In this document: piece after piece, positions 1 to 64,000 of the stretch
How the letters are laid out: every line of letters begins with the position of its first letter
How positions within the stretch are numbered: the stretch's first letter is position 1
NCBI RefSeq assembly: GCF_000092185.1
Contig: NC_014160.1
Location: 744,001-808,000, forward strand
Reading direction: 5' to 3'
Origin: Thermosphaera aggregans DSM 11486
GTDB taxonomy: Archaea > Thermoproteota > Thermoprotei_A > Sulfolobales > Desulfurococcaceae
DNA length: 64,000 nucleotides
Made by a program: the position numbers and the translations under genes
Notes under the pieces: model-generated
The model's input: the letters and a program-made list of their open reading frames with translations, nothing else
What the model was told of the DNA's origin: nothing
Database searches by the model: none

Positions 1-926
1 ACACCTATGCTCCTAAGCTCCTCTTTAAGTCTTTCAAGATAGCTCGCCATGGCCCTGGCTGATGGTATGTTGTAGAGGGGGCCCCGGGGGCTTTCATTGT
101 AGAAAGGCCTGTTGCAGTCCGGGCAACCCGACGTGTAGAATGCTTCGAGCAGGTTGTTCAGCGGAATATCCCTCTTCACCCATTCCTTGTCGAGGTCTAT
201 GTACTGCTCCGGGTTTAAACCGTTCTCTATGAGGAACCTTGCCAGCTGGGCGAGCCTGTAATGCTTCAGACCGGCCTTCGAGGAGCCGCGCGGGTCGACA
301 TACGCGAACAGCGCGATCCTGCAGCCTGCTCCGTGAGCCCTCAGCATGGTTTCAACAATCTCTCTCAAGGACTCCCCGAGCCCTGCTATAAGGTGTACGT
401 AAACGTTTCCAGCCCCGTAAGCCCTCACAGCCTTCTCGATAAACCTCCAGTAAACACTCCAGCTGTACGGCTTATCCCATTTCTCGAACAACCCCGGGGT
501 CGAGGCGTCGAGGCCCACTCCGATAGCGTCCACGCCCAGCCTCCTGGAAGCCTCAAGCACGTGCTCAGGGACCGGTGTTATAGCCAGGGATGAGGGGGTT
601 TCCGGGTCGACCTCTCTAAGCTCCCCCAGGATTTTCAAAGCCTCGCTGTGGAAGCCCGGCTTTAAAACTGTTTGGAAGCAGATCCGTTTAAACACCCTTC
701 TCCACGAATTCTTCAACTCTCCCAAGCCTACAGCGGGCCAGGAGACCCTGCCCAACCACTCCCTGGGCTCTCTGCGAGAGCTCCTGGATTGTAGGCAGAA
801 GCCGCATCTAGCGTTGCAACCCTTCTCGGAATACTGTAATAGGTAAGCGGTGGAAGGCTCTTCCAGTGTTTTAAATTCAATTAGCCCCAGCCTCGCCAAT
901 GTTCCAGCGGAAGCCCTCACCAGCAT
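1..926 (-). CDS. Radical SAM protein, LipS1/LipS2-like (3' end outside window)
   Basis: The frame is open from an ATG at 926 down to the window edge, so about 308 residues are visible and the C-terminus is missing. The motif CNARCGFC (Cx3Cx2C, residues about 35-42) is the radical SAM [4Fe-4S] signature. A second pair, GCPDCNRP, lies near the end of the visible part and could bind an auxiliary cluster. It is divergent from the lipoate-protein ligase genes lplA/lplB only about 75 bases away. Known context: in Thermococcus and some bacteria the radical SAM pair LipS1/LipS2 makes lipoyl groups and clusters with LplA. I infer a lipoyl-synthase role from this context; biotin-synthase-like or another radical SAM chemistry cannot be excluded. 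Confidence 0.72.
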   Translation of the reverse strand, partial: MLVRASAGTLARLGLIEFKTLEEPSTAYLLQYSEKGCNARCGFCLQSRSSRREPREWLGRVSWPAVGLGELKNSWRRVFKRICFQTVLKPGFHSEALKILGELREVDPETPSSLAITPVPEHVLEASRRLGVDAIGVGLDASTPGLFEKWDKPYSWSVYWRFIEKAVRAYGAGNVYVHLIAGLGESLREIVETMLRAHGAGCRIALFAYVDPRGSSKAGLKHYRLAQLARFLIENGLNPEQYIDLDKEWVKRDIPLNNLLEAFYTSGCPDCNRPFYNESPRGPLYNIPSARAMASYLERLKEELRSIG

Positions 927-1000
927 GTTGTCTCCAACTCTCTTTCCCGAAATGTTAAAATAATGAAGCCATCCTTATAGAGTTGTGCTGGAGACGCTGT

Positions 1001-1756
1001 ATGAGGCTTAGGGCTATCCTTGACCTCGGGGGACGCGATGTCCACTGGCAAATGGCTATTGATGAAGCCCTGCTAGTGCTTCGGAGAGAGGGCTTGATTC
1101 CCGACACCCTGAGAATATACAGGTTTAAGCCCAGCGCCGTCACAATAGGGTATTTCCAGAGGGTTAGGGACTCGGTCAACCTGGGGTTTCTCGAGGAAGC
1201 GGGAATACCGTTCACCCGGAGGATAACGGGTGGAGGCTCAGTTTTCCACGACGAGAACGGGGAGTTAACGTACAGCGTGGTGTTACCGATCAAGGGGGAT
1301 TTAACAGATGTTCAGGAAAGCTACAGGATCATATGCGATGGTCTCGTGAAAGCGCTGGAGAAGCTTGGCGTGAAAGCGGAGTTCGCGCCCGTCAACGACA
1401 TCCTGGTTCAGGGTAGGAAGATATCTGGTAGCGCTCAGACGAGGAGGGCTGGATACCTCCTCCAGCATGGCACGTTAATGTATGCGACAAACCTGGATCT
1501 TCTCGAGAAAACCCTTGCCGCGCCTCGCGAGAAGCTTGAGAGTAAAGGGGTGAGAAGCATTAGGGAAAGAGTCGTAACACTCGAGCAGGTCATAGGGCGG
1601 GTGAGCCTTGAGGAGCTGGCGGAGGCGCTCTTCCAAGGCTTCGCGAAATCTTTAAACGCAGAAGTATATGTCGACGAGCTGTCCGAGAGGGAGCTGGAGG
1701 CGGCGTCGAAACTGGTTGACAAGTACAGGGATCCAGGGTGGGTGTTTAAGAGGTGA
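1001..1756 (+). CDS. lplA: Lipoate-protein ligase A, catalytic subunit
   Basis: Activates lipoate (or octanoate) with ATP and transfers it to the lysine of lipoyl-domain proteins such as glycine-cleavage H protein. The sequence shows the family features: RRITGGGSVFHDENGELTYS (the lipoyl-AMP binding RR.(T/S)GGG.V.HD block), NDI.. and a conserved KISGSAQ lysine segment. It lacks the C-terminal domain of bacterial LplA; that domain is supplied by the next gene, as described for Thermoplasma LplA/LplB. An earlier in-frame TTG at 983 exists, but the ATG at 1001 has GGAGA about 7 bases upstream and begins the conserved MRLRAILDLGG segment, so I chose it. It ends 3 bases before lplB. Confidence 0.92.
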   Translation: MRLRAILDLGGRDVHWQMAIDEALLVLRREGLIPDTLRIYRFKPSAVTIGYFQRVRDSVNLGFLEEAGIPFTRRITGGGSVFHDENGELTYSVVLPIKGDLTDVQESYRIICDGLVKALEKLGVKAEFAPVNDILVQGRKISGSAQTRRAGYLLQHGTLMYATNLDLLEKTLAAPREKLESKGVRSIRERVVTLEQVIGRVSLEELAEALFQGFAKSLNAEVYVDELSERELEAASKLVDKYRDPGWVFKR

Positions 1757-1759
1757 TGC

Positions 1760-2062
1760 ATGTTGAAGAGTGAGTCCATTGTTTTAAGACATGGGAAGAC
1801 GGTGAAGATCGACTTGGTTTTAAGCGATGACTGCCGGGTTCAGGAAATAATTATCTCTGGCGACTTCTTCATCTACCCGGAGGAATCCCTGGAGGGGTTG
1901 GAGGAGAGGTTAAAGGGCTGTGGAGAACCAGCGTGTATTGAGGAAGCGTTCAAAACCCTTGAATCCTCAACCCTGCTGGGGGTGAATTTTGAGGATGTTA
2001 AGCGGAGGATTGCCGAGGCCGTTGAGAAGTGCACCGGGGTAAGGGGAGGTGGCGCGGATTAG
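1760..2062 (+). CDS. lplB: Lipoate-protein ligase accessory subunit (C-terminal domain protein LplB)
   Basis: A 100-residue protein corresponding to the C-terminal domain that is fused in bacterial LplA. It contains the typical IIISGDFFIYPEE segment and a helical tail with several Leu/Glu pairs. In Thermoplasma the separate LplB is needed for lipoate adenylation by LplA (known of the family). It starts 3 bases after lplA with GAGGTGAT in front of the ATG, so the two are surely cotranscribed and probably form a 1:1 complex. After the stop come about 160 bases without a gene, then the convergent thioredoxin-like gene. Confidence 0.88.
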   Translation: MLKSESIVLRHGKTVKIDLVLSDDCRVQEIIISGDFFIYPEESLEGLEERLKGCGEPACIEEAFKTLESSTLLGVNFEDVKRRIAEAVEKCTGVRGGGAD

Positions 2063-2222
2063 GGTTTAACGCTTTTCTAAACCGCTTCCCAGACCAGGCG
2101 TGTTTCCGGGCAACAGTGTTTTCAACCCCGCCTCAGCTTTAAAGCCTCCAGGGATTAGTCTCGCCGGAGGTGTGCGGGCGCGGCGACCTGTGCTTGAATG
2201 CTGGCTTCTCAGTACTTGGTGT

Positions 2223-3011
2223 TCAAACCCCGTTTTTTAAATGATTAACTATCTCCCAATACTCCTTATCGTTGAACAGAGTGTTCGCCTCGTTCTCGAC
2301 CTTGTTGAGGATTCCCTTCCCGGTTTTAGATATGAAGCTTGAGATCTCCTCGGCGTTCGCCATTCCCGCGCCCAGCGGGTTCGACGGGAGCCCCACTCTC
2401 CCAATGCTTGCCTTGGCGAGGAGCCATGCCCCGATCACCTCCGGCCTCGAAGCACTAACCAGGTCATCCGTCGTAAGCCTCCTGTTCGAAGACCAGTATA
2501 GTTCTCTCGCGAAGGCTACTGCGAGAGTCCTCCTAAGCTTGTCAACCCATTCATTGTAAAGCTCCCTCATCCTCCCCCTTACCTCTTCAAGAGCCTTGTC
2601 GACATCCACTCCTGTGAGGGGAGCCCTGTAAGCAGCCTTGGCGAAGCCTTTATCCAGCACGGGCTCCAGCGACCCCCACAGCACTACGAGGCTTGAAGCG
2701 TAGGAACTGTGCATCACGCTCGTCATGAAGGATTCAGCCGGGTCTGCGGGAGGCTGGAGGCCCCTCCCCTCGAGCACGGCTTCAACCTCCCACGGCTCCA
2801 AGGGGTCGGCTGCGGCTGGCTCACCGTTCACCAGGAGCCACGGGACGCTCCAAGCCTTCTTCTCGAAGCCTATCGACGGCTTGTCAGCAACCAGGATTCT
2901 CAAACGGTTTAAGAAGCCCTTCTCGCCCAGCGTTTTCAACAACCTGTAGCTTGAAAAACACGTGGGGTGGACAACCAGCTCGACAATGCTCATGGGGGTC
3001 AACCGTTCCAT
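2223..3011 (-). CDS. Thioredoxin-fold protein with a helical C-terminal domain
   Basis: Residues 8-75 read as a thioredoxin/glutaredoxin fold: a beta strand (IVELVVHPT), a possible active site PTCFSSY with one cysteine, and a SVPWLLVNGEP segment with the cis-proline typical of the fold. The C-terminal 160 residues are helical and charged, without a motif I recognise. A single cysteine at the active site argues against a classical dithiol oxidoreductase; it could be a monothiol or binding protein. A TATA-like TTTTAATAAC at 3028-3037 lies about 25 bases before the ATG, suggesting a leaderless mRNA. It converges on lplB. Function inferred only from fold. Confidence 0.7.
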   Translation of the reverse strand: MERLTPMSIVELVVHPTCFSSYRLLKTLGEKGFLNRLRILVADKPSIGFEKKAWSVPWLLVNGEPAAADPLEPWEVEAVLEGRGLQPPADPAESFMTSVMHSSYASSLVVLWGSLEPVLDKGFAKAAYRAPLTGVDVDKALEEVRGRMRELYNEWVDKLRRTLAVAFARELYWSSNRRLTTDDLVSASRPEVIGAWLLAKASIGRVGLPSNPLGAGMANAEEISSFISKTGKGILNKVENEANTLFNDKEYWEIVNHLKNGV

Positions 3012-3335
3012 ATTAATTGAAACATGGTTTTAATAACGTGCTCGCGAAAACCCAGCGGGCCCTCCCCACTCTTCAACGCGGCGTGGCGGAGGATTCCGCG
3101 TGGAAAACGAGCAGTAGCTTCCGAGAAGACCCTCTCGGCAAACCCGTTTAGCAGGCCCCGGGGGTGTTCTCTCAAATCCTCGGACGATCAGACCACCATG
3201 TCAACATGCCGTGGCTTCCCCAGGTATGCGGCGCAGTAGCCAGCCACGGTGGAGAAGGGTTCGGGCACCATGACTTCGTAGGCTGCGGCAACGGCTCCGG
3301 GTTTATCTTAGGTTTGCTTCAGTTTATCTTAGGTT
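3012..3335. other. Intergenic region with the start promoter of the upstream gene and a possible gene remnant
   Basis: No intact gene. On the minus strand about 3190-3300 reads as plausible protein (VMVPEPFSTVAGYCAAYLGK, then a stop), and after the stop another open stretch runs to about 3040 without a convincing start. This may be a decayed gene, but I cannot assign a family. The TATA box for the thioredoxin-like gene is at 3028-3037. Confidence 0.3.
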
Positions 3336-3342
3336 TGCTTCA
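3301..3342. repeat. Perfect 21-bp tandem duplication
   Basis: The unit starting GTTTATCTTAGG and ending TTTGCTTCA occurs at 3301-3321 and again, without a mismatch, at 3322-3342. Each copy ends in TCA that, with the next base, makes TCAG, the reverse complement of a D box (CUGA). The duplication therefore repeats the 3' tail of the C/D box sRNA candidate that overlaps it. Confidence 0.85.
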
Positions 3343-3398
3343 GATGAGACAGGTTTTCTCATCCCTTCCGCGTCAAGCCCGTTTTCTCATCATCGCTT
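3336..3398 (-). ncRNA. Probable C/D box sRNA (2'-O-methylation guide)
   Basis: Read on the minus strand, a C box (GATGATGA) is followed by a guide stretch (GAAAACGGGC), a weak D' region, a C'-like GGATGAG, a second guide (AACCTGTCTCAT) and a clean D box (CTGA, 3343-3340). The layout and the total of about 60 bases fit archaeal C/D sRNAs that bind L7Ae, Nop5 and fibrillarin. The second guide is complementary to TGAGACAGGT, which resembles a conserved stretch of 23S rRNA near the sarcin-ricin region (from memory, not aligned). It is located between two protein genes transcribed in the same direction. The D' box is poor, which lowers confidence. Confidence 0.6.
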
Positions 3399-3426
3399 AA
3401 ATCTTAGTGTTTAAAGGGTTTTAACC

Positions 3427-4731
3427 CTAGTCTATCCAATCCTTTGTCTCAATCTTCTCCGGGATGTAGTCGTCGGCTAGGAATTTAAGACCCTTGCTGG
3501 CCATTGCCTCGATCTCGAGCTTGCTGAGTGTTTTGAAGAATATGCAGAGCTCCCTAACCCACTCGGGGCTTCTGAACCATGGGTAGCCCGTCAAGCCCTC
3601 TTTCCTCTTCTTAACCTTGCTTTTCAAGTCACCCTCATCCATGCAGACGTCTGCTACTTCGAATCCGACGAGCTCGACGGCTCTTTCAATATCCTTCTGC
3701 TTGGCCTTGATAATATAGTTCTTCCTCTCCTTCTCATCCAGGTAGGCCTTCTTGCCGCGGAGCCTTGCCAGGGATGATTTAGGCATTCCGGGGAAGCCCT
3801 TGTCAAGCTTTGCTAAAACCTCGGTGAACGGGGCGTCCCCGAAGACATCGGTCATCATCACCCCTATGAACTTCGCCCCCGGGGTTGCAAGCCTCTCGCT
3901 CTCGTAGGACAGCGTTATGCTGCCTATTTTGAAGACACTGTAGATGTAGTATCCGTAGGGGTCGCTGTCCGCTAGCACGTACACGGGGAGCTTCAACTCC
4001 TCGTTGAGCCTTCTCACAAACCTCCTAGTAGCCCTGTCGGGCTGGCCAGCGCTCGTCACCAGTATAGCCTTGTTCTTCCTCCAAAAGCCATACCTGTGGA
4101 GCTGCTGGAAGACCGCATCCTTCTCGACAACCAGGACGTACTCGGCGTCAACATCCTTGAACTCTATGAGGTCCGGGGTGGGCTCGATCGAGTATGCCCC
4201 GTGCCCCATTCTGCTTAAATCAATGGTGTCGTCCCCGCTCCTGATAACCAGGTTGCCGACAACCTTACCCTTCTCCTTGCTGAGGATGAGCAGTTCCTCC
4301 CTGAGAACGTTGAGGAAAACCTCCAAGTCCCTTATAACGCTGTCGGACTCCTTCTGCTCCTCCCAGCTGTTCTCGTGCACTATCTTCCCGTCGATATCCC
4401 TGTAAGAGATGGTGTGCTTGCCCCTGTAGTAGAGATCACGTATTGTAGGGTACTCGTTGTTGACTAGCGAGTCGTAGATTATTGAGGCCATCAGCATCGT
4501 CTGCATGAACTTCCTCGCCTCGTTGACATCGGTGAAGCTCCTCTTCAACGTCTCCGGCCCCAGCAGGAGTAGCTTGTTCTTGTGGTCGTAGATGGTGTTG
4601 GAAAGGGTTCTCTTGGGCATTACGAGGACGGGCCTCTCCCCCTTTACGATCAACTGGGATATTTCGAGAAACCTCTTCTTCATCAGCTCACTAGCCCTTG
4701 CCCTTGCCTGCAGGTCTGCCTTTGTAACCAT
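3427..4731 (-). CDS. top6A: DNA topoisomerase VI subunit A (Spo11 homologue)
   Basis: Type IIB topoisomerase subunit that cuts both DNA strands; with subunit B it relaxes supercoils and decatenates chromosomes. The winged-helix domain holds the catalytic tyrosine in IRDLYYRGKH (Tyr at about 101-102). The Toprim domain has the glutamate in VLVVEKDAVF and the acidic pair in LADSDPYGYY that bind Mg. About 434 residues, slightly longer than the family's usual 360-400, with extra N-terminal residues. A TTG at 4746 overlaps the top6B stop, but the ATG at 4731 behind the GAGGCGGGGAGG stretch looks better. Same operon as top6B, which lies directly upstream. Confidence 0.96.
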   Translation of the reverse strand: MVTKADLQARARASELMKKRFLEISQLIVKGERPVLVMPKRTLSNTIYDHKNKLLLLGPETLKRSFTDVNEARKFMQTMLMASIIYDSLVNNEYPTIRDLYYRGKHTISYRDIDGKIVHENSWEEQKESDSVIRDLEVFLNVLREELLILSKEKGKVVGNLVIRSGDDTIDLSRMGHGAYSIEPTPDLIEFKDVDAEYVLVVEKDAVFQQLHRYGFWRKNKAILVTSAGQPDRATRRFVRRLNEELKLPVYVLADSDPYGYYIYSVFKIGSITLSYESERLATPGAKFIGVMMTDVFGDAPFTEVLAKLDKGFPGMPKSSLARLRGKKAYLDEKERKNYIIKAKQKDIERAVELVGFEVADVCMDEGDLKSKVKKRKEGLTGYPWFRSPEWVRELCIFFKTLSKLEIEAMASKGLKFLADDYIPEKIETKDWID

Positions 4732-4742
4732 GCCTCCCCGCC

Positions 4743-6341
4743 TCAAGTACCTATTTCAACTGTTTCAACGCTCCGGGCAACCTCCTCGAGCGAGAGCCCG
4801 GCTCTCTTAGCAACTATTTCGACAAGCTTCTGCTTGAGAAGTTCCTGGTCGATACCGTCCTCACCCCTCACGATTGTGTGAAGGCTTCTCGCTATCTCCG
4901 GGATGTACTTGGCTAGGAGGACAACCCTCCTCTTAACCTCCTCCTCCCTGGCCTTCCTCACCAGGTATATCTTCAGCCTTCGCAGAACCTCCATTAAAGC
5001 AAGCCTTATCTCCCTCCTGATCTCGGGCACGTCGGCAATGCTCTCCTTGCCAACTCCTTTGAAAGGTATCTTTGTGCTGCACACGTGGACTAGGACCACG
5101 AGGGGTGCTGGGAAAGCTATTGAGTAGTTGGCCCAGTTAATATCCTCCTTGATTACGAAGGTCGTCACATCGCTCCCCTCGTCGTACAGTAGCGGTATCT
5201 TGTTAGCATATCTAAGTATCACAGGCTTGTCCATCTCGCTCTGAGGTGTGCCTCCCCCGTAGGCGACGCCCGCCTCCACGATAAACGGGTGTCCGTGATA
5301 AACCTGCGGCCTCCTCGTCACAGCCTCAACGAACTCCGGCTTGAACATCCTGGATAATCCCGTGACAATAATCTCCCTTCCCAGTGGGGAAATCGCCTTG
5401 GCTGAGGGGGGCCTGAGGTTTTCAAACCCCTTGATCGCGTTCACAATTCTCAGTAGCTCATCCTCTCCAAGGGATCCAGCAGGCTTCGAAGGGTCGACCC
5501 CGGCCCGGTTTAAAACCTCCGTAGCTGTTGACTCCCCAACGCTCTGGAAGTTCTTGATTAAAAGATCTTTAACAGTGTCTGAAGCACTCAACTCTTTCAA
5601 CTGCTTCATCATCTCGAGGTCGACGCCGAACGGGTGGGGTTTAACCTCTACAGGGGGCCTTGGCAGGATGCTTATCGCCCTGGGGTAGTAGATTATTTCG
5701 TTCTCCGGCGTCAGGAATATTATGTTCGCGTAGGGGGTGACCACTACTGAGCGCGACAAGTACTCCATGATCTTGGGCTTAGCCCTTGCCCAGTCGCCCT
5801 CGAGCGTTATAGACACTATTGTGCCGTGCCAGTCCCTGCTCTTCCTCCAGGTTCCTCTTTCAAGGATGACCGGTTCGTTCTTGTTAACATCTATCCTTAG
5901 CTTGAAGTAGTATATTCTCTTAAACCCCTGCTTGCTCGTGATTACTTCAACAGGCCTCCCAGTGGTCATCTGCCCGTAGAGCACTGCCATTTTAACGCCC
6001 AGCCCGTACATTCCACGGGTCTGCTTCAGAACATACTTGCTGCTGAACAGTACTTTTCCGAAAGCGTTTGGAACAACATCTGGCGGCAAGCCTATGCCGT
6101 TATCCTCCACAGTCACCCTGTAGTACTCCTGGATCTCGTCAACCCTCTTAATGGATATCTTGACGTCGGGGAGTATTCCGTGGGCATCGGTCGCGTCCAA
6201 AGCGTTCTCGTAAAGCTCTCTCACAGTCTGGTACAATGCTCTAACAGGGTTTGAGAAACCAGCAATCTCCCTGTACTTGTAGAAAAACTCGGCAGGGCTT
6301 ATCGCCCTATACTTCTCAACGCCCTCGACACTGTTCGACAT
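4743..6341 (-). CDS. top6B: DNA topoisomerase VI subunit B (GHKL ATPase)
   Basis: ATP-driven gate of topoisomerase VI. The Bergerat fold is visible: N box ELYENALDATD, G1 box VEDNGIGLP, and GMYGLGVKMAVLYGQ as the G2 lid; these bind ATP-Mg. The transducer domain follows with the switch-lysine region, then a helical C-terminal part. About 532 residues, normal for the family. The start ATG at 6341 has GGGGG about 10 bases upstream; an in-frame TTG at 6350 is closer to that site and less likely. The stop overlaps the following top6A region, so the two subunits are translated from one mRNA in B-A order, the usual archaeal arrangement. Confidence 0.96.
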   Translation of the reverse strand: MSNSVEGVEKYRAISPAEFFYKYREIAGFSNPVRALYQTVRELYENALDATDAHGILPDVKISIKRVDEIQEYYRVTVEDNGIGLPPDVVPNAFGKVLFSSKYVLKQTRGMYGLGVKMAVLYGQMTTGRPVEVITSKQGFKRIYYFKLRIDVNKNEPVILERGTWRKSRDWHGTIVSITLEGDWARAKPKIMEYLSRSVVVTPYANIIFLTPENEIIYYPRAISILPRPPVEVKPHPFGVDLEMMKQLKELSASDTVKDLLIKNFQSVGESTATEVLNRAGVDPSKPAGSLGEDELLRIVNAIKGFENLRPPSAKAISPLGREIIVTGLSRMFKPEFVEAVTRRPQVYHGHPFIVEAGVAYGGGTPQSEMDKPVILRYANKIPLLYDEGSDVTTFVIKEDINWANYSIAFPAPLVVLVHVCSTKIPFKGVGKESIADVPEIRREIRLALMEVLRRLKIYLVRKAREEEVKRRVVLLAKYIPEIARSLHTIVRGEDGIDQELLKQKLVEIVAKRAGLSLEEVARSVETVEIGT

Positions 6342-6638
6342 TTTAGACAAACCCCCTAAATACTCGCAAACTCTGATCTATTATCCAGTAATACTCTTTA
6401 AAAACCGAGGCACCGGGCTTTCCACTCTCCAGCTGGATGTATCAGTTTTACTGTAAAATATCATTGTAAATAGGGTTGGCCACGCCCTAGTAACCGGGCG
6501 GGGTTTTCAACCCTCGCACAGTGTTTTACAGGACTTGTGCTTAAATGAGAGGTTAAAATGCTCTCCATGTCCAGCCGGTCTCAGAGGGATATTTATAATA
6601 TTTACTGATATAAATACTCAATTGAAGAGGTGGATTAT
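6342..6638. promoter_or_regulatory. Divergent promoter region between top6B and the cstA operon
   Basis: About 300 bases without a gene. A strong TATA element (ATATTTATAATATTTAC, about 6590-6606) sits 35-45 bases before the GTG start at 6639. A short palindrome TTTTACTGTAAAA lies at about 6446-6458, and a related GTGTTTTACAGG about 80 bases further on, so a regulator site is possible but unproven. The minus-strand promoter of top6B would lie in the AT-rich stretch at about 6355-6400. Confidence 0.5.
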
Positions 6639-6869
6639 GTGAGCCCCAAGGAGGTCTTGGGACTAATAATAACCGTAATCGCGATCGGGATAATATTCTA
6701 CGCCTACATATCAACCGGCGGTGTCGTGAAGGGGGATATAGCGGTAGCGGCCGGCATTGCAGGGTTCGTCCTAATACTTATTGGGCCATACCTATGGCTT
6801 GGGGAGGTTCCTGTAGCTGTTAGGAAGTTCGTTGAGGCTAAGACAGGGGCTAAGCTGGAGCAGAAGTAG
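6639..6869 (+). CDS. Small two-helix membrane protein preceding CstA
   Basis: About 76 residues with two hydrophobic segments, LGLIITVIAIGIIFYAYI and IAVAAGIAGFVLILIGPYLW, and a charged tail (KFVEAKTGAKLEQK) that is probably cytoplasmic. An earlier GTG at 6630 overlaps the AGAGG ribosome site; the GTG at 6639 has that site 8 bases upstream and is preferred. It lies 14 bases before the CstA-family gene in the same direction. I do not recognise a family; the pairing suggests an accessory or regulatory subunit of the carrier, much as small proteins accompany CstA/BtsT in bacteria (analogy only). Confidence 0.7.
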   Translation: MSPKEVLGLIITVIAIGIIFYAYISTGGVVKGDIAVAAGIAGFVLILIGPYLWLGEVPVAVRKFVEAKTGAKLEQK

Positions 6870-6883
6870 GGGGTGTTGGATGA

Positions 6884-8719
6884 ATGTACCCGATCCTCAT
6901 ACTCCTGATCGTTCTATTCATATACGGGATTGCCTACGTCTTCTATGGGAGGAAAATACTTGAGCAACGGGTCACCAAGGCGGATCCCAACAGGCCGACC
7001 CCTGCGCTGACCAAGTTCGACGGTGTCGACTATGTCCCGGCTAACAAGTATGTTCTCTACGGCCACCACTTCGCATCGATCGCTGGGGCTGGACCTATCA
7101 CCGGCCCGGCGTTCGCGCTTAACTGGGGCTGGGGGCTCCCGCTGATATGGGTGTTGTTCGGCAACGTCTTCATTGGGGCTGTACACGACTACTTAGCAAT
7201 AATGTCGAGCATCAGGCACGGTGGCTTATCAGTAATGAGTATTTCGGAGTCAACGATGGGGAAGAAGGCAAGGTATGTCTTCCTAGCCTACACCTGGTTC
7301 GCCCTGATCCTGGTGCTCGCGGCATTCCTCAGCGTTGCCTCGTCAACATTCATAAATGTTCCCTCAGCGGCCACGGTGGCTGTCCTCTACATGCCTCTCG
7401 CCCTGTTGTTCGGGATAATGGTGTACAGGCTGGGGGTTAACGTTAAGGTAGCGACAGCCATAGCTCTCGTCCTCGAGGTCGTGCTGGTATACGCCAGCTA
7501 CTACACCCAGTTAGTCATGCCCGGCGACGCCCCCGTCCCGTATCAAACATGGGTTGTTATGCTGGCTGTTTACAGCTTCATCGCGGCTTCTCTACCAGTG
7601 TGGTTCCTCCTACAGCCTAGGGATTACTTGAACGCATACCTGCTATGGGGCTTCGTAGCCCTCGCTGTCCTAGCACCTCTCGCAATACCTCTCATAGGGT
7701 TAACCGGTCCCTTGATCACCAGCTTCGTAGCCAGCGGAGCCACTATCGGAGCGATCGGCGAGGCCGCGAAGGCTGATATAGCCTGGTTCTGGCCCACTGT
7801 CCCCCTGACGATCGCTTGTGGAGCGCTGTCAGGCTTCCACTCGGTGGTAGGCTCTGGGACAACATCCAAGCAGCTTGCCAACGAGCTCGACGCTCTCCTA
7901 GTAGGGTACGGTGGAATGTTGACGGAGGGGGCTGTGTCATCCCTAGCGGTGATCCTCCCGGCCGCCATAGTCTGGGACTTCTCAGCGTTCGCCTCTAACG
8001 CCGGCCTCTCAACCAGCACGCTTCTAAACGCTGGCTTAAACGTCACGGCAACGCCAACTGTGTTGAAACTCTCCGGGGTGTCGAGATTCTATACTTCCTA
8101 CGGACTGGTTCAAGCATTGATGTGGTCGAGGCTTCTAGGGGTTGAGAGCTTCCCAGCCCTGTACAAGGGCTTCTCAACGTTCGCTGCATGGGCTCTCGCA
8201 GCCTTCGTGCTGACAACGCTTGACACTGCTAACAGGCTGGCAAGGTTTGCATGGGTGGAGATGTTCGACTGGGTTAAGGCCAGGAGCCCCGGTATTCACA
8301 AGGTGATAGCTAACAGGTGGGTTGCCTCCCTGATACCGATACTGATAGGAGCGGTAATGGCCCTGCCACAGGTGACGGATCCGTTGACGGGCAAGCCCAT
8401 ATATGCCTACCAGTTGATATGGCCCGCCTTCTCGGGTACTAACCAGTTGCTCGCGGCAATAGCGTTGCTCACTGAGGCGTTATGGGTTTACGCCGTCTTG
8501 AAGGTCAGGGGTAAGATCAGCCTCCTTATAATGGTTCCAGCAGTGTTCCTATGGGTCACTGTTACGTCAGCCCTCTTCATATGGCTCTTCCTCGTAGTGC
8601 CCACTCTGCCGACACTGTACATTGCTACGACAGGGCTCATAGTGGTGGCATCCCTGGTGCTCGACATCGCTCTAGTACTGTTGTTCGTTAAATCCCTGAG
8701 GCACGCGGCGAGAGCATAG
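6884..8719 (+). CDS. cstA: CstA-family carbon starvation protein, peptide/pyruvate carrier
   Basis: A polytopic membrane protein of 611 residues with about 16 hydrophobic segments. The N-terminal half carries family signatures: RPTPALTKFDGVDYVPANKY, then GHHFASIAGAGPITGPAFA and WGWGLPLIWVLFGNVFIGAVHD. CstA proteins import peptides or pyruvate under carbon limitation in bacteria; the archaeal substrate is not known. In the middle lies GFHSVVGSGTTSKQLANE, also conserved. Operon with the small membrane protein upstream. In a peptide-fermenting crenarchaeote, uptake of peptides would feed amino acid oxidation; this is inference. Confidence 0.9.
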   Translation: MYPILILLIVLFIYGIAYVFYGRKILEQRVTKADPNRPTPALTKFDGVDYVPANKYVLYGHHFASIAGAGPITGPAFALNWGWGLPLIWVLFGNVFIGAVHDYLAIMSSIRHGGLSVMSISESTMGKKARYVFLAYTWFALILVLAAFLSVASSTFINVPSAATVAVLYMPLALLFGIMVYRLGVNVKVATAIALVLEVVLVYASYYTQLVMPGDAPVPYQTWVVMLAVYSFIAASLPVWFLLQPRDYLNAYLLWGFVALAVLAPLAIPLIGLTGPLITSFVASGATIGAIGEAAKADIAWFWPTVPLTIACGALSGFHSVVGSGTTSKQLANELDALLVGYGGMLTEGAVSSLAVILPAAIVWDFSAFASNAGLSTSTLLNAGLNVTATPTVLKLSGVSRFYTSYGLVQALMWSRLLGVESFPALYKGFSTFAAWALAAFVLTTLDTANRLARFAWVEMFDWVKARSPGIHKVIANRWVASLIPILIGAVMALPQVTDPLTGKPIYAYQLIWPAFSGTNQLLAAIALLTEALWVYAVLKVRGKISLLIMVPAVFLWVTVTSALFIWLFLVVPTLPTLYIATTGLIVVASLVLDIALVLLFVKSLRHAARA

Positions 8720-8769
8720 GCTTTTTTAATTAGCTTTTTTCCCACTATAATCCTCATTGGTGCCTGCGA

Positions 8770-9066
8770 ATGGTTTTGAAGAAGATAAGGGGTTTTCTCA
8801 GAGAGGTGGTTCTTTTCATAAAAGGGTTTAACCAGGCAATACTTGAGCAGAGCGTGGAGGCTTTGGAAGCCGAGTATGTTGAGCTGGAGAACGCGTTTCT
8901 CACAATGCTCTTCGGCCCTTTAATAGGGGTTAAAACAATCCCTGCCCTCCTCTCACTCGAGCTACTGGAGGCCGTTAAGGAGGAGGTATCAATACTGGAG
9001 TCCCGCGGTTTCAGGGGGGAGGATGTGTTAGGGGATTTAATGTCATCGATAGGGGGTGAATGGTAG
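8770..9066 (+). CDS. Small helical protein cotranscribed with an ArsA-type ATPase
   Basis: 98 residues, predicted all-helical, without membrane segment or cysteines. A stretch of aliphatic residues in the middle (FLTMLFGPLIGVKTIPALLSL) could be an amphipathic or weakly membrane-associated helix. The stop overlaps the ATG of the next gene (ATGGTAG), so translation is coupled. No family recognised. A TATA-like TTTTTTAATTAGC lies at 8722-8735. Its constant pairing with the ATPase in this window suggests an adaptor or substrate-capture partner; that is a guess from position only. Confidence 0.65.
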   Translation: MVLKKIRGFLREVVLFIKGFNQAILEQSVEALEAEYVELENAFLTMLFGPLIGVKTIPALLSLELLEAVKEEVSILESRGFRGEDVLGDLMSSIGGEW

Positions 9067-10013
9067 TGCTCCAAGACATTGTCAAACCATACTCCTGCTG
9101 CCCACACGTTGTGGTTGTGATAGGGAAGGGGGGTGTGGGCAAGACCACGGTATCCCTGCTCCTCGGCTCGGCTCTCGCGAGGCTGGGGAGGACGCTGGTT
9201 CTAAGCCTCGACCCAGCTAAGCATTTGGCGAAGTATGTTGGGGAGGAGGTTGTAAACAGGGAGCACGAGGTCGAGTACAACCTGGCTGTAAGGCAATTAG
9301 ATATTGAGAAGGAGGTTGCCAGGCAGGCGGACCAGTACTCCGGCATGCTTAAATACCTCCTCCCATCCCTCACAGTCTTGAATGTTGAGAGCGTTGTCGA
9401 CGTTGTCAAGTATATGCCGGGTGTTGAGGAGGAGGTTTTCCTAAGGGTTTTAAGCGATGTCTACGCTAGCCGGGACTACAGCTTCATAGTGGTTGACACG
9501 CCTCCCACAGGGGTGACTCTTAGAACCCTCTACCTCCCAGTGCTCTACATGGTCTGGCTAGACAAGCTGATCAAGGTTAGGGAGAGGATTGTTTCCCTGA
9601 GATACGTTATCGCGAGAACCATGGGGAGGAAGGTTGAGCTGAGGGATAAGGCGTTGTCAATGCTTCTCGAAATGAGGGAGCGCTATTCAAGCCTCATAGG
9701 CTTGTTGAAGAACCCTGAGAGAACCTCCTACGTAGTGGTCGCGACCCCGGAACCCCTTCCTGTTTACGAGATGGAGGAGACGGTTGGCTTCCTGGAGAAG
9801 AAGCTCGGGGCCCCCGTCAAGGCTCTCGTGCTCAACAAGATCCTCCCCGATGAAATAGCTCGGGAAATGGGTGTGGAGCAGCAGCAAAAGGGTTTCATCG
9901 AAAAGCTATCCTCCATTAAAAAACCCGTTATCCTCATAAGCTACCTCGGGAGGCCTACGGAGAGCTTTGAGGATGTTAAGAAGCTTGAAAGCCTTGTGGA
10001 GGTGGTTGGGTGA
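9060..10013 (+). CDS. ArsA/Get3-family ATPase
   Basis: A 317-residue P-loop ATPase of the ArsA/Get3 (SIMIBI) type. The deviant Walker A with signature lysine is GKGGVGKTT at about residues 23-31. The switch I region reads SLDPAKHL in place of the usual STDPAxxL, and switch II reads DTPPTGVTLRTLYLP, close to the DTAPTGHTLR of the family. A long helical segment (residues about 85-200) would form the client groove. Get3 proteins deliver tail-anchored membrane proteins; ArsA drives arsenite efflux. No ArsB, ArsR or ArsD lies nearby, which favours a targeting role. Overlaps both neighbours by a few bases. Confidence 0.85.
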   Translation: MVVLQDIVKPYSCCPHVVVVIGKGGVGKTTVSLLLGSALARLGRTLVLSLDPAKHLAKYVGEEVVNREHEVEYNLAVRQLDIEKEVARQADQYSGMLKYLLPSLTVLNVESVVDVVKYMPGVEEEVFLRVLSDVYASRDYSFIVVDTPPTGVTLRTLYLPVLYMVWLDKLIKVRERIVSLRYVIARTMGRKVELRDKALSMLLEMRERYSSLIGLLKNPERTSYVVVATPEPLPVYEMEETVGFLEKKLGAPVKALVLNKILPDEIAREMGVEQQQKGFIEKLSSIKKPVILISYLGRPTESFEDVKKLESLVEVVG

Positions 10014-10684
10014 GCATTGAAGACCTGTTCCTACTATACGGGATTATAGCTTTCATAGCGATCCTGGGAGCGGCTTCCGCTATATGGTTTTTCAGGCAGA
10101 GGCGGAGGTTCATAGTAATGCTAAGGGATGTTGTCCTGGCTCTTGAAAAGTATTTCAACCCTTCGAGCAAGGAGTACCAGTGGCTCGGATACCTCGTGGG
10201 TTTTAAAGCCAGGTATGTTCTCCCGGGCAGGCACAGGGTTTACCTGTTGCTGACCACGGTTCCCAGGCACTCCCTGTTCTACTATCCCTTCGCCAGGATT
10301 GCTGGGAGGAAGGATAGGCTTGAAATAGCCTTCAACCCGAGCGACAGGGTCGTGGTGGGCGAGGTGTACCTGGTTAAGAAGAACAGCAGGGTTGACAACG
10401 CTATTCTGAGGAACAGCGTGGGGGAGAGGCTTGACAGGCTGTTTTCGAAAGAGGTCAAGGGCTTCTACGATTACATAGTATTCTACAGTGATGAATCGCT
10501 CTACGATAAGGTAGCCGAGGCTGTTGCGAGCGTCAGCCTGCCTGTGACCATGATCGCAACCTACCCGGGGGAGAACATCGTGTCAGTTGCCTACGACCTA
10601 TCCTTGAGCACTCTCGGCGAATTCCTGGCTTTCCAAGACAGGCTTGTCAAGGATTTAACCGTTCCCCGTGTTGGCAGGAAATAG
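10010..10684 (+). CDS. Membrane-anchored protein of unknown function in the ArsA-type operon
   Basis: 224 residues. One N-terminal transmembrane helix (LFLLYGIIAFIAILGAASAI) is followed by a basic stop-transfer RQRRRF, so the remaining 190 residues face the cytoplasm. This domain is alternating hydrophobic and charged, with no motif I know. The GTG start overlaps the TGA of the ATPase gene (GTGA), so the two are translationally coupled. A membrane receptor or docking site for the ATPase is a reasonable hypothesis; nothing in the sequence proves it. Confidence 0.7.
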   Translation: MSIEDLFLLYGIIAFIAILGAASAIWFFRQRRRFIVMLRDVVLALEKYFNPSSKEYQWLGYLVGFKARYVLPGRHRVYLLLTTVPRHSLFYYPFARIAGRKDRLEIAFNPSDRVVVGEVYLVKKNSRVDNAILRNSVGERLDRLFSKEVKGFYDYIVFYSDESLYDKVAEAVASVSLPVTMIATYPGENIVSVAYDLSLSTLGEFLAFQDRLVKDLTVPRVGRK

Positions 10685-10751
10685 CTCCTCTAGTTTTAAA
10701 TACCCAGTTTTCAATAAGTATTCACGCGGTTCTCTCAAGGAGTGTTGCCTC

Positions 10752-11711
10752 ATGAAGACGGTATACATGTTTGAGCCGCCTAGGAATGGTCTTGAACTGC
10801 TCGAGAAGGAGGGTATTCCTCACGTTTACTACCCTGGAAGGCAGGCGCCGCCGGAGTGGCTTGAGAAGGAGTTGCGCGACGCAGTGGTTCTCGTTGCGGC
10901 CCCGTGGAACACTGTCACCAGGGATTTGATTGAGAAGGCGCGAGGGCTGAGGCTGATCATGGTTCAGGGCTCCGGCCTCGACAAGGTCGACATTGAGGCT
11001 GCTACGCAGCGGGGTGTTTGCGTGGCCAACGCGCCGGACTACATTGCCGAGACTGTTGCAGACCATATAATGGCCCTGATACTGGCGCACTACAGGAACA
11101 TTGTAAGGGGTGACAGGTACGTGAGGGAGGGGAGGTGGACCAGCGGTGTCCCCCAATCGCTCGTGGGTAGAACGCTGAGCGGTAAGCAGGTTGGGATTGT
11201 TGGGATGGGGAGGATAGGGGCATCGCTGGCCAGGAGGCTTAAGCCTTTCGGGGCTAGAATAGTCTACTGGGATAGGAGGGCTAAGCCTGAGATAGAGCAT
11301 GCTCTTGAGGCTCAGAGAATGGATTTAGACCAGCTCCTTGAAACAAGCGATGTGGTAGCGATAACCGTGGCCCTGACCCCTGAGACAAGGGGGCTGGTGA
11401 ACAGGGAAAGAGTGTTCAGGATGAAGAAGGGGGCGTTGCTCGTCAATACTGCAAGGGGGCCGATAGTTGATGAGAAAGCCCTCGCGGAAAGGCTTGGGCA
11501 GGGAGACATTTACGCGGCCCTGGATGTTTTCGAAACGGAGCCGCTCCCGCAGGACAGCCCGTTGATGAGGCTTGAAAACACGATCCTAACCCCGCACCTC
11601 GGGGGTTTCTCCTGGGAAGCCCTGGCGGAGACGGCGAGGTTTGTCGCGGAATCGGTAGCCAGGTTCATCAAGCAGGGGAGGCTGCCGGAGACCGTTGTGA
11701 ACAAGTGTTGA
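10752..11711 (+). CDS. D-2-hydroxyacid dehydrogenase, phosphoglycerate dehydrogenase-like
   Basis: NAD(P)-dependent oxidoreductase of the D-isomer-specific 2-hydroxyacid dehydrogenase family, 319 residues. The Rossmann motif GKQVGIVGMGRIGASLARRL lies at about 145-164, the catalytic Arg in VNTARGPIVDE, Glu in DVFETEPLP and His in LTPHLGGFSWEA. It has the single catalytic core without the C-terminal ACT domain of long SerA. Substrate could be 3-phosphoglycerate, glyoxylate or hydroxypyruvate. The ATG at 10752 is preceded by AAGGAG about 10 bases upstream; a longer frame starting at 10668 overlaps the previous gene and is rejected. TATA box TTTTAAATAC at about 10694. Confidence 0.88.
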   Translation: MKTVYMFEPPRNGLELLEKEGIPHVYYPGRQAPPEWLEKELRDAVVLVAAPWNTVTRDLIEKARGLRLIMVQGSGLDKVDIEAATQRGVCVANAPDYIAETVADHIMALILAHYRNIVRGDRYVREGRWTSGVPQSLVGRTLSGKQVGIVGMGRIGASLARRLKPFGARIVYWDRRAKPEIEHALEAQRMDLDQLLETSDVVAITVALTPETRGLVNRERVFRMKKGALLVNTARGPIVDEKALAERLGQGDIYAALDVFETEPLPQDSPLMRLENTILTPHLGGFSWEALAETARFVAESVARFIKQGRLPETVVNKC

Positions 11712-11803
11712 GCGCGATCCCCCGGGAAAACTTTCACCCCTCCCCGGGCCCTCCTTGTTTTTAAATCTTTACACGGCGAACTCTTTCAACCGGCTTCTCA
11801 TGA
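11712..11803 (+). promoter_or_regulatory. Terminator-like hairpin and pilus operon promoter
   Basis: Two CCCGGG blocks 20 bases apart (about 11720-11750) can pair and may end the dehydrogenase transcript. A TATA box TTTTTAAATC at 11758-11767 lies about 40 bases before the pilin ATG and is the likely promoter of the three-gene pilus operon. Confidence 0.5.
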
Positions 11804-12220
11804 ATGGTGGTTGACGTGAAGGCCGTGTCCGGGCTGGTTGCGACAGCGCTACTGCTCGCGTTAACGATCGCGGGAGGCGTTCTATTGTACAACTACGTCT
11901 ACGGCTACTTGGCCGGGGGCGGTAGTAGCGGAGGAGTTGAGGTCGTGTACGCCGCACTATACGACCACGGCCCCGTGAAGGAGCTGTACGCCGAGGTCTT
12001 TAACACGGGGTTGAAGACTGTTAGGGTTGAGAAGGTGGTGTTGATTCAAAACGGTAGCACTGTGGTTGAAGCCTCCGTGAACGGGGTCAGTATTCCGGCT
12101 GGAGGTAAGACCGCCATAGTAGTGGGGAACATAACAGCGAGCGTAAACAACACCCTGCCCCTCTACCTGAGAATATACTATGATGGGCAGCCGTCAAAGC
12201 TTTTCGAAGTGTTCAAGTAG
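11804..12220 (+). CDS. Type IV pilin-like protein with class III signal peptide
   Basis: 138 residues. A short charged N-terminus (MVVDVKA) is followed at once by a hydrophobic helix, VSGLVATALLLALTIAGGVL, which is the class III signal architecture cut by the archaeal prepilin peptidase PibD, probably after Lys-Ala. After a Gly/Ser-rich linker comes a beta-rich ectodomain with three or more NxS/T sequons. It starts the operon with the secretion ATPase and TadC-like membrane protein, so it should be the filament subunit or a minor pilin. It is not an archaellin by context: no fla accessory genes are present. Confidence 0.8.
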   Translation: MVVDVKAVSGLVATALLLALTIAGGVLLYNYVYGYLAGGGSSGGVEVVYAALYDHGPVKELYAEVFNTGLKTVRVEKVVLIQNGSTVVEASVNGVSIPAGGKTAIVVGNITASVNNTLPLYLRIYYDGQPSKLFEVFK

Positions 12221-12238
12221 GTTCCCGGTGAAGCAGGC

Positions 12239-13714
12239 TTGAACAGGCTTCAAAGGTTTTTTCAAAACATTAAAACCATTCCTCCAAGCCTCCCCCGCAC
12301 CCTTCCACGGGGCGGGGGCTTCGCCGAGGCCTCCCTACGGGTTGTGAAAAGGATTGTCGAGGAGTATTTAACAGGCTTCTCCATCGACGAGGGGGTTGAA
12401 GGCTTAATCCTGGAGGAGTACGAGCTCCCCTTCAACGTTAAGGCGAGGATTGTGAGGAGCGGTAGCCTGCTGAAGTATGTCGTGGAGGAGCCGCCGGTGA
12501 CGCCGGGGATTGTTGACCAGGTCTCAAGGCTGGTTCTAGGCGTTGAGGCCGATGGGTTTAAAGGGCTGGAGGCCCCGGGGGTTGAAGTGGTTTACAATTA
12601 CTCGAAGATTGTGAGCGGCTACGGCCCCCTTTACCCCTTCACAATGGATGAGGGCGTTGAAGAGGTGAGCCTTGACAGGAAGAATGGGAGGATCCATGTA
12701 ATCCACTCCAAGTACAGCTGGTACGGGTGGCTCCCCTCAAACGTCACGGTGAGGGGCGATCTCGTCGACAGGCTGGTGCTCTCGCTTGCGAGGAGGTCTG
12801 GGAGGCACATCTCCCTTCACAACCCTATAGCGGAGGGGTTGACCAGGGAGGGTTTAAGAGTCAGCCTGACATTCGGCGACGAGGTGTCGAGGAGCGGTAG
12901 TAGCATTGTGATCAGGAGGAGGCCGGGCACGCCTGTAGCCATCACCAGGCTCGTTGCCGAGGGTTTTTTAAACACTGCTGTAGCAGCATACCTCTGGCTG
13001 ATCCTCGAGTCCAGGGGCTGGGTTATTATCGCCGGGAGCGTTGGGGCGGGGAAGACGACACTCCTCCAGGCACTGCTAACCCTTATACCTCCTTCGAGAA
13101 GGGTTGTCACCATAGAGGACACGCCGGAGCTGAACGGCTCCACGGGCCTCTGGGACCCGCTTGTCGAGAGGCATTTAGCCGTTAAGCAGGGGGCCAGCAT
13201 AACCTCTTACGACCTGTTAAGGTTCGCGCTGAGGAGGAGGCCCGACTACATTGTTGTCGGAGAAGTTAGAGGGGTTGAGGCGAGGCTCCTAGTCCAAGCC
13301 TCCCGGCTGGGCCACGGTGTTTTAACAACTATTCACGCCGACAACCCCAGGTCGGTGGTGGAGAGGCTGGCGGCGCCCCCTATTTCAATACCGAGGAGCT
13401 TGCTGAGGAATATTTCAACAATAGTGATGGTTTCGAACAACCAGGGGTTGAGGAGGGTTTCAGCTGTGTGCGAGGTTGGGGAGGGCTCGGAGCTCCTTGA
13501 AATCTGCGGCGGCCCAGGGTCCTGCGCGTCCTTAACGCCAAGTGTTTTAGCATCCCTTTCAGAGAGGCTTCAGGGATTGGGCGATAGGGAGAGGGTTTTA
13601 AGCATGCTCGAGAAGAAGGCCTCCTTCCTGGACGACTGCGTCTCCAATCAAGTCTTCCACTACTCCAAGCTCTCTGAGAGGCTTCTAGAATACTATTTAT
13701 CGGGGAGTGGTTGA
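12239..13714 (+). CDS. Type II/IV secretion system ATPase (GspE/PilB-like)
   Basis: 491 residues. The N-terminal part (about 1-220) is the substrate- or platform-binding region; the RecA-like ATPase has Walker A GSVGAGKTT (about 263-271), an Asp box TIEDTPEL, Walker B YIVVGEVRGVEA and the His box TTIHADNP. It powers assembly of the type IV pilus-like filament encoded by the gene before, with the membrane protein encoded after it. TTG start with GGTGA upstream; the previous gene ends 18 bases before. No separate retraction ATPase is seen nearby. Confidence 0.92.
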   Translation: MNRLQRFFQNIKTIPPSLPRTLPRGGGFAEASLRVVKRIVEEYLTGFSIDEGVEGLILEEYELPFNVKARIVRSGSLLKYVVEEPPVTPGIVDQVSRLVLGVEADGFKGLEAPGVEVVYNYSKIVSGYGPLYPFTMDEGVEEVSLDRKNGRIHVIHSKYSWYGWLPSNVTVRGDLVDRLVLSLARRSGRHISLHNPIAEGLTREGLRVSLTFGDEVSRSGSSIVIRRRPGTPVAITRLVAEGFLNTAVAAYLWLILESRGWVIIAGSVGAGKTTLLQALLTLIPPSRRVVTIEDTPELNGSTGLWDPLVERHLAVKQGASITSYDLLRFALRRRPDYIVVGEVRGVEARLLVQASRLGHGVLTTIHADNPRSVVERLAAPPISIPRSLLRNISTIVMVSNNQGLRRVSAVCEVGEGSELLEICGGPGSCASLTPSVLASLSERLQGLGDRERVLSMLEKKASFLDDCVSNQVFHYSKLSERLLEYYLSGSG

Positions 13715-13729
13715 GAGCGGTGAGGCTTC

Positions 13730-14992
13730 TTGGAGAAGGGGTTTGACGGGCTGAGCGCGAAGCGCTTGGAGGAGGGCTTTCTCGACTTCCTGGCAGTCCT
13801 AGCCTCTTTCGAGACGACAGGCCTCAGGGTCATGGATTTGCTGGAGCAGGCGGCCGAGGGGAGGGTACGCGTCCCCGGCGGCTACGAGCCTCTCGCCAGG
13901 CTCTACGTGTTCCTGGAGAGGGCTTCAGGCGATCCTTACACCTCCCTTAAAAGCCTCGCCGAGCTAACCCCATCCCCTGTCGTGTCAAGGTTTCTAAGAG
14001 AGTACGGGGAGGTCCTTGTGTCAACCGGGGTGACCATGGGCCTTGTTGAAAAGTATCTCGACGAGGAGTTGGAGAGGCACTGGGCAAGGGTTTCAAGCCT
14101 TTTCACACGGCTGGACGCTTTCTACGAGGGCTTCCTCATAATAGTACTAACCCTCACGGTTTTCACCCTGCTCCCCGGCACACCCCTCAGCCCAGCCGTA
14201 TCCGCCGCGGCGGTTGCTCTCACAGGGATCGCGGGGTACTTGATCGCTGGAAGGGTTTCAAAGACAATCCTAGCCCCCGCGCCCCAGTACATGGCTGCGG
14301 CGGACCTGGCGGTCGTAGCCTCCGCTCCCCTAGCCCTCGCAGGGGTTCAAGGGCTCGCGCTCCACGCGGGCCTCGCCCTAACCCTCCACCTCCTCTTAAG
14401 GGGCAGGGTGAGGGTTCTCCGAGGGATTGAGGACGAGGCTGTCCTACTGGCTGAGGAGGCTGTTTCAGGCCTCGCCCTGGGAGTACCGGTTGACGCGACC
14501 CTTACCGCGGGCTTCCACTCGTCCAGAAGCCTTGTCTACAGGCTCCTCGGGCTCGCGATGCTGAACGGGTTCAACCCTTCAACCATGGTTGACGCGCTAG
14601 CCCTCCCGCCGCTGGCCGGGAGGCTCATCTCGTTGCTGGCAAGCCCTCTCGAGTACAGCGGCTTCTCCAGGGCGCTCGCCTCCATGGTTTCCAGGTTTTC
14701 CAGACATATTGCTCAATCCAGGAAGTGGTGTGGGGAGAGAGCTAGGCTCTACCTGTTCTACGCGGTTTTCACGGGGTTCATCCTAGCGTTCACGGCTTAC
14801 TTGTTGAAGGGCTTCACCGCTCTACCGGGCCTGCCCCCCGAGGCCGCGGCCCCGCTGGTCTACACCAGCATTGTCGGCACTGTAGCGGTTGCCTCGGCCT
14901 CGGGCGGCGGGTTAATGGTTTCATCGGCTGGGAAAACAGGACTGGCTTTAGCCCTGGGCTGGGCCGTCTACTTGCTCCTGGCTATCCTTTGA
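13730..14992 (+). CDS. Type II secretion/pilus platform membrane protein (TadC/GspF-like)
   Basis: 420 residues. Two halves each with a cytoplasmic helical domain and membrane helices: FLIIVLTLTVFTLLPGTPL, AVSAAAVALTGIAGYLIAG and a third pair near 185-220, then three C-terminal segments (LFYAVFTGFILAFTAYLL, PLVYTSIVGTVAVA and GLALALGWAVYLLLAIL). This is the inner-membrane platform that works with the ATPase and the pilin of the same operon. TTG start behind GTGAGG. Its stop overlaps the convergent rtcB gene by about 11 bases. Confidence 0.85.
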   Translation: MEKGFDGLSAKRLEEGFLDFLAVLASFETTGLRVMDLLEQAAEGRVRVPGGYEPLARLYVFLERASGDPYTSLKSLAELTPSPVVSRFLREYGEVLVSTGVTMGLVEKYLDEELERHWARVSSLFTRLDAFYEGFLIIVLTLTVFTLLPGTPLSPAVSAAAVALTGIAGYLIAGRVSKTILAPAPQYMAAADLAVVASAPLALAGVQGLALHAGLALTLHLLLRGRVRVLRGIEDEAVLLAEEAVSGLALGVPVDATLTAGFHSSRSLVYRLLGLAMLNGFNPSTMVDALALPPLAGRLISLLASPLEYSGFSRALASMVSRFSRHIAQSRKWCGERARLYLFYAVFTGFILAFTAYLLKGFTALPGLPPEAAAPLVYTSIVGTVAVASASGGGLMVSSAGKTGLALALGWAVYLLLAIL

Positions 14993-16430
14993 CAACCCCT
15001 ATCGGGCGCATCCTGACGACCATCTTGGCGATCCCTACCTTGTGCGCTGTCAGCACTACCTTGTCCACGTCCTTGTACGCTCCAGGGGCTTCCTCGCTGA
15101 TGACTCTTTTCGTCGCAGCCTTCAACACGACCCCTTTTCTCGCGAGCTCCTCGGTTATCCTCTCAGGGCTGTAAGACCTTATCGCCTCCCCCCTGCTCAG
15201 CCACCTGCCCGCTCCGTGCGGGGCGCTGTACCATGTCCTCGCACCGTTCACTGTTCCAACCAGTATGTAGCTCGCCGTGCCCATGCTCCCCGGTATCAGC
15301 ACCGGCTGCCCAATGCTCCTGTAGTCTCCCGGTATGTCGGGGTGCCCGGGCGGGAAGGCTCTAGTGGCCCCCTTCCTGTGGACTACGACCCTGTACTTCT
15401 CGCCGTTGACGACGTGCTCCTCTTTCTTAGCGATGTTGTGGGCTACGTCGTATATTATTTCAAGCCCAAGATCCTCCGGGGGTTTCTTGAAAACCTGTTT
15501 AAAGCTCTCCCTGACCCAGTGGGTTATTATCTGCCTGTTCGTCCAGGCGAAGTTCGCCGCGGCCGCCATGGCCTTGAAGTAGTCCTGCCCCTCGGGCGAG
15601 TTGAAGGGTACTGCCGCCAGCTCCCTGTCGGGGACCTGTATCCCATACTTCCTCATAGCCCTCTCCATGGTGACGAGGTAGTCGCTCGCAACCTGGTGCC
15701 CCAGCCCCCTGCTCCCCGTGTGGATCATGAGGGTTACCTGGCCTACTCGCGTTATCCCGAGGACTTTGGCCGCCTCGGGGTCGTATATCTCGTCGACCAC
15801 TTGGATCTCCAGGAAGTGGTTTCCGGCCCCCAGTGTTCCAAGTTGCTCGTGACCCCTCTGCTTCGCAACCCTGCTGACCTTGCTCGCGTCAGCGTCTTTC
15901 ATGCTCCCCTTCTCCTCGATGTGCTCCATGTCTCTCTCCCACCCGAAGCCGTGCTCCACGGCCCATTTAACCCCGTGGTTTAAGACCTCTTCCAGGTCGC
16001 TGAAGCTCAGCCTTAAATGACCCGTTGACCCCACGCCGCTGGGGACGTTCCTGAACAATGCTTCCACAAGCTCTTTCAGCCTGGGCCTGACGTCCTCCTC
16101 GTCCATATCCGTCCTCAGCACCCTGACCCCGCAGTTTATGTCGTAGCCTACTCCTCCCGGGCTTATCACGCCCTCCTCCACGTCGAAGCCCGCGACCCCT
16201 CCTATTGGGAAGCCGTAGCCCTGGTGGCCGTCGGGCATTACGTATGATTCCAGCCTTATCCCGGGGAGGCAGGCCACGTTCGCGGCCTGCTCCAGGGTTA
16301 AATCCTCCTGCATCTTACCGATCAAATACTCGTCGGCGAAGACGACTGCGTTGGTGAGCATGCACGGCTTGGCTCCTCTAGGGATAACCCATTCATAGTC
16401 TCCTTTCTTCTCTACTCTAACGTGAACCAT
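14982..16430 (-). CDS. rtcB: tRNA-splicing RNA ligase RtcB
   Basis: GTP- and Mn-dependent ligase joining 2',3'-cyclic phosphate and 5'-OH RNA ends; in archaea it seals tRNA exons after intron removal. The Mn-binding cysteine is in GYDINCGVR (Cys100), with PDGHQGYGFP before it and GAGNHFLEIQ, HTGSRGLGHQ and SAPHGAGR (the GMP-accepting His region) after it. 482 residues, full length, and no intein in the frame. Promoter: TATA GTTTATAAGC about 50 bases upstream and AGGAGG 9 bases before the ATG. Its substrate tRNA-Pro and a splicing endonuclease subunit are also in this window. Confidence 0.97.
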   Translation of the reverse strand: MVHVRVEKKGDYEWVIPRGAKPCMLTNAVVFADEYLIGKMQEDLTLEQAANVACLPGIRLESYVMPDGHQGYGFPIGGVAGFDVEEGVISPGGVGYDINCGVRVLRTDMDEEDVRPRLKELVEALFRNVPSGVGSTGHLRLSFSDLEEVLNHGVKWAVEHGFGWERDMEHIEEKGSMKDADASKVSRVAKQRGHEQLGTLGAGNHFLEIQVVDEIYDPEAAKVLGITRVGQVTLMIHTGSRGLGHQVASDYLVTMERAMRKYGIQVPDRELAAVPFNSPEGQDYFKAMAAAANFAWTNRQIITHWVRESFKQVFKKPPEDLGLEIIYDVAHNIAKKEEHVVNGEKYRVVVHRKGATRAFPPGHPDIPGDYRSIGQPVLIPGSMGTASYILVGTVNGARTWYSAPHGAGRWLSRGEAIRSYSPERITEELARKGVVLKAATKRVISEEAPGAYKDVDKVVLTAHKVGIAKMVVRMRPIGVVKG

Positions 16431-16583
16431 AGGAAACGCCTCCTCAAGTGGATCCTACTTAAGGAATTATCTACACCGGCTTATAAACAGGGTTAGCGGG
16501 CCCGGGGTCCGCGGGCCCATAACCCCTCGCCCACGGGTTTCCAGGCGGTGTTGCCGCAGGGTTTAAACGCCCCAGGTCCCTGC

Positions 16584-16614
16584 ACCGTGCGCAGGCTTGG
16601 GCTTGCCGCACGGT
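16584..16614 (-). terminator. Perfect 8-bp stem-loop after cas6
   Basis: ACCGTGCG (16584-16591) pairs with CGCACGGT (16607-16614), and the loop arms can pair further. It lies about 17 bases beyond the cas6 stop in the direction of transcription. Hairpins are not the main archaeal termination signal, so this could also stabilise the 3' end of the cas6 mRNA. The rest of the interval 16431-16630 is GC-rich and holds the rtcB promoter. Confidence 0.45.
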
Positions 16615-16630
16615 CTCTCAGCGGCCTCTC

Positions 16631-17518
16631 TCACTGCTGGTTGCCGGGTTTTTGAGCGGGGGCCTCCGGCCCCGGCCCGCCGGCCTCCACGAACACGTGG
16701 CCGAAGCCTGTTGCTCTTCCAACCCCTACTCCCAGGGTGATCGCGTGGGCCGTCAGCTCCGCTAAATACTCCTTCATGTCTAACTGCTCACTGTATCTTT
16801 CAAGGTAGTGCTTGTTCACGTAGAGGTTTACGTAGCCTGTCAGCGTTGGCTCGGGTTTTTTCTTGTACACTACCCATTTAAGATTCACTGTCTTCAACAC
16901 CGTGTAGGGCTCGTTGAACACCCTATGCAGCATCACTATCTGCCTGCGGAAGGCTTTAAACCCGTATAATCCCTTCTCAACCAGCATCGTGTACAGGGGG
17001 GTTGAGAAGAGGTTCATGACTGTCGGGATGAGCGCCTTGTGCTTCGCCCTCTTGAAGGGGTCCCGGAGCATTGCCGGAGATGCCAGGGTGATTTTGACCC
17101 TCCCCGTCTCCAATACTTTCTCGGCGATTTTCGAAGCAGTGGCCGAGGGGTCTGCTACGTTGATGGCGTCGAGGCTGACGCACACCTGTTTCCCGGCGAA
17201 CTCGAAACACCCGGCCCCCTTGTCGAGGGCTGCGAGAACCCTATCCAGCTCGAGAACGCTGGTGGAGAAGCCCAGGTAGAAGTGGTAGCGCCCCTCGAGC
17301 CTGACCGGCTCAACCCTCCCGGAGCACTTGGCTGTTGAACTCTGGCCACACCTCACGTAGCTGTAAACGCACCTGAGCCTCCCGTTCTCGTCGACGCTGA
17401 ACAGGGGAGTGGTGTGAACGGGCTTGGGAGGGTCGCCGGCCCGCGGCTCGAAAACACTTGCTAGCGAGGGATCCCCCCTTATCAGCATTGTCTTCACGAG
17501 CTTGCTGGTGAACAACAC
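16631..17518 (-). CDS. cas6: CRISPR repeat endoribonuclease Cas6
   Basis: Processes the long array transcript into crRNAs by cutting within each repeat, leaving the usual 8-nt 5' handle (here ATTGAAAG). The C-terminal glycine-rich loop GVGVGRATGFGH (about residues 262-273) is the RAMP signature. 295 residues with two ferredoxin-like halves, normal for Cas6; the Pro/Gly-rich last 20 residues look like a disordered tail. GTG start. It has its own TATA box (TTTTAAAAG, about 17548-17556) in the gap after cas3'', about 30 bases before the start, so it can be expressed apart from the interference operon. Confidence 0.9.
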   Translation of the reverse strand: MLFTSKLVKTMLIRGDPSLASVFEPRAGDPPKPVHTTPLFSVDENGRLRCVYSYVRCGQSSTAKCSGRVEPVRLEGRYHFYLGFSTSVLELDRVLAALDKGAGCFEFAGKQVCVSLDAINVADPSATASKIAEKVLETGRVKITLASPAMLRDPFKRAKHKALIPTVMNLFSTPLYTMLVEKGLYGFKAFRRQIVMLHRVFNEPYTVLKTVNLKWVVYKKKPEPTLTGYVNLYVNKHYLERYSEQLDMKEYLAELTAHAITLGVGVGRATGFGHVFVEAGGPGPEAPAQKPGNQQ

Positions 17519-17578
17519 GCCTTGGAAGCCGGATGCGTCAACGCTGACTTTTAAAAAATAGAGCTTGCCCAGGATTCT

Positions 17579-18427
17579 TCACCAGTAATCGCTAGCGCAG
17601 TCACAGGCTAGCTCGCACAGCCAGTGCTTAACGTACAGGGGTGTTGAACCATCGGTGGTGGACTTGCTCCTCCTGTTCCTGTAAGCTACCAGGTTGTCCG
17701 CGACTACCAGCATACCGGTTAACGCGTTTAAGAGTATGAAGTCGTGAACCCTGTCCGCGCTCTTGGGGGCGTCTGAAGTCCTCGCCAACTCTTCGACGAA
17801 GTCGGTGCAGAAGTTCCCCTCGCGCACAACCCTGCTCTCGGGCTTTTTAGAGAGGATTTCGCAGAGCTCGTGCCCCCTGCACACTGCTCTCACCTGCTCG
17901 ATCACGGAGTAGTTGATTTTCTCCAAGACCTCCCTTAGGAACTCTTTCTTACACCTATCATCTCTTACTTTCGCGGGGTGTCTGCTCTCCATTGCAGCGT
18001 GATGCCTGGCTATTACTCTGGCGGCGAGCCTCGCCCTCCTTCTAGCGTTGGAGTCTTCAATGTTGCTTGACAGGTGATATATCAGGATGCCCGCCACTAT
18101 TTCATGCTGGGGGAATGTCAGCTTTAACTCCTCCGCGCGTTGTTTTCTCTGAAACTCTTCAACATACTTTCTCGAAGCCTTACCTATGTCGTGCAGTAGG
18201 CCTATCGCTTTCGCGAACTCGAGCAGTTCCCCTCTCTCCCAGTTGAAGGTGTCTCTCGTCTTCTCCTCGAGCACTCTCAGCCTGTTGCTGAACAACACCT
18301 CTATTTCAATGCTCGTCTGGGCCAGGTGGTCGAGGAGCGGCTCATGATAGGGTTTGCCATCCTTTACTTCTAAGTAGGCTAAAGGGGTCTGCAGGAGTTT
18401 GTTCAACTCTTCACACCCGCTACTCAT
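17579..18427 (-). CDS. cas3'': CRISPR-associated HD nuclease Cas3''
   Basis: The separate nuclease half of Cas3 found in type I-A systems; it degrades target DNA after Cascade binding. HD-domain metal ligands are visible: LLDHLAQTS, then GLLHDIGKAS (the HD pair, about residues 77-78), FPQHEIVAG and IARHHAAM. 282 residues, normal. Cysteines cluster near the C-terminus (WLCELACDCASDYW). Its ATG overlaps the stop of the helicase gene by 8 bases, so the two halves are made together and can act as a unit. Confidence 0.92.
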   Translation of the reverse strand: MSSGCEELNKLLQTPLAYLEVKDGKPYHEPLLDHLAQTSIEIEVLFSNRLRVLEEKTRDTFNWERGELLEFAKAIGLLHDIGKASRKYVEEFQRKQRAEELKLTFPQHEIVAGILIYHLSSNIEDSNARRRARLAARVIARHHAAMESRHPAKVRDDRCKKEFLREVLEKINYSVIEQVRAVCRGHELCEILSKKPESRVVREGNFCTDFVEELARTSDAPKSADRVHDFILLNALTGMLVVADNLVAYRNRRSKSTTDGSTPLYVKHWLCELACDCASDYW

Positions 18428-20234
18428 GCTTGATCACCAGCCCGATGCCGGGCTCGTAGCACTCCTTCCTCAGGAGCAGGGCAAAGTACCTTGCCACTTC
18501 CTCACTGTTCCCCTGGGCGACCTTGTACAGGTCGCCAGGGTGGTCGAGGAAGTGTTTTCCGGGGAAGCCCTCTCTGCTTAACATCTTCAAGCTGATCTTC
18601 TCTGAGGGTTTCTCAACCCATTTCTCGTTATCGTAGTCGAAGCCCAACACTTTCGCCCTTCCATCGGGGTAGTACTCTAGGCAGGGTTTATTGTTCCTAA
18701 CCAGCTCCCTCTCCTTCCGCACCAACCACTCGAAGTCGACGTCGACGTAGTCGTAGTCGCCGTTCAACGGCACCGCGAGCCTGACTTGAACGGTCTTCCT
18801 GAAAAAGCCCTCCTCGCCGAAGAGATTTTGAATCTTTTTAAACACTTCAAAGGAGGTATCGCTCTCTAAATAGCTCTTCAGCATTTCCTCGTAGGTCTTC
18901 TCCTTGAAGGAAGTCGCAGCCGGGGGCGGCACAGCGCTCTCCAAGATTTCCGTGAAGCTCACCCTCCCCTCTTCCTCATCCGTCCCGAGTAGCCGCCAGT
19001 CAACGGCCTTGCCTGCTTTCAAGAACTGATTTAATCCTTCGAGTGTTTTGACAACTCTTTCAGCGCTGTAGACGTCTACCCTGTCCTTGGACCCGCTCTC
19101 CGGCTCGATCACGTAGACCCGGGCCCCATTCTCCCTGCATTTCTCGAAAATTCTCGAGCCCTCCCTGCACAGTCTTCCAGCTCTCTGCGCCAGGTTCTCG
19201 ACGGGGGCTGCGTCGGTTATCAGTATTGAAGCGTTTGTTTCAACCCCTGCCTCTATAACCTGGGTGCTGACGATGACTCCCCCCTCGCTCATTATGTCGT
19301 TCATTCTCTGAACAGCCCTCTCCCTGTCAGCAGTGCTGAGCCTTCCGTGGATGAGGAGCAGCCTGTCCCTCCCCCCTAGCCTCCTCTCGAGCTTGTAGAA
19401 GGTTTCAACAGCCTTCTCCACCGTGTTCCTGACCACCAGGACGACGCCGCCCTCGTCCACGGTTTTCAACGCCTCGTCAACCACTCCCTCCATCTTGTCC
19501 GCCTTCACTATCTCTGTCGCCCATTTAATGCTGTTTGCCTCCTCATACTCTTCATCACACACCTCGTGTAGTTCAACCCTCGGGTTGCTCCGCAGCTTCT
19601 CCAGCTGCCTGTTTCCCGCGCAGCTCACGTACACTAGTGGAACCCTGCCTTCCCCGGCCATTTTGCCGGCTACTTCTCCCACAACGTTAGTGTTCATCGT
19701 GGCTGTTTCAACAGCGACCGGTGTTTTAAGCCTTACCAGGGCGTTGATGGCGGCGTGGATCATGGGGAGTGATAGTGATTCGTCAACGTCTCCGAGATAC
19801 ATGTGTGCTTCATCGAAAACCACGGTTGACGTGAGAATGGATGATAAGGGGACGTAGTAGTGGCCGGGGCTGACATCCCCCATCACCTTGTTGAACTCCG
19901 CCACCGGCGCCTTGTACAGGTTCATCACGAAGCTGTCAAGCGTGGTCACCACGAGCTCTCTGAGGAAGAATGGGGATTTCACCGCGCCGGGTAAGCGCCC
20001 CTGTGACTGGTAGCCTGTTCTAAACCCTTTCCCCTCGAACTTCTCCACGTATATTTTCTCGACAAGGGATTTCAAAGGAACCGTGTGGATTAGGCCGGCG
20101 CTAACCCCCTTCTCCATCATCCGCCTCAGGATTTCGAGCGAGGCAAGGGTTTTCCCATACCCGGTTGGGGCTATGAGGATGGCTTTTCCATGCTCCTGGA
20201 AAAGCTGGAGGAAAACGCTTATGCCTTTCCTCAC
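18420..20234 (-). CDS. cas3': CRISPR-associated helicase Cas3'
   Basis: SF2 helicase that unwinds the target for the HD nuclease. Walker A is IAPTGYGKTLAS (about residues 20-31), the DEAH box is VFDEAHMY, motif III-like ETATMNT follows, and motif VI-like AQRAGRLCREG closes the second RecA domain. 604 residues with a C-terminal extension of about 200 residues. GTG start 4 bases after the csa4 stop. Helicase and nuclease are split, as usual in I-A. Confidence 0.93.
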   Translation of the reverse strand: MRKGISVFLQLFQEHGKAILIAPTGYGKTLASLEILRRMMEKGVSAGLIHTVPLKSLVEKIYVEKFEGKGFRTGYQSQGRLPGAVKSPFFLRELVVTTLDSFVMNLYKAPVAEFNKVMGDVSPGHYYVPLSSILTSTVVFDEAHMYLGDVDESLSLPMIHAAINALVRLKTPVAVETATMNTNVVGEVAGKMAGEGRVPLVYVSCAGNRQLEKLRSNPRVELHEVCDEEYEEANSIKWATEIVKADKMEGVVDEALKTVDEGGVVLVVRNTVEKAVETFYKLERRLGGRDRLLLIHGRLSTADRERAVQRMNDIMSEGGVIVSTQVIEAGVETNASILITDAAPVENLAQRAGRLCREGSRIFEKCRENGARVYVIEPESGSKDRVDVYSAERVVKTLEGLNQFLKAGKAVDWRLLGTDEEEGRVSFTEILESAVPPPAATSFKEKTYEEMLKSYLESDTSFEVFKKIQNLFGEEGFFRKTVQVRLAVPLNGDYDYVDVDFEWLVRKERELVRNNKPCLEYYPDGRAKVLGFDYDNEKWVEKPSEKISLKMLSREGFPGKHFLDHPGDLYKVAQGNSEEVARYFALLLRKECYEPGIGLVIKHE

Positions 20235-20240
20235 GCCTGA

Positions 20241-21401
20241 CTACCCCAGGATTCTCGTGATATAGTATAGTGTTTCCCTTGCCGCAGCCCCTGCTGATTT
20301 GACTGATTTGAGACCTTGGAGCTGGCCGGCCCTATCCGCTACCACTACTAAGTCTCTCGAACACTCAACCAGCGTGTCGAGCGACCCGGTCTCCATATAC
20401 TTGTAGAAGGAGTTGAGGCATTTAGCGGACGCGGATTTCGCAGTATTCTTGAAGTCGGAGTCTTCGGATTTAATACTGCTCGATACGAGCCAGCTCATCG
20501 TGTTAAGTAGTTTGATCGAATTCTTCTCCCCCAGCCTCTTAAGTATCCATGAGATGCTGGCTGGTGTCGCAGAGATTAAGAGGGGCCTGTTCCCGGAGGC
20601 GTCAACCCTTGTTAGCAGGAAGGTTTCAAACCCGTCTGCCTTAACGATCGTGTCGAGGTCAGCGGACAGTTCGTTAGCGAGCTCTTTTATCTGTGCAACG
20701 TACATTAGCAGTGAGAGCAGGATGGCCTGGTCAACGCTCACTCCCCCCAGCTCAATGGCCACATTGTTTATCAAGCCCTGTATTCTGCTCACTTTTTCAT
20801 CTCTGACAGCGTAGAACAGGTTGTAGACTTTTCGCGACAGCTCCAGTGATGCTGGCGATGTATCAGGGATCAAGTATATTTCCGTGCTCCTCCTCCCATC
20901 CCTGAGCACGGAGATTAGCGAGATTATTGATCCAACCGTCGCGATCAGGAGTGAGCTTACCCGCGTGTTTCGTATTTTTGACTGATGCCTGTAGTAGCTG
21001 AACACGTAGGTTTTAAGAAACATTGGCACCTGCACGGGTGTTGCTAGCTTATCCAGCGGCAGGGTTTTCAAGGCATTTTTAACGCCTTGGCAGGTTAGCT
21101 TATCGCCCTCGCCGATAATGCCTGCGGAGGCTAAAATGCTCTTATCCTTAGGAGAGCCAGCGGTGTATAGTTTCGGCACCGGCTTGCCCTCGGTGCACAC
21201 GTCGTTTAGGAAGCTTGATAAAGCGTTGCTGATCGTTGCGTACTCCTCGCTGCTCAGCTGGATAACGTTGGTGGCTATGCCGGTTAGGATTCTGCGCTTC
21301 AATTCCTCGGGTATTTCGCTCATTATGGATGCTAGCGCGGCTAGCTGGAAGTTCCTGCCAATGCTTTTCTCATCGAAAAGCTCTATAACTACACTGCTCA
21401 T
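20241..21401 (-). CDS. cas8a2: Type I-A large subunit Cas8a2 (Csa4)
   Basis: 386 residues, mostly helical, placed between cas5 and cas3'. I identify it by position and size: Csa4/Cas8a2 is the PAM-sensing large subunit of the I-A Cascade and has little sequence conservation. The N-terminus (SSVVIELFDEKSIGRNFQLAA) and the repeated short helices agree with the family. The ATG overlaps the cas5 stop (ATGA). In Sulfolobus I-A operons this gene usually follows cas3'', so the order here differs. Confidence 0.8.
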   Translation of the reverse strand: MSSVVIELFDEKSIGRNFQLAALASIMSEIPEELKRRILTGIATNVIQLSSEEYATISNALSSFLNDVCTEGKPVPKLYTAGSPKDKSILASAGIIGEGDKLTCQGVKNALKTLPLDKLATPVQVPMFLKTYVFSYYRHQSKIRNTRVSSLLIATVGSIISLISVLRDGRRSTEIYLIPDTSPASLELSRKVYNLFYAVRDEKVSRIQGLINNVAIELGGVSVDQAILLSLLMYVAQIKELANELSADLDTIVKADGFETFLLTRVDASGNRPLLISATPASISWILKRLGEKNSIKLLNTMSWLVSSSIKSEDSDFKNTAKSASAKCLNSFYKYMETGSLDTLVECSRDLVVVADRAGQLQGLKSVKSAGAAARETLYYITRILG

Positions 21402-22303
21402 ATTCCCACGCTCGTGAACTCTTGCTTAAACTCTCGGGGTGCGTAGGCTTTACACGGGTGTTTAACCCTCAGCCATTTACCGGTTGGGAGGGAGTAGGGC
21501 TTGAGGAGTGTGTTGGAGGCTGATTCTGAGGGGATGTAGAAGAGCCTCGGGCTGTAATCCAGGTACGGGAGGGTTATTTGCGGAATAATCTCCTCCGGGT
21601 CCACGCACTCGCTAGGCACGTACTGGATCGTTCTGATTTTACCCCCCGGATTCACTATCTCGGGGTTTTTCTCGTAGCCGGTTAAGTCGTGATCGACTGC
21701 TACTATCCCTTCCTTCGATCCCACTCTCGTTACTCCATGTACAGCTTGCCGCGCAGCTGAATCCAGGTCTTCCTCGTCAACCCGCACCCCGTTTTCCCGC
21801 AGGTTTTTCAAGAGTTTATCAACGTCTAAGACCCATGTCATGTAGAGTTTCACCCCGGGGGCGTAGGTGGCTCCTATTGCTTGAACCGGGAATATCCTGG
21901 GCAGTGATTCTCCGTAAAACTTCTCGGTGAATGGTTCAGCCCGCATCCTATCCGCCTCTGACTCCCCCTTGTATATTGATGCGTGTATCTTGGATGGTTC
22001 CTGGTGCATTACTAAACCTCCTTCTCCAGCCACCCCGGCTGACGCGGCCAGGGTGGAGTCTAGGAATGCTTTCATTGTTTTGCTCACCAGGTAGCCGTTC
22101 TTATAGGCTTTGTCCTCGGGCAACGAGTCCGCGAGGCCCAGCATTCTTGCTAAGGGATAGCTGAAAGCGCCCACAATGGTTGTAGGAGGGGGAAGGATGT
22201 ACGAGGGCTGTGCGGCCGAGACCTCCTTATATCTTACTGTAAACCCCCATGAAAGGGTTATTGAGGTGTAAAAAACACGTATGTTTTGACTCAAGGGTTT
22301 CAC
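21398..22303 (-). CDS. cas5: Cascade subunit Cas5 (type I-A)
   Basis: RAMP-fold protein that binds the 5' handle of crRNA at the foot of Cascade. The N-terminus has the family pattern: TLSWGFTVRYKEVSAAQPSY, then LPPPTTIVGAFSYPLARMLG (the PPPTTxxGA motif). 301 residues, longer than small Cas5 proteins because of an inserted middle region. GTG start overlapping the cas7 stop (GTGA). Confidence 0.93.
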   Translation of the reverse strand: MKPLSQNIRVFYTSITLSWGFTVRYKEVSAAQPSYILPPPTTIVGAFSYPLARMLGLADSLPEDKAYKNGYLVSKTMKAFLDSTLAASAGVAGEGGLVMHQEPSKIHASIYKGESEADRMRAEPFTEKFYGESLPRIFPVQAIGATYAPGVKLYMTWVLDVDKLLKNLRENGVRVDEEDLDSAARQAVHGVTRVGSKEGIVAVDHDLTGYEKNPEIVNPGGKIRTIQYVPSECVDPEEIIPQITLPYLDYSPRLFYIPSESASNTLLKPYSLPTGKWLRVKHPCKAYAPREFKQEFTSVGI

Positions 22304-23394
22304 CCTAAGGGCTTGTTTATGCTCATAACTTTCTCTTTAGCCTTCGACAGGGCCTCAGCAGGCGTAGACGTTTTCTCGAACGTAACATTTTTAACCTCGG
22401 GCTTTACCACGGGCTCCTGTAAATACCCGGCCTCTCCGTTGTACCCGTACATGTTGACGATCAGGCTGTTGCCGAGGCTCTTGGCCAGTGCTACGGCTCT
22501 CTCATAGCTCTTGACCATGTAGTCCTTGGTCAGCCCCGGTGATACATTGTATTCCACCGGACCTCTCGAATAAGCCACGAGAATGCTGCGCACGTCCCAT
22601 TGAGGCATGTACCTGGTTCTCTTAGCTCCGAACAAGACTCCTTCGACCAGGACGGTTAGCGCGTCAATCGCTGCTTCTATCCTGCTTGCGCGTTGCTTTT
22701 CAAGCTCTTCATCTCTGATCCTCGGGTCCAGTGAGACTTTCCCAATGTCGGAGATCACTAGTTGCGCTGTGAGCGTGTACAGCGCACTGCTGCTTTCCAC
22801 GTAGAAGAGTGCCTGCTCTCCCTTCTTAGCTTCTGGCGTGTATCTAACATGTAGTTGTGGGGATAGGCTCGCGCCTCCCGTTATTAGCGCGTCCAGGGCG
22901 GGTATCAGGTATGCGAACCTGATCGCCGAGGTTCTCTTAACCAATTTCTCCGTGTAGAGGAATCCTCCGACGTCCGCGACAACGCTTGTCTTTAGAATTG
23001 TTTTCTCCACTTCCGCGAGCTCCAATTTCTTCAGCATGTCCAGGGCTTCAACCTCGTCCTTGGCTTTCAACGCTTTGGCCAATTCTTTTGCATAATAGTT
23101 TTTAATTATGTTTTCATCGGAGAACTTCATGAAGAATCCTTGCGCATCCATCTCGGTTACCGGTAGCCCTTTCTGGGACGCTATGTGTGCTAGTAGTGTT
23201 TGATAGGCGTGGGCTAGGGATTCGCCGCTGACGGCTGGAACATATATTATTGAGTACCCGCTCTCCGACGGCACGACTACGGGGGCTTTCCTGTGCCTCG
23301 TGTAGTTTCCAACGCTCTCAGCCATGTTTAACGCTTCAGCGTTGACTAGTATTCTAGCGGTCAGGCTCAAGTTTTGAACGTGGAGATCCGCCAT
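22300..23394 (-). CDS. cas7: Cascade backbone subunit Cas7 (Csa2)
   Basis: Forms the helical filament along the crRNA. 364 residues. The N-terminus reads LSLTARILVNAEALNMAESV GNYTRHRKAP with the RHRKAP basic stretch typical of Csa2, followed by VPAVSGESLAHAYQ, the usual helix after the first strand. A repeated-Lys tail ends the protein. It lies 4 bases after csa5 and overlaps cas5. Usually the most abundant subunit of the complex, which fits its place near the operon start. Confidence 0.95.
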   Translation of the reverse strand: MADLHVQNLSLTARILVNAEALNMAESVGNYTRHRKAPVVVPSESGYSIIYVPAVSGESLAHAYQTLLAHIASQKGLPVTEMDAQGFFMKFSDENIIKNYYAKELAKALKAKDEVEALDMLKKLELAEVEKTILKTSVVADVGGFLYTEKLVKRTSAIRFAYLIPALDALITGGASLSPQLHVRYTPEAKKGEQALFYVESSSALYTLTAQLVISDIGKVSLDPRIRDEELEKQRASRIEAAIDALTVLVEGVLFGAKRTRYMPQWDVRSILVAYSRGPVEYNVSPGLTKDYMVKSYERAVALAKSLGNSLIVNMYGYNGEAGYLQEPVVKPEVKNVTFEKTSTPAEALSKAKEKVMSINKPLG

Positions 23395-23398
23395 GCTA

Positions 23399-23722
23399 TC
23401 ACCCTCCTGCTTGGGATGTTTCGAAAGTCTTTATCTTAGCGTATGCTTTCAGCGATAGCTCCCTCGCCATCTTGATGACCTGTTCCCGGGGCTTGGAGCT
23501 GATTACTGCTAGCAGAGTGTTGAGGGACTTGTCGAGTTCTTGGAAGTCGATGCTCGGGCATTTCGACTCCGGCTTCTCGCATATTGTGATGAAGGATCTT
23601 ACAGCGTCCCGCAGAGCCTCCATTATGGAGATTTCGTCGATAGCGTTTCCGAGCCTGTCGATGTAGCTGTAGTCTTTCTGGGAGCCCAGGTAGGCTAGGA
23701 TGCTTACTATGGGCTCGAACAT
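23399..23722 (-). CDS. csa5: Cascade small subunit Csa5 (Cas11a)
   Basis: 107 residues, all-helical, with the size and position of Csa5, the small subunit of I-A Cascade that lines the target-strand path. First gene of the interference operon. GAGGTGG stands 6 bases before the ATG. The promoter TATA box (CTTAAATAAT, about 23760-23769) and three operator copies are directly upstream. Confidence 0.85.
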   Translation of the reverse strand: MFEPIVSILAYLGSQKDYSYIDRLGNAIDEISIMEALRDAVRSFITICEKPESKCPSIDFQELDKSLNTLLAVISSKPREQVIKMARELSLKAYAKIKTFETSQAGG

Positions 23723-23759
23723 GGTTCCACCTCATCTCACTTTGTTTTTCGTCGTTTCT

Positions 23760-23858
23760 ATTATTTAAGGTTATCGCTGTTTCACTTGATGAAATATTTC
23801 ATTTTCTGAAACGCGTGAACGGTTTTGAATCATCATAGTTTGTTTCAGATTGTGAAAT
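23760..23858 (-). promoter_or_regulatory. Interference operon promoter with three copies of a 17-bp palindromic operator
   Basis: The motif GTTTCA-N5-TGAAAT occurs three times: 23779-23795 (N5 = CTTGA), 23796-23812 on the other strand (N5 = GAAAA) and 23842-23858 (N5 = GATTG). The first two are directly abutted, 17 bp centre to centre. They lie just upstream of the TATA box CTTAAATAAT (23760-23769) of csa5. The pattern of half-sites TTTCA/TGAAA is that of a dimeric winged-helix regulator. The neighbouring csa3 gene, which ends at 23861, is the obvious candidate; in Sulfolobus Csa3a/Csa3b regulate cas operons (known). Confidence 0.75.
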
Positions 23859-23860
23859 GT

Positions 23861-24493
23861 TCACAACAGCTGGTCGACCTGGGGGCAGAGGAGGTATTCG
23901 TCCCCCATCTTGCAGATCACTCCCTTATCCACCAGCTCGCGGAGCCTTCTAAGGACTGTGGGTTTGGGGAGGCCCAGCTTGCGTGACAGCTCCGCGAGGC
24001 TGGTTCTGCGTAGCACGGCTGTGTGCATTACTACCTCCCTGCTCTTCTCATCCAGTGCTACTAGTTTTTTCAAGGTTTTCAACGGTGCTTCCCAGGTTTT
24101 CTCGAAAGCCTCCCCCTCCACTACTATGTTGATCTTCTCGGCGTGCCTGCTACTCAGCATTAGGGCGGCTGTGAGCGCTGAGACCACGAGGATGCGGGGC
24201 CCTCCCGTCAGGTAGAGCTCTACACTGGCTTCGCCGGCTTCCCTGCTGAGGATTGAGTATATGGTTCGCACAAACCCATTCTTCTCTAGCCATTCCAGCG
24301 CGCAGTCGACGCCCATTGATATGCAAACTGTTTTCAGGGTTGTGTATGCTTTTTCAACGCGCTTCTCTCCTTCAGGCGTTTTCAGGGAGAGGAGTATGAT
24401 CTTGTCGTACTCTCTCCCGGAGATTCTTCTGAGGACGAAGTCTATGTCGAAGCCGAATGTTGCTACTAGCGTTTTCCTCTCGCTCATCGCCAT
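23861..24493 (-). CDS. csa3: CARF/winged-helix CRISPR regulator, Csa3-type
   Basis: 210 residues. N-terminal Rossmann-like CARF domain (FGFDIDFVLRRI at the nucleotide pocket, then the LYLTGGPRILVVSALTAAL strand-loop-helix), which in this family senses cyclic oligoadenylates. The C-terminal winged helix is TSLAELSRKLGLPKPTVLRR LRELVDKGVI, with recognition helix about residues 175-185. Transcribed toward the csa5 operon from the same strand, with the operator cluster directly behind its stop. The start ATG could be 24493 or the second Met. Confidence 0.88.
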   Translation of the reverse strand: MAMSERKTLVATFGFDIDFVLRRISGREYDKIILLSLKTPEGEKRVEKAYTTLKTVCISMGVDCALEWLEKNGFVRTIYSILSREAGEASVELYLTGGPRILVVSALTAALMLSSRHAEKINIVVEGEAFEKTWEAPLKTLKKLVALDEKSREVVMHTAVLRRTSLAELSRKLGLPKPTVLRRLRELVDKGVICKMGDEYLLCPQVDQLL

Positions 24494-24627
24494 CTCTCCG
24501 CGGCCAAGGGGTTTCGCAACCCGTGTCTAACACTACATGTATTGTCGAAAATATTTATTTCTAACGTGCTGGGCTGGGGATAGGTTTATGTTTAAGTGTT
24601 TAGTAATATAGGTATTAGGAGGCCGGC
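24494..24627. promoter_or_regulatory. Divergent promoters of the two csa3 genes
   Basis: An AT-rich stretch carries TATA-like elements in both directions: AAATATTTATTTC (about 24549-24561) serves the minus-strand csa3, and GTTTAGTAATATAGG (about 24598-24612) the plus-strand one. GGAGG stands 6 bases before the TTG at 24628. No copy of the GTTTCA/TGAAAT operator is seen here. Confidence 0.5.
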
Positions 24628-25254
24628 TTGAGGGTTTTCCTGTACCCTCTCGGGTTTCACGAGCACGCGGCCGTGAGGCTTCTCGTCGAGTACAGGGCTT
24701 CGAGAGATGATAAACTGGTAGTGTTTACCTGCAACCCTTTGTCAGCGGGCTCGCGGAGTGCTTTCGAATCGCTGAGGGCTGTGGCGGCTGCGCAGGGTTT
24801 TCCGGAGCCCGAGCTGGTGCTGGTTAACTGCTCCGACTACTTCGAATCCTTCAGCATTGTTAAGAAGCACCTGGCGCCTCTTACCGGCGAGTTCGTGCTG
24901 GAGATTGGCACGGGCCCCCGGCTCATAAGCCACGTGGTAACCCATGTGTTGATGTTTACGCGCCGGGGCTTCACCGTTCACTACCAGCCGGAGACCGGGG
25001 TTGACACTTCAACGGGGGTTTCAGCGGGGTTTCTGGGGGTTGTTTTGAACGGGCTGTCCTCTTCCGAGATGGAGGTTTTGAGCGCGCTCGGGACGGATGG
25101 GGCTTCGATCGCGGAGTTGGCGAGGATTCTGGGGAAGAGCGAGAAGACTGTTAGGAATATTGTCAGCATGCTCAGGTCTAAGGGGCTTGTGGAGAAGTCT
25201 GGGAGGTCTGAGCGGGTTTTCCTCACGCGTGCCGGGAGGGCGCTGGTCGCCTAG
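24628..25254 (+). CDS. csa3: Second CARF/winged-helix CRISPR regulator, Csa3-type
   Basis: 208 residues, TTG start with GGAGG at good spacing. CARF domain: FLYPLGFHEHAAVRLLVEYR at the N-terminus and LEIGTGPRLISHVVTHVLM as the ligand-binding loop. Winged helix: GASIAELARILGKSEKTVRN (recognition helix SEKTVRNIVSML). It differs from the other csa3 in length of loops and is likely the paralogue controlling the adaptation module, as Csa3a does in Sulfolobus (family knowledge, inferred here). Its TAG stop shares the tetranucleotide CTAG with the stop of the convergent cas4. Confidence 0.87.
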   Translation: MRVFLYPLGFHEHAAVRLLVEYRASRDDKLVVFTCNPLSAGSRSAFESLRAVAAAQGFPEPELVLVNCSDYFESFSIVKKHLAPLTGEFVLEIGTGPRLISHVVTHVLMFTRRGFTVHYQPETGVDTSTGVSAGFLGVVLNGLSSSEMEVLSALGTDGASIAELARILGKSEKTVRNIVSMLRSKGLVEKSGRSERVFLTRAGRALVA

Positions 25255-25756
25255 CTGTAAGGGCAGAACCTTGAGTACCAGCACCACTTGCACTTTGAGG
25301 GCTCGGGTCTTGTCGGGGGCGGCTTGTCCGAGGCGCTGAGCCTCGACGCTTTCTCGAGGAGTTTTCCCCTTCTTCGAGGATTTCACCGGTTACCTGGATC
25401 TCCAGCTTCTTCTCCCCGACTACCAGCTCAGCCTTCCTCACGTGTCTGATGCTGCGTGCGGCTATGTATAGTGAGGTTTTCAGCTGGGCTAGGTACCTGT
25501 CAATGCTTCTCGCCCTGAAGGCTTTCCGCTCAATTATCTTTACCCCGTTTCTCTCCCTGACCACTTCGTCTATTAGGGTGCGGTGGCCGTTTCTCGCAGC
25601 TAGTACTTGCCCCTTCCCCTTCTCCACTTTAACGTTTCTCCCGGCTTTCATGGAGTCTGTGGGCGGCTCGGCCACGTTGTATTTGAGTCTTATCCAGGCT
25701 ATTACGGGGCAGTAGACCATGTCTTTGACCATGGATGGTGTCGGGTTTTGATCCAT
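25251..25756 (-). pseudogene. cas4: Cas4 nuclease, broken by a one-base frameshift
   Basis: The frame from ATG 25756 gives a Cas4 N-terminus (MVYCPVIAWIRLKYNV with the first Fe-S Cys; IIERKAF and LAQLKTSLYIAA of the nuclease core) as far as EILEEG. Beyond about 25375 that frame becomes nonsense. The proper C-terminus, SKCKWCWYSRFCPYS with three Fe-S cysteines and a TAG at 25251-25253, is in another frame. One extra base in the GGGGAAAA run would restore a single 167-residue protein. So this is a real frameshift mutation, a programmed slip, or a sequencing error. Cas4 helps Cas1-Cas2 choose PAM-proximal spacers. The other Cas4-like gene, csa1, is intact. Confidence 0.85.
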
Positions 25757-25768
25757 TGTGTACGGCGT

Positions 25769-26056
25769 TTAAACCACTCTCAGGGTTTCTCTTTCAAGCT
25801 TGATCTGGCTTAGCGGGTTGCCGTAGTGCTTCATGTTTTTCAACGAGTACTCTAGGAGGGGGATTAAGTGTATTACGTCGTCGCTGTTTCTCACGAAGCC
25901 TGGGAGGGTTCTGTCGACGTCTTTCAGGGTTGCCGGCAGTATTGTGCCCGTGAAAACGCTTTTCTGTATTCTAACCAGTCCTTTAGACTGCAGGTAGGAT
26001 GCGAGCTTCAGCCTTGTGTTGTTGTCCGCTATGTCGTAGGCTATTAGTATGATCAT
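25769..26056 (-). CDS. cas2: Spacer acquisition protein Cas2
   Basis: 95 residues with the ferredoxin-like fold and the conserved aspartate in ILIAYDIADNNTR; SVFTGTI is the usual second-strand segment. Bridges two Cas1 dimers in the integration complex. It sits 4 bases after cas1 and 12 bases before the cas4 frame. Full length and intact. Confidence 0.95.
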   Translation of the reverse strand: MIILIAYDIADNNTRLKLASYLQSKGLVRIQKSVFTGTILPATLKDVDRTLPGFVRNSDDVIHLIPLLEYSLKNMKHYGNPLSQIKLERETLRVV

Positions 26057-26060
26057 TTTC

Positions 26061-27053
26061 TCACCAGGAGTGGACGTATGGTTTGAACGCTTCCTCCCCT
26101 CTCAGGTATGCTGCGAGCTTGAAGGCTGTTTTCTTCAGTGCTTGCCTCAGGGTTGTGGGGGTTTCGCCCGGCGTGTTCGCCCTGGTTTCGTCCAGGGTTT
26201 TCGACAGGTTTTCAACGAGCCTGGATCTCGTCTCGTAGTCGAGGAGGCCGTTGACTTGTGTGGGCTTCCAGCCGTGTCTCAGCATGGCTAGTAGGGTCAT
26301 GTCGGCCGTGAACCTCCACTGCTCTATGTAGTCGAACACTAGTGTCGGGCTTCCCGAGCGGTCTGCGTGGAGGAAGCCGAGGTATGGGTCTAGGCCTGCC
26401 AGGACTACGGCTCTCCAGCACTCGCTGTAGAGTACTCCGTACAGGTAGTTTAGGGATTTGTTCACCAGGTCTTCCCCGTCCTGGTCTCTGCCGGTGAAGC
26501 CTAGTTCGCCCGGGATTAGCGCGGGGTATGCTGCCCAGTATGCTCTTGCTGCTTCGGCTTCGAGCGTGAGGAGCTTCTGCTTCATTTCTTGGCGGCTGGG
26601 CGTGCTGGGGGGTGTTTTACCGGCTATTTCAGCTATTTCCGTGTAGGCTTGCTTCAGCGTGGTGTTGCCTGTGTAGTAATAGTATCTCTTGATTAGTCCT
26701 GCCTGGTTGAGTATTTTGGCTTTGATTATTTCTGCCGCGGCCTCCAGGCCTTTCCCGTTGAAGCCTGCTTCATACTGTTTCCTCCTTGTTTCAACGGTTT
26801 TGTTTATGTAGACTGGGTATATTCTCCCGGTTGGGTTTCCCCTGCTGTCGAGGAATACTATGTCGACTCCGTGGTCTATGAGGTTTCTGATTGTTTTGCT
26901 TGTTATTGAGACGCCGCTTGACGCTATTATTAATTGCTCGATGCTTGATACTGGTGTTTCCAGGATTTTCCCTTCTTTTCTCGCTTCGATGACTACTAGT
27001 TGTTTTCTCGTTTTCACGCTTACTCCGTGCTTGGCGATTATTAGCTGTTTCAC
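26061..27053 (-). CDS. cas1: Spacer integrase Cas1
   Basis: Metal-dependent integrase that inserts spacers at the leader end. 330 residues from a GTG at 27053 that overlaps the csa1 stop (GTGA), with GGAG 10 bases upstream; it then begins MKQLIIAKHG, a typical Cas1 start. Active-site residues are visible: Glu in GVLYSECWRAV, His in YLGFLHADRSG and Asp in LVFDYIEQWR. A much longer open frame upstream (to 27809) only exists because the strand is T-poor and has few stops; it overlaps csa1 and is not coding. Confidence 0.95.
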   Translation of the reverse strand: MKQLIIAKHGVSVKTRKQLVVIEARKEGKILETPVSSIEQLIIASSGVSITSKTIRNLIDHGVDIVFLDSRGNPTGRIYPVYINKTVETRRKQYEAGFNGKGLEAAAEIIKAKILNQAGLIKRYYYYTGNTTLKQAYTEIAEIAGKTPPSTPSRQEMKQKLLTLEAEAARAYWAAYPALIPGELGFTGRDQDGEDLVNKSLNYLYGVLYSECWRAVVLAGLDPYLGFLHADRSGSPTLVFDYIEQWRFTADMTLLAMLRHGWKPTQVNGLLDYETRSRLVENLSKTLDETRANTPGETPTTLRQALKKTAFKLAAYLRGEEAFKPYVHSW

Positions 27054-27877
27054 TTGTTGCACGCTCCGTGGAGTGGGCATGTTGGCTGGCAGTTTAGGTC
27101 TTTGGGTGGTTCCGCGTCTTCTAGGAGCATGTCTATTATGTTGTCTCTTTCCTCTATGAAGAGTCTTCTCAGGGTGTTGGAGATGTAGACGGGTTTGTAT
27201 GTTATTCTCGGGTCTTCGGGGTTGTTTATGTATATTAGTAGTCCGTAGTCTCTTGGGGTTTCGTACGCGGCTTCTAGTGCTAGTGCGTAGCCTGTTATTG
27301 AGAGTTTGTGGAAGTCTCTTGGTGCTCCTGTTTTGAAGTCTATTATTACGCTGTCTGAGATTACGTCTACTGAGAGGTTTTGGCTCATGCCTAGTGGTGT
27401 TCCGTCGACCCTGTATTCGGAGTATGCTACGGGTTGCGGGGTTTCGTTGACTAGTTTCTCGTACATTGCTTCGCCGAGGATTGTTATGAGTGTTGCCTTG
27501 TATGTTTTCTCCACTGTTTTCTCGTATCCTTTCGGCGGGTTGAGTTTTCTCCATTTCTCGCTCAGGATTTGGTATGCTGTGTAGGGTTCCGTATTGTTGA
27601 TTAGGAGTTTCGCGGTTTCTTTGAGGGCTAGTGAGATTGCGTCGTGGATTAGCCTGCCGGTTAGGATTGGCTCGGTGGGTTCTGCGCGTGCCCCTGTCTT
27701 CCTCCTCAGCCATATGTCTCTTCTCGTCTCGCAGTATTTTGACGCTATTTCGCTTACTCCCAGGTTTAGGTATGCCCTGGGTTTTAAGGGGAGCCGGTCC
27801 CAGCTCCACCCTCTCAGCTCCGGGTCGACGGGGTCCGCTCTCGCGAGCTCGTAGAGCCTTCTAATGCTGCGGAACAT
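27050..27877 (-). CDS. csa1: Csa1, Cas4-family protein of the type I-A adaptation module
   Basis: 275 residues from ATG 27877. Family features: DPVDPELRGWSWDRLPLKPR, then GVSEIASKYCETRRDIWLRR (first Fe-S Cys), SVDVISDSVIIDFKTGAP (the D...DFK nuclease motif) and C-terminal CQPTCPLHGAC (three Fe-S cysteines). Csa1 works with Cas1, Cas2 and Cas4 in spacer uptake (known in Sulfolobales). First gene of the adaptation operon, next to the array leader. The frame stays open upstream to 28111, but that part encodes GFS-rich repeats from the leader and is unlikely to be translated. Confidence 0.9.
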   Translation of the reverse strand: MFRSIRRLYELARADPVDPELRGWSWDRLPLKPRAYLNLGVSEIASKYCETRRDIWLRRKTGARAEPTEPILTGRLIHDAISLALKETAKLLINNTEPYTAYQILSEKWRKLNPPKGYEKTVEKTYKATLITILGEAMYEKLVNETPQPVAYSEYRVDGTPLGMSQNLSVDVISDSVIIDFKTGAPRDFHKLSITGYALALEAAYETPRDYGLLIYINNPEDPRITYKPVYISNTLRRLFIEERDNIIDMLLEDAEPPKDLNCQPTCPLHGACNK

Positions 27878-28205
27878 GACCCTGCGGAGGATCAAGGCCT
27901 CCACCAGCCACTGGCTTGTCTCCAACCCTATTAAAACCCCCTCATCATCAGCCCCGGAAAATCCCGGGAAAGCCCGGGAACCCGTTGAAAAACCCCCGCG
28001 AACCCTCCTGATCACGGCCGCGGAAAACCCCAGCCCGCCCCGGGAAAAACGAGAAAATCCCGGAAAACCCCGGGAACCCAGCCACCCAGCCAGCCCACGA
28101 TCACTGATCAACCCCCCAACACCATCACGCGCAGACCCCGATCAAAAAGCAAAACATTAAATACCAGTAGCAAACCTAAAATAAACAATGAAACAAGCAA
28201 AAACG
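27878..28205 (+). promoter_or_regulatory. CRISPR leader
   Basis: About 330 bases between csa1 and the first repeat. The middle (27950-28080) holds seven imperfect copies of a CCCGG(G)AAA motif, for example at 27963, 27973, 28038, 28059 and 28068. Near the array are the TATA-like CATTAAATACC (about 28152-28163) and an A-rich stretch, which place the array transcript start about 20 bases before the first repeat. The leader lies at this end because the decayed repeats are at the other end. Confidence 0.8.
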
Positions 28206-31200
28206 GAAACAATAGAGAAAAATTGAAAGCAGGGAATTCTTTAAAGCTTTAGAAGCGCAAAAAGTCGAGGAGAAACAATAGAGAAAAATTGAAAGGTTGA
28301 TGGCTTAACAACAATTGGTTTTGGCGGTGTGAGAAACAATAGAGAAAAATTGAAAGATATATGTAGTATCGGTAAGTGCTAGTGCTGTATCAGCAAATAA
28401 AGAAACAATAGAGAAAAATTGAAAGCGTATTACTAATACGCCTTTTCTGCCCTCATCGGTTTCGGTTGAAACAATAGAGAAAAATTGAAAGACACTTAGT
28501 CGTGAAAAATCCAAGCCGAAAGAATACCCTGGAAACAATAGAGAAAAATTGAAAGCGCTATACTCCATCACATACAAGTTGTCCTCGCCCCGGGAAACAA
28601 TAGAGAAAAATTGAAAGGTGTTAATAAAGCAACCCTACACCGCATACGCTATAATCGTGAAGAAACAATAGAGAAAAATTGAAAGTATATTGCTCGCGCA
28701 ATTCTTTAAGCTCTTTTCTCAAAGAAACAATAGAGAAAAATTGAAAGATCGCAGCAACGCTATCGAGCCTATGTGTTGATTCGTTGGAAACAATAGAGAA
28801 AAATTGAAAGACGTTTGAATCCGCGATGGAAACATCGGCTTTAGTAAGAGAAACAATAGAGAAAAATTGAAAGACCGCGAGGAGCGGGGCGAGAAATTAT
28901 TGTTTCCTGTTGGAAACAATAGAGAAAAATTGAAAGCGTGTAAGGTTGCTAACGCTTGATAAGCTAACACCGTTCACCGGAAACAATAGAGAAAAATTGA
29001 AAGCTACGGGTTCGAGCTTAAAAAAGCCGTTTTCGAGAGCGAGAAACAATAGAGAAAAATTGAAAGTTGAGGCTCTCAGCTAGCTGGGGTATCAGCGATT
29101 TGAACACTGAAACAATAGAGAAAAATTGAAAGATTTCTACATTTCATAATTGAGGTGTAATATATGTCCCAGACGAAACAATAGAGAAAAATTGAAAGCG
29201 AACAAATTAATCATTAGTAATGGCAAAATGATATACGAGAAACAATAGAGAAAAATTGAAAGTATTGTTAAATGGTGTTTATTTGCTGATACAGCACTAG
29301 CACGAAACAATAGAGAAAAATTGAAAGTCGCAGGGTCAAATGTGGTTATAGCGGACATTTATATCACCCCGAAACAATAGAGAAAAATTGAAAGTGTGCT
29401 TTACACGGCTGATGAACCGCCTCATTACCCAATTGAGAAACAATAGAGAAAAATTGAAAGATGGAGCTAGAGCTCATAAAGCTAATTATCCTATTTCTAA
29501 TGAAACAATAGAGAAAAATTGAAAGTCATAGTTGAATATGACTCATACAGCGTTAATGCGTCGTCAGAAACAATAGAGAAAAATTGAAAGTACCATAAGC
29601 TTTTTTCATTAGTGATTTACAATGACGGCGGAAACAATAGAGAAAAATTGAAAGAAAATTGAAAGTATTTCACACTCCTCCAGGGGTGCATTTACACACC
29701 CCCTTGAAACAATAGAGAAAAATTGAAAGAGACAAGACTTCACGATTGGAGTAATAAACGATGTAGTATGAAACAATAGAGAAAAATTGAAAGCTAGTCC
29801 CATATGTAAGGTCTAATATGCGTATTGGTGGCTTGAGAAACAATAGAGAAAAATTGAAAGTATCCATATTGTTCCGAATGACCTATTCATTTGTGCATTG
29901 AAACAATAGAGAAAAATTGAAAGTGGGACAGTGCCACTACGCATATGGCTGTGAGCCCAACTATGAAACAATAGAGAAAAATTGAAAGAATAAGGAAATG
30001 AAGGAAGCGTTTGCGAAAAAGCTAAGAGAAACAATAGAGAAAAATTGAAAGGAGGATTGGATTCCTGGTAACTTGTGTGAGCCAATACTACGTGAAACAA
30101 TAGAGAAAAATTGAAAGCACAACTCAAACTCAAATTAGCTATTACGAATTCGCAAATAAGGAAACAATAGAGAAAAATTGAAAGCACAAGCATATACAAC
30201 TTGCTCGACACAATGGATAAGTATGGAAACAATAGAGAAAAATTGAAAGCCGAACCCGTCGTGCTGGGTAGTGTAAAAGTTTACGAGCCTGAAACAATAG
30301 AGAAAAATTGAAAGTGTATTATATCCAATATTCCGTATATTCTAGCACTCATTGCATGAAACAATAGAGAAAAATTGAAAGAAGATAAAAGTGAGCATTG
30401 TGAAAATAGGGAGTGGAAAAGCGAAACAATAGAGAAAAATTGAAAGCTCATTACCGCGCAATTGTTCAAGCTTATTTGCGAATTCGTGAAACAATAGAGA
30501 AAAATTGAAAGTCACGGCAAAGCCCTGGAAAACGTACGGCAGCATCGTGGCTACTGCGAAACAATAGAGAAAAATTGAAAGTCGCCTTCGACTTCACATC
30601 CCTCATCAACATGATAACGCAGAAACAATAGAGAAAAATTGAAAGTTAACCGTTTTTCTTCCCCTGTTCGCCACAGTTGGATTTTTGAAACAATAGAGAA
30701 AAATTGAAAGCTAAAAACATTAAGCCCAATGGGGATTAAAGGTAAAAGCAGGCTGAAACAATAGAGAAAAATTGAAAGTATATTCGCGTGAGTTTAAAGC
30801 GAAATGGCGAGATAGTTGTGAAACAATAGAGAAAAATTGAAAGTGAGGATAGGGATTGTCTGGGAGTGCCCGTGGACTCCCAGTGAAACAATAGAGAAAA
30901 ATTGAAAGTTTGATACGGTAAACAAAATACAACATGATTAGTAAGATAAATAGAAACAATAGAGAAAAATTGAAAGTTAATTTTACCGGTACGGGATAAT
31001 TTTTCATCACAAAGGGAAACAATAGAGAAAAATTGAAAGTTTTTAATCAATTGGGAAGCGTTAATAGCTCTTACCAGAAACAATAGAGAAAAATTGAAAG
31101 AGACTTGAGACCCAGGGACATGAGACCCCACCGAGAAACATAGAAACAATAGAGAAAAATTGAAAGTAATAAACGCTCACGGGTGAAACGCTTAGTGCAT

Positions 31201-33924
31201 GTAGGAAACAATAGAGAAAAATTGAAAGCTTGAAAACCGTCACCTGGCTGGTGTAGTCCTCGATGACAAACTTTCTGAAACAATAGAGAAAAATTGAAAG
31301 CTACAACATTGTTTAGACTAATACCTTTATGCTCAGCTAATTGGAAACAATAGAGAAAAATTGAAAGTTGTATCGATAGCTATTAACATGGGCTTGTCGC
31401 TTAGAAACAATAGAGAAAAATTGAAAGAGCCCAGCCCCGAAGCTCAGCCTTTTTTTCAAGCCCTTTCCTGAAACAATAGAGAAAAATTGAAAGTGTGCCC
31501 CTCCGTAGTGATTGCTACTTTCTGCTGTGTTAGAAACAATAGAGAAAAATTGAAAGCAGCACATTGGATATGGTATAAACCTCTATTATAAGTGGAAACA
31601 ATAGAGAAAAATTGAAAGAGAGTGGATTGTGAACAAGGGGACTGTGAGCGAGGAGGAGAAGAAACAATAGAGAAAAATTGAAAGTTCTTACATTCTTACG
31701 CGGAATTTTCCGCGTGTAAGAATGGAAACAATAGAGAAAAATTGAAAGGTCTCGCGTGCTAGCAGGTTGAGTGCGGTCGGGGTTTTAGTCGAAACAATAG
31801 AGAAAAATTGAAAGATAACGTTGAGTTGCTGTTCAACGTGCCCAGGGATAAGCTCAGAAACAATAGAGAAAAATTGAAAGGACGCCCTAGCCTTCGCGAT
31901 CCCCTGCTTCGTCCTCTCGCGAAACAATAGAGAAAAATTGAAAGAGAAATACAAGCGATATAAGATAAAAGGAAACAATAGAGAAAAATTGAAAGAGTAG
32001 GAAGCCGTCGGGGCTTCTTGTTTTATCGTAAAGAAACAATAGAGAAAAATTGAAAGAGGGCCACGCCAAGGACAGCTAAGAGCGGTATAAGCTTCGAAAC
32101 AATAGAGAAAAATTGAAAGCTTAAAAACGGTCCTCCAAACCCCCCGGTAACGCCCCAGAAACAATAGAGAAAAATTGAAAGCTTAGTGCTTACTGAAACA
32201 TATGACAACTATGTGAACAGTAAGAATGAAACAATAGAGAAAAATTGAAAGAGCCAGCACGAGTTAAGCGTCCACGTCTCGTTTGTTTTGTTGAAACAAT
32301 AGAGAAAAATTGAAAGCTAACGCCAATACCTCTTCAACCATAGCCCACTGTGGCAGGAAACAATAGAGAAAAATTGAAAGTTTTTTAACAACGCTAAAAC
32401 ATCACTGTCAATCATAATGGAAACAATAGAGAAAAATTGAAAGTTATGCTGGTTTTGAAGAAATTGGTTGAGTCAACCAGGTAAATTGAAACAATAGAGA
32501 AAAATTGAAAGACTTACTTATGTTAAAATCGTAGATATCTTGAAAACGCTGAAACAATAGAGAAAAATTGAAAGAGACAGCGCTAGAGAATGGTCATGTT
32601 AAGAAGCTAGGGTTTAGAAACAATAGAGAAAAATTGAAAGTCGAAATACCATGTGTAAAGATGGGGTGCTATAGTGTCGCCGGGAAACAATAGAGAAAAA
32701 TTGAAAGATTTGATAACTTGTAATGTAGTCATTTACTCCTAGATAGGAAACAATAGAGAAAAATTGAAAGAATATGGTTGTTTTCAAGCGCTATAGCAAG
32801 CTCGGGGGTTGAAACAATAGAGAAAAATTGAAAGCGCGGAAACGCAGCAGTTTAAAATCCGAACCAATCGGTGAAACAATAGAGAAAAATTGAAAGAATA
32901 TGTAAAGGAGAAAATCCTGTATTATGAGAAAAACGGGAATGAAACAATAGAGAAAAATTGAAAGATTCAGCGTGTCAATGCTAGTGTCCTTATAGAAGTT
33001 GAACACCTGAAACAATAGAGAAAAATTGAAAGCAATCTATATGATGTGCCATTCCATATTATTAAATGGTGTTGAAACAATAGAGAAAAATTGAAAGTTA
33101 ATAAGGATATTAGAAAAACCCAAAAAGCGAAAAATATAGAAACAATAGAGAAAAATTGAAAGGGGTTTACAGGCTCACGGGCCTCGGTGAATACTATGTG
33201 AAACAATAGAGAAAAATTGAAAGTATGGAAACATATCCCGCATAGAAGATTCGAGAAAATGGCTGAAACAATAGAGAAAAATTGAAAGAAGCAAAAACCA
33301 AACCCACAGGTTAACTCCCCAAACCAGGAAACAATAGAGAAAAATTGAAAGCCAGTATTACATTCACGGAAGACTTCACGGTCTGCACTAAGAAACAATA
33401 GAGAAAAATTGAAAGGTATAAAATGATATTTGAGAAATGCTATAGGGATAAAACGAAACAATAGAGAAAAATTGAAAGACCATTGCCAAGCCAATCGTCA
33501 TGTTCAACAAGCTCGACAGGAAACAATAGAGAAAAATTGAAAGTGTGCAACGTTGAACGGGTTGACGTAGTCGCTTAGCATGAAACAATAGAGAAAAATT
33601 GAAAGCCTCCCACGGGGCCAGAGGACCCTCCTATTAAACTATGGTGAAACAATAGAGAAAAATTGAAAGGTTGACAGGGCGGTTGTCAGGCTTGGCGATG
33701 CTAATATTGAGAAACAATAGAGAAAAATTGAAAGGCGTTTATCGCTTAACCGCTCTAGGCGAATACTACGTTAAGAAACAATAGAGAAAAATTGAAAGAT
33801 CGTTTCCCAGAGGGTCAATCCTACCTACCCATGCATTGAAACAATAGAGAAAATTGAAAGTTCATATCCGTATGCGTATTGTGGATTGAGCTTCCTAACC
33901 GAAACAATAGGGAAAAATTGAAAG
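28206..33924 (+). CRISPR. CRISPR array, 89 repeats of 24 bp (hand count)
   Basis: The 24-bp repeat begins GAAACAATAG, continues AGAAAA and ends ATTGAAAG; the end ATTGAAAG is the standard 8-nt crRNA handle, so the plus strand is the crRNA strand. I counted 89 repeats and 88 spacers, mostly 37-45 nt. All repeats are identical as far as I could see, except the last two: at 33838 one A is lost (23 bp) and at 33901 AGAG is AGGG. One spacer is only 27 nt (31945-31971), and one (29655-29705) starts with an 11-nt copy of the repeat end. Translations of the minus strand through the array give repeated FNFSLLF/FQFFSIVS/LSIFLYCF peptides that are artefacts of the repeat. Confidence 0.99.
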
Positions 33925-34147
33925 ACTATTCTTTTGTCTTGATGGATTGGAACGATGGGGGGTGGGTGGTTTTCGGCTGGGATTTGGGCTGTTTCTCGGC
34001 GGGTTTGATGGTGGGGGTTGAAGGCTGGTTTAACGTGTTCCCTGCTGTTTCTGATCCTGGGGCGGGGTGGGGTTGCGGCGGGCTGTGGGAGGTTTTTAAG
34101 GCGTGCCCCTCTTTATAAACCATGGCTTACTATAGCAGGGGTTTAGA
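33925..34147. other. Array trailer and mre11 promoter
   Basis: No gene. The plus strand is strikingly G- and T-rich from 33925 to about 34105, then turns A/C-rich inside mre11. The TATA box CTTTATAAAC (34111-34120) is about 30 bases before the TTG start of mre11. A 79-residue frame on the plus strand starting inside the last spacer is not credible. Confidence 0.6.
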
Positions 34148-35485
34148 TTGCTTGTCGCACACTTCGCTGACACACACCTCGGGAGAATCCTTTACGGCAT
34201 CCGCGAGACGGAGGAGCAGATCATAAATCATTTCGAACAAGCCGTTGACCAAGCGCTCGCGGAGCACGTTGACGCGTTCATCTTCGCCGGAGACTTCCTC
34301 GACGAGAGAAAACCCCCCATCAGAGTGTTGAAAAAAGCTATTGAAATAGTTGAGAAGATAACCGGGAAGGGAGTAGCAGTCTTCATGGTCCCAGGCGAGC
34401 ACGACAGGTGGACGAGGGGAGACGACTCCCCCCAAGCCCTCTTCAGAAACGCCTACACGCCGGGACGCAACAAATACTTCACCAAGAGAATCTCGAAAAA
34501 CGGGAGAGAATACGTCTTCACAGGCCTCAACTACATCTACGTCAGAAGCAGCGACGAGGCAAGACAAGCCCTACACCAGCAAGTAATGGAGGCAGACAAG
34601 GCCGCAGGCCGCTACGACATCCTAATAATGCACCAGAACATTGAAAACTACTTCCCACTAGACAAGGGGCTAAGCATCAGCAACATACCCGCAACACCCA
34701 GGTACGTCGCAATGGGCCACCTCCACAGAAGAATACTCGACAAGAGAGCCGTCGAGGGCAAAAACCAGGTAATAGCATACCCGGGAAGCATAGACGTCCT
34801 CAACGTGGAAGAAGCAGAAGAGGCGAGAAGAAACGGTAAAGGATTCTACATAGTAGACCTAACCCCGGAAGAACCCATAGTGCACAAAATCAACGTGGAG
34901 ACAACACCATTCGAATACGTAGAAGCAAGCGCTAAAGAATCCGACTGGAGGCCTAAAATAGCCGAAGCACTAGCAAGGCTCGCGAAGCAAGTCAGCCAAG
35001 GCAACAAGGGAATACTCTACGTTAAAATAACAATGAGCACGGGGGAAACAGTAAGCCTTGAAAGAATAATCAACCTCATAATCGAGGAAAAGAAAAAGAA
35101 GCTCCCGGGCAGCCATGACCTCATATTCCACAAGTTAGAGAGAAAGCTCGCCCAGGAAACCCTCGAGAAGCCGAGCGGGCAGCTCCAAACCCCCCGCGGA
35201 GAACTCGAAACGCTCGCAGACTACCTGACCAGGGAGCTGGGGGCAAAACCCGAAGAGGCTTCAAAACTAGCCGAACACCTCTCAAGCCTGAAAGAAGCCT
35301 TCAGACAGGGCGACGAGGAATCACTAGAGCAAACACTAGAGGAGCTGGCCAAAGCAGGCTTCTGGAGCAGGATCGGGATACCCGAGGAGTACATTAAACT
35401 GGAGGAGGCAAAACCCCCCGCCGCCGGGCGAAGCGAGCCCAACGCCAGGAAACCATCCAGGCTCACAGAATACTTTAAAAGGTGA
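34148..35485 (+). CDS. mre11: DNA double-strand break repair nuclease Mre11
   Basis: Mn-dependent exo/endonuclease of the Mre11-Rad50 complex. Phosphoesterase motifs: HFADTHLG (Asp8, His10), FAGDFLDE (Asp49), VPGEHDRW (Glu84, His85), MHQNIENYFP, and AMGHLHRR with GSID after it. Position 84 is Asn in most Mre11 (GNHD); here it is Glu. The C-terminal half is a helical Rad50-binding and linker region. 445 residues. TTG start by TATA distance and by the conserved MLVAHFADTH. First gene of mre11-rad50-nurA-herA; the stop overlaps the rad50 start. Confidence 0.95.
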   Translation: MLVAHFADTHLGRILYGIRETEEQIINHFEQAVDQALAEHVDAFIFAGDFLDERKPPIRVLKKAIEIVEKITGKGVAVFMVPGEHDRWTRGDDSPQALFRNAYTPGRNKYFTKRISKNGREYVFTGLNYIYVRSSDEARQALHQQVMEADKAAGRYDILIMHQNIENYFPLDKGLSISNIPATPRYVAMGHLHRRILDKRAVEGKNQVIAYPGSIDVLNVEEAEEARRNGKGFYIVDLTPEEPIVHKINVETTPFEYVEASAKESDWRPKIAEALARLAKQVSQGNKGILYVKITMSTGETVSLERIINLIIEEKKKKLPGSHDLIFHKLERKLAQETLEKPSGQLQTPRGELETLADYLTRELGAKPEEASKLAEHLSSLKEAFRQGDEESLEQTLEELAKAGFWSRIGIPEEYIKLEEAKPPAAGRSEPNARKPSRLTEYFKR

Positions 35486-38304
35486 CACACGTGGAAACAC
35501 CAACACTCATCCTCCACAAAATAACCCTGGAAGGATTCCTCAGCCACGGTGAAACCAGCATAGTCTTCGAGAAAGGAGTCAACACCATAGTCGGCCCCAA
35601 CGGAGCCGGCAAGTCAAGCATCCTCGAAGCAATATACTACGCTCTAACAGGCGACGGCTGGAGGATCAGGAGGAAGGAAGACCTCGTAAACCTAACACGC
35701 CGAAGCGCAAGAGTAGAGCTGGAGTTCAGCCACGAGGGGAGAAAATACCAGGTTGAGAGGCAAATCCCCAGTGGAAAAGCCGTCTTGAGAGAAGCCAGGA
35801 TGGACAGGGGGGAAGCCTCCTGGAGAGTGATAGCGGACAGGGCGACAGACGTGGACAAGAAACTAGCCGAAATACTCGGCATAGACCCGTCAAAACTAGA
35901 CGGAGTCGTACTGGTAAACCAGGGAGAGCTGACAAAACTCTTCGCAACCCTCACCCCATCCGAGAGGAAGGAGATCATCGACAAGCTACTAGGCCTAGAC
36001 CTGTACGAGAAAATAGGCGAGAAACTCCGAGACAGCTGCATACAAACCAGCACCCCCTACCAGATCTGCCCCGGAGCCCACACGGCGAGAACAGCCGAGA
36101 ACATCCGCGAACAAGTACTGAGAAAGCACAGGGAGCTCCTCGAAAAAATAAAGGAATACGCCCAGAGGAAAAACGAGCTCGAGAAAACCATACAGGACGC
36201 GTGGAGAAGAATAAGGGAGGAGAAGCTCGAGGAGAAAGCCCTGGAGCTGGAGAAGGCGAGGGCCGAGAAGGAGTCACTGAGCAACAAGCTGTCGGAAATC
36301 AGCGCGAAAGCATCCAGCCTCAGGGAGAACAGGCAAGCCCTCCTCTCGAAGATAGGGGAGTATGAGAAGAGGCTGGGAAAGATTAAGCAGGAAATAAGCG
36401 AGAAAACCAGGCTGGTTGAAATCCTAGCCTTCAAGGAACAAGTAAACAGCCTGATCAAGATCCATGAGGATGAGAAGAGCAAGAGGGAAATCCTCAGAGC
36501 GAAGACAAGCCAGCTCAACGCCCTCGAAAACTTTAGGAAAAAGCTTGAGGAACTAAGGGCGAAGCATGGGTCCCTGGAGAGGCTGGAGGAAGCGGTCAGA
36601 AGCCTCGAGAGCGAGGTGGGCAAAACCCGCGAGCAGCTCAAGGCCTTAAGCCAGGAGCTCGGGAAGGTGGAGGGGCAGGAGCACAGGCTTAGAAACGAGA
36701 TCCAGGAGCTCCAGGAGAGAATAAGGAGCATTGTAAGGGAGAGGCAGCTTGCGAGCATAGAGCCCTTAATAGCCGAGGGAAGCGTCGACAAGATTGAAGC
36801 ACTGCTAAGGAAGACCGAGGAGGAGCTAAGCAGCCTCGGGCTTGAGCTGGAGAAAGCGGCAAGGGAGGAGGCGAGCAGGCAAGCCCTCAAGCAACAGGTT
36901 GAGAAAAGCATAGAGCTTCTTGAAACCAGCCCCCAGCCAGAATGCCCCGTCTGCAAGAGACCCCTAGAGGGCAGCAGAAAGGAGGAGATACTTGCTGATT
37001 ACAGGAAACACCTCGCAGAGCTCGAAAAGGAGTTGCGGGAGCTGGAGTCTAAGATAGCAGCGCTGAAGACAAGGCACTCCCAGGCCAGCGCCGAGGCAGA
37101 GGCGTTGAAACAGGTTGCTGAAGCATTGAAGGAGGTAGCGGGGAGAAAGGCCGAGCTCGAGGAGCTGGGGAAGAGGAGGAGGCAGGTCAGGGAGAACGCT
37201 GAGCAACTCTCGGCAAGGGTTGAAAAGCTCGAAGAATCCTTGAAGGAGCATAGGAGCGACCTGGCCAACTGGAAAAGCCTCGCGGCAAGCTTCGATGAAA
37301 ACGTGTACAGCCGGCTGAGAACGGAGGTCGAGGGCTTAAGCAAGGAGCTGGAGGAGTTGAGCAGCGAGCTCACCCGTTTATCAGCAGAGCTCTCCGCGAG
37401 GCTGGGGATTACGGCGGGGAGCCGTGAGGAACTGGTTGGAAAACTGCGGGAAGAGCTTGAAAAAGCAGCCAAGGCAGAGCTAGCCCTGGCCAGCCTGAAC
37501 GCTGAGAAGGAGAAGCTGGAGGCAGATATAAGAGACTACAGGAAGCAGGCCGAGGAGCTTGGGAAGCGGATCGAAGAGCTCGAGAAAGCCCGGGGCGAGA
37601 TCCAGGAGAGGCTGGAGAGAGCTGAGAAAAACCTCAGGGAGCTCGAGGAGGCGGGCAGGAGGCTTGAAGAGTTGAGGAAGGCCATCGAAGTGGGCACGGA
37701 GCACGTTAAACTCTACGCGGGCGAGCTGGAAAGAGTTGAGAAAGAGCTTGAAGACCTGAGGAGCCAGGTTAAGGAGATCAATAGAGCGATAAGGAAAGCC
37801 ATGATAATCAACTACCTGAGGGAGAAAATATTCCACAAGGACGGCGTTCCCAGGTATCTCAGAAAATACTATGTCGACGTGATCTCGAAGATGATGGAGG
37901 GCTGGAGCGACGCGTTCAACCTCGGCTTCGAATCAATAAGGCTTGACGAAAACTACGAGTTGCGAGTAGTATTAGCCAGGGCGAGGGAGAGACCCCTAGG
38001 GGTCTCCCAGTTAAGCGGCGGCGAGAAAGTAGCCATAAGCATACTAGGCCTCCTCGCACTCCACCAGATAGTTACAAAGGGCAGGATAGGCTTCCTAGCC
38101 CTTGACGAGCCCACTGAGTACTTGGACGAGGAGAGGAGGCGCGAGCTGATCGAGCTGTTGAAAATGTTCAAAGGCGGTGAGGGAATTCCGCAGCTAATAG
38201 TGGTGACACACGACAGCGAGGTCAGGGACGCGGCCGACGTAACATACGTGGTGAGAAAGGATGAGAACACAGGGTATTCGAGAGTAGAGAGGGAGGAGGC
38301 TTGA
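35482..38304 (+). CDS. rad50: DNA double-strand break repair ATPase Rad50
   Basis: 940-residue SMC-like ATPase: Walker A GPNGAGKSS at about 35-43, Q-loop region VNQGELTKLF, two coiled-coil arms, and the zinc hook CPVC (about residue 490, in PECPVCKRPL). The C-terminal lobe has the ABC signature LSGGEKVA and Walker B LALDEPTEYLD. An unusual Cys-containing stretch, DSCIQTSTPYQICPGAHTAR, interrupts the start of the first coiled coil (about 178-197). GTG-type start overlapping the mre11 stop by 4 bases. Confidence 0.96.
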   Translation: MTHVETPTLILHKITLEGFLSHGETSIVFEKGVNTIVGPNGAGKSSILEAIYYALTGDGWRIRRKEDLVNLTRRSARVELEFSHEGRKYQVERQIPSGKAVLREARMDRGEASWRVIADRATDVDKKLAEILGIDPSKLDGVVLVNQGELTKLFATLTPSERKEIIDKLLGLDLYEKIGEKLRDSCIQTSTPYQICPGAHTARTAENIREQVLRKHRELLEKIKEYAQRKNELEKTIQDAWRRIREEKLEEKALELEKARAEKESLSNKLSEISAKASSLRENRQALLSKIGEYEKRLGKIKQEISEKTRLVEILAFKEQVNSLIKIHEDEKSKREILRAKTSQLNALENFRKKLEELRAKHGSLERLEEAVRSLESEVGKTREQLKALSQELGKVEGQEHRLRNEIQELQERIRSIVRERQLASIEPLIAEGSVDKIEALLRKTEEELSSLGLELEKAAREEASRQALKQQVEKSIELLETSPQPECPVCKRPLEGSRKEEILADYRKHLAELEKELRELESKIAALKTRHSQASAEAEALKQVAEALKEVAGRKAELEELGKRRRQVRENAEQLSARVEKLEESLKEHRSDLANWKSLAASFDENVYSRLRTEVEGLSKELEELSSELTRLSAELSARLGITAGSREELVGKLREELEKAAKAELALASLNAEKEKLEADIRDYRKQAEELGKRIEELEKARGEIQERLERAEKNLRELEEAGRRLEELRKAIEVGTEHVKLYAGELERVEKELEDLRSQVKEINRAIRKAMIINYLREKIFHKDGVPRYLRKYYVDVISKMMEGWSDAFNLGFESIRLDENYELRVVLARARERPLGVSQLSGGEKVAISILGLLALHQIVTKGRIGFLALDEPTEYLDEERRRELIELLKMFKGGEGIPQLIVVTHDSEVRDAADVTYVVRKDENTGYSRVEREEA

Positions 38305-39542
38305 AGGAGTACCTGTTAGAGCTCGCATTGAGGAGGAAGGATAAGATAGTCCGGGCCATCCAGCAGTTGAGCAACGAGGAGTACAGGGTGATGGCTGAGG
38401 AGAACTGGGTGGAGTACACCCCCAGCCCCAACCCTCCAGAATCCGTAGCAGCCGTAGACGGGAGCTCCCTGATACTCGAGCTACGCGACGCCAGCCTCTA
38501 CGGTGTGAAAGCATACGCTCTAACCAGGCACGGGTCAACGGTTAGGCACAAGTACCTGGGGGATGTAGGAGTTGTTACAGTCGCGAACGCGCCCGGTTTC
38601 GCCAGGGCCTTCAGAGAAATATGCGAGACCAAGACAGCACTATCCTCCAGCAGCAGGCTACTGATTGTGGACGGCAGCATAATATCCCTCCTCATAAACC
38701 CGGAGCCCCTGACGAGAATAGGTATTAAGAGAGGGCTCCAGGCAGCCGAGGAGCTGGCAGGCCTCGACGTGACGGTGAGCCTTTTCGACAAGCTCCTGGA
38801 GCAGGCTGGGGAGCTGGAGAAGGAGGACCTGTACTACGGCGAGCCCTTCATCTCCAGGCTAATCCTCGAGGAAGCGTTAACCGGCGGGGGGCGTGATGCT
38901 GGTAAAACCGGTAGCGACCCCGAGGCAGCTTACGCCTTCATAGTCTTCATCGAGAAGCTTCTCTCGCTAAGGCTCCTCCTCGAAAAGTTCATGAGCGGGG
39001 GCCGGCGGCTCGCCTACGTCTCCAAGAGGAGCAGGAGCAAGGAGTATTTAAGAAGGCTCCGGGGCACAGGGGATGGAGGGTTTTTCAAAGGCAGGGTTTC
39101 AGGGCCCACTGACATGGCGGTTTTCAGCAACTACACCCGTACAGCAGGGTTCTCGGAGCCGTTGATCGTTGAGGAGGTTGAGACTATTAAAGACCTCCCA
39201 TCGGAAGGAGTGTTGAGAAGGCTTGTAAGAGACTATTTTGAAAACATAGGCATAATCCTCACCTACGTCAGGCTCGCCCAGGACGGCCCCGTGCTCAAGC
39301 TTGAAATACCCTTCGACAAGTCCTCAAGGGTTTCAGCGGCCAGAGCCCGCGAAGTAGTCAAGGAGGTAATGGACATGCTCGCGGGGGAGTCCCACAACGG
39401 CTACCCCTACCCGCTCATACAGGTCGACAAGCTCGTCAAAGTGACCAGGCAGGATTTAACCCAGATTGCTTTTTCACTCGGAATACTCCCCTCTTTAACC
39501 GGGAGGGAGGTATTGGGTGAGTGGTATGTCGAGCTCGACTAA
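38301..39542 (+). CDS. nurA: 5'-3' nuclease NurA
   Basis: RNase H-like nuclease that works with the HerA translocase to make 3' single-stranded tails for RadA. The first catalytic aspartate is in SVAAVDGSSLILE (about residue 52), a second in LLIVDGSIISL. The C-terminal KLEIPFDKSSR and YPLIQVDKLVKVT segments match the family. 413 residues. The TTG start overlaps the rad50 stop (TTGA). Order mre11-rad50-nurA-herA is the standard archaeal one. Confidence 0.93.
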   Translation: MKEYLLELALRRKDKIVRAIQQLSNEEYRVMAEENWVEYTPSPNPPESVAAVDGSSLILELRDASLYGVKAYALTRHGSTVRHKYLGDVGVVTVANAPGFARAFREICETKTALSSSSRLLIVDGSIISLLINPEPLTRIGIKRGLQAAEELAGLDVTVSLFDKLLEQAGELEKEDLYYGEPFISRLILEEALTGGGRDAGKTGSDPEAAYAFIVFIEKLLSLRLLLEKFMSGGRRLAYVSKRSRSKEYLRRLRGTGDGGFFKGRVSGPTDMAVFSNYTRTAGFSEPLIVEEVETIKDLPSEGVLRRLVRDYFENIGIILTYVRLAQDGPVLKLEIPFDKSSRVSAARAREVVKEVMDMLAGESHNGYPYPLIQVDKLVKVTRQDLTQIAFSLGILPSLTGREVLGEWYVELD

Positions 39543-41106
39543 GCCCTGGGATAGTGGAAACAGGATGATACTAGGCTACATCATAGGTGAAACCTCACAC
39601 TCCAAGGTAACATTCACGGCAACAGAGCCCCCGAGGGTTGGGGAGTACGTCCTAGTATCGTACACGGGCAACGGCAGGCCCGAGCGGCTGGCCCTGGCAA
39701 TGGTTGAAGCATCATTCATAGGCAACCCGTTGCTCTCAATAGAGGAGGTTAAGCCGGAGTTCGTGAGCAAGGCCCAGGCATACGGGGGCGAAATGGTAGA
39801 GTACAATATCGGGAGGGCCAGAATACTCAGCTGGGCCGACACGCTGGCCGAGTCAGGCGTGGTGGAAACCCCCACGTACCCGCCCAGGCCGGGCGCCCCA
39901 GTCTACAGGGCTGACGCGGATGTTTTGAAGAAGATATTCGCCAGGGAGGGCGGGGGTAGGGTGAGGATAGGGGTGCTGGTGAACCACAGGGATGTCCCGG
40001 TATCCGTGGATGTCAACGCGATAGTCTCCAGGCACCTCGCAATACTGGCTGTGACGGGTGCTGGAAAATCCAACACCGTGGGAGTCCTGGTTGACAGAAT
40101 AGTCAACGATCTCGGCGGAACAATAGTCCTCTTCGACATGCACAACGAGTACGGGGAGGTAGCGGGCGAGAACACCCACTTCGTGGAGGCGAAGATTCAC
40201 CCTGCACGCCTAACCCTGCACGAACTCTTCAGGCTACTCCACCTGGATGAGAAAGCCCATGTTCAGAGAAGGCTTCTCAGACAAGCATACAGGAGTGCTG
40301 AAAAAACCAGGTACCAGAAGCCTGAGGAATTCCTGAATGAGATTAAGAGAGAACTTGAAAAACTCAGTGAGAAGAAATCCAATAAGCCAAAGGTCGCCGA
40401 GGTCTTAGAAAAACTCGAGGACCTGCTCGATGAATACTGGGAGAAGGTGATAACTTCCAACGCGTCGATAAGCCTTGAGGAGGCAGTAGTCCCCGGTAAG
40501 GCGAATATTTTCAAGCTAGGCGGAGTCTCCGAGGAGGTTGCAGACGTAGTTGTACACCACTACCTCAACTGGCTTCTCGCGGAGAGGAAGGAGTATGTTG
40601 CGAGCAGCAGGAGGGGGGAGGGGAAGGCGAAGGGCTACCCCGTCCCCGTTCTCACAGTCATAGAGGAAGCCCACATACTCCTGCCGGGCGACAGGGGCAC
40701 GATGACGAAGAGTATTGCCGGCAAAATCGCCAGGGAGGGGAGGAAGTTCGGGGTAGGCCTGTGCTTGGTGAGCCAGCGCCCCAAGAAGCTTGACGAAGAC
40801 TCGCTAAGCCAGACGAACAACAAGATAATCCTGAGGCTTGTCGAGCCCGGGGATCAGAAGTATGTTCAAAGCGCGAGCGAAACCCTCAGCGACGAGCTAC
40901 TGGAGCTACTGCCCAGCCTCAACGTTGGCGAGGCAATACTCCTGGGAATGATGACGCCTGTCCCGGCATTGGTTAAAATAGACAGGTCGACCAGGAAGAT
41001 CGGGGGAGGGGACATAGTAGTCCACGAGGAGTGGAGGAGGCACGTGGACATGGTGAGAAAAATCAGCGAGGAAGCCTCAAAATACGTTATGATGCCTGAC
41101 GACTAA
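39517..41106 (+). CDS. herA: Bipolar DNA helicase/translocase HerA
   Basis: Hexameric FtsK/HerA ATPase, 529 residues. N-terminal HAS beta-barrel domain (about 15-75), Walker A VTGAGKSNT (about residue 184), Walker B VLTVIEEAHILLP, sensor VSQRPKKLDEDSLSQ and an arginine-finger region, with an inserted helical domain at about 250-310. GTG start at 39517 behind GGGAGGT; an ATG at 39526 is a fair alternative. Overlaps the nurA end by 26 bases. Confidence 0.95.
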   Translation: MSGMSSSTKPWDSGNRMILGYIIGETSHSKVTFTATEPPRVGEYVLVSYTGNGRPERLALAMVEASFIGNPLLSIEEVKPEFVSKAQAYGGEMVEYNIGRARILSWADTLAESGVVETPTYPPRPGAPVYRADADVLKKIFAREGGGRVRIGVLVNHRDVPVSVDVNAIVSRHLAILAVTGAGKSNTVGVLVDRIVNDLGGTIVLFDMHNEYGEVAGENTHFVEAKIHPARLTLHELFRLLHLDEKAHVQRRLLRQAYRSAEKTRYQKPEEFLNEIKRELEKLSEKKSNKPKVAEVLEKLEDLLDEYWEKVITSNASISLEEAVVPGKANIFKLGGVSEEVADVVVHHYLNWLLAERKEYVASSRRGEGKAKGYPVPVLTVIEEAHILLPGDRGTMTKSIAGKIAREGRKFGVGLCLVSQRPKKLDEDSLSQTNNKIILRLVEPGDQKYVQSASETLSDELLELLPSLNVGEAILLGMMTPVPALVKIDRSTRKIGGGDIVVHEEWRRHVDMVRKISEEASKYVMMPDD

Positions 41107-41122
41107 TAGGGTATTGCTCGTG

Positions 41123-41143
41123 AAAATTTCACCGTGAAATTTT
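41123..41143 (+). terminator. Perfect palindrome after herA
   Basis: AAAATTTCAC, a single C, then GTGAAATTTT: ten base pairs around one base, followed by T residues. It starts 17 bases after the herA stop. A hairpin plus T-run may end or protect the four-gene operon mRNA; a DNA operator is the alternative. Confidence 0.5.
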
Positions 41144-41492
41144 TGATTCAACAACCCCTTTCTTCTCCAAACCCTTGGGAACTGAGAAGACAGAACCCCT
41201 ATCCCGCCACCACTACTGCTCCACGCCCCGTACAAGCCGCGAGGCCGGCGAGACATGGATTTGCGGGTGGAAAAACCGCCGGCAAACCCCCTGCGACAGC
41301 CCCTTCATAGGCTAGTGTCAGCAGGCCTGGCAAAAAGCTGGGGAGACACAGGTGCTAACGCGCGGGAGGTTGCAACACGGCACTGGCGTTTTCCAGTAGA
41401 ACAACCGTAAATACTTGAACATCACTGTTAGAGTTGAAGTAAAAGATGACCTGCTAGAGCAGTGGGCGCAGCGCTTTCAAACCCGTTCACGC
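41144..41492. other. Gap between herA and hisS without a confident gene
   Basis: A 51-residue frame (41255-41410, plus strand, MDLRVEKPPANPLRQPLHRL at its start) has no ribosome site and no recognised family. No tRNA or clear C/D box motif is seen. The converging ends of herA and hisS explain why no promoter is needed. Confidence 0.4.
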
Positions 41493-42776
41493 TCATGAGA
41501 GGTGTCTAGCCGGGTTCTCAAGGAGTTCCTGAAGCTTGATCGTTGCCTGAGCCCCTGTTTCCAGGTTTTTCACAGTGGCCGAGCCCTCGTTGAACTCCTT
41601 CTCCCCTATGATCACCGCTCTAGAGTAGCCTTTCCTAGCGGCATGCCCCAGCGGCTTGGAGAAGCCGGGCGACCGGTAAACAGTTGCTTTAAACCCTGCT
41701 TTAACCAGGGCTCCCGCAACCCTGTAGCCGTGGGACACGGGTACCTTGCTCGACAAGATTACGGCGACACCGCCCCCGCCCACGGGCGTTTTAACCCCTT
41801 GTAGCACCAGGGCTATCCTGTCCAGGCCCAGCGCCAGCCCCGTGGAGTGCTCGAAAACACCCCCGTAAACCATGGTTAAGCCGTCATACCTGCCCCCTCC
41901 CCCTATGCTGACCCCCAGCGTCTTAGTCTTGTACTCGAAAATAAGGCCCGTGTAGTATGCTAGCCCCCGGACAAGGGAGGGGCTGTACTCAACCCTGTAG
42001 CCCAGGCTCCTCAACGCTTCCGTGAACTCTAAAAGCCTCTCATGCTCTTTCAAAACCCTCTCGTAATCCCCTCCCAGCAACTCCTTGGAATCGTTTATGA
42101 AGCCCTCCAGCTTTTCAAGCGGAGTGTTCAAGAGGTCTTTGAGAAGCCCCGCATCCCCCTTGCTCGAGTGTTTCGAAGCCTCCTCCAACGCCCTGTCAAC
42201 CAGGCCCTTGTCTATCAAGTGGAGCACGTGGTCCTGTGCTTCCTCGGGGATCCCTAAACCCTTCATCAACCCTCTGTGAACAGCCACGCTGCCCACGACA
42301 TACTCGTGTCCAACACCGATCTCGTCGAGGAAGAAGCTGGCGGTGAAGGCTGCCGATAAGTCAGCGTTAACGTCCGGGTCACCTATTACTTCGAGGCCTG
42401 CCTGCCAGAACTCCCTATACCTCGCGTGCTGGGGCTCCTCATACCTGAAGCACTGCGCGACATAGTAGAGCCTTAAGGGCTTCGGCTCACTCCTCAAGCC
42501 TTTCAAGTAAGCCCTGACCACGCTAGCCGTCACCTCAGGCCTCAGCGCTAGAAGCCTCCCAGCCTTATCCTGGAAAACATACATCGAGTTCTTAACCTCC
42601 TCGCCGCTCTTAGCCTCGAAAAGCTTGAAGTACTCCACGGTCGGGGTGACAATGGGTTCGAAGCCTGTTGAAACAGCTGTCTTCTTGAAAGTATTCACCA
42701 AGTACTCGTGAACCCAGGCCTCAACCCCTGTTAAATCCCTCATTCCGCGCGGAGGGTTGAGAATATCGGAGACCAT
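41493..42776 (-). CDS. hisS: Histidyl-tRNA synthetase
   Basis: Class II synthetase, 427 residues. Motif 1 region NPPRGMRDLTG at the N-terminus, motif 2 CFRYEEPQHARYREFWQAG, histidine A loop LVRGLAYYTGLIFEY and motif 3 GLALGLDRIAL. The C-terminal anticodon-binding domain follows (VAVILSSKVPVSHGYRVAGA). Full length. It starts 1 base after the splicing-endonuclease subunit gene, so both are in one operon. Confidence 0.96.
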   Translation of the reverse strand: MVSDILNPPRGMRDLTGVEAWVHEYLVNTFKKTAVSTGFEPIVTPTVEYFKLFEAKSGEEVKNSMYVFQDKAGRLLALRPEVTASVVRAYLKGLRSEPKPLRLYYVAQCFRYEEPQHARYREFWQAGLEVIGDPDVNADLSAAFTASFFLDEIGVGHEYVVGSVAVHRGLMKGLGIPEEAQDHVLHLIDKGLVDRALEEASKHSSKGDAGLLKDLLNTPLEKLEGFINDSKELLGGDYERVLKEHERLLEFTEALRSLGYRVEYSPSLVRGLAYYTGLIFEYKTKTLGVSIGGGGRYDGLTMVYGGVFEHSTGLALGLDRIALVLQGVKTPVGGGGVAVILSSKVPVSHGYRVAGALVKAGFKATVYRSPGFSKPLGHAARKGYSRAVIIGEKEFNEGSATVKNLETGAQATIKLQELLENPARHLS

Positions 42777-42777
42777 T

Positions 42778-43323
42778 CTAACCCACCACGGGACTAATCC
42801 TTGAAACCTCGTAATATGTTAAGTCACCCTGGAGGCTGACGATGGCGAAGACTGCTTGGAGCGAGTTACTCCTGGCAGCCTCAACATACTTGACAAGGCT
42901 GTCAGTACTCTCCAACGCCTTCTCCTCCAACACGTAGACGATTCTCACATCGCCGTGCTTATCCTTAACTAGGAAGCTGTTACCCCCCAGGGGCCTAACC
43001 CTCCTCCCCCTATCCCTCAAATCCTTGTAAACAGTGAGCATGGGCCAGAAGAATTCTGCGAAGCATTCGTGGCGCAGGCTGACGAGGCCGTGGAGGTCTG
43101 AGACGGACTCGCCGTCAACCCTCACGGTAGCCCTTCCCCCTAGGAGAAGGTATGCTGTTTCAACGAGGCTGAGAACCAGCTCGTCACCGCTCCTTCTCCC
43201 AAACCACTTGCTGTCGAGCTCGTCGACAACCCCCTTCTCCCTGACAACCCCGTTGCACGAGCCCTTGTCAAACTCTATCACAACCCCCTGCTCCAACGCG
43301 AAACCCCTCGTGTATTGAATCAA
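42778..43323 (-). CDS. endA: tRNA-splicing endonuclease, structural (beta) subunit
   Basis: 181 residues with the tRNA-intron endonuclease fold: LVLSLVETAYLLLGGRATV, then AEFFWPMLTVYKDLRDRGRR and the C-terminal strand QGDLTYYEVSRI used for dimer contacts. The catalytic triad is missing: the His of the usual HSxYxV is replaced (DVRIVYVL) and the Lys position has no Lys. It therefore fits the non-catalytic partner in the heterotetrameric crenarchaeal enzyme, whose catalytic subunit must be elsewhere. TTG start uncertain; TATA-like CAATATAAACG lies about 10-20 bases upstream. Confidence 0.82.
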   Translation of the reverse strand: MIQYTRGFALEQGVVIEFDKGSCNGVVREKGVVDELDSKWFGRRSGDELVLSLVETAYLLLGGRATVRVDGESVSDLHGLVSLRHECFAEFFWPMLTVYKDLRDRGRRVRPLGGNSFLVKDKHGDVRIVYVLEEKALESTDSLVKYVEAARSNSLQAVFAIVSLQGDLTYYEVSRISPVVG

Positions 43324-43374
43324 ATCCCACGTTTATATTGCTGAAAACGTATTTTAAACCCGTGATGATGCTTC

Positions 43375-44451
43375 ATGAACATACCATACCCTGTCAAGAT
43401 CAGAGCGGTCTGGTGGGATGAATCCTCGAGGAGGACATGCTGGATAAACACTTTAAAACTACCCCACTCGGAAGAGGTGGAGTGTAGCAACGACCCGGCA
43501 AGGGTTGCGAAAGCCATCATAGACCTCGAGATAAGAGGAGCCCCGGCAATAGGTGTTGCGGCAGCCCTGGCAGTAGCATCCTACGCCTGGACCTTGACGG
43601 GCAGGCCCAGGGAGGAGTTCTATTCCAAAGCCCTTGAAGCGGTCTCAACACTCTGGTCCACGAGGCCCACGGCCCACAACCTGTTCCACGCGCTATCCAG
43701 GGTGAGGGAGAAGTTGCTTGCGAGCATGAACGCTGGGGCAACCCCGCTCGAGGCCGCGGAAGCCGTGACAGCGGAGGCTTTAAGGATAATGGAGGAGGAC
43801 ATATTCTCCAACTACTTAATCGGTGAGCACGGCTCCCAGCTGGTTCCCGACAACGCTTCAATACTGACACACTGCAACGCGGGAGCCCTGGCAACCTCAG
43901 CCCTGGGAACAGCCGAGGCCGTTATGAGGATAGCGTGGTATAAGGGGAAGAAGATAAGAGTGTACGCGACCGAGACAAGGCCAGTCCTCCAAGGGGCGAG
44001 GCTAACGGTTTGGGAGCTAATGAAGGAGGGCATACCTGTGACCTTGATCACCGATAACACAGCGGGCTTTCTGATCAGGAAGGGCATGATAGACCTCGTA
44101 ATAGTCGGCGCCGACAGGATCACCAGGGAGGGGTATGTCGTAAACAAGATAGGGACGTACATGATAGCCTTAGCCGCTAAGAGGAACAACATACCATTCT
44201 ACGTCGCAGCCCCGACAAGCACGATAGACTTGAACAGCAGAATAGAGGACGTGGTTATAGAGGAGAGGAACCCTGCCGAGGTGAAGTACGTGATGGGGAA
44301 GCTGATAACTCTCGAGGAAGCCCCAGCCTTAAACTACGCCTTCGACATAACAGACCCAGACCTCGTAACAGCCATCATAACTGAGAAAGGAATCGTCAAG
44401 CCGCCCTACCCGGAAAACCTTAAGAAGATCGTTGAGTCCAAGCCTCGCTGA
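43375..44451 (+). CDS. mtnA: S-methyl-5-thioribose-1-phosphate isomerase (MtnA/aIF2B family)
   Basis: Isomerises methylthioribose 1-phosphate in methionine salvage. 358 residues with IRGAPAIGVAAALAVA, STRPTAHNLFHAL, LTHCNAGALATSALG (catalytic Cys), YATETRPVLQGARLT and ADRITREGYVVNKIGT (catalytic Asp), all typical of MtnA. The related ribose-1,5-bisphosphate isomerase of archaea is shorter and lacks the STRPTA segment, so MtnA is preferred. TATA box ATTTTAAACC about 20 bases before the ATG. Divergent from the endonuclease gene. Confidence 0.92.
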   Translation: MNIPYPVKIRAVWWDESSRRTCWINTLKLPHSEEVECSNDPARVAKAIIDLEIRGAPAIGVAAALAVASYAWTLTGRPREEFYSKALEAVSTLWSTRPTAHNLFHALSRVREKLLASMNAGATPLEAAEAVTAEALRIMEEDIFSNYLIGEHGSQLVPDNASILTHCNAGALATSALGTAEAVMRIAWYKGKKIRVYATETRPVLQGARLTVWELMKEGIPVTLITDNTAGFLIRKGMIDLVIVGADRITREGYVVNKIGTYMIALAAKRNNIPFYVAAPTSTIDLNSRIEDVVIEERNPAEVKYVMGKLITLEEAPALNYAFDITDPDLVTAIITEKGIVKPPYPENLKKIVESKPR

Positions 44452-44866
44452 TAGGAAAACCCTTGTTTTTATCCTTCAAACATTAGGAGGCGTGGCTAGA
44501 CTTCTTCGCTGAATGGTTGAAAATAAAGTTAAAAGGGATCGAAATATAAATAAATACATATGAAAGAGTGAAAATATGTATGACACCCGTTTAGCAACGG
44601 GTTTCAAACAAAACTATTTATGCTGGAACATAGAGTCAGACAGAATTATATGTTTAACCATAAATATAAATGAAAAGGCTAGCTCACACCGTAAACAGTT
44701 GGGCCGGGCAGGCTTCAGCAAGGCCGGCGGCCTCAGAAAACCCCTCAGCAACATTGCCCGGGGAGCGTTAAACCTCAGCTCAGCCCTGCATAAGAGAGCA
44801 GTCATTATACCGGGAGGCACTGGTTAATAATCCCCTGCGACACCATAGTTGAATTGGTGGCAAGGC
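44452..44866. other. AT-rich intergenic stretch with a stem-loop
   Basis: About 400 bases without a convincing gene. 44520-44680 is much richer in A and T than the surroundings. A hairpin ACCCGTT-TAGC-AACGGGT lies at about 44586-44603. The following part (44690-44800) is GC-rich again. It resembles the ends of small insertion elements (IS200/IS605 ends carry such hairpins), but no transposase or target duplication is visible. An 83-residue frame here is not supported. Confidence 0.4.
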
Positions 44867-45388
44867 TTGAGCGAACACTGTTTCGAGCCGCTTCTGAAGA
44901 GGCGTAGCATAAGGGTTTTCAAGGATGAGGAAGTACCGATAGACCTGGTGTTGAAAGCTATAGACGTTGCAAGGTATGCCCCAAGCGCCGGTAATAGGCA
45001 ACCATGGAGGTTCATAGTAATACGCGACCGCTCCAGGATTGAAGCCCTTGCGAAAATCCTCAAACACCCGAGGCCCCTTCTCAACGCGAAGACAGCAGTG
45101 CTCGTCTTGGCGAATAAGGATGAATCACCCGTTTCATACATGGTGGACGCATCGCTGGCTGCAATGTACTTCTGGCTCGCCCTCCACTGCACAGGGCTCG
45201 GAGCCGTCTGGATCCAGACGTTGAGAAACGTGGAGGAGATCCTAGAGTTCGTGGGCGCTCCCAGCAACTATGTCCCAATAGGATTGTTCGCGATAGGCTG
45301 GCCCGGCGAGCAACCCGTTGCGAAGGAGAGGAAGCATCTTAGCGAAATAGTGTTTCTCGAACGCTTCGGAGAAGCCTTGAAGCAGTAA
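44867..45388 (+). CDS. Nitroreductase-family flavoprotein
   Basis: FMN-dependent oxidoreductase of about 173 residues. Family features: KRRSIRVFKDEEVP at the N-terminus (FMN phosphate), YAPSAGNRQPWRFI, and TGLGAVWIQTL. Electron acceptor unknown. The TTG at 44867 has GGTGG 6 bases upstream; an earlier TTG at 44849 is less good. Followed by the tRNA gene on the same strand. Confidence 0.85.
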   Translation: MSEHCFEPLLKRRSIRVFKDEEVPIDLVLKAIDVARYAPSAGNRQPWRFIVIRDRSRIEALAKILKHPRPLLNAKTAVLVLANKDESPVSYMVDASLAAMYFWLALHCTGLGAVWIQTLRNVEEILEFVGAPSNYVPIGLFAIGWPGEQPVAKERKHLSEIVFLERFGEALKQ

Positions 45389-45479
45389 TAGGTCTCATGT
45401 TTAAAGCATTTTTACAAAACACTCCCAGCCCCCGGTTAAAGCGTTAAAAACCCTTCTACACTAATTACGATTAATGGAC

Positions 45480-45585
45480 GGGCCCGTCGTCTAGCTTGGA
45501 CTAGGATGCGGGGTTCGGGACCTGTTGGAGAAGCCGCTGAAGGCGGAACTCCCCGTGACCCGGGGTTCAAATCCCCGCGGGCCCA
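45480..45585 (+). tRNA. tRNA-Pro(CGG) with a 30-nt intron at 37/38
   Basis: Folds as a complete cloverleaf: acceptor GGGCCCG (45480-45486) with CGGGCCC (45578-45584), D arm GTCTAG...GGAT, anticodon stem CGGGG/CCCCG with loop TTCGGG-T, anticodon CGG (45516-45518), and T arm CGGGG-TTCAAAT-CCCCG. Discriminator A at 45585; CCA is not encoded. The intron is 45520-45549, at the canonical site between bases 37 and 38, and contains its own small hairpin. A TATA box (GTTAAAAAC, about 45441) lies upstream. Splicing needs the EndA enzyme and RtcB. Confidence 0.95.
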
Positions 45586-45613
45586 TACTCAACGCTTCAG
45601 GCTGGATGATACT

Positions 45614-46012
45614 TTGGATGTAAGGGATACCGCTAAATACTTGGAAACAATTACCCCGGACAGCCCGGAGGCTAAGAGCATCATAGGCGAGGTCTACGAG
45701 AAAAGGTTTGTTGAAATATCGTGTAAGCAGGGCTCAATGGATGCGCACATATGGGTTTACACAGGCCCGAGAGGGGACTACCTCCTGGTTCCGAGAAGCT
45801 TCTGCAGTTGCAAGGACTTCATGATCAGGACGGCGTCAACCAAGAAGACTCCTGCCTGCAAGCATTTGATCGGGCTTGAGCTGGCTGTCAAGCTGGGCAA
45901 GAAGAGGAGTGTTTCCCTCAGCGCTGACGAATGCGTAAGGGTTGTCTTCGAAATACTTGAGAAGAACGTGTCGCCTACTCTGAGGAAAGCATTATATACT
46001 TTACAGGAGTGA
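45614..46012 (+). CDS. SWIM zinc-finger protein
   Basis: 132 residues. The SWIM motif CxCx(n)CxH is seen in SFCSCKDFMIRTASTKKTPA followed by CKHLIG (about residues 70-95). Such domains occur in archaeal proteins that bind DNA or help recombinases (Shu2-like, known of the family); the role here is unknown. The frame continues upstream through the tRNA gene to 45506, which is impossible as coding; TTG 45614 is the first sensible start. Confidence 0.75.
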   Translation: MDVRDTAKYLETITPDSPEAKSIIGEVYEKRFVEISCKQGSMDAHIWVYTGPRGDYLLVPRSFCSCKDFMIRTASTKKTPACKHLIGLELAVKLGKKRSVSLSADECVRVVFEILEKNVSPTLRKALYTLQE

Positions 46013-46038
46013 TTAAAGATCAGCGAGCGGTGTATTAA

Positions 46039-46368
46039 ATGGGCAGGAGGAAGAAGAGGAGGAAGATTCAGAAGAGAGTAGTGAGAATCCCGAGCGTGTT
46101 CCAATGCCCCAACTGCGGATCGGTATCCCTCTCGGTAGAGTTTTCCAAGGCCGATGAACCGGGGTACAAGACCGCTAGGATAAGCTGCGGGCGCTGCGGA
46201 CTGAGAGCGGAGTACCCCTCTCCGGTCCCAGACCTTTACCAGGCCGTTGACGTTTACAACAAGTTTATAGACTTGTTCGAGGAGGGCAGAATCCAGGTCA
46301 CCTTCGAGAAGCCTTCAACAGGCGAGGGTGCTGCGGAGGAGGCTGGTGAGAGTGGGGAGGGTTCATGA
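46039..46368 (+). CDS. Elf1-like transcription elongation factor (zinc ribbon)
   Basis: 109 residues. Basic N-terminus MGRRKKRRKIQKRVVRIP, then a zinc ribbon with CPNCGS (about 29-34) and CGRCGL (about 56-61), then the PVPDLYQAVDVYNKFIDLFE helix; this order is that of eukaryotic/archaeal Elf1 (DUF701). The last 20 residues are acidic and Gly-rich. Elf1 binds near the RNA polymerase DNA-entry channel. The gene starts 26 bases after the SWIM gene and overlaps the next gene. Confidence 0.88.
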   Translation: MGRRKKRRKIQKRVVRIPSVFQCPNCGSVSLSVEFSKADEPGYKTARISCGRCGLRAEYPSPVPDLYQAVDVYNKFIDLFEEGRIQVTFEKPSTGEGAAEEAGESGEGS

Positions 46369-47092
46369 ATACATTACCGGTAAGATAGCGAGAGGTGAGA
46401 AGCTCCACTTCACCCTGGTAGACCCCGACAAGCCCTTCACCAGGGAGGGTCTCGAGAAAACAGCTAAGCTCATGGCTGAAGCGGGCACGGACGCCTTCCT
46501 TATAGGAGGGAGCATAGGCGTAACCCCTGAGGAGGCGGGGGAGGCAGCAGGGGTTTTAAAGGAGACAGGGCTACCTGTGATAGTCTTCCCGGGCAACATT
46601 AACTGTTTAACCCCCCGCGCTGACGCAGTATTGTTCATGGTTTTAATGAACTCTAACGAACCATACTACCTCATGATGGCACAGGTTGCCGCAGCACCCC
46701 TTGTCAAGAAGTATGGGCTTGAACCGCTTCCAACAGGCTACATAGTAGTATACCCCGACACCGCGGTGTCCCACATGGGCAGGGTTCAACCAATACCTGT
46801 GGGGAAGCCCGAGGTGGTTCTAGCCTATGCTCTGGCGGGCGAGATGATGGGGTTCAAGTACATATATCTTGAAGCGGGAAGCGGGTCGCAGCAGACTGTT
46901 CCTCCATCATTCCCGGCTATTGTTAAGAAGTACACGGGCTTGGTAACTATCGTCGGGGGAGGCATAAGATCCCCGGAGCAGGCGAGGGAAATGGTGAAAT
47001 CGGGCGCGGACGTGATAGTGACCGGCACCATTGTTGAGAAAGACCCGGAGTTAGCGGTTAAGATTGTGAAGGCTGTGAAATCCCCGCAGTAA
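46352..47092 (+). CDS. Geranylgeranylglyceryl phosphate synthase
   Basis: Makes the first ether bond of archaeal lipids from sn-glycerol 1-phosphate and GGPP. TIM-barrel protein of 246 residues: HFTLVDPDKP, DAFLIGGSIGVTPE, VFPGNINCLTP, LEAGSGSQQTVP and TIVGGGIRSPEQA with GTIVEKDP are its phosphate- and substrate-binding loops. GTG starts are possible at 46328, 46346 and 46352; the last fits the family N-terminus. Overlaps the Elf1 gene by 17 bases and the convergent MazG-like gene at its end. Confidence 0.94.
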   Translation: MGRVHEYITGKIARGEKLHFTLVDPDKPFTREGLEKTAKLMAEAGTDAFLIGGSIGVTPEEAGEAAGVLKETGLPVIVFPGNINCLTPRADAVLFMVLMNSNEPYYLMMAQVAAAPLVKKYGLEPLPTGYIVVYPDTAVSHMGRVQPIPVGKPEVVLAYALAGEMMGFKYIYLEAGSGSQQTVPPSFPAIVKKYTGLVTIVGGGIRSPEQAREMVKSGADVIVTGTIVEKDPELAVKIVKAVKSPQ

Positions 47093-47330
47093 CGTATTTC
47101 CTCACAAATGCTTCCTCTACATCAATGTTTACGAGGTTCGCAATACTGAGAAGCCATGCTAGAACATCCGCAACCTCCTCCTCGATAAGCTTGTGATCCA
47201 TTTTGAGAAGGGCCTCAGCGAGCTCCCCAACCTCCTCGCTGAACCATGTGAAGGTTGCGAACAATCCCCGGGCGGAATCCCTCTCTAAAAACCTATTCTT
47301 AATAAGCTCCTGAGCATCCCTAATCCTCAT
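47058..47330 (-). CDS. MazG-like nucleotide pyrophosphohydrolase
   Basis: About 90 residues, single all-alpha MazG domain. The metal-binding pattern EEVGELAEALL and EEEVADVLAWLL (ExxE...ExxxD) is complete. Likely cleaves NTPs or non-canonical dNTPs to NMP and PPi. TATA box TTTAAATAAT at about 47345-47354 suggests a leaderless mRNA starting at ATG 47330 rather than at 47342. Its 3' end overlaps GGGP synthase by 35 bases. Confidence 0.85.
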   Translation of the reverse strand: MRIRDAQELIKNRFLERDSARGLFATFTWFSEEVGELAEALLKMDHKLIEEEVADVLAWLLSIANLVNIDVEEAFVRKYVTAGISQPSQS

Positions 47331-47391
47331 CTCCAACACCATAATTATTTAAACTGGTTAAGAATTAAATAGGAGCGGGAGGCTGAGCGGG

Positions 47392-47568
47392 TTGAGCAAG
47401 AAGTCTAGGAAGAAGGAGGGGCCTGCATTGCTCTCTGCGGCCGGACTGGTTAGATTCTACGAGGAAAGCGATGTAGGGTTGAAGCTGAAGCCTCACATCC
47501 TCGTAGGGATAATGGTGGCTTTTACCATAGCTATCATAGCCTTGTCAAAGCTCATGCCCATTACTTGA
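47392..47568 (+). CDS. secG: Preprotein translocase Sec61-beta subunit
   Basis: Very short gene (58 residues), TTG start with GGGAGG upstream. N-terminus MSKKSRKKEGPALLSAAGLV is followed by RFYEESDVGLKLKP and one transmembrane helix (ILVGIMVAFTIAIIALSKLM), exactly the plan of archaeal Sec61-beta, where the G-L-x-R-F/Y-E segment precedes the helix. Part of the SecYE-beta channel. Divergent from the MazG-like gene. Confidence 0.93.
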   Translation: MSKKSRKKEGPALLSAAGLVRFYEESDVGLKLKPHILVGIMVAFTIAIIALSKLMPIT

Positions 47569-47663
47569 AGAATTTTAGAAGAGGGTTGGGAAAACTCTAC
47601 ACCCTATTCTACAGCCGCGTTAAGGGTTTAGTGTTTGATAAAAAGTGTTTTGAAACGAGCGGC

Positions 47664-48569
47664 TTACATGAACTTCCTAATCCACTCCCAGTTAAGCTCA
47701 ACGCTCTTCCTTATCTCCTCAAGGATCTCCTGCGTTATGTTTCTAAACCTTCCCTGCATCTTAATGTATTCTTCAATAGGCTTTCTCTTAGACGGGTCCA
47801 TGTAAGGCCTGCTCGGACCTGACAGGGTGATCTTGCCGTTCTGGTACTCGTACAGTACCCATAATCCTGTTTCAACAGCCAGCCTCGCCATTTTAACAGT
47901 GTACTGGGGTTCAAACCTCCACCCGACAGGGCACGGGGCGTGGAGGTGTATGAACTTGAATCCTTTAATGCTCTTAGCCCTCTGCAACTTACTGTAGAAG
48001 TCGTGCGGGTAGGCTATGCTCGCTGTCGCAACATAGGGGATGTTGTGTGCTATCATGATTTTCGCAACATCCTTCTTCTGCTCAGCCTTGCCTGCAACAG
48101 GGGTTGTAGTTGTCCAAGCGCCCCTAGGTGTTGAAGAGCTTCTCTGAATCCCCGTGTTCATATATGCCTCGTTATCATACATTATGTAAATCATGTTGTT
48201 ATTTCTCTCAGCCGCCCCGCTCAACGTGGCCAATCCAATATCGGCCGTGCCCCCGTCTCCCGCCCACGCTACAACGTGAACATCAGTGATCCCCCTCTTC
48301 TCCAAAGCCTCAGCAATACCTGAGGCCACGGAGGCGGCTGCCGCGAAGGGAACGTGCACTACTGTAGCGTTCAGGGAGTGACCCGGGGATGTTCCCACGA
48401 CGACTGAGGAGCAGCACGCTGGTATAACGTAGATTACCTTACCCCCTAACGCGGCGTGAACGGTCTTCCACCCCATCGGTATAGGGCATCCGGAGCAGGC
48501 CGCGTCGCCCGGTAGGAACGCATCCCTCATGTTGTAAGGTATTGGTTGCTTGGGCCTGGGCTGGGACAT
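47664..48569 (-). CDS. porB: Pyruvate:ferredoxin oxidoreductase, beta subunit
   Basis: Thiamine-diphosphate subunit, 301 residues. CSGCPIPMGWK holds the N-terminal cluster cysteines, VVAWAGDGGTADIGLATLSG is the ThDP-Mg motif GDGGT...N region with NNNMIYIMYDNEAYMNTG, and HAPCPVGW provides the further cysteine. ATG at 48569 begins MSQPRPKQPI. Last gene of the porG-porD-porA-porB operon. Generates acetyl-CoA and reduced ferredoxin; the related 2-oxoisovalerate enzyme cannot be excluded. Confidence 0.93.
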   Translation of the reverse strand: MSQPRPKQPIPYNMRDAFLPGDAACSGCPIPMGWKTVHAALGGKVIYVIPACCSSVVVGTSPGHSLNATVVHVPFAAAASVASGIAEALEKRGITDVHVVAWAGDGGTADIGLATLSGAAERNNNMIYIMYDNEAYMNTGIQRSSSTPRGAWTTTTPVAGKAEQKKDVAKIMIAHNIPYVATASIAYPHDFYSKLQRAKSIKGFKFIHLHAPCPVGWRFEPQYTVKMARLAVETGLWVLYEYQNGKITLSGPSRPYMDPSKRKPIEEYIKMQGRFRNITQEILEEIRKSVELNWEWIRKFM

Positions 48570-48573
48570 TTTA

Positions 48574-49752
48574 TCACCTCTTCTTAAACCATTCGAAGAA
48601 AACGGGCTTACCGCCCTTCTCGACCGTTTCAACAAACCTTTTAACAAGCTTTTCGAAATCCTCACTGGTAATGTTAACGCCCGCGATACCTGTCACGATA
48701 TTGCTTAACGCTGGTAGCTTGTCGGTGTAGGCTGCCAGCCCTGTTACAAGATCGGTGAATATCGGGCCCCAGCCGCCGAAGCTGATCGACCTGTCGAAAA
48801 CTATCACGCCCTTAGCCCTGCCAGAGTACCTCCATAACTCCTCGTGCGGGAAGGGCCTGTAGAACCTTATCCTTACAACCCCTACCCTGTATCCTTGATC
48901 CCTCAGGGTGTTCACGGCTTCCATTAAATCCCCGCTCCAAGCACCCATTGCGACAGCGATGTAGTCAGCGTCCTCACACCTGTAGCACTGCGTGAGCCCG
49001 CCGTAGCTCCTGCCGAACAGCCTGCCGTACTCCTTGTCAACCCTTTCGATAACTTTTTTAGCAGCCTCCATGGATTCCTGGATACCGTGGAATATGTCCT
49101 CGGTCTCCTCGGGCATTGTCAACCCTCCAACACCTATCGGCGAGCCCCCGTCTACAACGTAGGGTTGCCGGCGAGGCCCCAGCCACTCTCTAACAAGCTC
49201 TTCGTCAGGTATTTCAACAGGCATTGTGGTGTGTCCGAGTATGAAGCCTTCAATCCCCACCATAACCGGCAGGTAGACTTCCGGGTCCTCACCTATTTTG
49301 AAAGCCTGTATTGTCAGGTCTAGGGCTTCCTGATTATCCATCGCGTAAGCCATTATCCAGCCAGCATCCCTCTGATCCATGAAGTCGCTGTGATCGGGCC
49401 AAATATTCCACGGAGTATTAATAGTTCTAGAGACAATAGCCATTACCATGGGTATCCTTGCCCTTGAAACCCAGTGCACAACCTCGTGCATGTACAACAG
49501 TCCCTGGCTACTAGTGGCTGTGAAAGCCCTAGCCCCCGCCAGCGCTGCACCGTAGCACGCCGCAAGTGCTGAGTGCTCGGACTCAACCCTTATCATCGTG
49601 GAGTCGAGCTCTCCAGATTCAACCATCTCGGATAGTTTTTCAACAATGCTTGTCTGAGGGGTAATAGGGTATGCCGCTATGACCTCAGGCCTCACAAGCT
49701 TGACAGCGTACGAGATTGCGTGGTTCCCGGTTAAAGCCTTTCTAACACCCAT
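48574..49752 (-). CDS. porA: Pyruvate:ferredoxin oxidoreductase, alpha subunit
   Basis: 392 residues. N-terminus RKALTGNHAISYAVKLVRPE with AAYPITPQTSIVEKLSEM (the pyrimidine-binding domain), ESEHSALAACYGAALAGARA and TATSSQGLLYMHEVV, all diagnostic. The second domain carries VIVFDRSISFGGWGPIFTDL near the end. Lies between porD and porB with 4-base gaps. Confidence 0.94.
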   Translation of the reverse strand: MGVRKALTGNHAISYAVKLVRPEVIAAYPITPQTSIVEKLSEMVESGELDSTMIRVESEHSALAACYGAALAGARAFTATSSQGLLYMHEVVHWVSRARIPMVMAIVSRTINTPWNIWPDHSDFMDQRDAGWIMAYAMDNQEALDLTIQAFKIGEDPEVYLPVMVGIEGFILGHTTMPVEIPDEELVREWLGPRRQPYVVDGGSPIGVGGLTMPEETEDIFHGIQESMEAAKKVIERVDKEYGRLFGRSYGGLTQCYRCEDADYIAVAMGAWSGDLMEAVNTLRDQGYRVGVVRIRFYRPFPHEELWRYSGRAKGVIVFDRSISFGGWGPIFTDLVTGLAAYTDKLPALSNIVTGIAGVNITSEDFEKLVKRFVETVEKGGKPVFFEWFKKR

Positions 49753-49756
49753 GCTC

Positions 49757-50038
49757 TCACCCTGTTTCAGGAACCATTGAAATAGCTTTCACTGGGCATA
49801 CCTCGGCGCATACTCCACACCCCTTGCAGTAGTCAAGGTCTATTGAAACCCCTGTTTCAGGCTCAACCCTTATCACGTTAACCGGGCAGTAGGTTTCGCA
49901 GGTGAAGCACCTGGTGCACTTGCCGTTGTCGACAACGGGCCTCTCAGTCCTCCACAACCCTGTCTTACCCGCAACCCCCTTCAAGGGTTTCGTAATAGGG
50001 AGTTTCCCGTGCACAGGGTTAACTACTTCAAGACTCAT
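49757..50038 (-). CDS. porD: Pyruvate:ferredoxin oxidoreductase, delta subunit (2[4Fe-4S] ferredoxin)
   Basis: 93 residues. Two cluster motifs, CTRCFTCETYCP and CKGCGVCAEVCP, in a bacterial-type ferredoxin fold. Passes electrons from the ThDP subunit to external ferredoxin. Second gene of the operon, 4 bases after porG. Confidence 0.95.
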   Translation of the reverse strand: MSLEVVNPVHGKLPITKPLKGVAGKTGLWRTERPVVDNGKCTRCFTCETYCPVNVIRVEPETGVSIDLDYCKGCGVCAEVCPVKAISMVPETG

Positions 50039-50042
50039 AATT

Positions 50043-50621
50043 CTACACCTCCTTCACAAGCTTGACCTCGGCGTAAGCACGCTCGGCTGCTTGAGCGTTA
50101 ACAGCGCCTGCCTTCTCGCCGAAGTAGTTGACAATAGCCTTCTTAACGCTCTCAATACCCACGAGCTTCACAGCCCCTACTAGTGCTCCAAGCATTGCGG
50201 TGTTCACAACAGGCCACCCCGCTATGACCAGTTTCAAGTCGTGAGCTATTCTCGTAGCATCCACAGCGTATGCTTTAAACCCTCCCTCACTAGCAACCCT
50301 GGATAGGTCGAGCCCCCGCTCAGGCGTGTTCACTATTAAGACGCCATTGTTTCTCAGCCTTACCCTGCTCACAACCCCCGAGGCAACCAATCCCTGGTCG
50401 AAAACCACGAGTATGTCGGCAGTATTGAACATTCCATGCTTTAGAATAGGCTTATCGCTCACCCTTGCGAAAGCTGTGACAGGGGCACCCCTTCTCTCAG
50501 CCCCGAAGAAAGGGAACGCCTGCCCGTTGAGGCCCTCGTACATCGCCGCCTCAACCAGTATGTTAGCCGCTGTAACAGCTCCTTGACCGCCTCTCCCATA
50601 GAAGATTATTTCATGAATCAT
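50043..50621 (-). CDS. porG: Pyruvate:ferredoxin oxidoreductase, gamma subunit
   Basis: 192 residues. IIFYGRGGQGAVTAANILVE and FPFFGAERRGAPVTAFARVS are the signature segments; GWPVVNTAMLGALVG follows. ATG at 50621 behind GGTG; an upstream TTG at 50633 is less likely. First gene of the por operon. The promoter TATA (TTTAAAAAG) is at about 50660-50668. Confidence 0.93.
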   Translation of the reverse strand: MIHEIIFYGRGGQGAVTAANILVEAAMYEGLNGQAFPFFGAERRGAPVTAFARVSDKPILKHGMFNTADILVVFDQGLVASGVVSRVRLRNNGVLIVNTPERGLDLSRVASEGGFKAYAVDATRIAHDLKLVIAGWPVVNTAMLGALVGAVKLVGIESVKKAIVNYFGEKAGAVNAQAAERAYAEVKLVKEV

Positions 50622-50907
50622 AGTAAACACCAAGCCGTAATGTATATATGAGTATATACTTTTTAAACATATCGTTATACGGTGTAAAGTAAAGCTTCAA
50701 GCCGTGACCCCGCGAAGCATGGGTCAAGCAAAGAATCCTTCCTAGGCAAGACTATTAAACGGTCGCGTCGCGGAGGGCGACACATCACCCAATTCCCGTT
50801 AATCGTTGTCTAATAAATAAGAGTGCCTCATCTATGAGGACAGAAGGGTTTTAAACAGGTTTGGAAAAAAGTCTGGATTAAACGTGTTTACTCTACACGG
50901 TTCCTTA
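50622..50907. promoter_or_regulatory. por operon promoter and intergenic stretch
   Basis: The AT-rich part 50640-50690 holds the por TATA box about 40 bases before the start. 50760-50800 contains a GC-rich imperfect inverted repeat (GTCGC/GCGAC). The rest up to 50907 shows no gene; it lies downstream of the secreted-protein gene. Confidence 0.5.
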
Positions 50908-51900
50908 TTAGCCATAGCAAGTATAGGTTGCAACTCCCGCATGGATTGCCACGTAGAGAGTTCCCGCGGACTGCTCGGCCGCATCCAGCGGTAAGTATAG
51001 CTCAATGCTCGGCGTTATCTCTGAGTAGTTGCCATAGTATTCGAATAAACCTATCTGCGGGTTTCCAGCTCTATTCTGAGGTATTCCACTCAGACTGGTC
51101 GCGACATGTATGTGATAGTATGATATTGAATAACCCTCGTCTAGAACTATTTTGACAACAAGGTATCCACCATCAACCATGATGTAGACGTCTCCAACAT
51201 CATAGTTCTTAGCCCTTATTAGGTCGGTTGTCAACTCTCCACCAGTGTACACCACGTACATAGCCCAGCTAGCGCCAGGGAAAGGAGTTCCATTAGCCCA
51301 TGAAGTTTCTGCGTCATCGTTCAGATAGCACATTTCCCCTGTCTCACAGGTTACTGTATACGTGAAGTACATTCCCCAGTTTCCTCTGTTCGTGAACCTT
51401 GTCCCCTTTCCCCAAGCCGTCTCTGCTCGAATTATCTCACCATACTCGTTTACTTTAGCAACCACTGCGTGAGCAGCTATGTAGAGGGTTGCTTCCGACT
51501 CGTCCACGGGGCATTGGAGCCCGAAAACCTCGGTCAGGTTTACAGTGAACTCATAGCTTTGAACCCATAAGTCGTAGGCCTTGTAAGGAAACCTGCCGGG
51601 GATCGGGTTGCCCGTCCTAGTCATAGGTATATCGTACAGGCTCTTAGCCACTGCTAGGTGAGCCTCTGTAAGATACCATGCAGGATCCGTGATATTGTAC
51701 AGCACGTGCAGAATTATGGAGTCATCTACGATGCTTGTCCACACAGCCACTTCGCCGACGACCATGTATTGGCCGGCTATTAACGGAGTCGTGTAAACGT
51801 TGTTTGGCTCGCTGCCCATAGACAACGAGGTTGTCACTGCAGGTGTTAGAAGAATTGACATGAACATTAGGAATATTATACTAATAGTTTTAAGGTACAC
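50908..51900 (-). CDS. Secreted protein with two copies of an unrecognised domain
   Basis: 330 residues. Signal peptide with hydrophobic core ISIIFLMFMSILLTPAV. Copy A (about 42-155) and copy B (about 235-325) share HLAVAKSLYDIPMTRTGNP / HVATSLSGIPQNRAGNP, then G.F.Y..Y, then TLYIAAHAVV / TLYVAIHAGV. Between them is a pair of a second motif: ETAWGKGTRFTNRGNWGMYF and ETSWANGTPFPGASWAMYVV. The protein stops right after the second TLYVAIHAG, where copy A continues, so the C-terminus may be truncated. Several NxS/T sequons and two or three cysteine pairs suggest an extracellular, glycosylated protein. No enzyme motif seen. Confidence 0.75.
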   Translation of the reverse strand: MYLKTISIIFLMFMSILLTPAVTTSLSMGSEPNNVYTTPLIAGQYMVVGEVAVWTSIVDDSIILHVLYNITDPAWYLTEAHLAVAKSLYDIPMTRTGNPIPGRFPYKAYDLWVQSYEFTVNLTEVFGLQCPVDESEATLYIAAHAVVAKVNEYGEIIRAETAWGKGTRFTNRGNWGMYFTYTVTCETGEMCYLNDDAETSWANGTPFPGASWAMYVVYTGGELTTDLIRAKNYDVGDVYIMVDGGYLVVKIVLDEGYSISYYHIHVATSLSGIPQNRAGNPQIGLFEYYGNYSEITPSIELYLPLDAAEQSAGTLYVAIHAGVATYTCYG

Positions 51901-52071
51901 AATTTCATCTGATTGTAGTAATTAATTTGAACATTTATAAACCTATCTTCTCTGTTCGTAAAACAAAAGATTAAGATTTGATATTAGACGGGCCAGTCGG
52001 GTAGCCCGATTTTTAACAGGCAACTAATTTATACCCGGCTAGGCGTTAATTCACTAATGAGGTATTGGTGA
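51901..52071. promoter_or_regulatory. Divergent promoter region
   Basis: AT-rich. TATA-like TTATAAACC (about 51935) serves the secreted protein; AATTTATACCC (about 52026-52036) serves the small Cys-rich protein. A short inverted repeat CGGGC-CAGTCGGGTA-GCCCG lies near 51990. Confidence 0.45.
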
Positions 52072-52335
52072 ATGACGATATACTGGGAGAGGTGCAGTGT
52101 TTGCGGGAGATACGAGAGTGTTAGACAGTGCACGCTCTTCAAGGACCTACTGGTCGATATTCACTGCTGCATCCTCTGTGTTAAGAGAAGTGTTTGCCCC
52201 TCCCCTGCTTGGAAGATCACAATCCCTGTGAAACCGGTTCCGCAGGCCAGGGAGGGGCTGAGCATGGAGGAGAAGAAGCGTTTAATAGATGAGTTAACCA
52301 GCCTTCTCGAAAAACCTGGTGGGAAGAAGGCCTAG
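52072..52335 (+). CDS. Small Cys-rich protein, possible zinc ribbon
   Basis: 87 residues with seven cysteines: CSVCGRYESVRQC, then HCCILCVKRSVC. The CxxC / CCxxC pairs could bind one zinc ion. The C-terminal 25 residues form a charged helix (MEEKKRLIDELTSLLEKPGG). No family recognised. Its own promoter is seen about 40 bases upstream. Probably an orphan regulator or a small adaptor; no further evidence. Confidence 0.6.
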   Translation: MTIYWERCSVCGRYESVRQCTLFKDLLVDIHCCILCVKRSVCPSPAWKITIPVKPVPQAREGLSMEEKKRLIDELTSLLEKPGGKKA

Positions 52336-52665
52336 GCAACACCGGCCTAGAAGAATGTTCAGGTGTATCCAAGCTTTTACTCCCGCCTCTTCAAGCAAGT
52401 ATGAGGATTGAAACGTTGCCGCCGTCCAGCGGGGTGATTCCGGCCTCCACCCCCCTTGCGGCGTTTCTCCAGTGCCGCCCAAGCCACTGCATCCAACCAT
52501 TCCTCAGCCTCCGCTATGAAATCTGAACCCTTCCCCAAGCGCTTTCACTCTACCAATCGATTTTGAAGCACGGCCTATTCAAACCGTTAAAGCTTTCTCC
52601 GGGGCTCAGCTATTTTATCCTTGCTTAAGATAAATCGTGAAAACAATGGGGGAGAGGTGTGGTTT
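52336..52665. other. Gap before the carboxyltransferase gene
   Basis: About 330 bases. A 41-codon frame at about 52400-52525 has no ribosome site. The TATA-like GCTATTTTATCC (about 52609-52620) is the probable promoter of the next gene. Nothing else recognised. Confidence 0.4.
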
Positions 52666-54051
52666 ATGGTGGGCATTGTCGACTTGACACTGCGTGATGC
52701 GCATCAATCACTAATAGCCACTAGGCTTAAAACCGAGGACATGATCCCCATATTGGATAAGATTGATAGAGCCGGGTTCTACGCTATCGAGATGTGGGGT
52801 GGCGCCACTTTCGACGTCATGATAAGGTTTTTAAAGGAGGATCCGTGGGAGAGGCTGAAACTAATCAGGGAGAGGGTTAGGAAGCCGAAGCTAATGATGC
52901 TCCTACGAGGTCAAAACCTGGTAGGCTATAGGCACTACCCGGACGACTTGGTGGAGAAATTTGTTGAGGCAGCGTATAGGAACGGGATTGACATATTCCG
53001 GGTCTTCGACGCGTTGAACGATGTGAGGAACATGGAGGTATCTATTAAGAAGGCTAAAAGCCTAGGCGCTATCGTACAGGGCACTCTCGTCTACACCATC
53101 AGTCCCGTTCACACAATAGAACACTACTTGAGGGTTGCCGAGGAGCTGGTCGCTCTCGACGTGGACCACATCGCGATCAAAGACATGTCCGGTATACTAG
53201 ACCCGTACACGGGCTACAACCTGGTCAAGGCGTTGAAAGAGCATTTTAAGATACAAGTCGACGTGCACTCCCACTTCACAGGAGGCCTCGCGGTTGCAAC
53301 GTATGTTAAAGTAGTTGAGGCCGGGGCAGACTTTATCGATACTGCCGTAAGCCCCTTAGCGTTCGGCACGAGCCACCCGAGCATACAGACAATGTACTAC
53401 GCGCTTCCGCCGGAGCACAGGCCGAGCATAGACATGAAAGCTGTTCACGAGATTAGCGAGTACTTGAACAATCTACTGTTTACAAAGTACAAGGACCTTC
53501 TCGACATAAGAGTCTTCATGCCCGATCCAAACGTCCTGGAGCACCAAGTACCCGGTGGAATGATATCGAACTTTATAACTCAGCTCAAACAGATCGGCGC
53601 GGAAGACAAGCTGAATGACGTGCTCGCAGAGGTTAAGAGGGTGAGGGAGGATTTGGGGTGGCCGCCGCTGGTTACTCCGACATCCCAGATAGTCGGTACT
53701 CAAGCAGTGTTCAACGTGCTGCACGGTAGGTACCAGGTAGTAACCAAGGAAACAGTCAACTATGTTAAAGGGCTGTACGGTCGTCCACCGGCTCCGGTTA
53801 AACAAGAAGTAGTTGCGGCAATATTGAAAGGGGATAAGCCGATAACGGCGCGCCCAGCAGACCTGCTGGAGCCACTGTACGAGAAGTGTAAGAAAGAGGT
53901 GATGGAGAAGGGGTATTATGGAAAGGAGGAAGACGTACTGACCTACTGCCTCTTCCCGGATGTAGCGGTAGAGTTCTTCAAGTCGAGAATGCGGGCATCC
54001 ACGCCTAGAAAGGATGAAAGGGATCTCTGGGACGATGTACTCGGGTACTAG
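52666..54051 (+). CDS. Pyruvate/oxaloacetate carboxyltransferase (PycB/OadA type)
   Basis: 461 residues, carboxyltransferase TIM barrel: IVDLTLRDAHQSLIATRLKT, FYAIEMWGGATFDVMIRFL, MLLRGQNLVGYRHYPD and DVHSHFTGGLAVATY with the metal-binding histidines; the carboxybiotin Lys is in HIAIKDMSGIL. The PYC_OADA conserved domain follows (about 300-440). No biotinyl domain is fused (no MKM), and no biotin carboxylase is next to it; partners must be elsewhere. ATG 52666 behind GGAGAGGTG was chosen over an upstream TTG at 52621. Confidence 0.9.
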   Translation: MVGIVDLTLRDAHQSLIATRLKTEDMIPILDKIDRAGFYAIEMWGGATFDVMIRFLKEDPWERLKLIRERVRKPKLMMLLRGQNLVGYRHYPDDLVEKFVEAAYRNGIDIFRVFDALNDVRNMEVSIKKAKSLGAIVQGTLVYTISPVHTIEHYLRVAEELVALDVDHIAIKDMSGILDPYTGYNLVKALKEHFKIQVDVHSHFTGGLAVATYVKVVEAGADFIDTAVSPLAFGTSHPSIQTMYYALPPEHRPSIDMKAVHEISEYLNNLLFTKYKDLLDIRVFMPDPNVLEHQVPGGMISNFITQLKQIGAEDKLNDVLAEVKRVREDLGWPPLVTPTSQIVGTQAVFNVLHGRYQVVTKETVNYVKGLYGRPPAPVKQEVVAAILKGDKPITARPADLLEPLYEKCKKEVMEKGYYGKEEDVLTYCLFPDVAVEFFKSRMRASTPRKDERDLWDDVLGY

Positions 54052-54160
54052 GTTTCACGCTGAACCACTTCATTAGGACTTAACCCTTTGCTACGAGTTT
54101 TACGAAAGCCGGCATACTTAACACTTACGATACGTTGAAACCGATGTATCGAGAAAAACA

Positions 54161-54916
54161 CTACTCGACCCTAGGGGTTAACCAGTAGACTATAGTTCCG
54201 CCTCCAGCTATCTCGTACTCTATTTTCAACGGCTTATCGCTGTCGAAGTATAGTGTTACTTGCTTAGCGGCCGAGATAGGCTTCAGAGTAGCCTGGAGCT
54301 GGTCGATCGAGTATTTAGCCTGAACCCTCGGGGCTGTCGATGACAAGTATATCAGCGGGTTGCCCTCGCTGAAAACCCCCTCATACTCCTTCTGTTGCTC
54401 ACCCGTTCTAACGACAAGCTTCCCCTCTTGAACCATGAAAACAGCGGTCTCCCCCACTGTTTTCAAATCGCCGAGCAACTCCCTGTAGTCATCCGAGGCC
54501 ATTTTAACGGTGACGCCTAGCTCAATATTTATCTCGGGAATCTGTTCAGGCGGCCTCGGCTTGGTTTCCAGCAAGAACGTCCTCTCAATACCTGTTTTCT
54601 TATCGCGGAAGACAATCTTCAGCACTGAACGCTCCTTATCCAGCTCCATCTCCATTACATCGTTCCTGGTACACCTTCTTATGATCCTGTTGAAATCCAT
54701 TGAGGAAACCACGAAGAACTCCTCCCCGTCAACATTGTACTCGTCGAAAGCAATACTGGGGATTTTAACGATTGTCAACATGGTTTTGTCGGGGCTTAAG
54801 ACCTTGACCTCCAGCGCGTCGGGGGTGGCGTAGAACGGCGCCTCATCTATTATCTTGGCAATAGCCTGTGCAACATACTTCATTTTCGAAGCATTGGAGT
54901 AGACTGCCTTGAACAA
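54161..54916 (-). CDS. pcn: DNA sliding clamp PCNA
   Basis: 251 residues, two-domain clamp with start MFKAVYSNASKMKYVAQAI, interdomain connecting loop PEQIPEINIELG, and C-terminal YWLTPRVE. Crenarchaea often have three PCNA paralogues forming a heterotrimer; only one is here. The TTG at 54916, behind GAGAGGTG, gives the family N-terminus; TTG codons further upstream (54934) are not needed. Confidence 0.95.
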   Translation of the reverse strand: MFKAVYSNASKMKYVAQAIAKIIDEAPFYATPDALEVKVLSPDKTMLTIVKIPSIAFDEYNVDGEEFFVVSSMDFNRIIRRCTRNDVMEMELDKERSVLKIVFRDKKTGIERTFLLETKPRPPEQIPEINIELGVTVKMASDDYRELLGDLKTVGETAVFMVQEGKLVVRTGEQQKEYEGVFSEGNPLIYLSSTAPRVQAKYSIDQLQATLKPISAAKQVTLYFDSDKPLKIEYEIAGGGTIVYWLTPRVE

Positions 54917-54997
54917 GCAGACACCTCTCAACAATTATTTTCTAGGGCAACCTATAGTTATAATCCTTTCAATACTTAAAACCTAAGTGTGGGATTC

Positions 54998-55378
54998 ATG
55001 AAAGAGGTTAAGGTGGTCATCGACATAGCCAGGAGCACGAGGGTAACGCTCAGCGGGGATGAAGCGTTAAGGCTTCTAGCAGTGATCAAGGAGATGAAGG
55101 GCCCCACCAGGGATTTAACCGAAGCATACAGGATTATTGCAAGCTTCGAGGAATATTACAACTATTCTCGAAGAAGGTTTGAAGACTACATATTCGTCCC
55201 TAAGGATCCGAGAGAGTCCCTGGAGGGTAAGACCGTTATCCAAAAACTCAGGTTGATTAGGAACGAGGGGGATTTTGTCGAAATAGTCTTCGACAGGAGG
55301 ATGGATTTGAACACTATCATTGAGGCTTTGAAAACGATTGGTTATGAGAAAGTAGATGTTACTTCCCAGTCTTTCTAG
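54998..55378 (+). CDS. Conserved-looking protein of unknown function, divergent from PCNA
   Basis: 126 residues, mixed alpha/beta: a strand MKEVKVVIDIARSTRVTLSG, helices with EALRLLAVIKEMKG, then VEIVFDRRMDLNTIIEALKT and a C-terminal strand. No family recognised. TATA CTTAAAA (about 54974) lies 20-25 bases before the ATG, so the mRNA is probably leaderless (a GTG at 54989 is possible). Converges on and overlaps the Rpo13-like gene by 20 bases. Confidence 0.7.
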   Translation: MKEVKVVIDIARSTRVTLSGDEALRLLAVIKEMKGPTRDLTEAYRIIASFEEYYNYSRRRFEDYIFVPKDPRESLEGKTVIQKLRLIRNEGDFVEIVFDRRMDLNTIIEALKTIGYEKVDVTSQSF

Positions 55379-55691
55379 ACTTCCGCTTCCCACTACTCCT
55401 CTTCTTCCTGGTTTTAGACTTCTTCTCCTTACCGATCGAAACCTCTCCCCTTCTTTTGCGCGTGGGAGGGGGCGCGGGTTTTAAAACAGTTCTTGAAAAA
55501 GCAGTCTCCTTTAACTCTTCAATGCTCGCCTCCCCCGACAACACTCTCTGCCACATCTTGCTTATGTTGAGCATTTGCTTGAGCAACTCAACCTTTATCT
55601 CAACAACCTCCTTCTCCTCACCCTCTTCTCCAGCCTCCGCCTCGACCTCCACCTCTTCTGCTTCGAAAACCTCTTCATCCTCTAAAAGCAT
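55359..55691 (-). CDS. rpo13: Probable RNA polymerase subunit Rpo13 homologue
   Basis: 110 residues in three parts: a very acidic N-terminus (EDEEVFEAEEVEVEAEAGEE), a helical core VELLKQMLNISKMWQRVLSG with EASIEELKETAF, and a strongly basic tail (KKSKTRKKRSSGKRKSRKTG). This is the plan of Sulfolobus Rpo13, whose core as I remember it has the same helix-turn-helix pattern with a Trp in the middle and a leucine-Gly turn. Rpo13 sits near the downstream DNA of the polymerase and its basic tail binds DNA (known). Similarity is from memory, so this is inference. GGTGG precedes the ATG; it follows the CedB-like gene by 19 bases. Confidence 0.62.
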   Translation of the reverse strand: MLLEDEEVFEAEEVEVEAEAGEEGEEKEVVEIKVELLKQMLNISKMWQRVLSGEASIEELKETAFSRTVLKPAPPPTRKRRGEVSIGKEKKSKTRKKRSSGKRKSRKTGK

Positions 55692-55710
55692 TTACACCAC
55701 CCATGGCAAG

Positions 55711-57510
55711 CTAGGGGTTGATATATGGGTTTTTGGCAATAAATACCTTGTTCAACCCTGCAATATCGAGAACGTACTCCAGGGTTTTCAAGCTCCTGAG
55801 GGCGGTTGAAACAGCTATCTCCTTATCGCTTGTTGAAACACCTGTGATAGATTTGACAGCGTATTCAAGGCTATCCGGCTCGTTAATGTTGAAGAATATT
55901 TTCAACCCCGCGTTGCTTAAGAGTGTTCTCGGAATGTTCTTAACATCCTGGGAGATTACTATGAGGGATATTCCGAACTTCCTGCTCTCGGAGAAAAGTC
56001 TTGACAATATCCTGTCCCCAACCCCTCCCGGCAGTACTGCTCTAACCTCGTCGACAACGACTACAAGATCCCAAAGCCTCCTGCTATACATTGCTGAGAG
56101 TATTGAGTAGAGAAGTGTTTCAACAAGTATTGTCCTGGAGAAGTCGCTGGCTACTTTGTTAAGCCTCAGTATCACAGGCCTGTCTAGAAGCGAGGTTAGG
56201 GAGATAGGGGATTGTTTCGGAAAATGCCGTGCCAGCATTTTCACGTAGGGGCATATCCGGGAATACTCTTCAAAGGGCTCAGCTGATTCAACACAAGCCT
56301 TTTCAAGGTCTTGGAGACTGGGAGGCGGCAGGCCCCATGTTGCAGGATCGTTAACATCTATACCCTTCTCCCGGTACGCTTTAACCAGGAACTCCTCTAG
56401 CGCAATTCTTTGAAGCGGGCCTAGCCCGAATAAGAGTGAGAGGGTTTGGGAAAACTCCTTAGCCTTCTCCAAGGGGTTTAAACCGCCCAGCTCGAGAGGG
56501 TTTAGGAAGATCTCGGAGGCGTCGACAACCCTGGCTTCGCCGAGACCTATGTCCTCAGGCCTATACTCCCCATGCGGGTCTATGATCAGCACTGTCTTAC
56601 CCATTCTCGAGAACTCTCTCACAAGCTTCTTAGCCAGAAGGGACTTACCGGTGCCGGAAGCCCCTGCGATCACCACGTGCGTGTTGATCAGGGATTTGAC
56701 AGGGAGATTGATATCGCCCCGAACCCTTCTCCAATACCAGCACGGCTGATCGCGGCTCACCCAGTGCTGAGGAAAACCCTTGTACTCGTTAACAGGGAGG
56801 CCATGCTCCAGCTGCGCGAGAGCCCTGCCAAGCCTCAAAAACTTTGATGGGGAACCCTTGCCTTCTAACACAACCTCTCCAACGCCAGCTTGTTGCGAGG
56901 CTTCGAGAACGAGAGGGATCAGCGCTATAGTGCTCAGTCCCGATGCAAAGCCCAGTTTAACAGCTCTTCGAGCAGAATAATCCTCCACCAGTAGGGAGAA
57001 CCCGGTGGTTATGGAGAGCGGCAGGCAGGCGAGAATTACCGGGGAGGCTACCGGTGACCCGAGAAGATAGTATAGAACAGCAATCAACGAGAGCGAGACG
57101 GAGGCTGAGCTGAGGAATAAGGGCGCCATGCCGGCTAACCCGGGACGCTTCAGCTTCTTGATCGAGGCTAGAAAACTCCTGAACTCTTCAACCTCCCCCG
57201 GCAGGTTTAAAACCACGAGCTTCCTCGACCATGAGAAATAGAGGACAAGTAGGGATAGAAAGACAGCGTAGAAGAATTCCACAGGGGTTTTAAAACACTC
57301 ATATGTTAAAAGGAACAGTAAAAGAGTGTTCAATACACTAGCGTAGACCCTCCTGGAGGTTAAGAGGAGGGCGGTGAAGTATGCTGTTAGAACAAGTATT
57401 CTCGCCAGGGAAGCGTAGAAGCGGAGAGGGCTTGCAGTGCTCGCGAACTCAAGAATGATTGGGAACGAGATGTTGGCAAGTATTAAGGCGTAAACAGCTC
57501 TCTTGTTCAA
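55711..57510 (-). CDS. cedB: Membrane-anchored HerA/VirB4-superfamily ATPase, CedB candidate
   Basis: 599 residues. The N-terminal 200 residues hold about five or six hydrophobic segments in three groups (for example YALILANISFPIILEFA, LLLFLLTYECF and VSLSLIAVLYYLLG). The C-terminal ATPase has Walker A VIAGASGTGKSLLAKKL (about 285-300), DPHGEYR, Walker B WDLVVVVDEVRAVLPGG and ESRKFGISLIVISQDVKNIP. This domain order is that of CedB, the motor of the crenarchaeal exchange-of-DNA (Ced) import system, rather than of soluble HerA. Candidate CedA1 and CedA genes lie 5 kb away. TTG start. Alternative: a motor for conjugation-like export. Confidence 0.72.
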   Translation of the reverse strand: MNKRAVYALILANISFPIILEFASTASPLRFYASLARILVLTAYFTALLLTSRRVYASVLNTLLLFLLTYECFKTPVEFFYAVFLSLLVLYFSWSRKLVVLNLPGEVEEFRSFLASIKKLKRPGLAGMAPLFLSSASVSLSLIAVLYYLLGSPVASPVILACLPLSITTGFSLLVEDYSARRAVKLGFASGLSTIALIPLVLEASQQAGVGEVVLEGKGSPSKFLRLGRALAQLEHGLPVNEYKGFPQHWVSRDQPCWYWRRVRGDINLPVKSLINTHVVIAGASGTGKSLLAKKLVREFSRMGKTVLIIDPHGEYRPEDIGLGEARVVDASEIFLNPLELGGLNPLEKAKEFSQTLSLLFGLGPLQRIALEEFLVKAYREKGIDVNDPATWGLPPPSLQDLEKACVESAEPFEEYSRICPYVKMLARHFPKQSPISLTSLLDRPVILRLNKVASDFSRTILVETLLYSILSAMYSRRLWDLVVVVDEVRAVLPGGVGDRILSRLFSESRKFGISLIVISQDVKNIPRTLLSNAGLKIFFNINEPDSLEYAVKSITGVSTSDKEIAVSTALRSLKTLEYVLDIAGLNKVFIAKNPYINP

Positions 57511-57617
57511 AGCCTAATCCCTTTCAAACACTTAAATTGCGCGTGAAACCATCCTGGTTAAAACATCGCATTATCAGGATAAAAGGGTTATATCGATATG
57601 TATGCTTGGATGTTGAA

Positions 57618-60425
57618 ATGCCTGGCAAGCTTGCCGAGTGCTTGAAGAGCCTTGGCTATGAAAAATTCACCGAGTTGCAGAAGAAGAGTTTTGAAAGCAT
57701 AGCCCTCAACAATGCTTCAACACTAATAGTAGCTCCAACAGGGAGCGGTAAGACAGAGGCGGCCGTAATACCCGTGATGTACTCGATCCTTAAGCAGGGG
57801 CTGAAGCCTATAGCATGCATATATGTAACTCCGTTGAGAGCGTTGAACAGGGATATTGAAAAGCGTTTGAAAAAGCTCGCGGAATGCTTCGGCCTCGAGA
57901 TCTCGCTTAAACACGGCGACACTCCCGAGAAGACTAGGAAAGCCATTCTTGAAAAACCGCCCCACATACTCGTTACTACTCCCGAGAACTTCAACTACAT
58001 CATGGTTAACGAGAGGCTTGCTCCCAGCTTGGCAAACCTCAGGTTTATAGTTTTCGACGAATTCCACGAGCTTCTCGAGAGCAAGAGGGGTTTACTCGCC
58101 TTCACGACAACCTTTCTGCTTGAGAAGAGGCTGGGGAGAAGGCTTGTCAAGATAGCTTTGTCAGCCACGCTTTCGAACCTTGATAAGGCCAGGGAGATCG
58201 TCGGGTTGGGCGGAGATGCAAGCGTTGTCGAGGATTCATCAGTGAAGAAGATGAGCATCACGGTGGAGGTGCCCGAGTGTAGCAGCGAGCTCTGCTCCAA
58301 GGTGAAAAGCCTGATTGGCGATGAGAGGCAGGCCGCAAGGATTTCGAGAATAATAGAGCTTGTTGAGAAGCATACCGGAGTCCTAGTCTTCGTTAACACG
58401 AGGTCTCTAGCTGAGAGGCTAGGCTCCTTGTTGAAAACCATTCCCGAGAAGCTTGGGATGCAGGGGCTAAGGGTTGAGGTGCACCACGGCAGTCTCTCGA
58501 GAAGCCACAGGGAGAGTGTTGAATCATCCTTTAAGAAGCGTGAAGTGAAAGCGTTGGTTTCAACCTCGAGCATGGAGCTCGGGATAGACATAGGGCACGT
58601 AGACCTTGTAATCCAGTACCTGTCTCCCAGGCAGGCTACTAGGCTGACGCAGAGAGTTGGAAGAAGCGGGCACAGGCTCAGCGGGGAGTCCAAGGGCGTT
58701 GTCCTGAGCATGGATAACACCATACACTTCCTCGAGTCCCTGGTCCTGGCTAAGAGAACGGCTGAAAGAGCCATTGAGAAAGAGGAGATCATTTACTCCC
58801 CTCTCGACGTCCTAGCCTACGCCATGGCCGTTGAATCACTGCTTTTCAAGGAGGGCTTCAGTAAGGAGGGCTTCTACAGCGAGATAAGGCAACACCCCCT
58901 ATACAGGGATTTAACAATCGAGGAGTATGAGAAGCTGGTGGAGTACATGGTTTACATGAGGATTCTTCGAGACGACGGGGGCACTCTCAGACATACCAGG
59001 AAGACTAGGATCTACCTCTACAAAACCTCCATGATCCCCTCGAGCAGGGATGTAATGGTTGTCGAGGCCGCGAGCAACAGGAGGATTGGCAGTTTGAACG
59101 AGGAATACGTGATTTTAAACGTCAAGCCCGGGGACACGATCATAATTGGAGGCGATACTTGGAGAGTTGTAGGGTATGACGACGCCGAGGCAAAGCTGTA
59201 CGTTGAGAAATCAGTGGCAAGCATTGAGGAGGCCCTAATACCCCACTGGGAAGGAGAGAACATACCGGTCGAGTTCGACGTTGCCGAGGAAGTGGGAAGG
59301 CTTATCACGTATTTGAAAACCCATGGGGAAATACCCGGGGACTACAGAGGCTTCGCCCCGGGGAGGACGCGGGTTGAGGTTGCCGATGACTTGTGCGGCT
59401 GGGAGAAGATATGCGTGGACTACGTGGAAGAGCTACGTTCAATCCTAGTCACCGTTTACGGAGGAAGCAAGGTTAACAACCTCCTGAGAGAGATCCTGAC
59501 AATTGTGCTAAAGAATCGTATACCCCATGTAGATGTCGAATCATACTCATCCCCCTACATGCTTGTTTTAAGAATAAAAGGGTATCACACGCCGAGAGAA
59601 GTAACCGGGATCGTCCAGGAGGCGTTGACGAGGCTGGGGGCGTTTCTTGAAAAAAGCTTTCTCAAACACGTCTCCAGGAATGGGAAGGCTCTATACTGGA
59701 GGATATTCCAAGTGGGCCAGAGGTTCGGGGCCATAAGCCCGGGTGAGACAAGGGTTTCTAAGACACTGCTAGAAGCCTTCGTCGACACGGTAATAGGTGA
59801 TGAAGCCTTCAGGGAGGTGTTGGTTAAAGACTACGATATTGACTCGGCAATGAGGCTTGCGGAAAGGATTTCTAAAGGAGATGTAAGGGTTGAGACAAGG
59901 TATTTCGAGAAACTGGGGCAGGGGCACCTGGAGCTTCTAGGCTATATCGAAATCCCTGCCGTATCATCTATTGTAACCTTAGACAGGGAGCAGTACGCTG
60001 AGAGGCTTTTAAACAGGCATGCTAGACTCCTCTGCATAAGATGCGGTCACGAGATATCGGGAACAGTTAGGGAGCTGGCTAAAATAGAGAAGTATGTATG
60101 CCCTAAGTGTAAGACCGCCACGCTAGCCCTTGTTAAAAGCGACGGAGAAGATGAGAGGAGGGTTATCGGTAAGGTTAGGAGGGGGGAGAGGTTGACGAGT
60201 AGTGAGCAAGCCCTTCTAGAAGACCTTGCCAAGCGAGCCATAATACTCTACAAGCACGGGAAGACCGCGCTACTAGCGCTCTCAGCAAGAGGCGTTGGAG
60301 CCTCCGAGGCTGCTAGAATACTATCGAGGGTCGCCAGCGGCGGCGACCTCCTTAGCGAGATTTACGAGAGCGAGAAGAAGTATTTGAAAGCGAAGAAGTA
60401 TATTGATTCAAAGAAGAAGTCTTGA
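57618..60425 (+). CDS. lhr: Lhr-type DEAD/H helicase with zinc ribbon
   Basis: About 935 residues. SF2 core: LIVAPTGSGKTEAAVIPVMY (motif I), TPLRALNRD (Ia), FDEFHELLESKRG (DEFH, motif II), LSATLSN (III), LVFVNTRSLAERL (IV), STSSMELGIDIGHVD (V) and TQRVGRSGHRLSG (VI). A winged helix and Lhr core domain follow, and the C-terminal region has a zinc ribbon CIRCGHE...CPKCKT. Lhr enzymes remodel DNA forks or RNA-DNA hybrids. TATA GGATAAAAGG (57577-57586) implies a leaderless start at ATG 57618 or TTG 57606. The long open frame upstream to 57459 is not coding. Confidence 0.9.
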   Translation: MPGKLAECLKSLGYEKFTELQKKSFESIALNNASTLIVAPTGSGKTEAAVIPVMYSILKQGLKPIACIYVTPLRALNRDIEKRLKKLAECFGLEISLKHGDTPEKTRKAILEKPPHILVTTPENFNYIMVNERLAPSLANLRFIVFDEFHELLESKRGLLAFTTTFLLEKRLGRRLVKIALSATLSNLDKAREIVGLGGDASVVEDSSVKKMSITVEVPECSSELCSKVKSLIGDERQAARISRIIELVEKHTGVLVFVNTRSLAERLGSLLKTIPEKLGMQGLRVEVHHGSLSRSHRESVESSFKKREVKALVSTSSMELGIDIGHVDLVIQYLSPRQATRLTQRVGRSGHRLSGESKGVVLSMDNTIHFLESLVLAKRTAERAIEKEEIIYSPLDVLAYAMAVESLLFKEGFSKEGFYSEIRQHPLYRDLTIEEYEKLVEYMVYMRILRDDGGTLRHTRKTRIYLYKTSMIPSSRDVMVVEAASNRRIGSLNEEYVILNVKPGDTIIIGGDTWRVVGYDDAEAKLYVEKSVASIEEALIPHWEGENIPVEFDVAEEVGRLITYLKTHGEIPGDYRGFAPGRTRVEVADDLCGWEKICVDYVEELRSILVTVYGGSKVNNLLREILTIVLKNRIPHVDVESYSSPYMLVLRIKGYHTPREVTGIVQEALTRLGAFLEKSFLKHVSRNGKALYWRIFQVGQRFGAISPGETRVSKTLLEAFVDTVIGDEAFREVLVKDYDIDSAMRLAERISKGDVRVETRYFEKLGQGHLELLGYIEIPAVSSIVTLDREQYAERLLNRHARLLCIRCGHEISGTVRELAKIEKYVCPKCKTATLALVKSDGEDERRVIGKVRRGERLTSSEQALLEDLAKRAIILYKHGKTALLALSARGVGASEAARILSRVASGGDLLSEIYESEKKYLKAKKYIDSKKKS

Positions 60426-60461
60426 GGAGTAAGGACCTCTTATCTTGACGTGAAATAATCA

Positions 60462-62384
60462 TTAGAATTTTAACCGCTTCCGCGAGGGTCTTTTGAAAGC
60501 CTTCGGGTTATCCAGTATTAACGGGACGACAACCTTCTCAACCAATTGATCACTTATAGGACAGGATTCGAGATACTGCCTCCTAACCTTCTCATCAACC
60601 TTGTTTTCGAGCACGGGACCTTGAGGCGTGAGCCTCGCGCAACCTCTTGGAACCCATAGAACGCAGCTCCCGCATTTAACGCAACCATACATCCTGTATA
60701 TTATCTTCAACACGTCGACGAGGTCTTCAAGGCTTTCGCCCAGGGCGAACGGCTTAGCGTCAACCCTATCTTCCTTTATAGTAATATTAGTATTTGGAGT
60801 TGAGATCTCGATCCCGCCGTCCCCCTCCCTGTAAGAGAAGCCCAATCCCTCAGCATTAACTCTCAGAACACTCCTATACTCGTCTCTAACAACCTTCCTG
60901 TTGAAAACCAGTCTCAACCCGTCCCCATCCTGTGTCTTAGCAATAGGGGCAAGGTTCACACTACTGGCGAGAAGCCTCCTCCTATACTCATCCCTCCAGT
61001 CTATAGTGTATCCTTGAACATGCCTTGCGATCCTCTTCTTAGCGGAAGCAGGGGTCAGCCATCTCCACAACCCCAGCTTTATCCATTCCTCGGGCTGGTT
61101 CAAGCTCCTTCTCCAATACTCAAGAATGCTCATCCACTTCGCCCATAGCTCAGGATACGTTTCCTCAACATCCTTGAACTCTGCGAGAGTGCTAGAGGGG
61201 CATAGGAAGCACCCTAGTCTGTCGAAACCCTTCAAGTAGAGCTTGTTGAAGGGGAGGTTGTACTTGAAAATGTAGAGCCAACCGGACAGCTGACCCCAGT
61301 ACTGTATGGGGGATGTGGTGATCAAGTGGGGTATCCATTTATTCCTCCACACCCTGGGACTCTTAGCCCTGTCAAGCGACTCGTACGCTCTCTGTCCAAC
61401 AATGTTGAACGCTCCGTTAGGCCAGAGAGCCCTGGTTAACTTGGCTATCGGCACCAGCTTAGCGATCTTGCAACACCACCTGTAATCCTTACCCGGGGGG
61501 CCGAAAACCTCCATGCCCCGCCAGAACACGTCCCCTGCGGATGCCACATGAAGTTTCAACCCATACTTCTCCGAGACCTCCTTAACGTTTGCGAGAGTTT
61601 CAGGGAGCTCGAGCCCTGTGTCGTTGAAAACCATTTCTCCCCCGCCGAGGGCTTTAACGGTTAAGTCTAACGCTATCAAGCTGTCTTTTCCACCAGAGTA
61701 CGATATTATCACGGGAAGACTGTACCTTGCATGAAGCTTCTCGAGAAACCTCTTGGAGGATTCCTCGAGGGTTTTCAACCCGTCCTCGTTGTGCTTCAAC
61801 ACATCATATATGCTGGCTGGCTTATCACTGGTCTCAACCGGCCTAGACTTATCGTGGAATGTTTTGACAATAACGAGCCTGTCCCCGTACTTCTCAGCCA
61901 GCCCTCTAATCCTGTTCCTTGAGTCAACCACCACGACCTGGTTATCGGTTACCCCGGAGCCCTCGACCACCCTGCCCGTGTATACTGGGCCGTCAACCCT
62001 GTGCTCTCTAACCAGCTTGTCTTCCAGGGCGAGCAATGCGCCGGAGTAGGTCAGCCTGAACCTCCACTTCTCGCGGAAAGGATCATAGTATAGTTGGCCG
62101 AGAACGTTTCCGGATGCAACAACCTCCCACATATGGTCCCAGTGAGGGGTCTTGTTTAAAAGGATGAACCGGTTTTCGAAAAACCTGCGGTAGAGATCCG
62201 GGCTCCCGTACTCATGGATTATCGCCTTCTCCAGCTTCTCTAAATCCCCTTGGAAGGCTGGGCGGGCGTCCCCGGGCTCGGACAGCCTTACAACGTAGTA
62301 TAGGTCTATCTCCTCCTGCCTCGGCTTTACAATAGGTATATTCCGCCACGGATCCCAGTATATCCTTGCAATCCTGGGCCACAT
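60462..62384 (-). CDS. PAPS-reductase-family ATP pyrophosphatase with C-terminal Fe-S motif
   Basis: About 640 residues. The adenine nucleotide alpha-hydrolase P-loop is VIISYSGGKDSLIALDL (about 228-244). Other pairs of cysteines: YRWCCKIAKL, GCFLCPSSTLAEF, and C-terminal YGCVKCGSCVLWVPRGC with a later CPIS. The first 180 residues are a separate RNA- or nucleotide-binding-like region (RFRLTYSGALLALEDKL). True PAPS reductases are much smaller; archaeal members of this size are probably sulfur-transfer or tRNA-modifying enzymes, function unproven. ATG 62384 has AGGA 6 bases upstream. Divergent from the CedA1-like gene. Confidence 0.75.
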   Translation of the reverse strand: MWPRIARIYWDPWRNIPIVKPRQEEIDLYYVVRLSEPGDARPAFQGDLEKLEKAIIHEYGSPDLYRRFFENRFILLNKTPHWDHMWEVVASGNVLGQLYYDPFREKWRFRLTYSGALLALEDKLVREHRVDGPVYTGRVVEGSGVTDNQVVVVDSRNRIRGLAEKYGDRLVIVKTFHDKSRPVETSDKPASIYDVLKHNEDGLKTLEESSKRFLEKLHARYSLPVIISYSGGKDSLIALDLTVKALGGGEMVFNDTGLELPETLANVKEVSEKYGLKLHVASAGDVFWRGMEVFGPPGKDYRWCCKIAKLVPIAKLTRALWPNGAFNIVGQRAYESLDRAKSPRVWRNKWIPHLITTSPIQYWGQLSGWLYIFKYNLPFNKLYLKGFDRLGCFLCPSSTLAEFKDVEETYPELWAKWMSILEYWRRSLNQPEEWIKLGLWRWLTPASAKKRIARHVQGYTIDWRDEYRRRLLASSVNLAPIAKTQDGDGLRLVFNRKVVRDEYRSVLRVNAEGLGFSYREGDGGIEISTPNTNITIKEDRVDAKPFALGESLEDLVDVLKIIYRMYGCVKCGSCVLWVPRGCARLTPQGPVLENKVDEKVRRQYLESCPISDQLVEKVVVPLILDNPKAFKRPSRKRLKF

Positions 62385-62488
62385 TCTCAATCCTAAGCAC
62401 CCTACCCGGTATCTATGATCGGGTAAACAGTATTTTATGTCGTAAGTTTCGCTCTACCCACCTTGTAATCAGGCTAAACCTGTTAACG

Positions 62489-62761
62489 GTGTCAGCCTTG
62501 GACCTGCTGGAGTTTGTAAGAAACCTTACGCTGGGAGTCGTTGGATTAGCGTGGGTGGTCTTCATGCTGTCATGGGCTGTTGGATGGGTTTTGAAAGGGC
62601 TCCCGCTACCATTCGTAAGGGTTAAGAAGACGGGTGCGAGGATAATAGAGGATACGGTGTGGGCCGCCTTCTGGCTTGCTATGGGCACCACAGTGTTTGC
62701 CGCGATATCATACGTGGTCTCAGTTGTCTATCAACCCATGCCCCCGCCCCCCACGGTCTAG
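62489..62761 (+). CDS. cedA1: Two-helix pilin-like membrane protein, CedA1 candidate
   Basis: About 90 residues. Two hydrophobic helices, LGVVGLAWVVFMLSWAVGWV and WAAFWLAMGTTVFAAISYVV, are joined by a short basic loop (RVKKTG) and end in a Pro-rich tail. This helix-loop-helix hairpin is the plan of VirB2/conjugative pilins and of the crenarchaeal pilin CedA1 (known structures from Aeropyrum). GTG start at 62489. The frame is open upstream to 62366, but that part runs through the promoter. The next gene starts 24 bases after it. Confidence 0.65.
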   Translation: MSALDLLEFVRNLTLGVVGLAWVVFMLSWAVGWVLKGLPLPFVRVKKTGARIIEDTVWAAFWLAMGTTVFAAISYVVSVVYQPMPPPPTV

Positions 62762-62784
62762 CAATCCCCGGCAACGTGTCCCCC

Positions 62785-64000
62785 ATGGACTACTTGTTAA
62801 CAGCTTTCTATCTTTCAACCCTCTCATACTACACGGGGGTTCTTCTCAAAGCCCTTCCAATACCGGTTTACGGTTTGAAAAAGCTCGCGAACACTTTAAT
62901 GCTGGACGGTGTTTACTCGGCAACACTAGCGTTCTCCTTCAGGATCCTCCTCTGGCTCGTCGAATACTTCAGCGTGTTGCTAGGGGTTGACTGGGAGTCT
63001 TACACTGCCTGGGTTTTGACAAGGCTTAACGAGCTCCTGGCAATGATAGGTTTCCTGAAAATCCTGGGCTCGTTCCTGAGCAGGTCGGGATTATCCTTCA
63101 TCTCAACAGGGGTTGTCAGCCCCTTGGCAAGCCATCTCACAACGGTCTCCACAACCATCATAGTGGTCTACACGGCGAGCATGCTGGTTAGCAGGCTGAG
63201 GGAGGGCTTGATAGCACTGGGTATAATGCTTCACGCGGTCCCCTTCAGGCTCACCAGGAGTGTTGGAGCAGTACTAATATCAGTGTCCATAGTTTTCTCC
63301 ATCGGAGCCCCGTTAATGCCCGTCTTCGTCGAAACCGTTTCAAAGGGAACGCCTCCCATCCCGTACAACCAAGGTGATGTGTACTCCGTGAACCTTGTCT
63401 TCAAAGACGTGTTCAACAATACCGTGGGCTTCGGAGTGGTGGAGGGCTACGGCTCAACTGGGGGCTTAATCTACAGGTACCTGGTGAGTGAGAAAGGATT
63501 GGTTTACAAGTCATTCTACAGCGGAGGATTCCCAACCTTCGCGCACACCCTCGTCTTCGGCTTCGCCGACAAGCAGTACATGGTTGTATTCGACCCGTCG
63601 AGACACGTCAGCAACGGGCTTGTCAACGCCACCCTGAGGCTACCGGATGCTGTATCCCTCGGCGTCAACAGGATACTGTTCTTCAACTGCGCTGTTGAAC
63701 CAGTCTTCTACGGTAGAAGCGGGAACACTACAGTCGTAATAATCGACGCCCAGGGCTCCTGCACTGTTGAAGCATACTTTCAAAGAGATGATAGTGTCGA
63801 AGTCTTCGTAAACGATTCAAGAATACAGGGAGGGGTTGAAACCTCATGGAGCGGCGTAGGCATTTCCAAAACAGTTTTTGAAGTACCCGCGGGCAGGTCG
63901 AACATAACCGTCATCTCGTGGTTCAGGGGATACGCCAGGCCCATCGTCGAGGAGCAGCCTTTCACAGCCTCCCTGGTCGACCTCAACATTCTCGAGCCCG
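62785..64000 (+). CDS. cedA: Polytopic membrane protein with large extracytoplasmic domain, CedA candidate (3' end outside window)
   Basis: The frame is open from ATG 62785 (or GTG 62776) to the window end, at least 405 residues. Residues 1-190 hold about six membrane helices (for example YLLTAFYLSTLSYYTGVLL, LAMIGFLKILGSFLS, TTIIVVYTASMLV and VGAVLISVSIVFSIGAPLM) separated by short basic loops. From about residue 195 a long beta-rich domain with NxS/T sequons (NNTVG, NATLR, NTTVV, NITVI) follows, surely outside the cell. CedA is the VirB6-like channel of the Ced system, encoded next to cedA1. The large outer domain is not something I know for CedA, so assignment stays tentative. Confidence 0.6.
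   Translation, partial: MDYLLTAFYLSTLSYYTGVLLKALPIPVYGLKKLANTLMLDGVYSATLAFSFRILLWLVEYFSVLLGVDWESYTAWVLTRLNELLAMIGFLKILGSFLSRSGLSFISTGVVSPLASHLTTVSTTIIVVYTASMLVSRLREGLIALGIMLHAVPFRLTRSVGAVLISVSIVFSIGAPLMPVFVETVSKGTPPIPYNQGDVYSVNLVFKDVFNNTVGFGVVEGYGSTGGLIYRYLVSEKGLVYKSFYSGGFPTFAHTLVFGFADKQYMVVFDPSRHVSNGLVNATLRLPDAVSLGVNRILFFNCAVEPVFYGRSGNTTVVIIDAQGSCTVEAYFQRDDSVEVFVNDSRIQGGVETSWSGVGISKTVFEVPAGRSNITVISWFRGYARPIVEEQPFTASLVDLNILEP

Follow-up and report, generated by a model that had tools for sequence, protein, structure and literature searches.

A CstA transporter operon with a Get3/ArsA-type ATPase in Thermosphaera aggregans DSM 11486

The window analysed in this study is a stretch of 64,000 nucleotides of the Thermosphaera aggregans DSM 11486 genome (contig NC_014160.1, positions 744,001 to 808,000). 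On its forward strand it carries a gene for a Get3/ArsA-type ATPase, flanked by two small genes (here gene 1 and gene 3) and preceded by a gene for the carbon-starvation permease CstA. The genes and the nucleotide-binding motifs of the ATPase, in window coordinates, are as follows.

6630..6869, + strand: small two-helix membrane protein, 79 aa, directly 5' of CstA; its family occurs in window-type loci
6884..8719, + strand: CstA carbon-starvation permease, 611 aa (PF02554, E=2.3e-120)
8770..9066, + strand: gene 1, CstX-type, 98 aa (family alignment, n=59; AlphaFold2 pLDDT 86)
9060..10013, + strand: single-domain Get3/ArsA-type ATPase, 317 aa (TIGR00345, PF02374, 3zq6)
9123..9146, + strand: P-loop GKGGVGKT with the signature Lys, ATPase residues 22-29 (alignment, n=63)
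9204..9227, + strand: switch I SLDPAKHL, ATPase residues 49-56 (alignment, n=63)
9495..9512, + strand: switch II DTPPTG, ATPase residues 146-151 (alignment, n=63)
10010..10684, + strand: gene 3, CstY-type, 224 aa, GTG start (alignment, n=57; AlphaFold2 pLDDT 95.7)

Gene 1 overlaps the ATPase gene by 7 bases and the ATPase gene overlaps gene 3 by 4 bases, all three on the + strand, and the original prediction had described them as a three-gene unit. The reading frames are indeed real, and all three genes are conserved together across relatives far beyond chance, so that the trio can be regarded as a conserved functional set. The unit was incomplete, however, as CstA, which lies 50 bases from gene 1 on the same strand, and the 79-aa open reading frame belong to it as well. 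Directly after the CstA stop codon, at 8720-8745, there is a T-rich sequence (ctttttt...ctttttt), a possible transcription terminator that would split CstA from the trio. Farther downstream, at 11804-14992, what looks like a type IV pilus or archaellum-type gene set encodes a small secreted-like protein, a membrane protein, and a T2SSE ATPase (PF00437).

An operon of this kind was named CstA-CstX-ArsA-CstY by Castillo and Saier in 2010 (PMC2963123), who proposed that ArsA energises CstA with CstX as the coupler. The same paper gives sizes of about 90 aa for CstX (one hydrophobic segment), about 330 for the single-domain ArsA, and about 210 for CstY (one membrane helix), and places proteins of Staphylothermus, Ignicoccus, Thermococcus, and Pyrococcus in ArsA cluster 14. 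Genes 1 and 3 correspond to CstX and CstY by size and place, and both families recur in the Thermococcus and Staphylothermus loci. All four membership features of the published operon were found in the window, including the same four gene types, similar sizes, and the same clustering, and the locus is best filed as a member of that system. It differs from the published operons in that its ATPase falls into a separate clade (clade A) with a DPAK switch I, and in the extra two-helix protein before CstA, of which the available part of the 2010 description makes no mention. The predicted fold of CstY, the fifth small protein before CstA, and the decay of the operon as a whole are new in the present work. 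Our literature search found no later experimental test of the proposal that the ATPase energises CstA.

The association with CstA is close. In a class-wide survey of 229 genomes, matches were obtained for gene 3 in 88, for the ATPase family in 104, and for CstA in 94. The ATPase was present in 92 of the 94 CstA genomes (Fisher p about 1e-47), normally a few hundred bases away, and both CstA genomes that lack it are only 61-70% complete. Among genomes at least 90% complete, CstA was found in 51 and the ATPase in 54. One of the three ATPase-only genomes, G031, has a truncated CstA beside the operon with intact CstX, ATPase, and CstY genes, and the matches in the two others score 84-87 bits, which is the range of a paralogue clade unlinked to CstA, where the tree indeed places one of them (G185). 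Altogether, of 130 ATPase matches, 96 are no more than 2.5 kb away from CstA, with CstA always on the 5' side of the ATPase. The CstX gene forms a conserved family 5' of the ATPase; CstY follows directly 3' in 50 cases and is divergent in 24, with a gap of 2.6-2.9 kb that contains CstA wherever both coordinates are listed. When named genomes were scanned with gene 3, 54 loci came up. In 46 of them the full set of four is present, in most cases arranged as CstA-CstX-ATPase-CstY, and several of the remaining 8 end at contig edges. CstA is inverted yet still adjacent in a minority of the named loci. The loci include members from Desulfurococcales, Ignisphaera, Pyrodictium, Thermococcus, Archaeoglobus, and Methanoliparum, and also from metagenome-assembled genomes labelled Thermoplasmata, Thermoproteota, and Synergistetes. 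Some Thermoproteota carry two tandem ATPases with two CstX copies and a diverged CstY beside CstA (L185-L189), where PMC2963123 expected none; at several tandem-ATPase loci no CstY was seen near CstA.

The genes are also lost together. In G021, a relative from the same family, fragments of CstA, the ATPase, and CstY lie within 1 kb of one another (L169, 7060-8048), a relic of the whole operon. Two genomes (L124/L172 and L167) have retained CstA and CstY but neither the ATPase nor CstX; they are drafts, but the gene order itself rules out an ATPase at the usual place. It follows from this pair that gene 3 is tied to CstA itself and not merely to the ATPase. Solitary intact CstY genes were found at L168 7317-7985, L171 7196-7777, and L170 2631-3299, and their neighbours (a biotin ligase; thymidylate kinase and STT3; CitG/TldD-type genes) are unrelated to one another.

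As had been predicted, the ATPase is Get3-like. It scores 145.5 bits against TIGR00345 (TRC40/GET3/ArsA), where the cut-off is 135, matches PF02374 at 1.8e-47, and has the archaeal Get3 of M. thermautotrophicus (3zq6, E=8.6e-31) as its closest solved relative. It is the sole full match of its family in its own genome, the runner-up spanning residues 5-51 only (E=7e-4). The P-loop, switch I, and switch II are all present, which agrees with the earlier statement that the nucleotide motifs are intact. In 63 aligned CstA-linked ATPases, G22, K23, G24, G25, G27, K28, T29, S49, D146, and N259 are invariant, and D51, the catalytic Asp of switch I, is nearly so. Since the signature Lys of the P-loop, the Asp residues of switch I and switch II, and Asn259 are conserved, the protein is likely, judging from the alignment, to be a working ATPase that is active as a dimer. 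Switch I (SLDPAKHL) had been called altered, and the residue change is real but typical of the clade: the position after DPA is K in 23 and R in 4 of the 32 members of the window's clade, with the catalytic Asp kept, and H in 20 of 20 members of the Staphylothermus type. On this comparison, the K reads as a clade trait and not as a peculiarity of the T. aggregans genome.

The CXXC motif, which the alignment shows in the methanogen Get3 structures 3zq6 (M. thermautotrophicus) and 3ug6 (M. jannaschii), occurs in none of the 63 aligned CstA-operon ATPases and in 7 of the 8 paralogues unlinked to CstA. The eight unlinked paralogues make up one side of a 100/100 branch in the tree, and most come from genomes that also have a CstA-type ATPase. 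Because the CXXC split matches separate clades, CstA-linked versus unlinked, it points to two putative functional classes of Get3-like ATPase, of which the window holds only the CstA class. Thus, although the window ATPase shares the fold family and the nucleotide motifs with the archaeal Get3 proteins, it lacks their CXXC zinc motif, is fixed in a CstA operon, and stands apart from the CXXC-bearing crenarchaeal clade. Hydropathy of the ATPase helical subdomain gave no useful separation of the groups.

Neither gene 1 nor gene 3 matched a Pfam or NCBIfam family, and a sequence search for solved relatives of CstA, CstX, and CstY returned none. CstX is predicted to form a long N-terminal helix (residues 2-48) followed by short helices, with a hydrophobic peak at residues 43-61 (hydropathy 1.69) that is borderline for a membrane segment, and its fold search gave zero matches. 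CstY has a hydrophobic peak at residues 7-25 (hydropathy 2.4), and its high-confidence prediction consists of an N-terminal membrane helix and a cytosolic α/β domain that ends in a helix (199-215) and a short strand, so the earlier description of gene 3 as a membrane-anchored partner is borne out. Neither family nor fold search matched this protein, with its single membrane helix, to Get1/Get2. In Foldseek, the top CstY matches were chains of two multipass-translocon entries (E 8.2e-7 with TM 0.63, and 3.0e-4), most likely CCDC47, judging by what the entries contain and by how long the chains are; the third was TtfA (E 1.5e-3). CCDC47 and mycobacterial TtfA, a partner of MmpL3, have the same layout of an N-terminal membrane helix and a cytosolic α/β domain, but the C-terminal coiled coil with which CCDC47 reaches the ribosome exit is missing in CstY. 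A relationship between the two by sequence was rejected, as no similarity was detected: PF07946, the CCDC47 family, matched CstY in none of 21 genomes, even with hits up to E=10 allowed, and it was absent among the 25 families listed in a Pfam scan of 57 CstY members. The predicted fold is a first structural lead for a family that has no Pfam model. The 79-aa protein has a sub-threshold Pfam match only. Among the 58 distinct CstA loci for which upstream sequence was available, 17 carry a member of its family directly 5' of CstA; all 17 are of the window type, and the family is absent from the Staphylothermus, Thermococcus, and Archaeoglobus types.

Two operons offer comparisons for the gene arrangement. 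In ArsA/ArsB, an ATPase gene of the same superfamily likewise adjoins a secondary-type permease. However, the window ATPase has a single domain, scores 77.6 against the ArsA equivalog TIGR04291 (cut-off 650), and has no cysteines other than Cys13 and Cys14, which precede the P-loop, so that the metalloid-site cysteines of ArsA are missing. No arsenic genes were found among the neighbours scanned, as the original prediction had stated, and together with size, score, and cysteines this rules out an arsenite pump ATPase. In E. coli, the CstA-family permease gene of btsT-yjiX-yjiA (L113, 1910-5280) precedes genes for a small protein and for a P-loop NTPase that falls into the same broad class, although yjiA is an annotated GTPase, unlike the window ATPase, and YjiX/YbdD is not homologous to CstX; the profile comparison that would make CstX a YbdD/YjiX relative gave a probability of 2.8%. 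The association of CstA-family permeases with an NTPase and a small protein may thus be a recurrent theme.

The original prediction had proposed that the trio provides a minimal GET-like pathway for membrane proteins, tail-anchored proteins in general being the expected clients. A Get3-like ATPase with a membrane-anchored partner would suit such a pathway. However, the ATPase follows CstA and not Sec61-beta, which is the archetypal tail-anchored protein. Sec61-beta is present in 118 of 122 good genomes versus 54 of 122 for the ATPase, and one family (f11) contributes 29 genomes with Sec61-beta, not one of which appears in the ATPase list. Because Sec61-beta is so much commoner than the ATPase, a general tail-anchor pathway is unlikely, and the restriction of CXXC to the separate unlinked clade argues in the same direction. 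The Get3 of Thermococcus kodakarensis (TkGet3), as cited in PMC11170914, reportedly lacks CXXC and yet binds tail-anchored proteins in vitro as an oligomer, and according to the same source some tail-anchor-binding Get3s also lack the motif. TkGet3 is apparently, and very probably, the CstA-operon ATPase, since each of 7 out of 7 Thermococcus genomes has a single Get3/ArsA gene, located in the CstA operon. Its reported binding therefore brings hydrophobic-helix binding within reach of the ATPase family and makes a chaperone role specific to CstA possible, but in view of the distribution we regard the general pathway as very improbable.

The linkage of the ATPase to CstA is dedicated, the two are inherited and lost together, and the ATPase active site is intact. 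We consider it fairly likely that CstX, the ATPase, and CstY form an accessory complex of the CstA transporter that uses ATP to drive or gate transport. In such a complex, the ATPase would act as a dimer held at the membrane by CstX, the coupler, and by CstY, a membrane-anchored docking domain, and ATP binding and hydrolysis would drive or gate transport by CstA in the manner of ArsA and ArsB. If E. coli CstA is taken as a guide, pyruvate or short peptides are the probable substrate. The near-constant presence of the ATPase in CstA genomes, the predominance of four-gene loci, the decay of the whole operon in G021, the invariant active-site residues, and the parallel with btsT-yjiX-yjiA all speak for this explanation, as does the same proposal in PMC2963123. 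Several observations speak against the energising of transport. CstA and BtsT of E. coli are proton-driven pyruvate carriers (PMC7730263), and as the E. coli cstA operon contains no ATPase gene, CstA needs no ATPase. In addition, the tail-anchor binding reported for TkGet3 is at least as compatible with a chaperone as with an energiser, the closest solved fold to CstY is probably a translocon component, and T. aggregans reportedly shows no growth on pyruvate (PMC3035292).

In a possible, though unlikely, alternative, ATP is spent on making CstA and not on transport. The ATPase would shield a hydrophobic stretch in either CstA or CstX, with CstY as a membrane-side chaperone for insertion or assembly of the many-helix permease. 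The kinship to archaeal Get3 among solved structures, the reported activity of TkGet3 as an apparent member of the same family, and the translocon chains (most likely CCDC47) at the top of the CstY fold search are in favour, as is the strict dependence on CstA. On the other hand, the sequence link between CstY and CCDC47 and the coiled coil are both wanting, the third fold match, TtfA, is a transporter accessory protein, and E. coli makes CstA without such factors. It is improbable, in our estimate, that the ATPase is instead a regulatory partner, one that would respond to ATP or a different ligand by opening or closing a CstA driven by protons, comparable to a possible role of YjiA beside BtsT. 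The proton-driven E. coli carriers, the placement of yjiX and the GTPase gene yjiA after btsT, and the two genomes in which CstA and CstY persist although the ATPase is absent agree with this idea, whereas the near-perfect co-presence suggests more than optional control, and archaeal CstX is unrelated to YbdD/YjiX.

An equally improbable but far-reaching version of the biogenesis idea is that CstY is a prokaryotic relative of CCDC47, so that CstX, the ATPase, and CstY would be a private machine that inserts and assembles just one many-helix transporter. Prokaryotes have been stated to lack PAT components (PMC9630114); if this reading is true, GET-like and PAT-like functions would be united in a prokaryotic system that has a sole client.

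Whichever explanation holds for the accessory proteins of CstA, in the hyperthermophiles examined the archaeal 'Get3' gene sits in an operon with a single transporter, and Thermococcus has no other Get3/ArsA gene. The question of an archaeal GET pathway thereby becomes a direct one, namely whether this ATPase powers, gates, or builds CstA. Candidates for a true archaeal Get3 are found in the unlinked CXXC-bearing clade, whose loci include L202 (4568-5554), L203, L204, L205, L206, L208, and L209.
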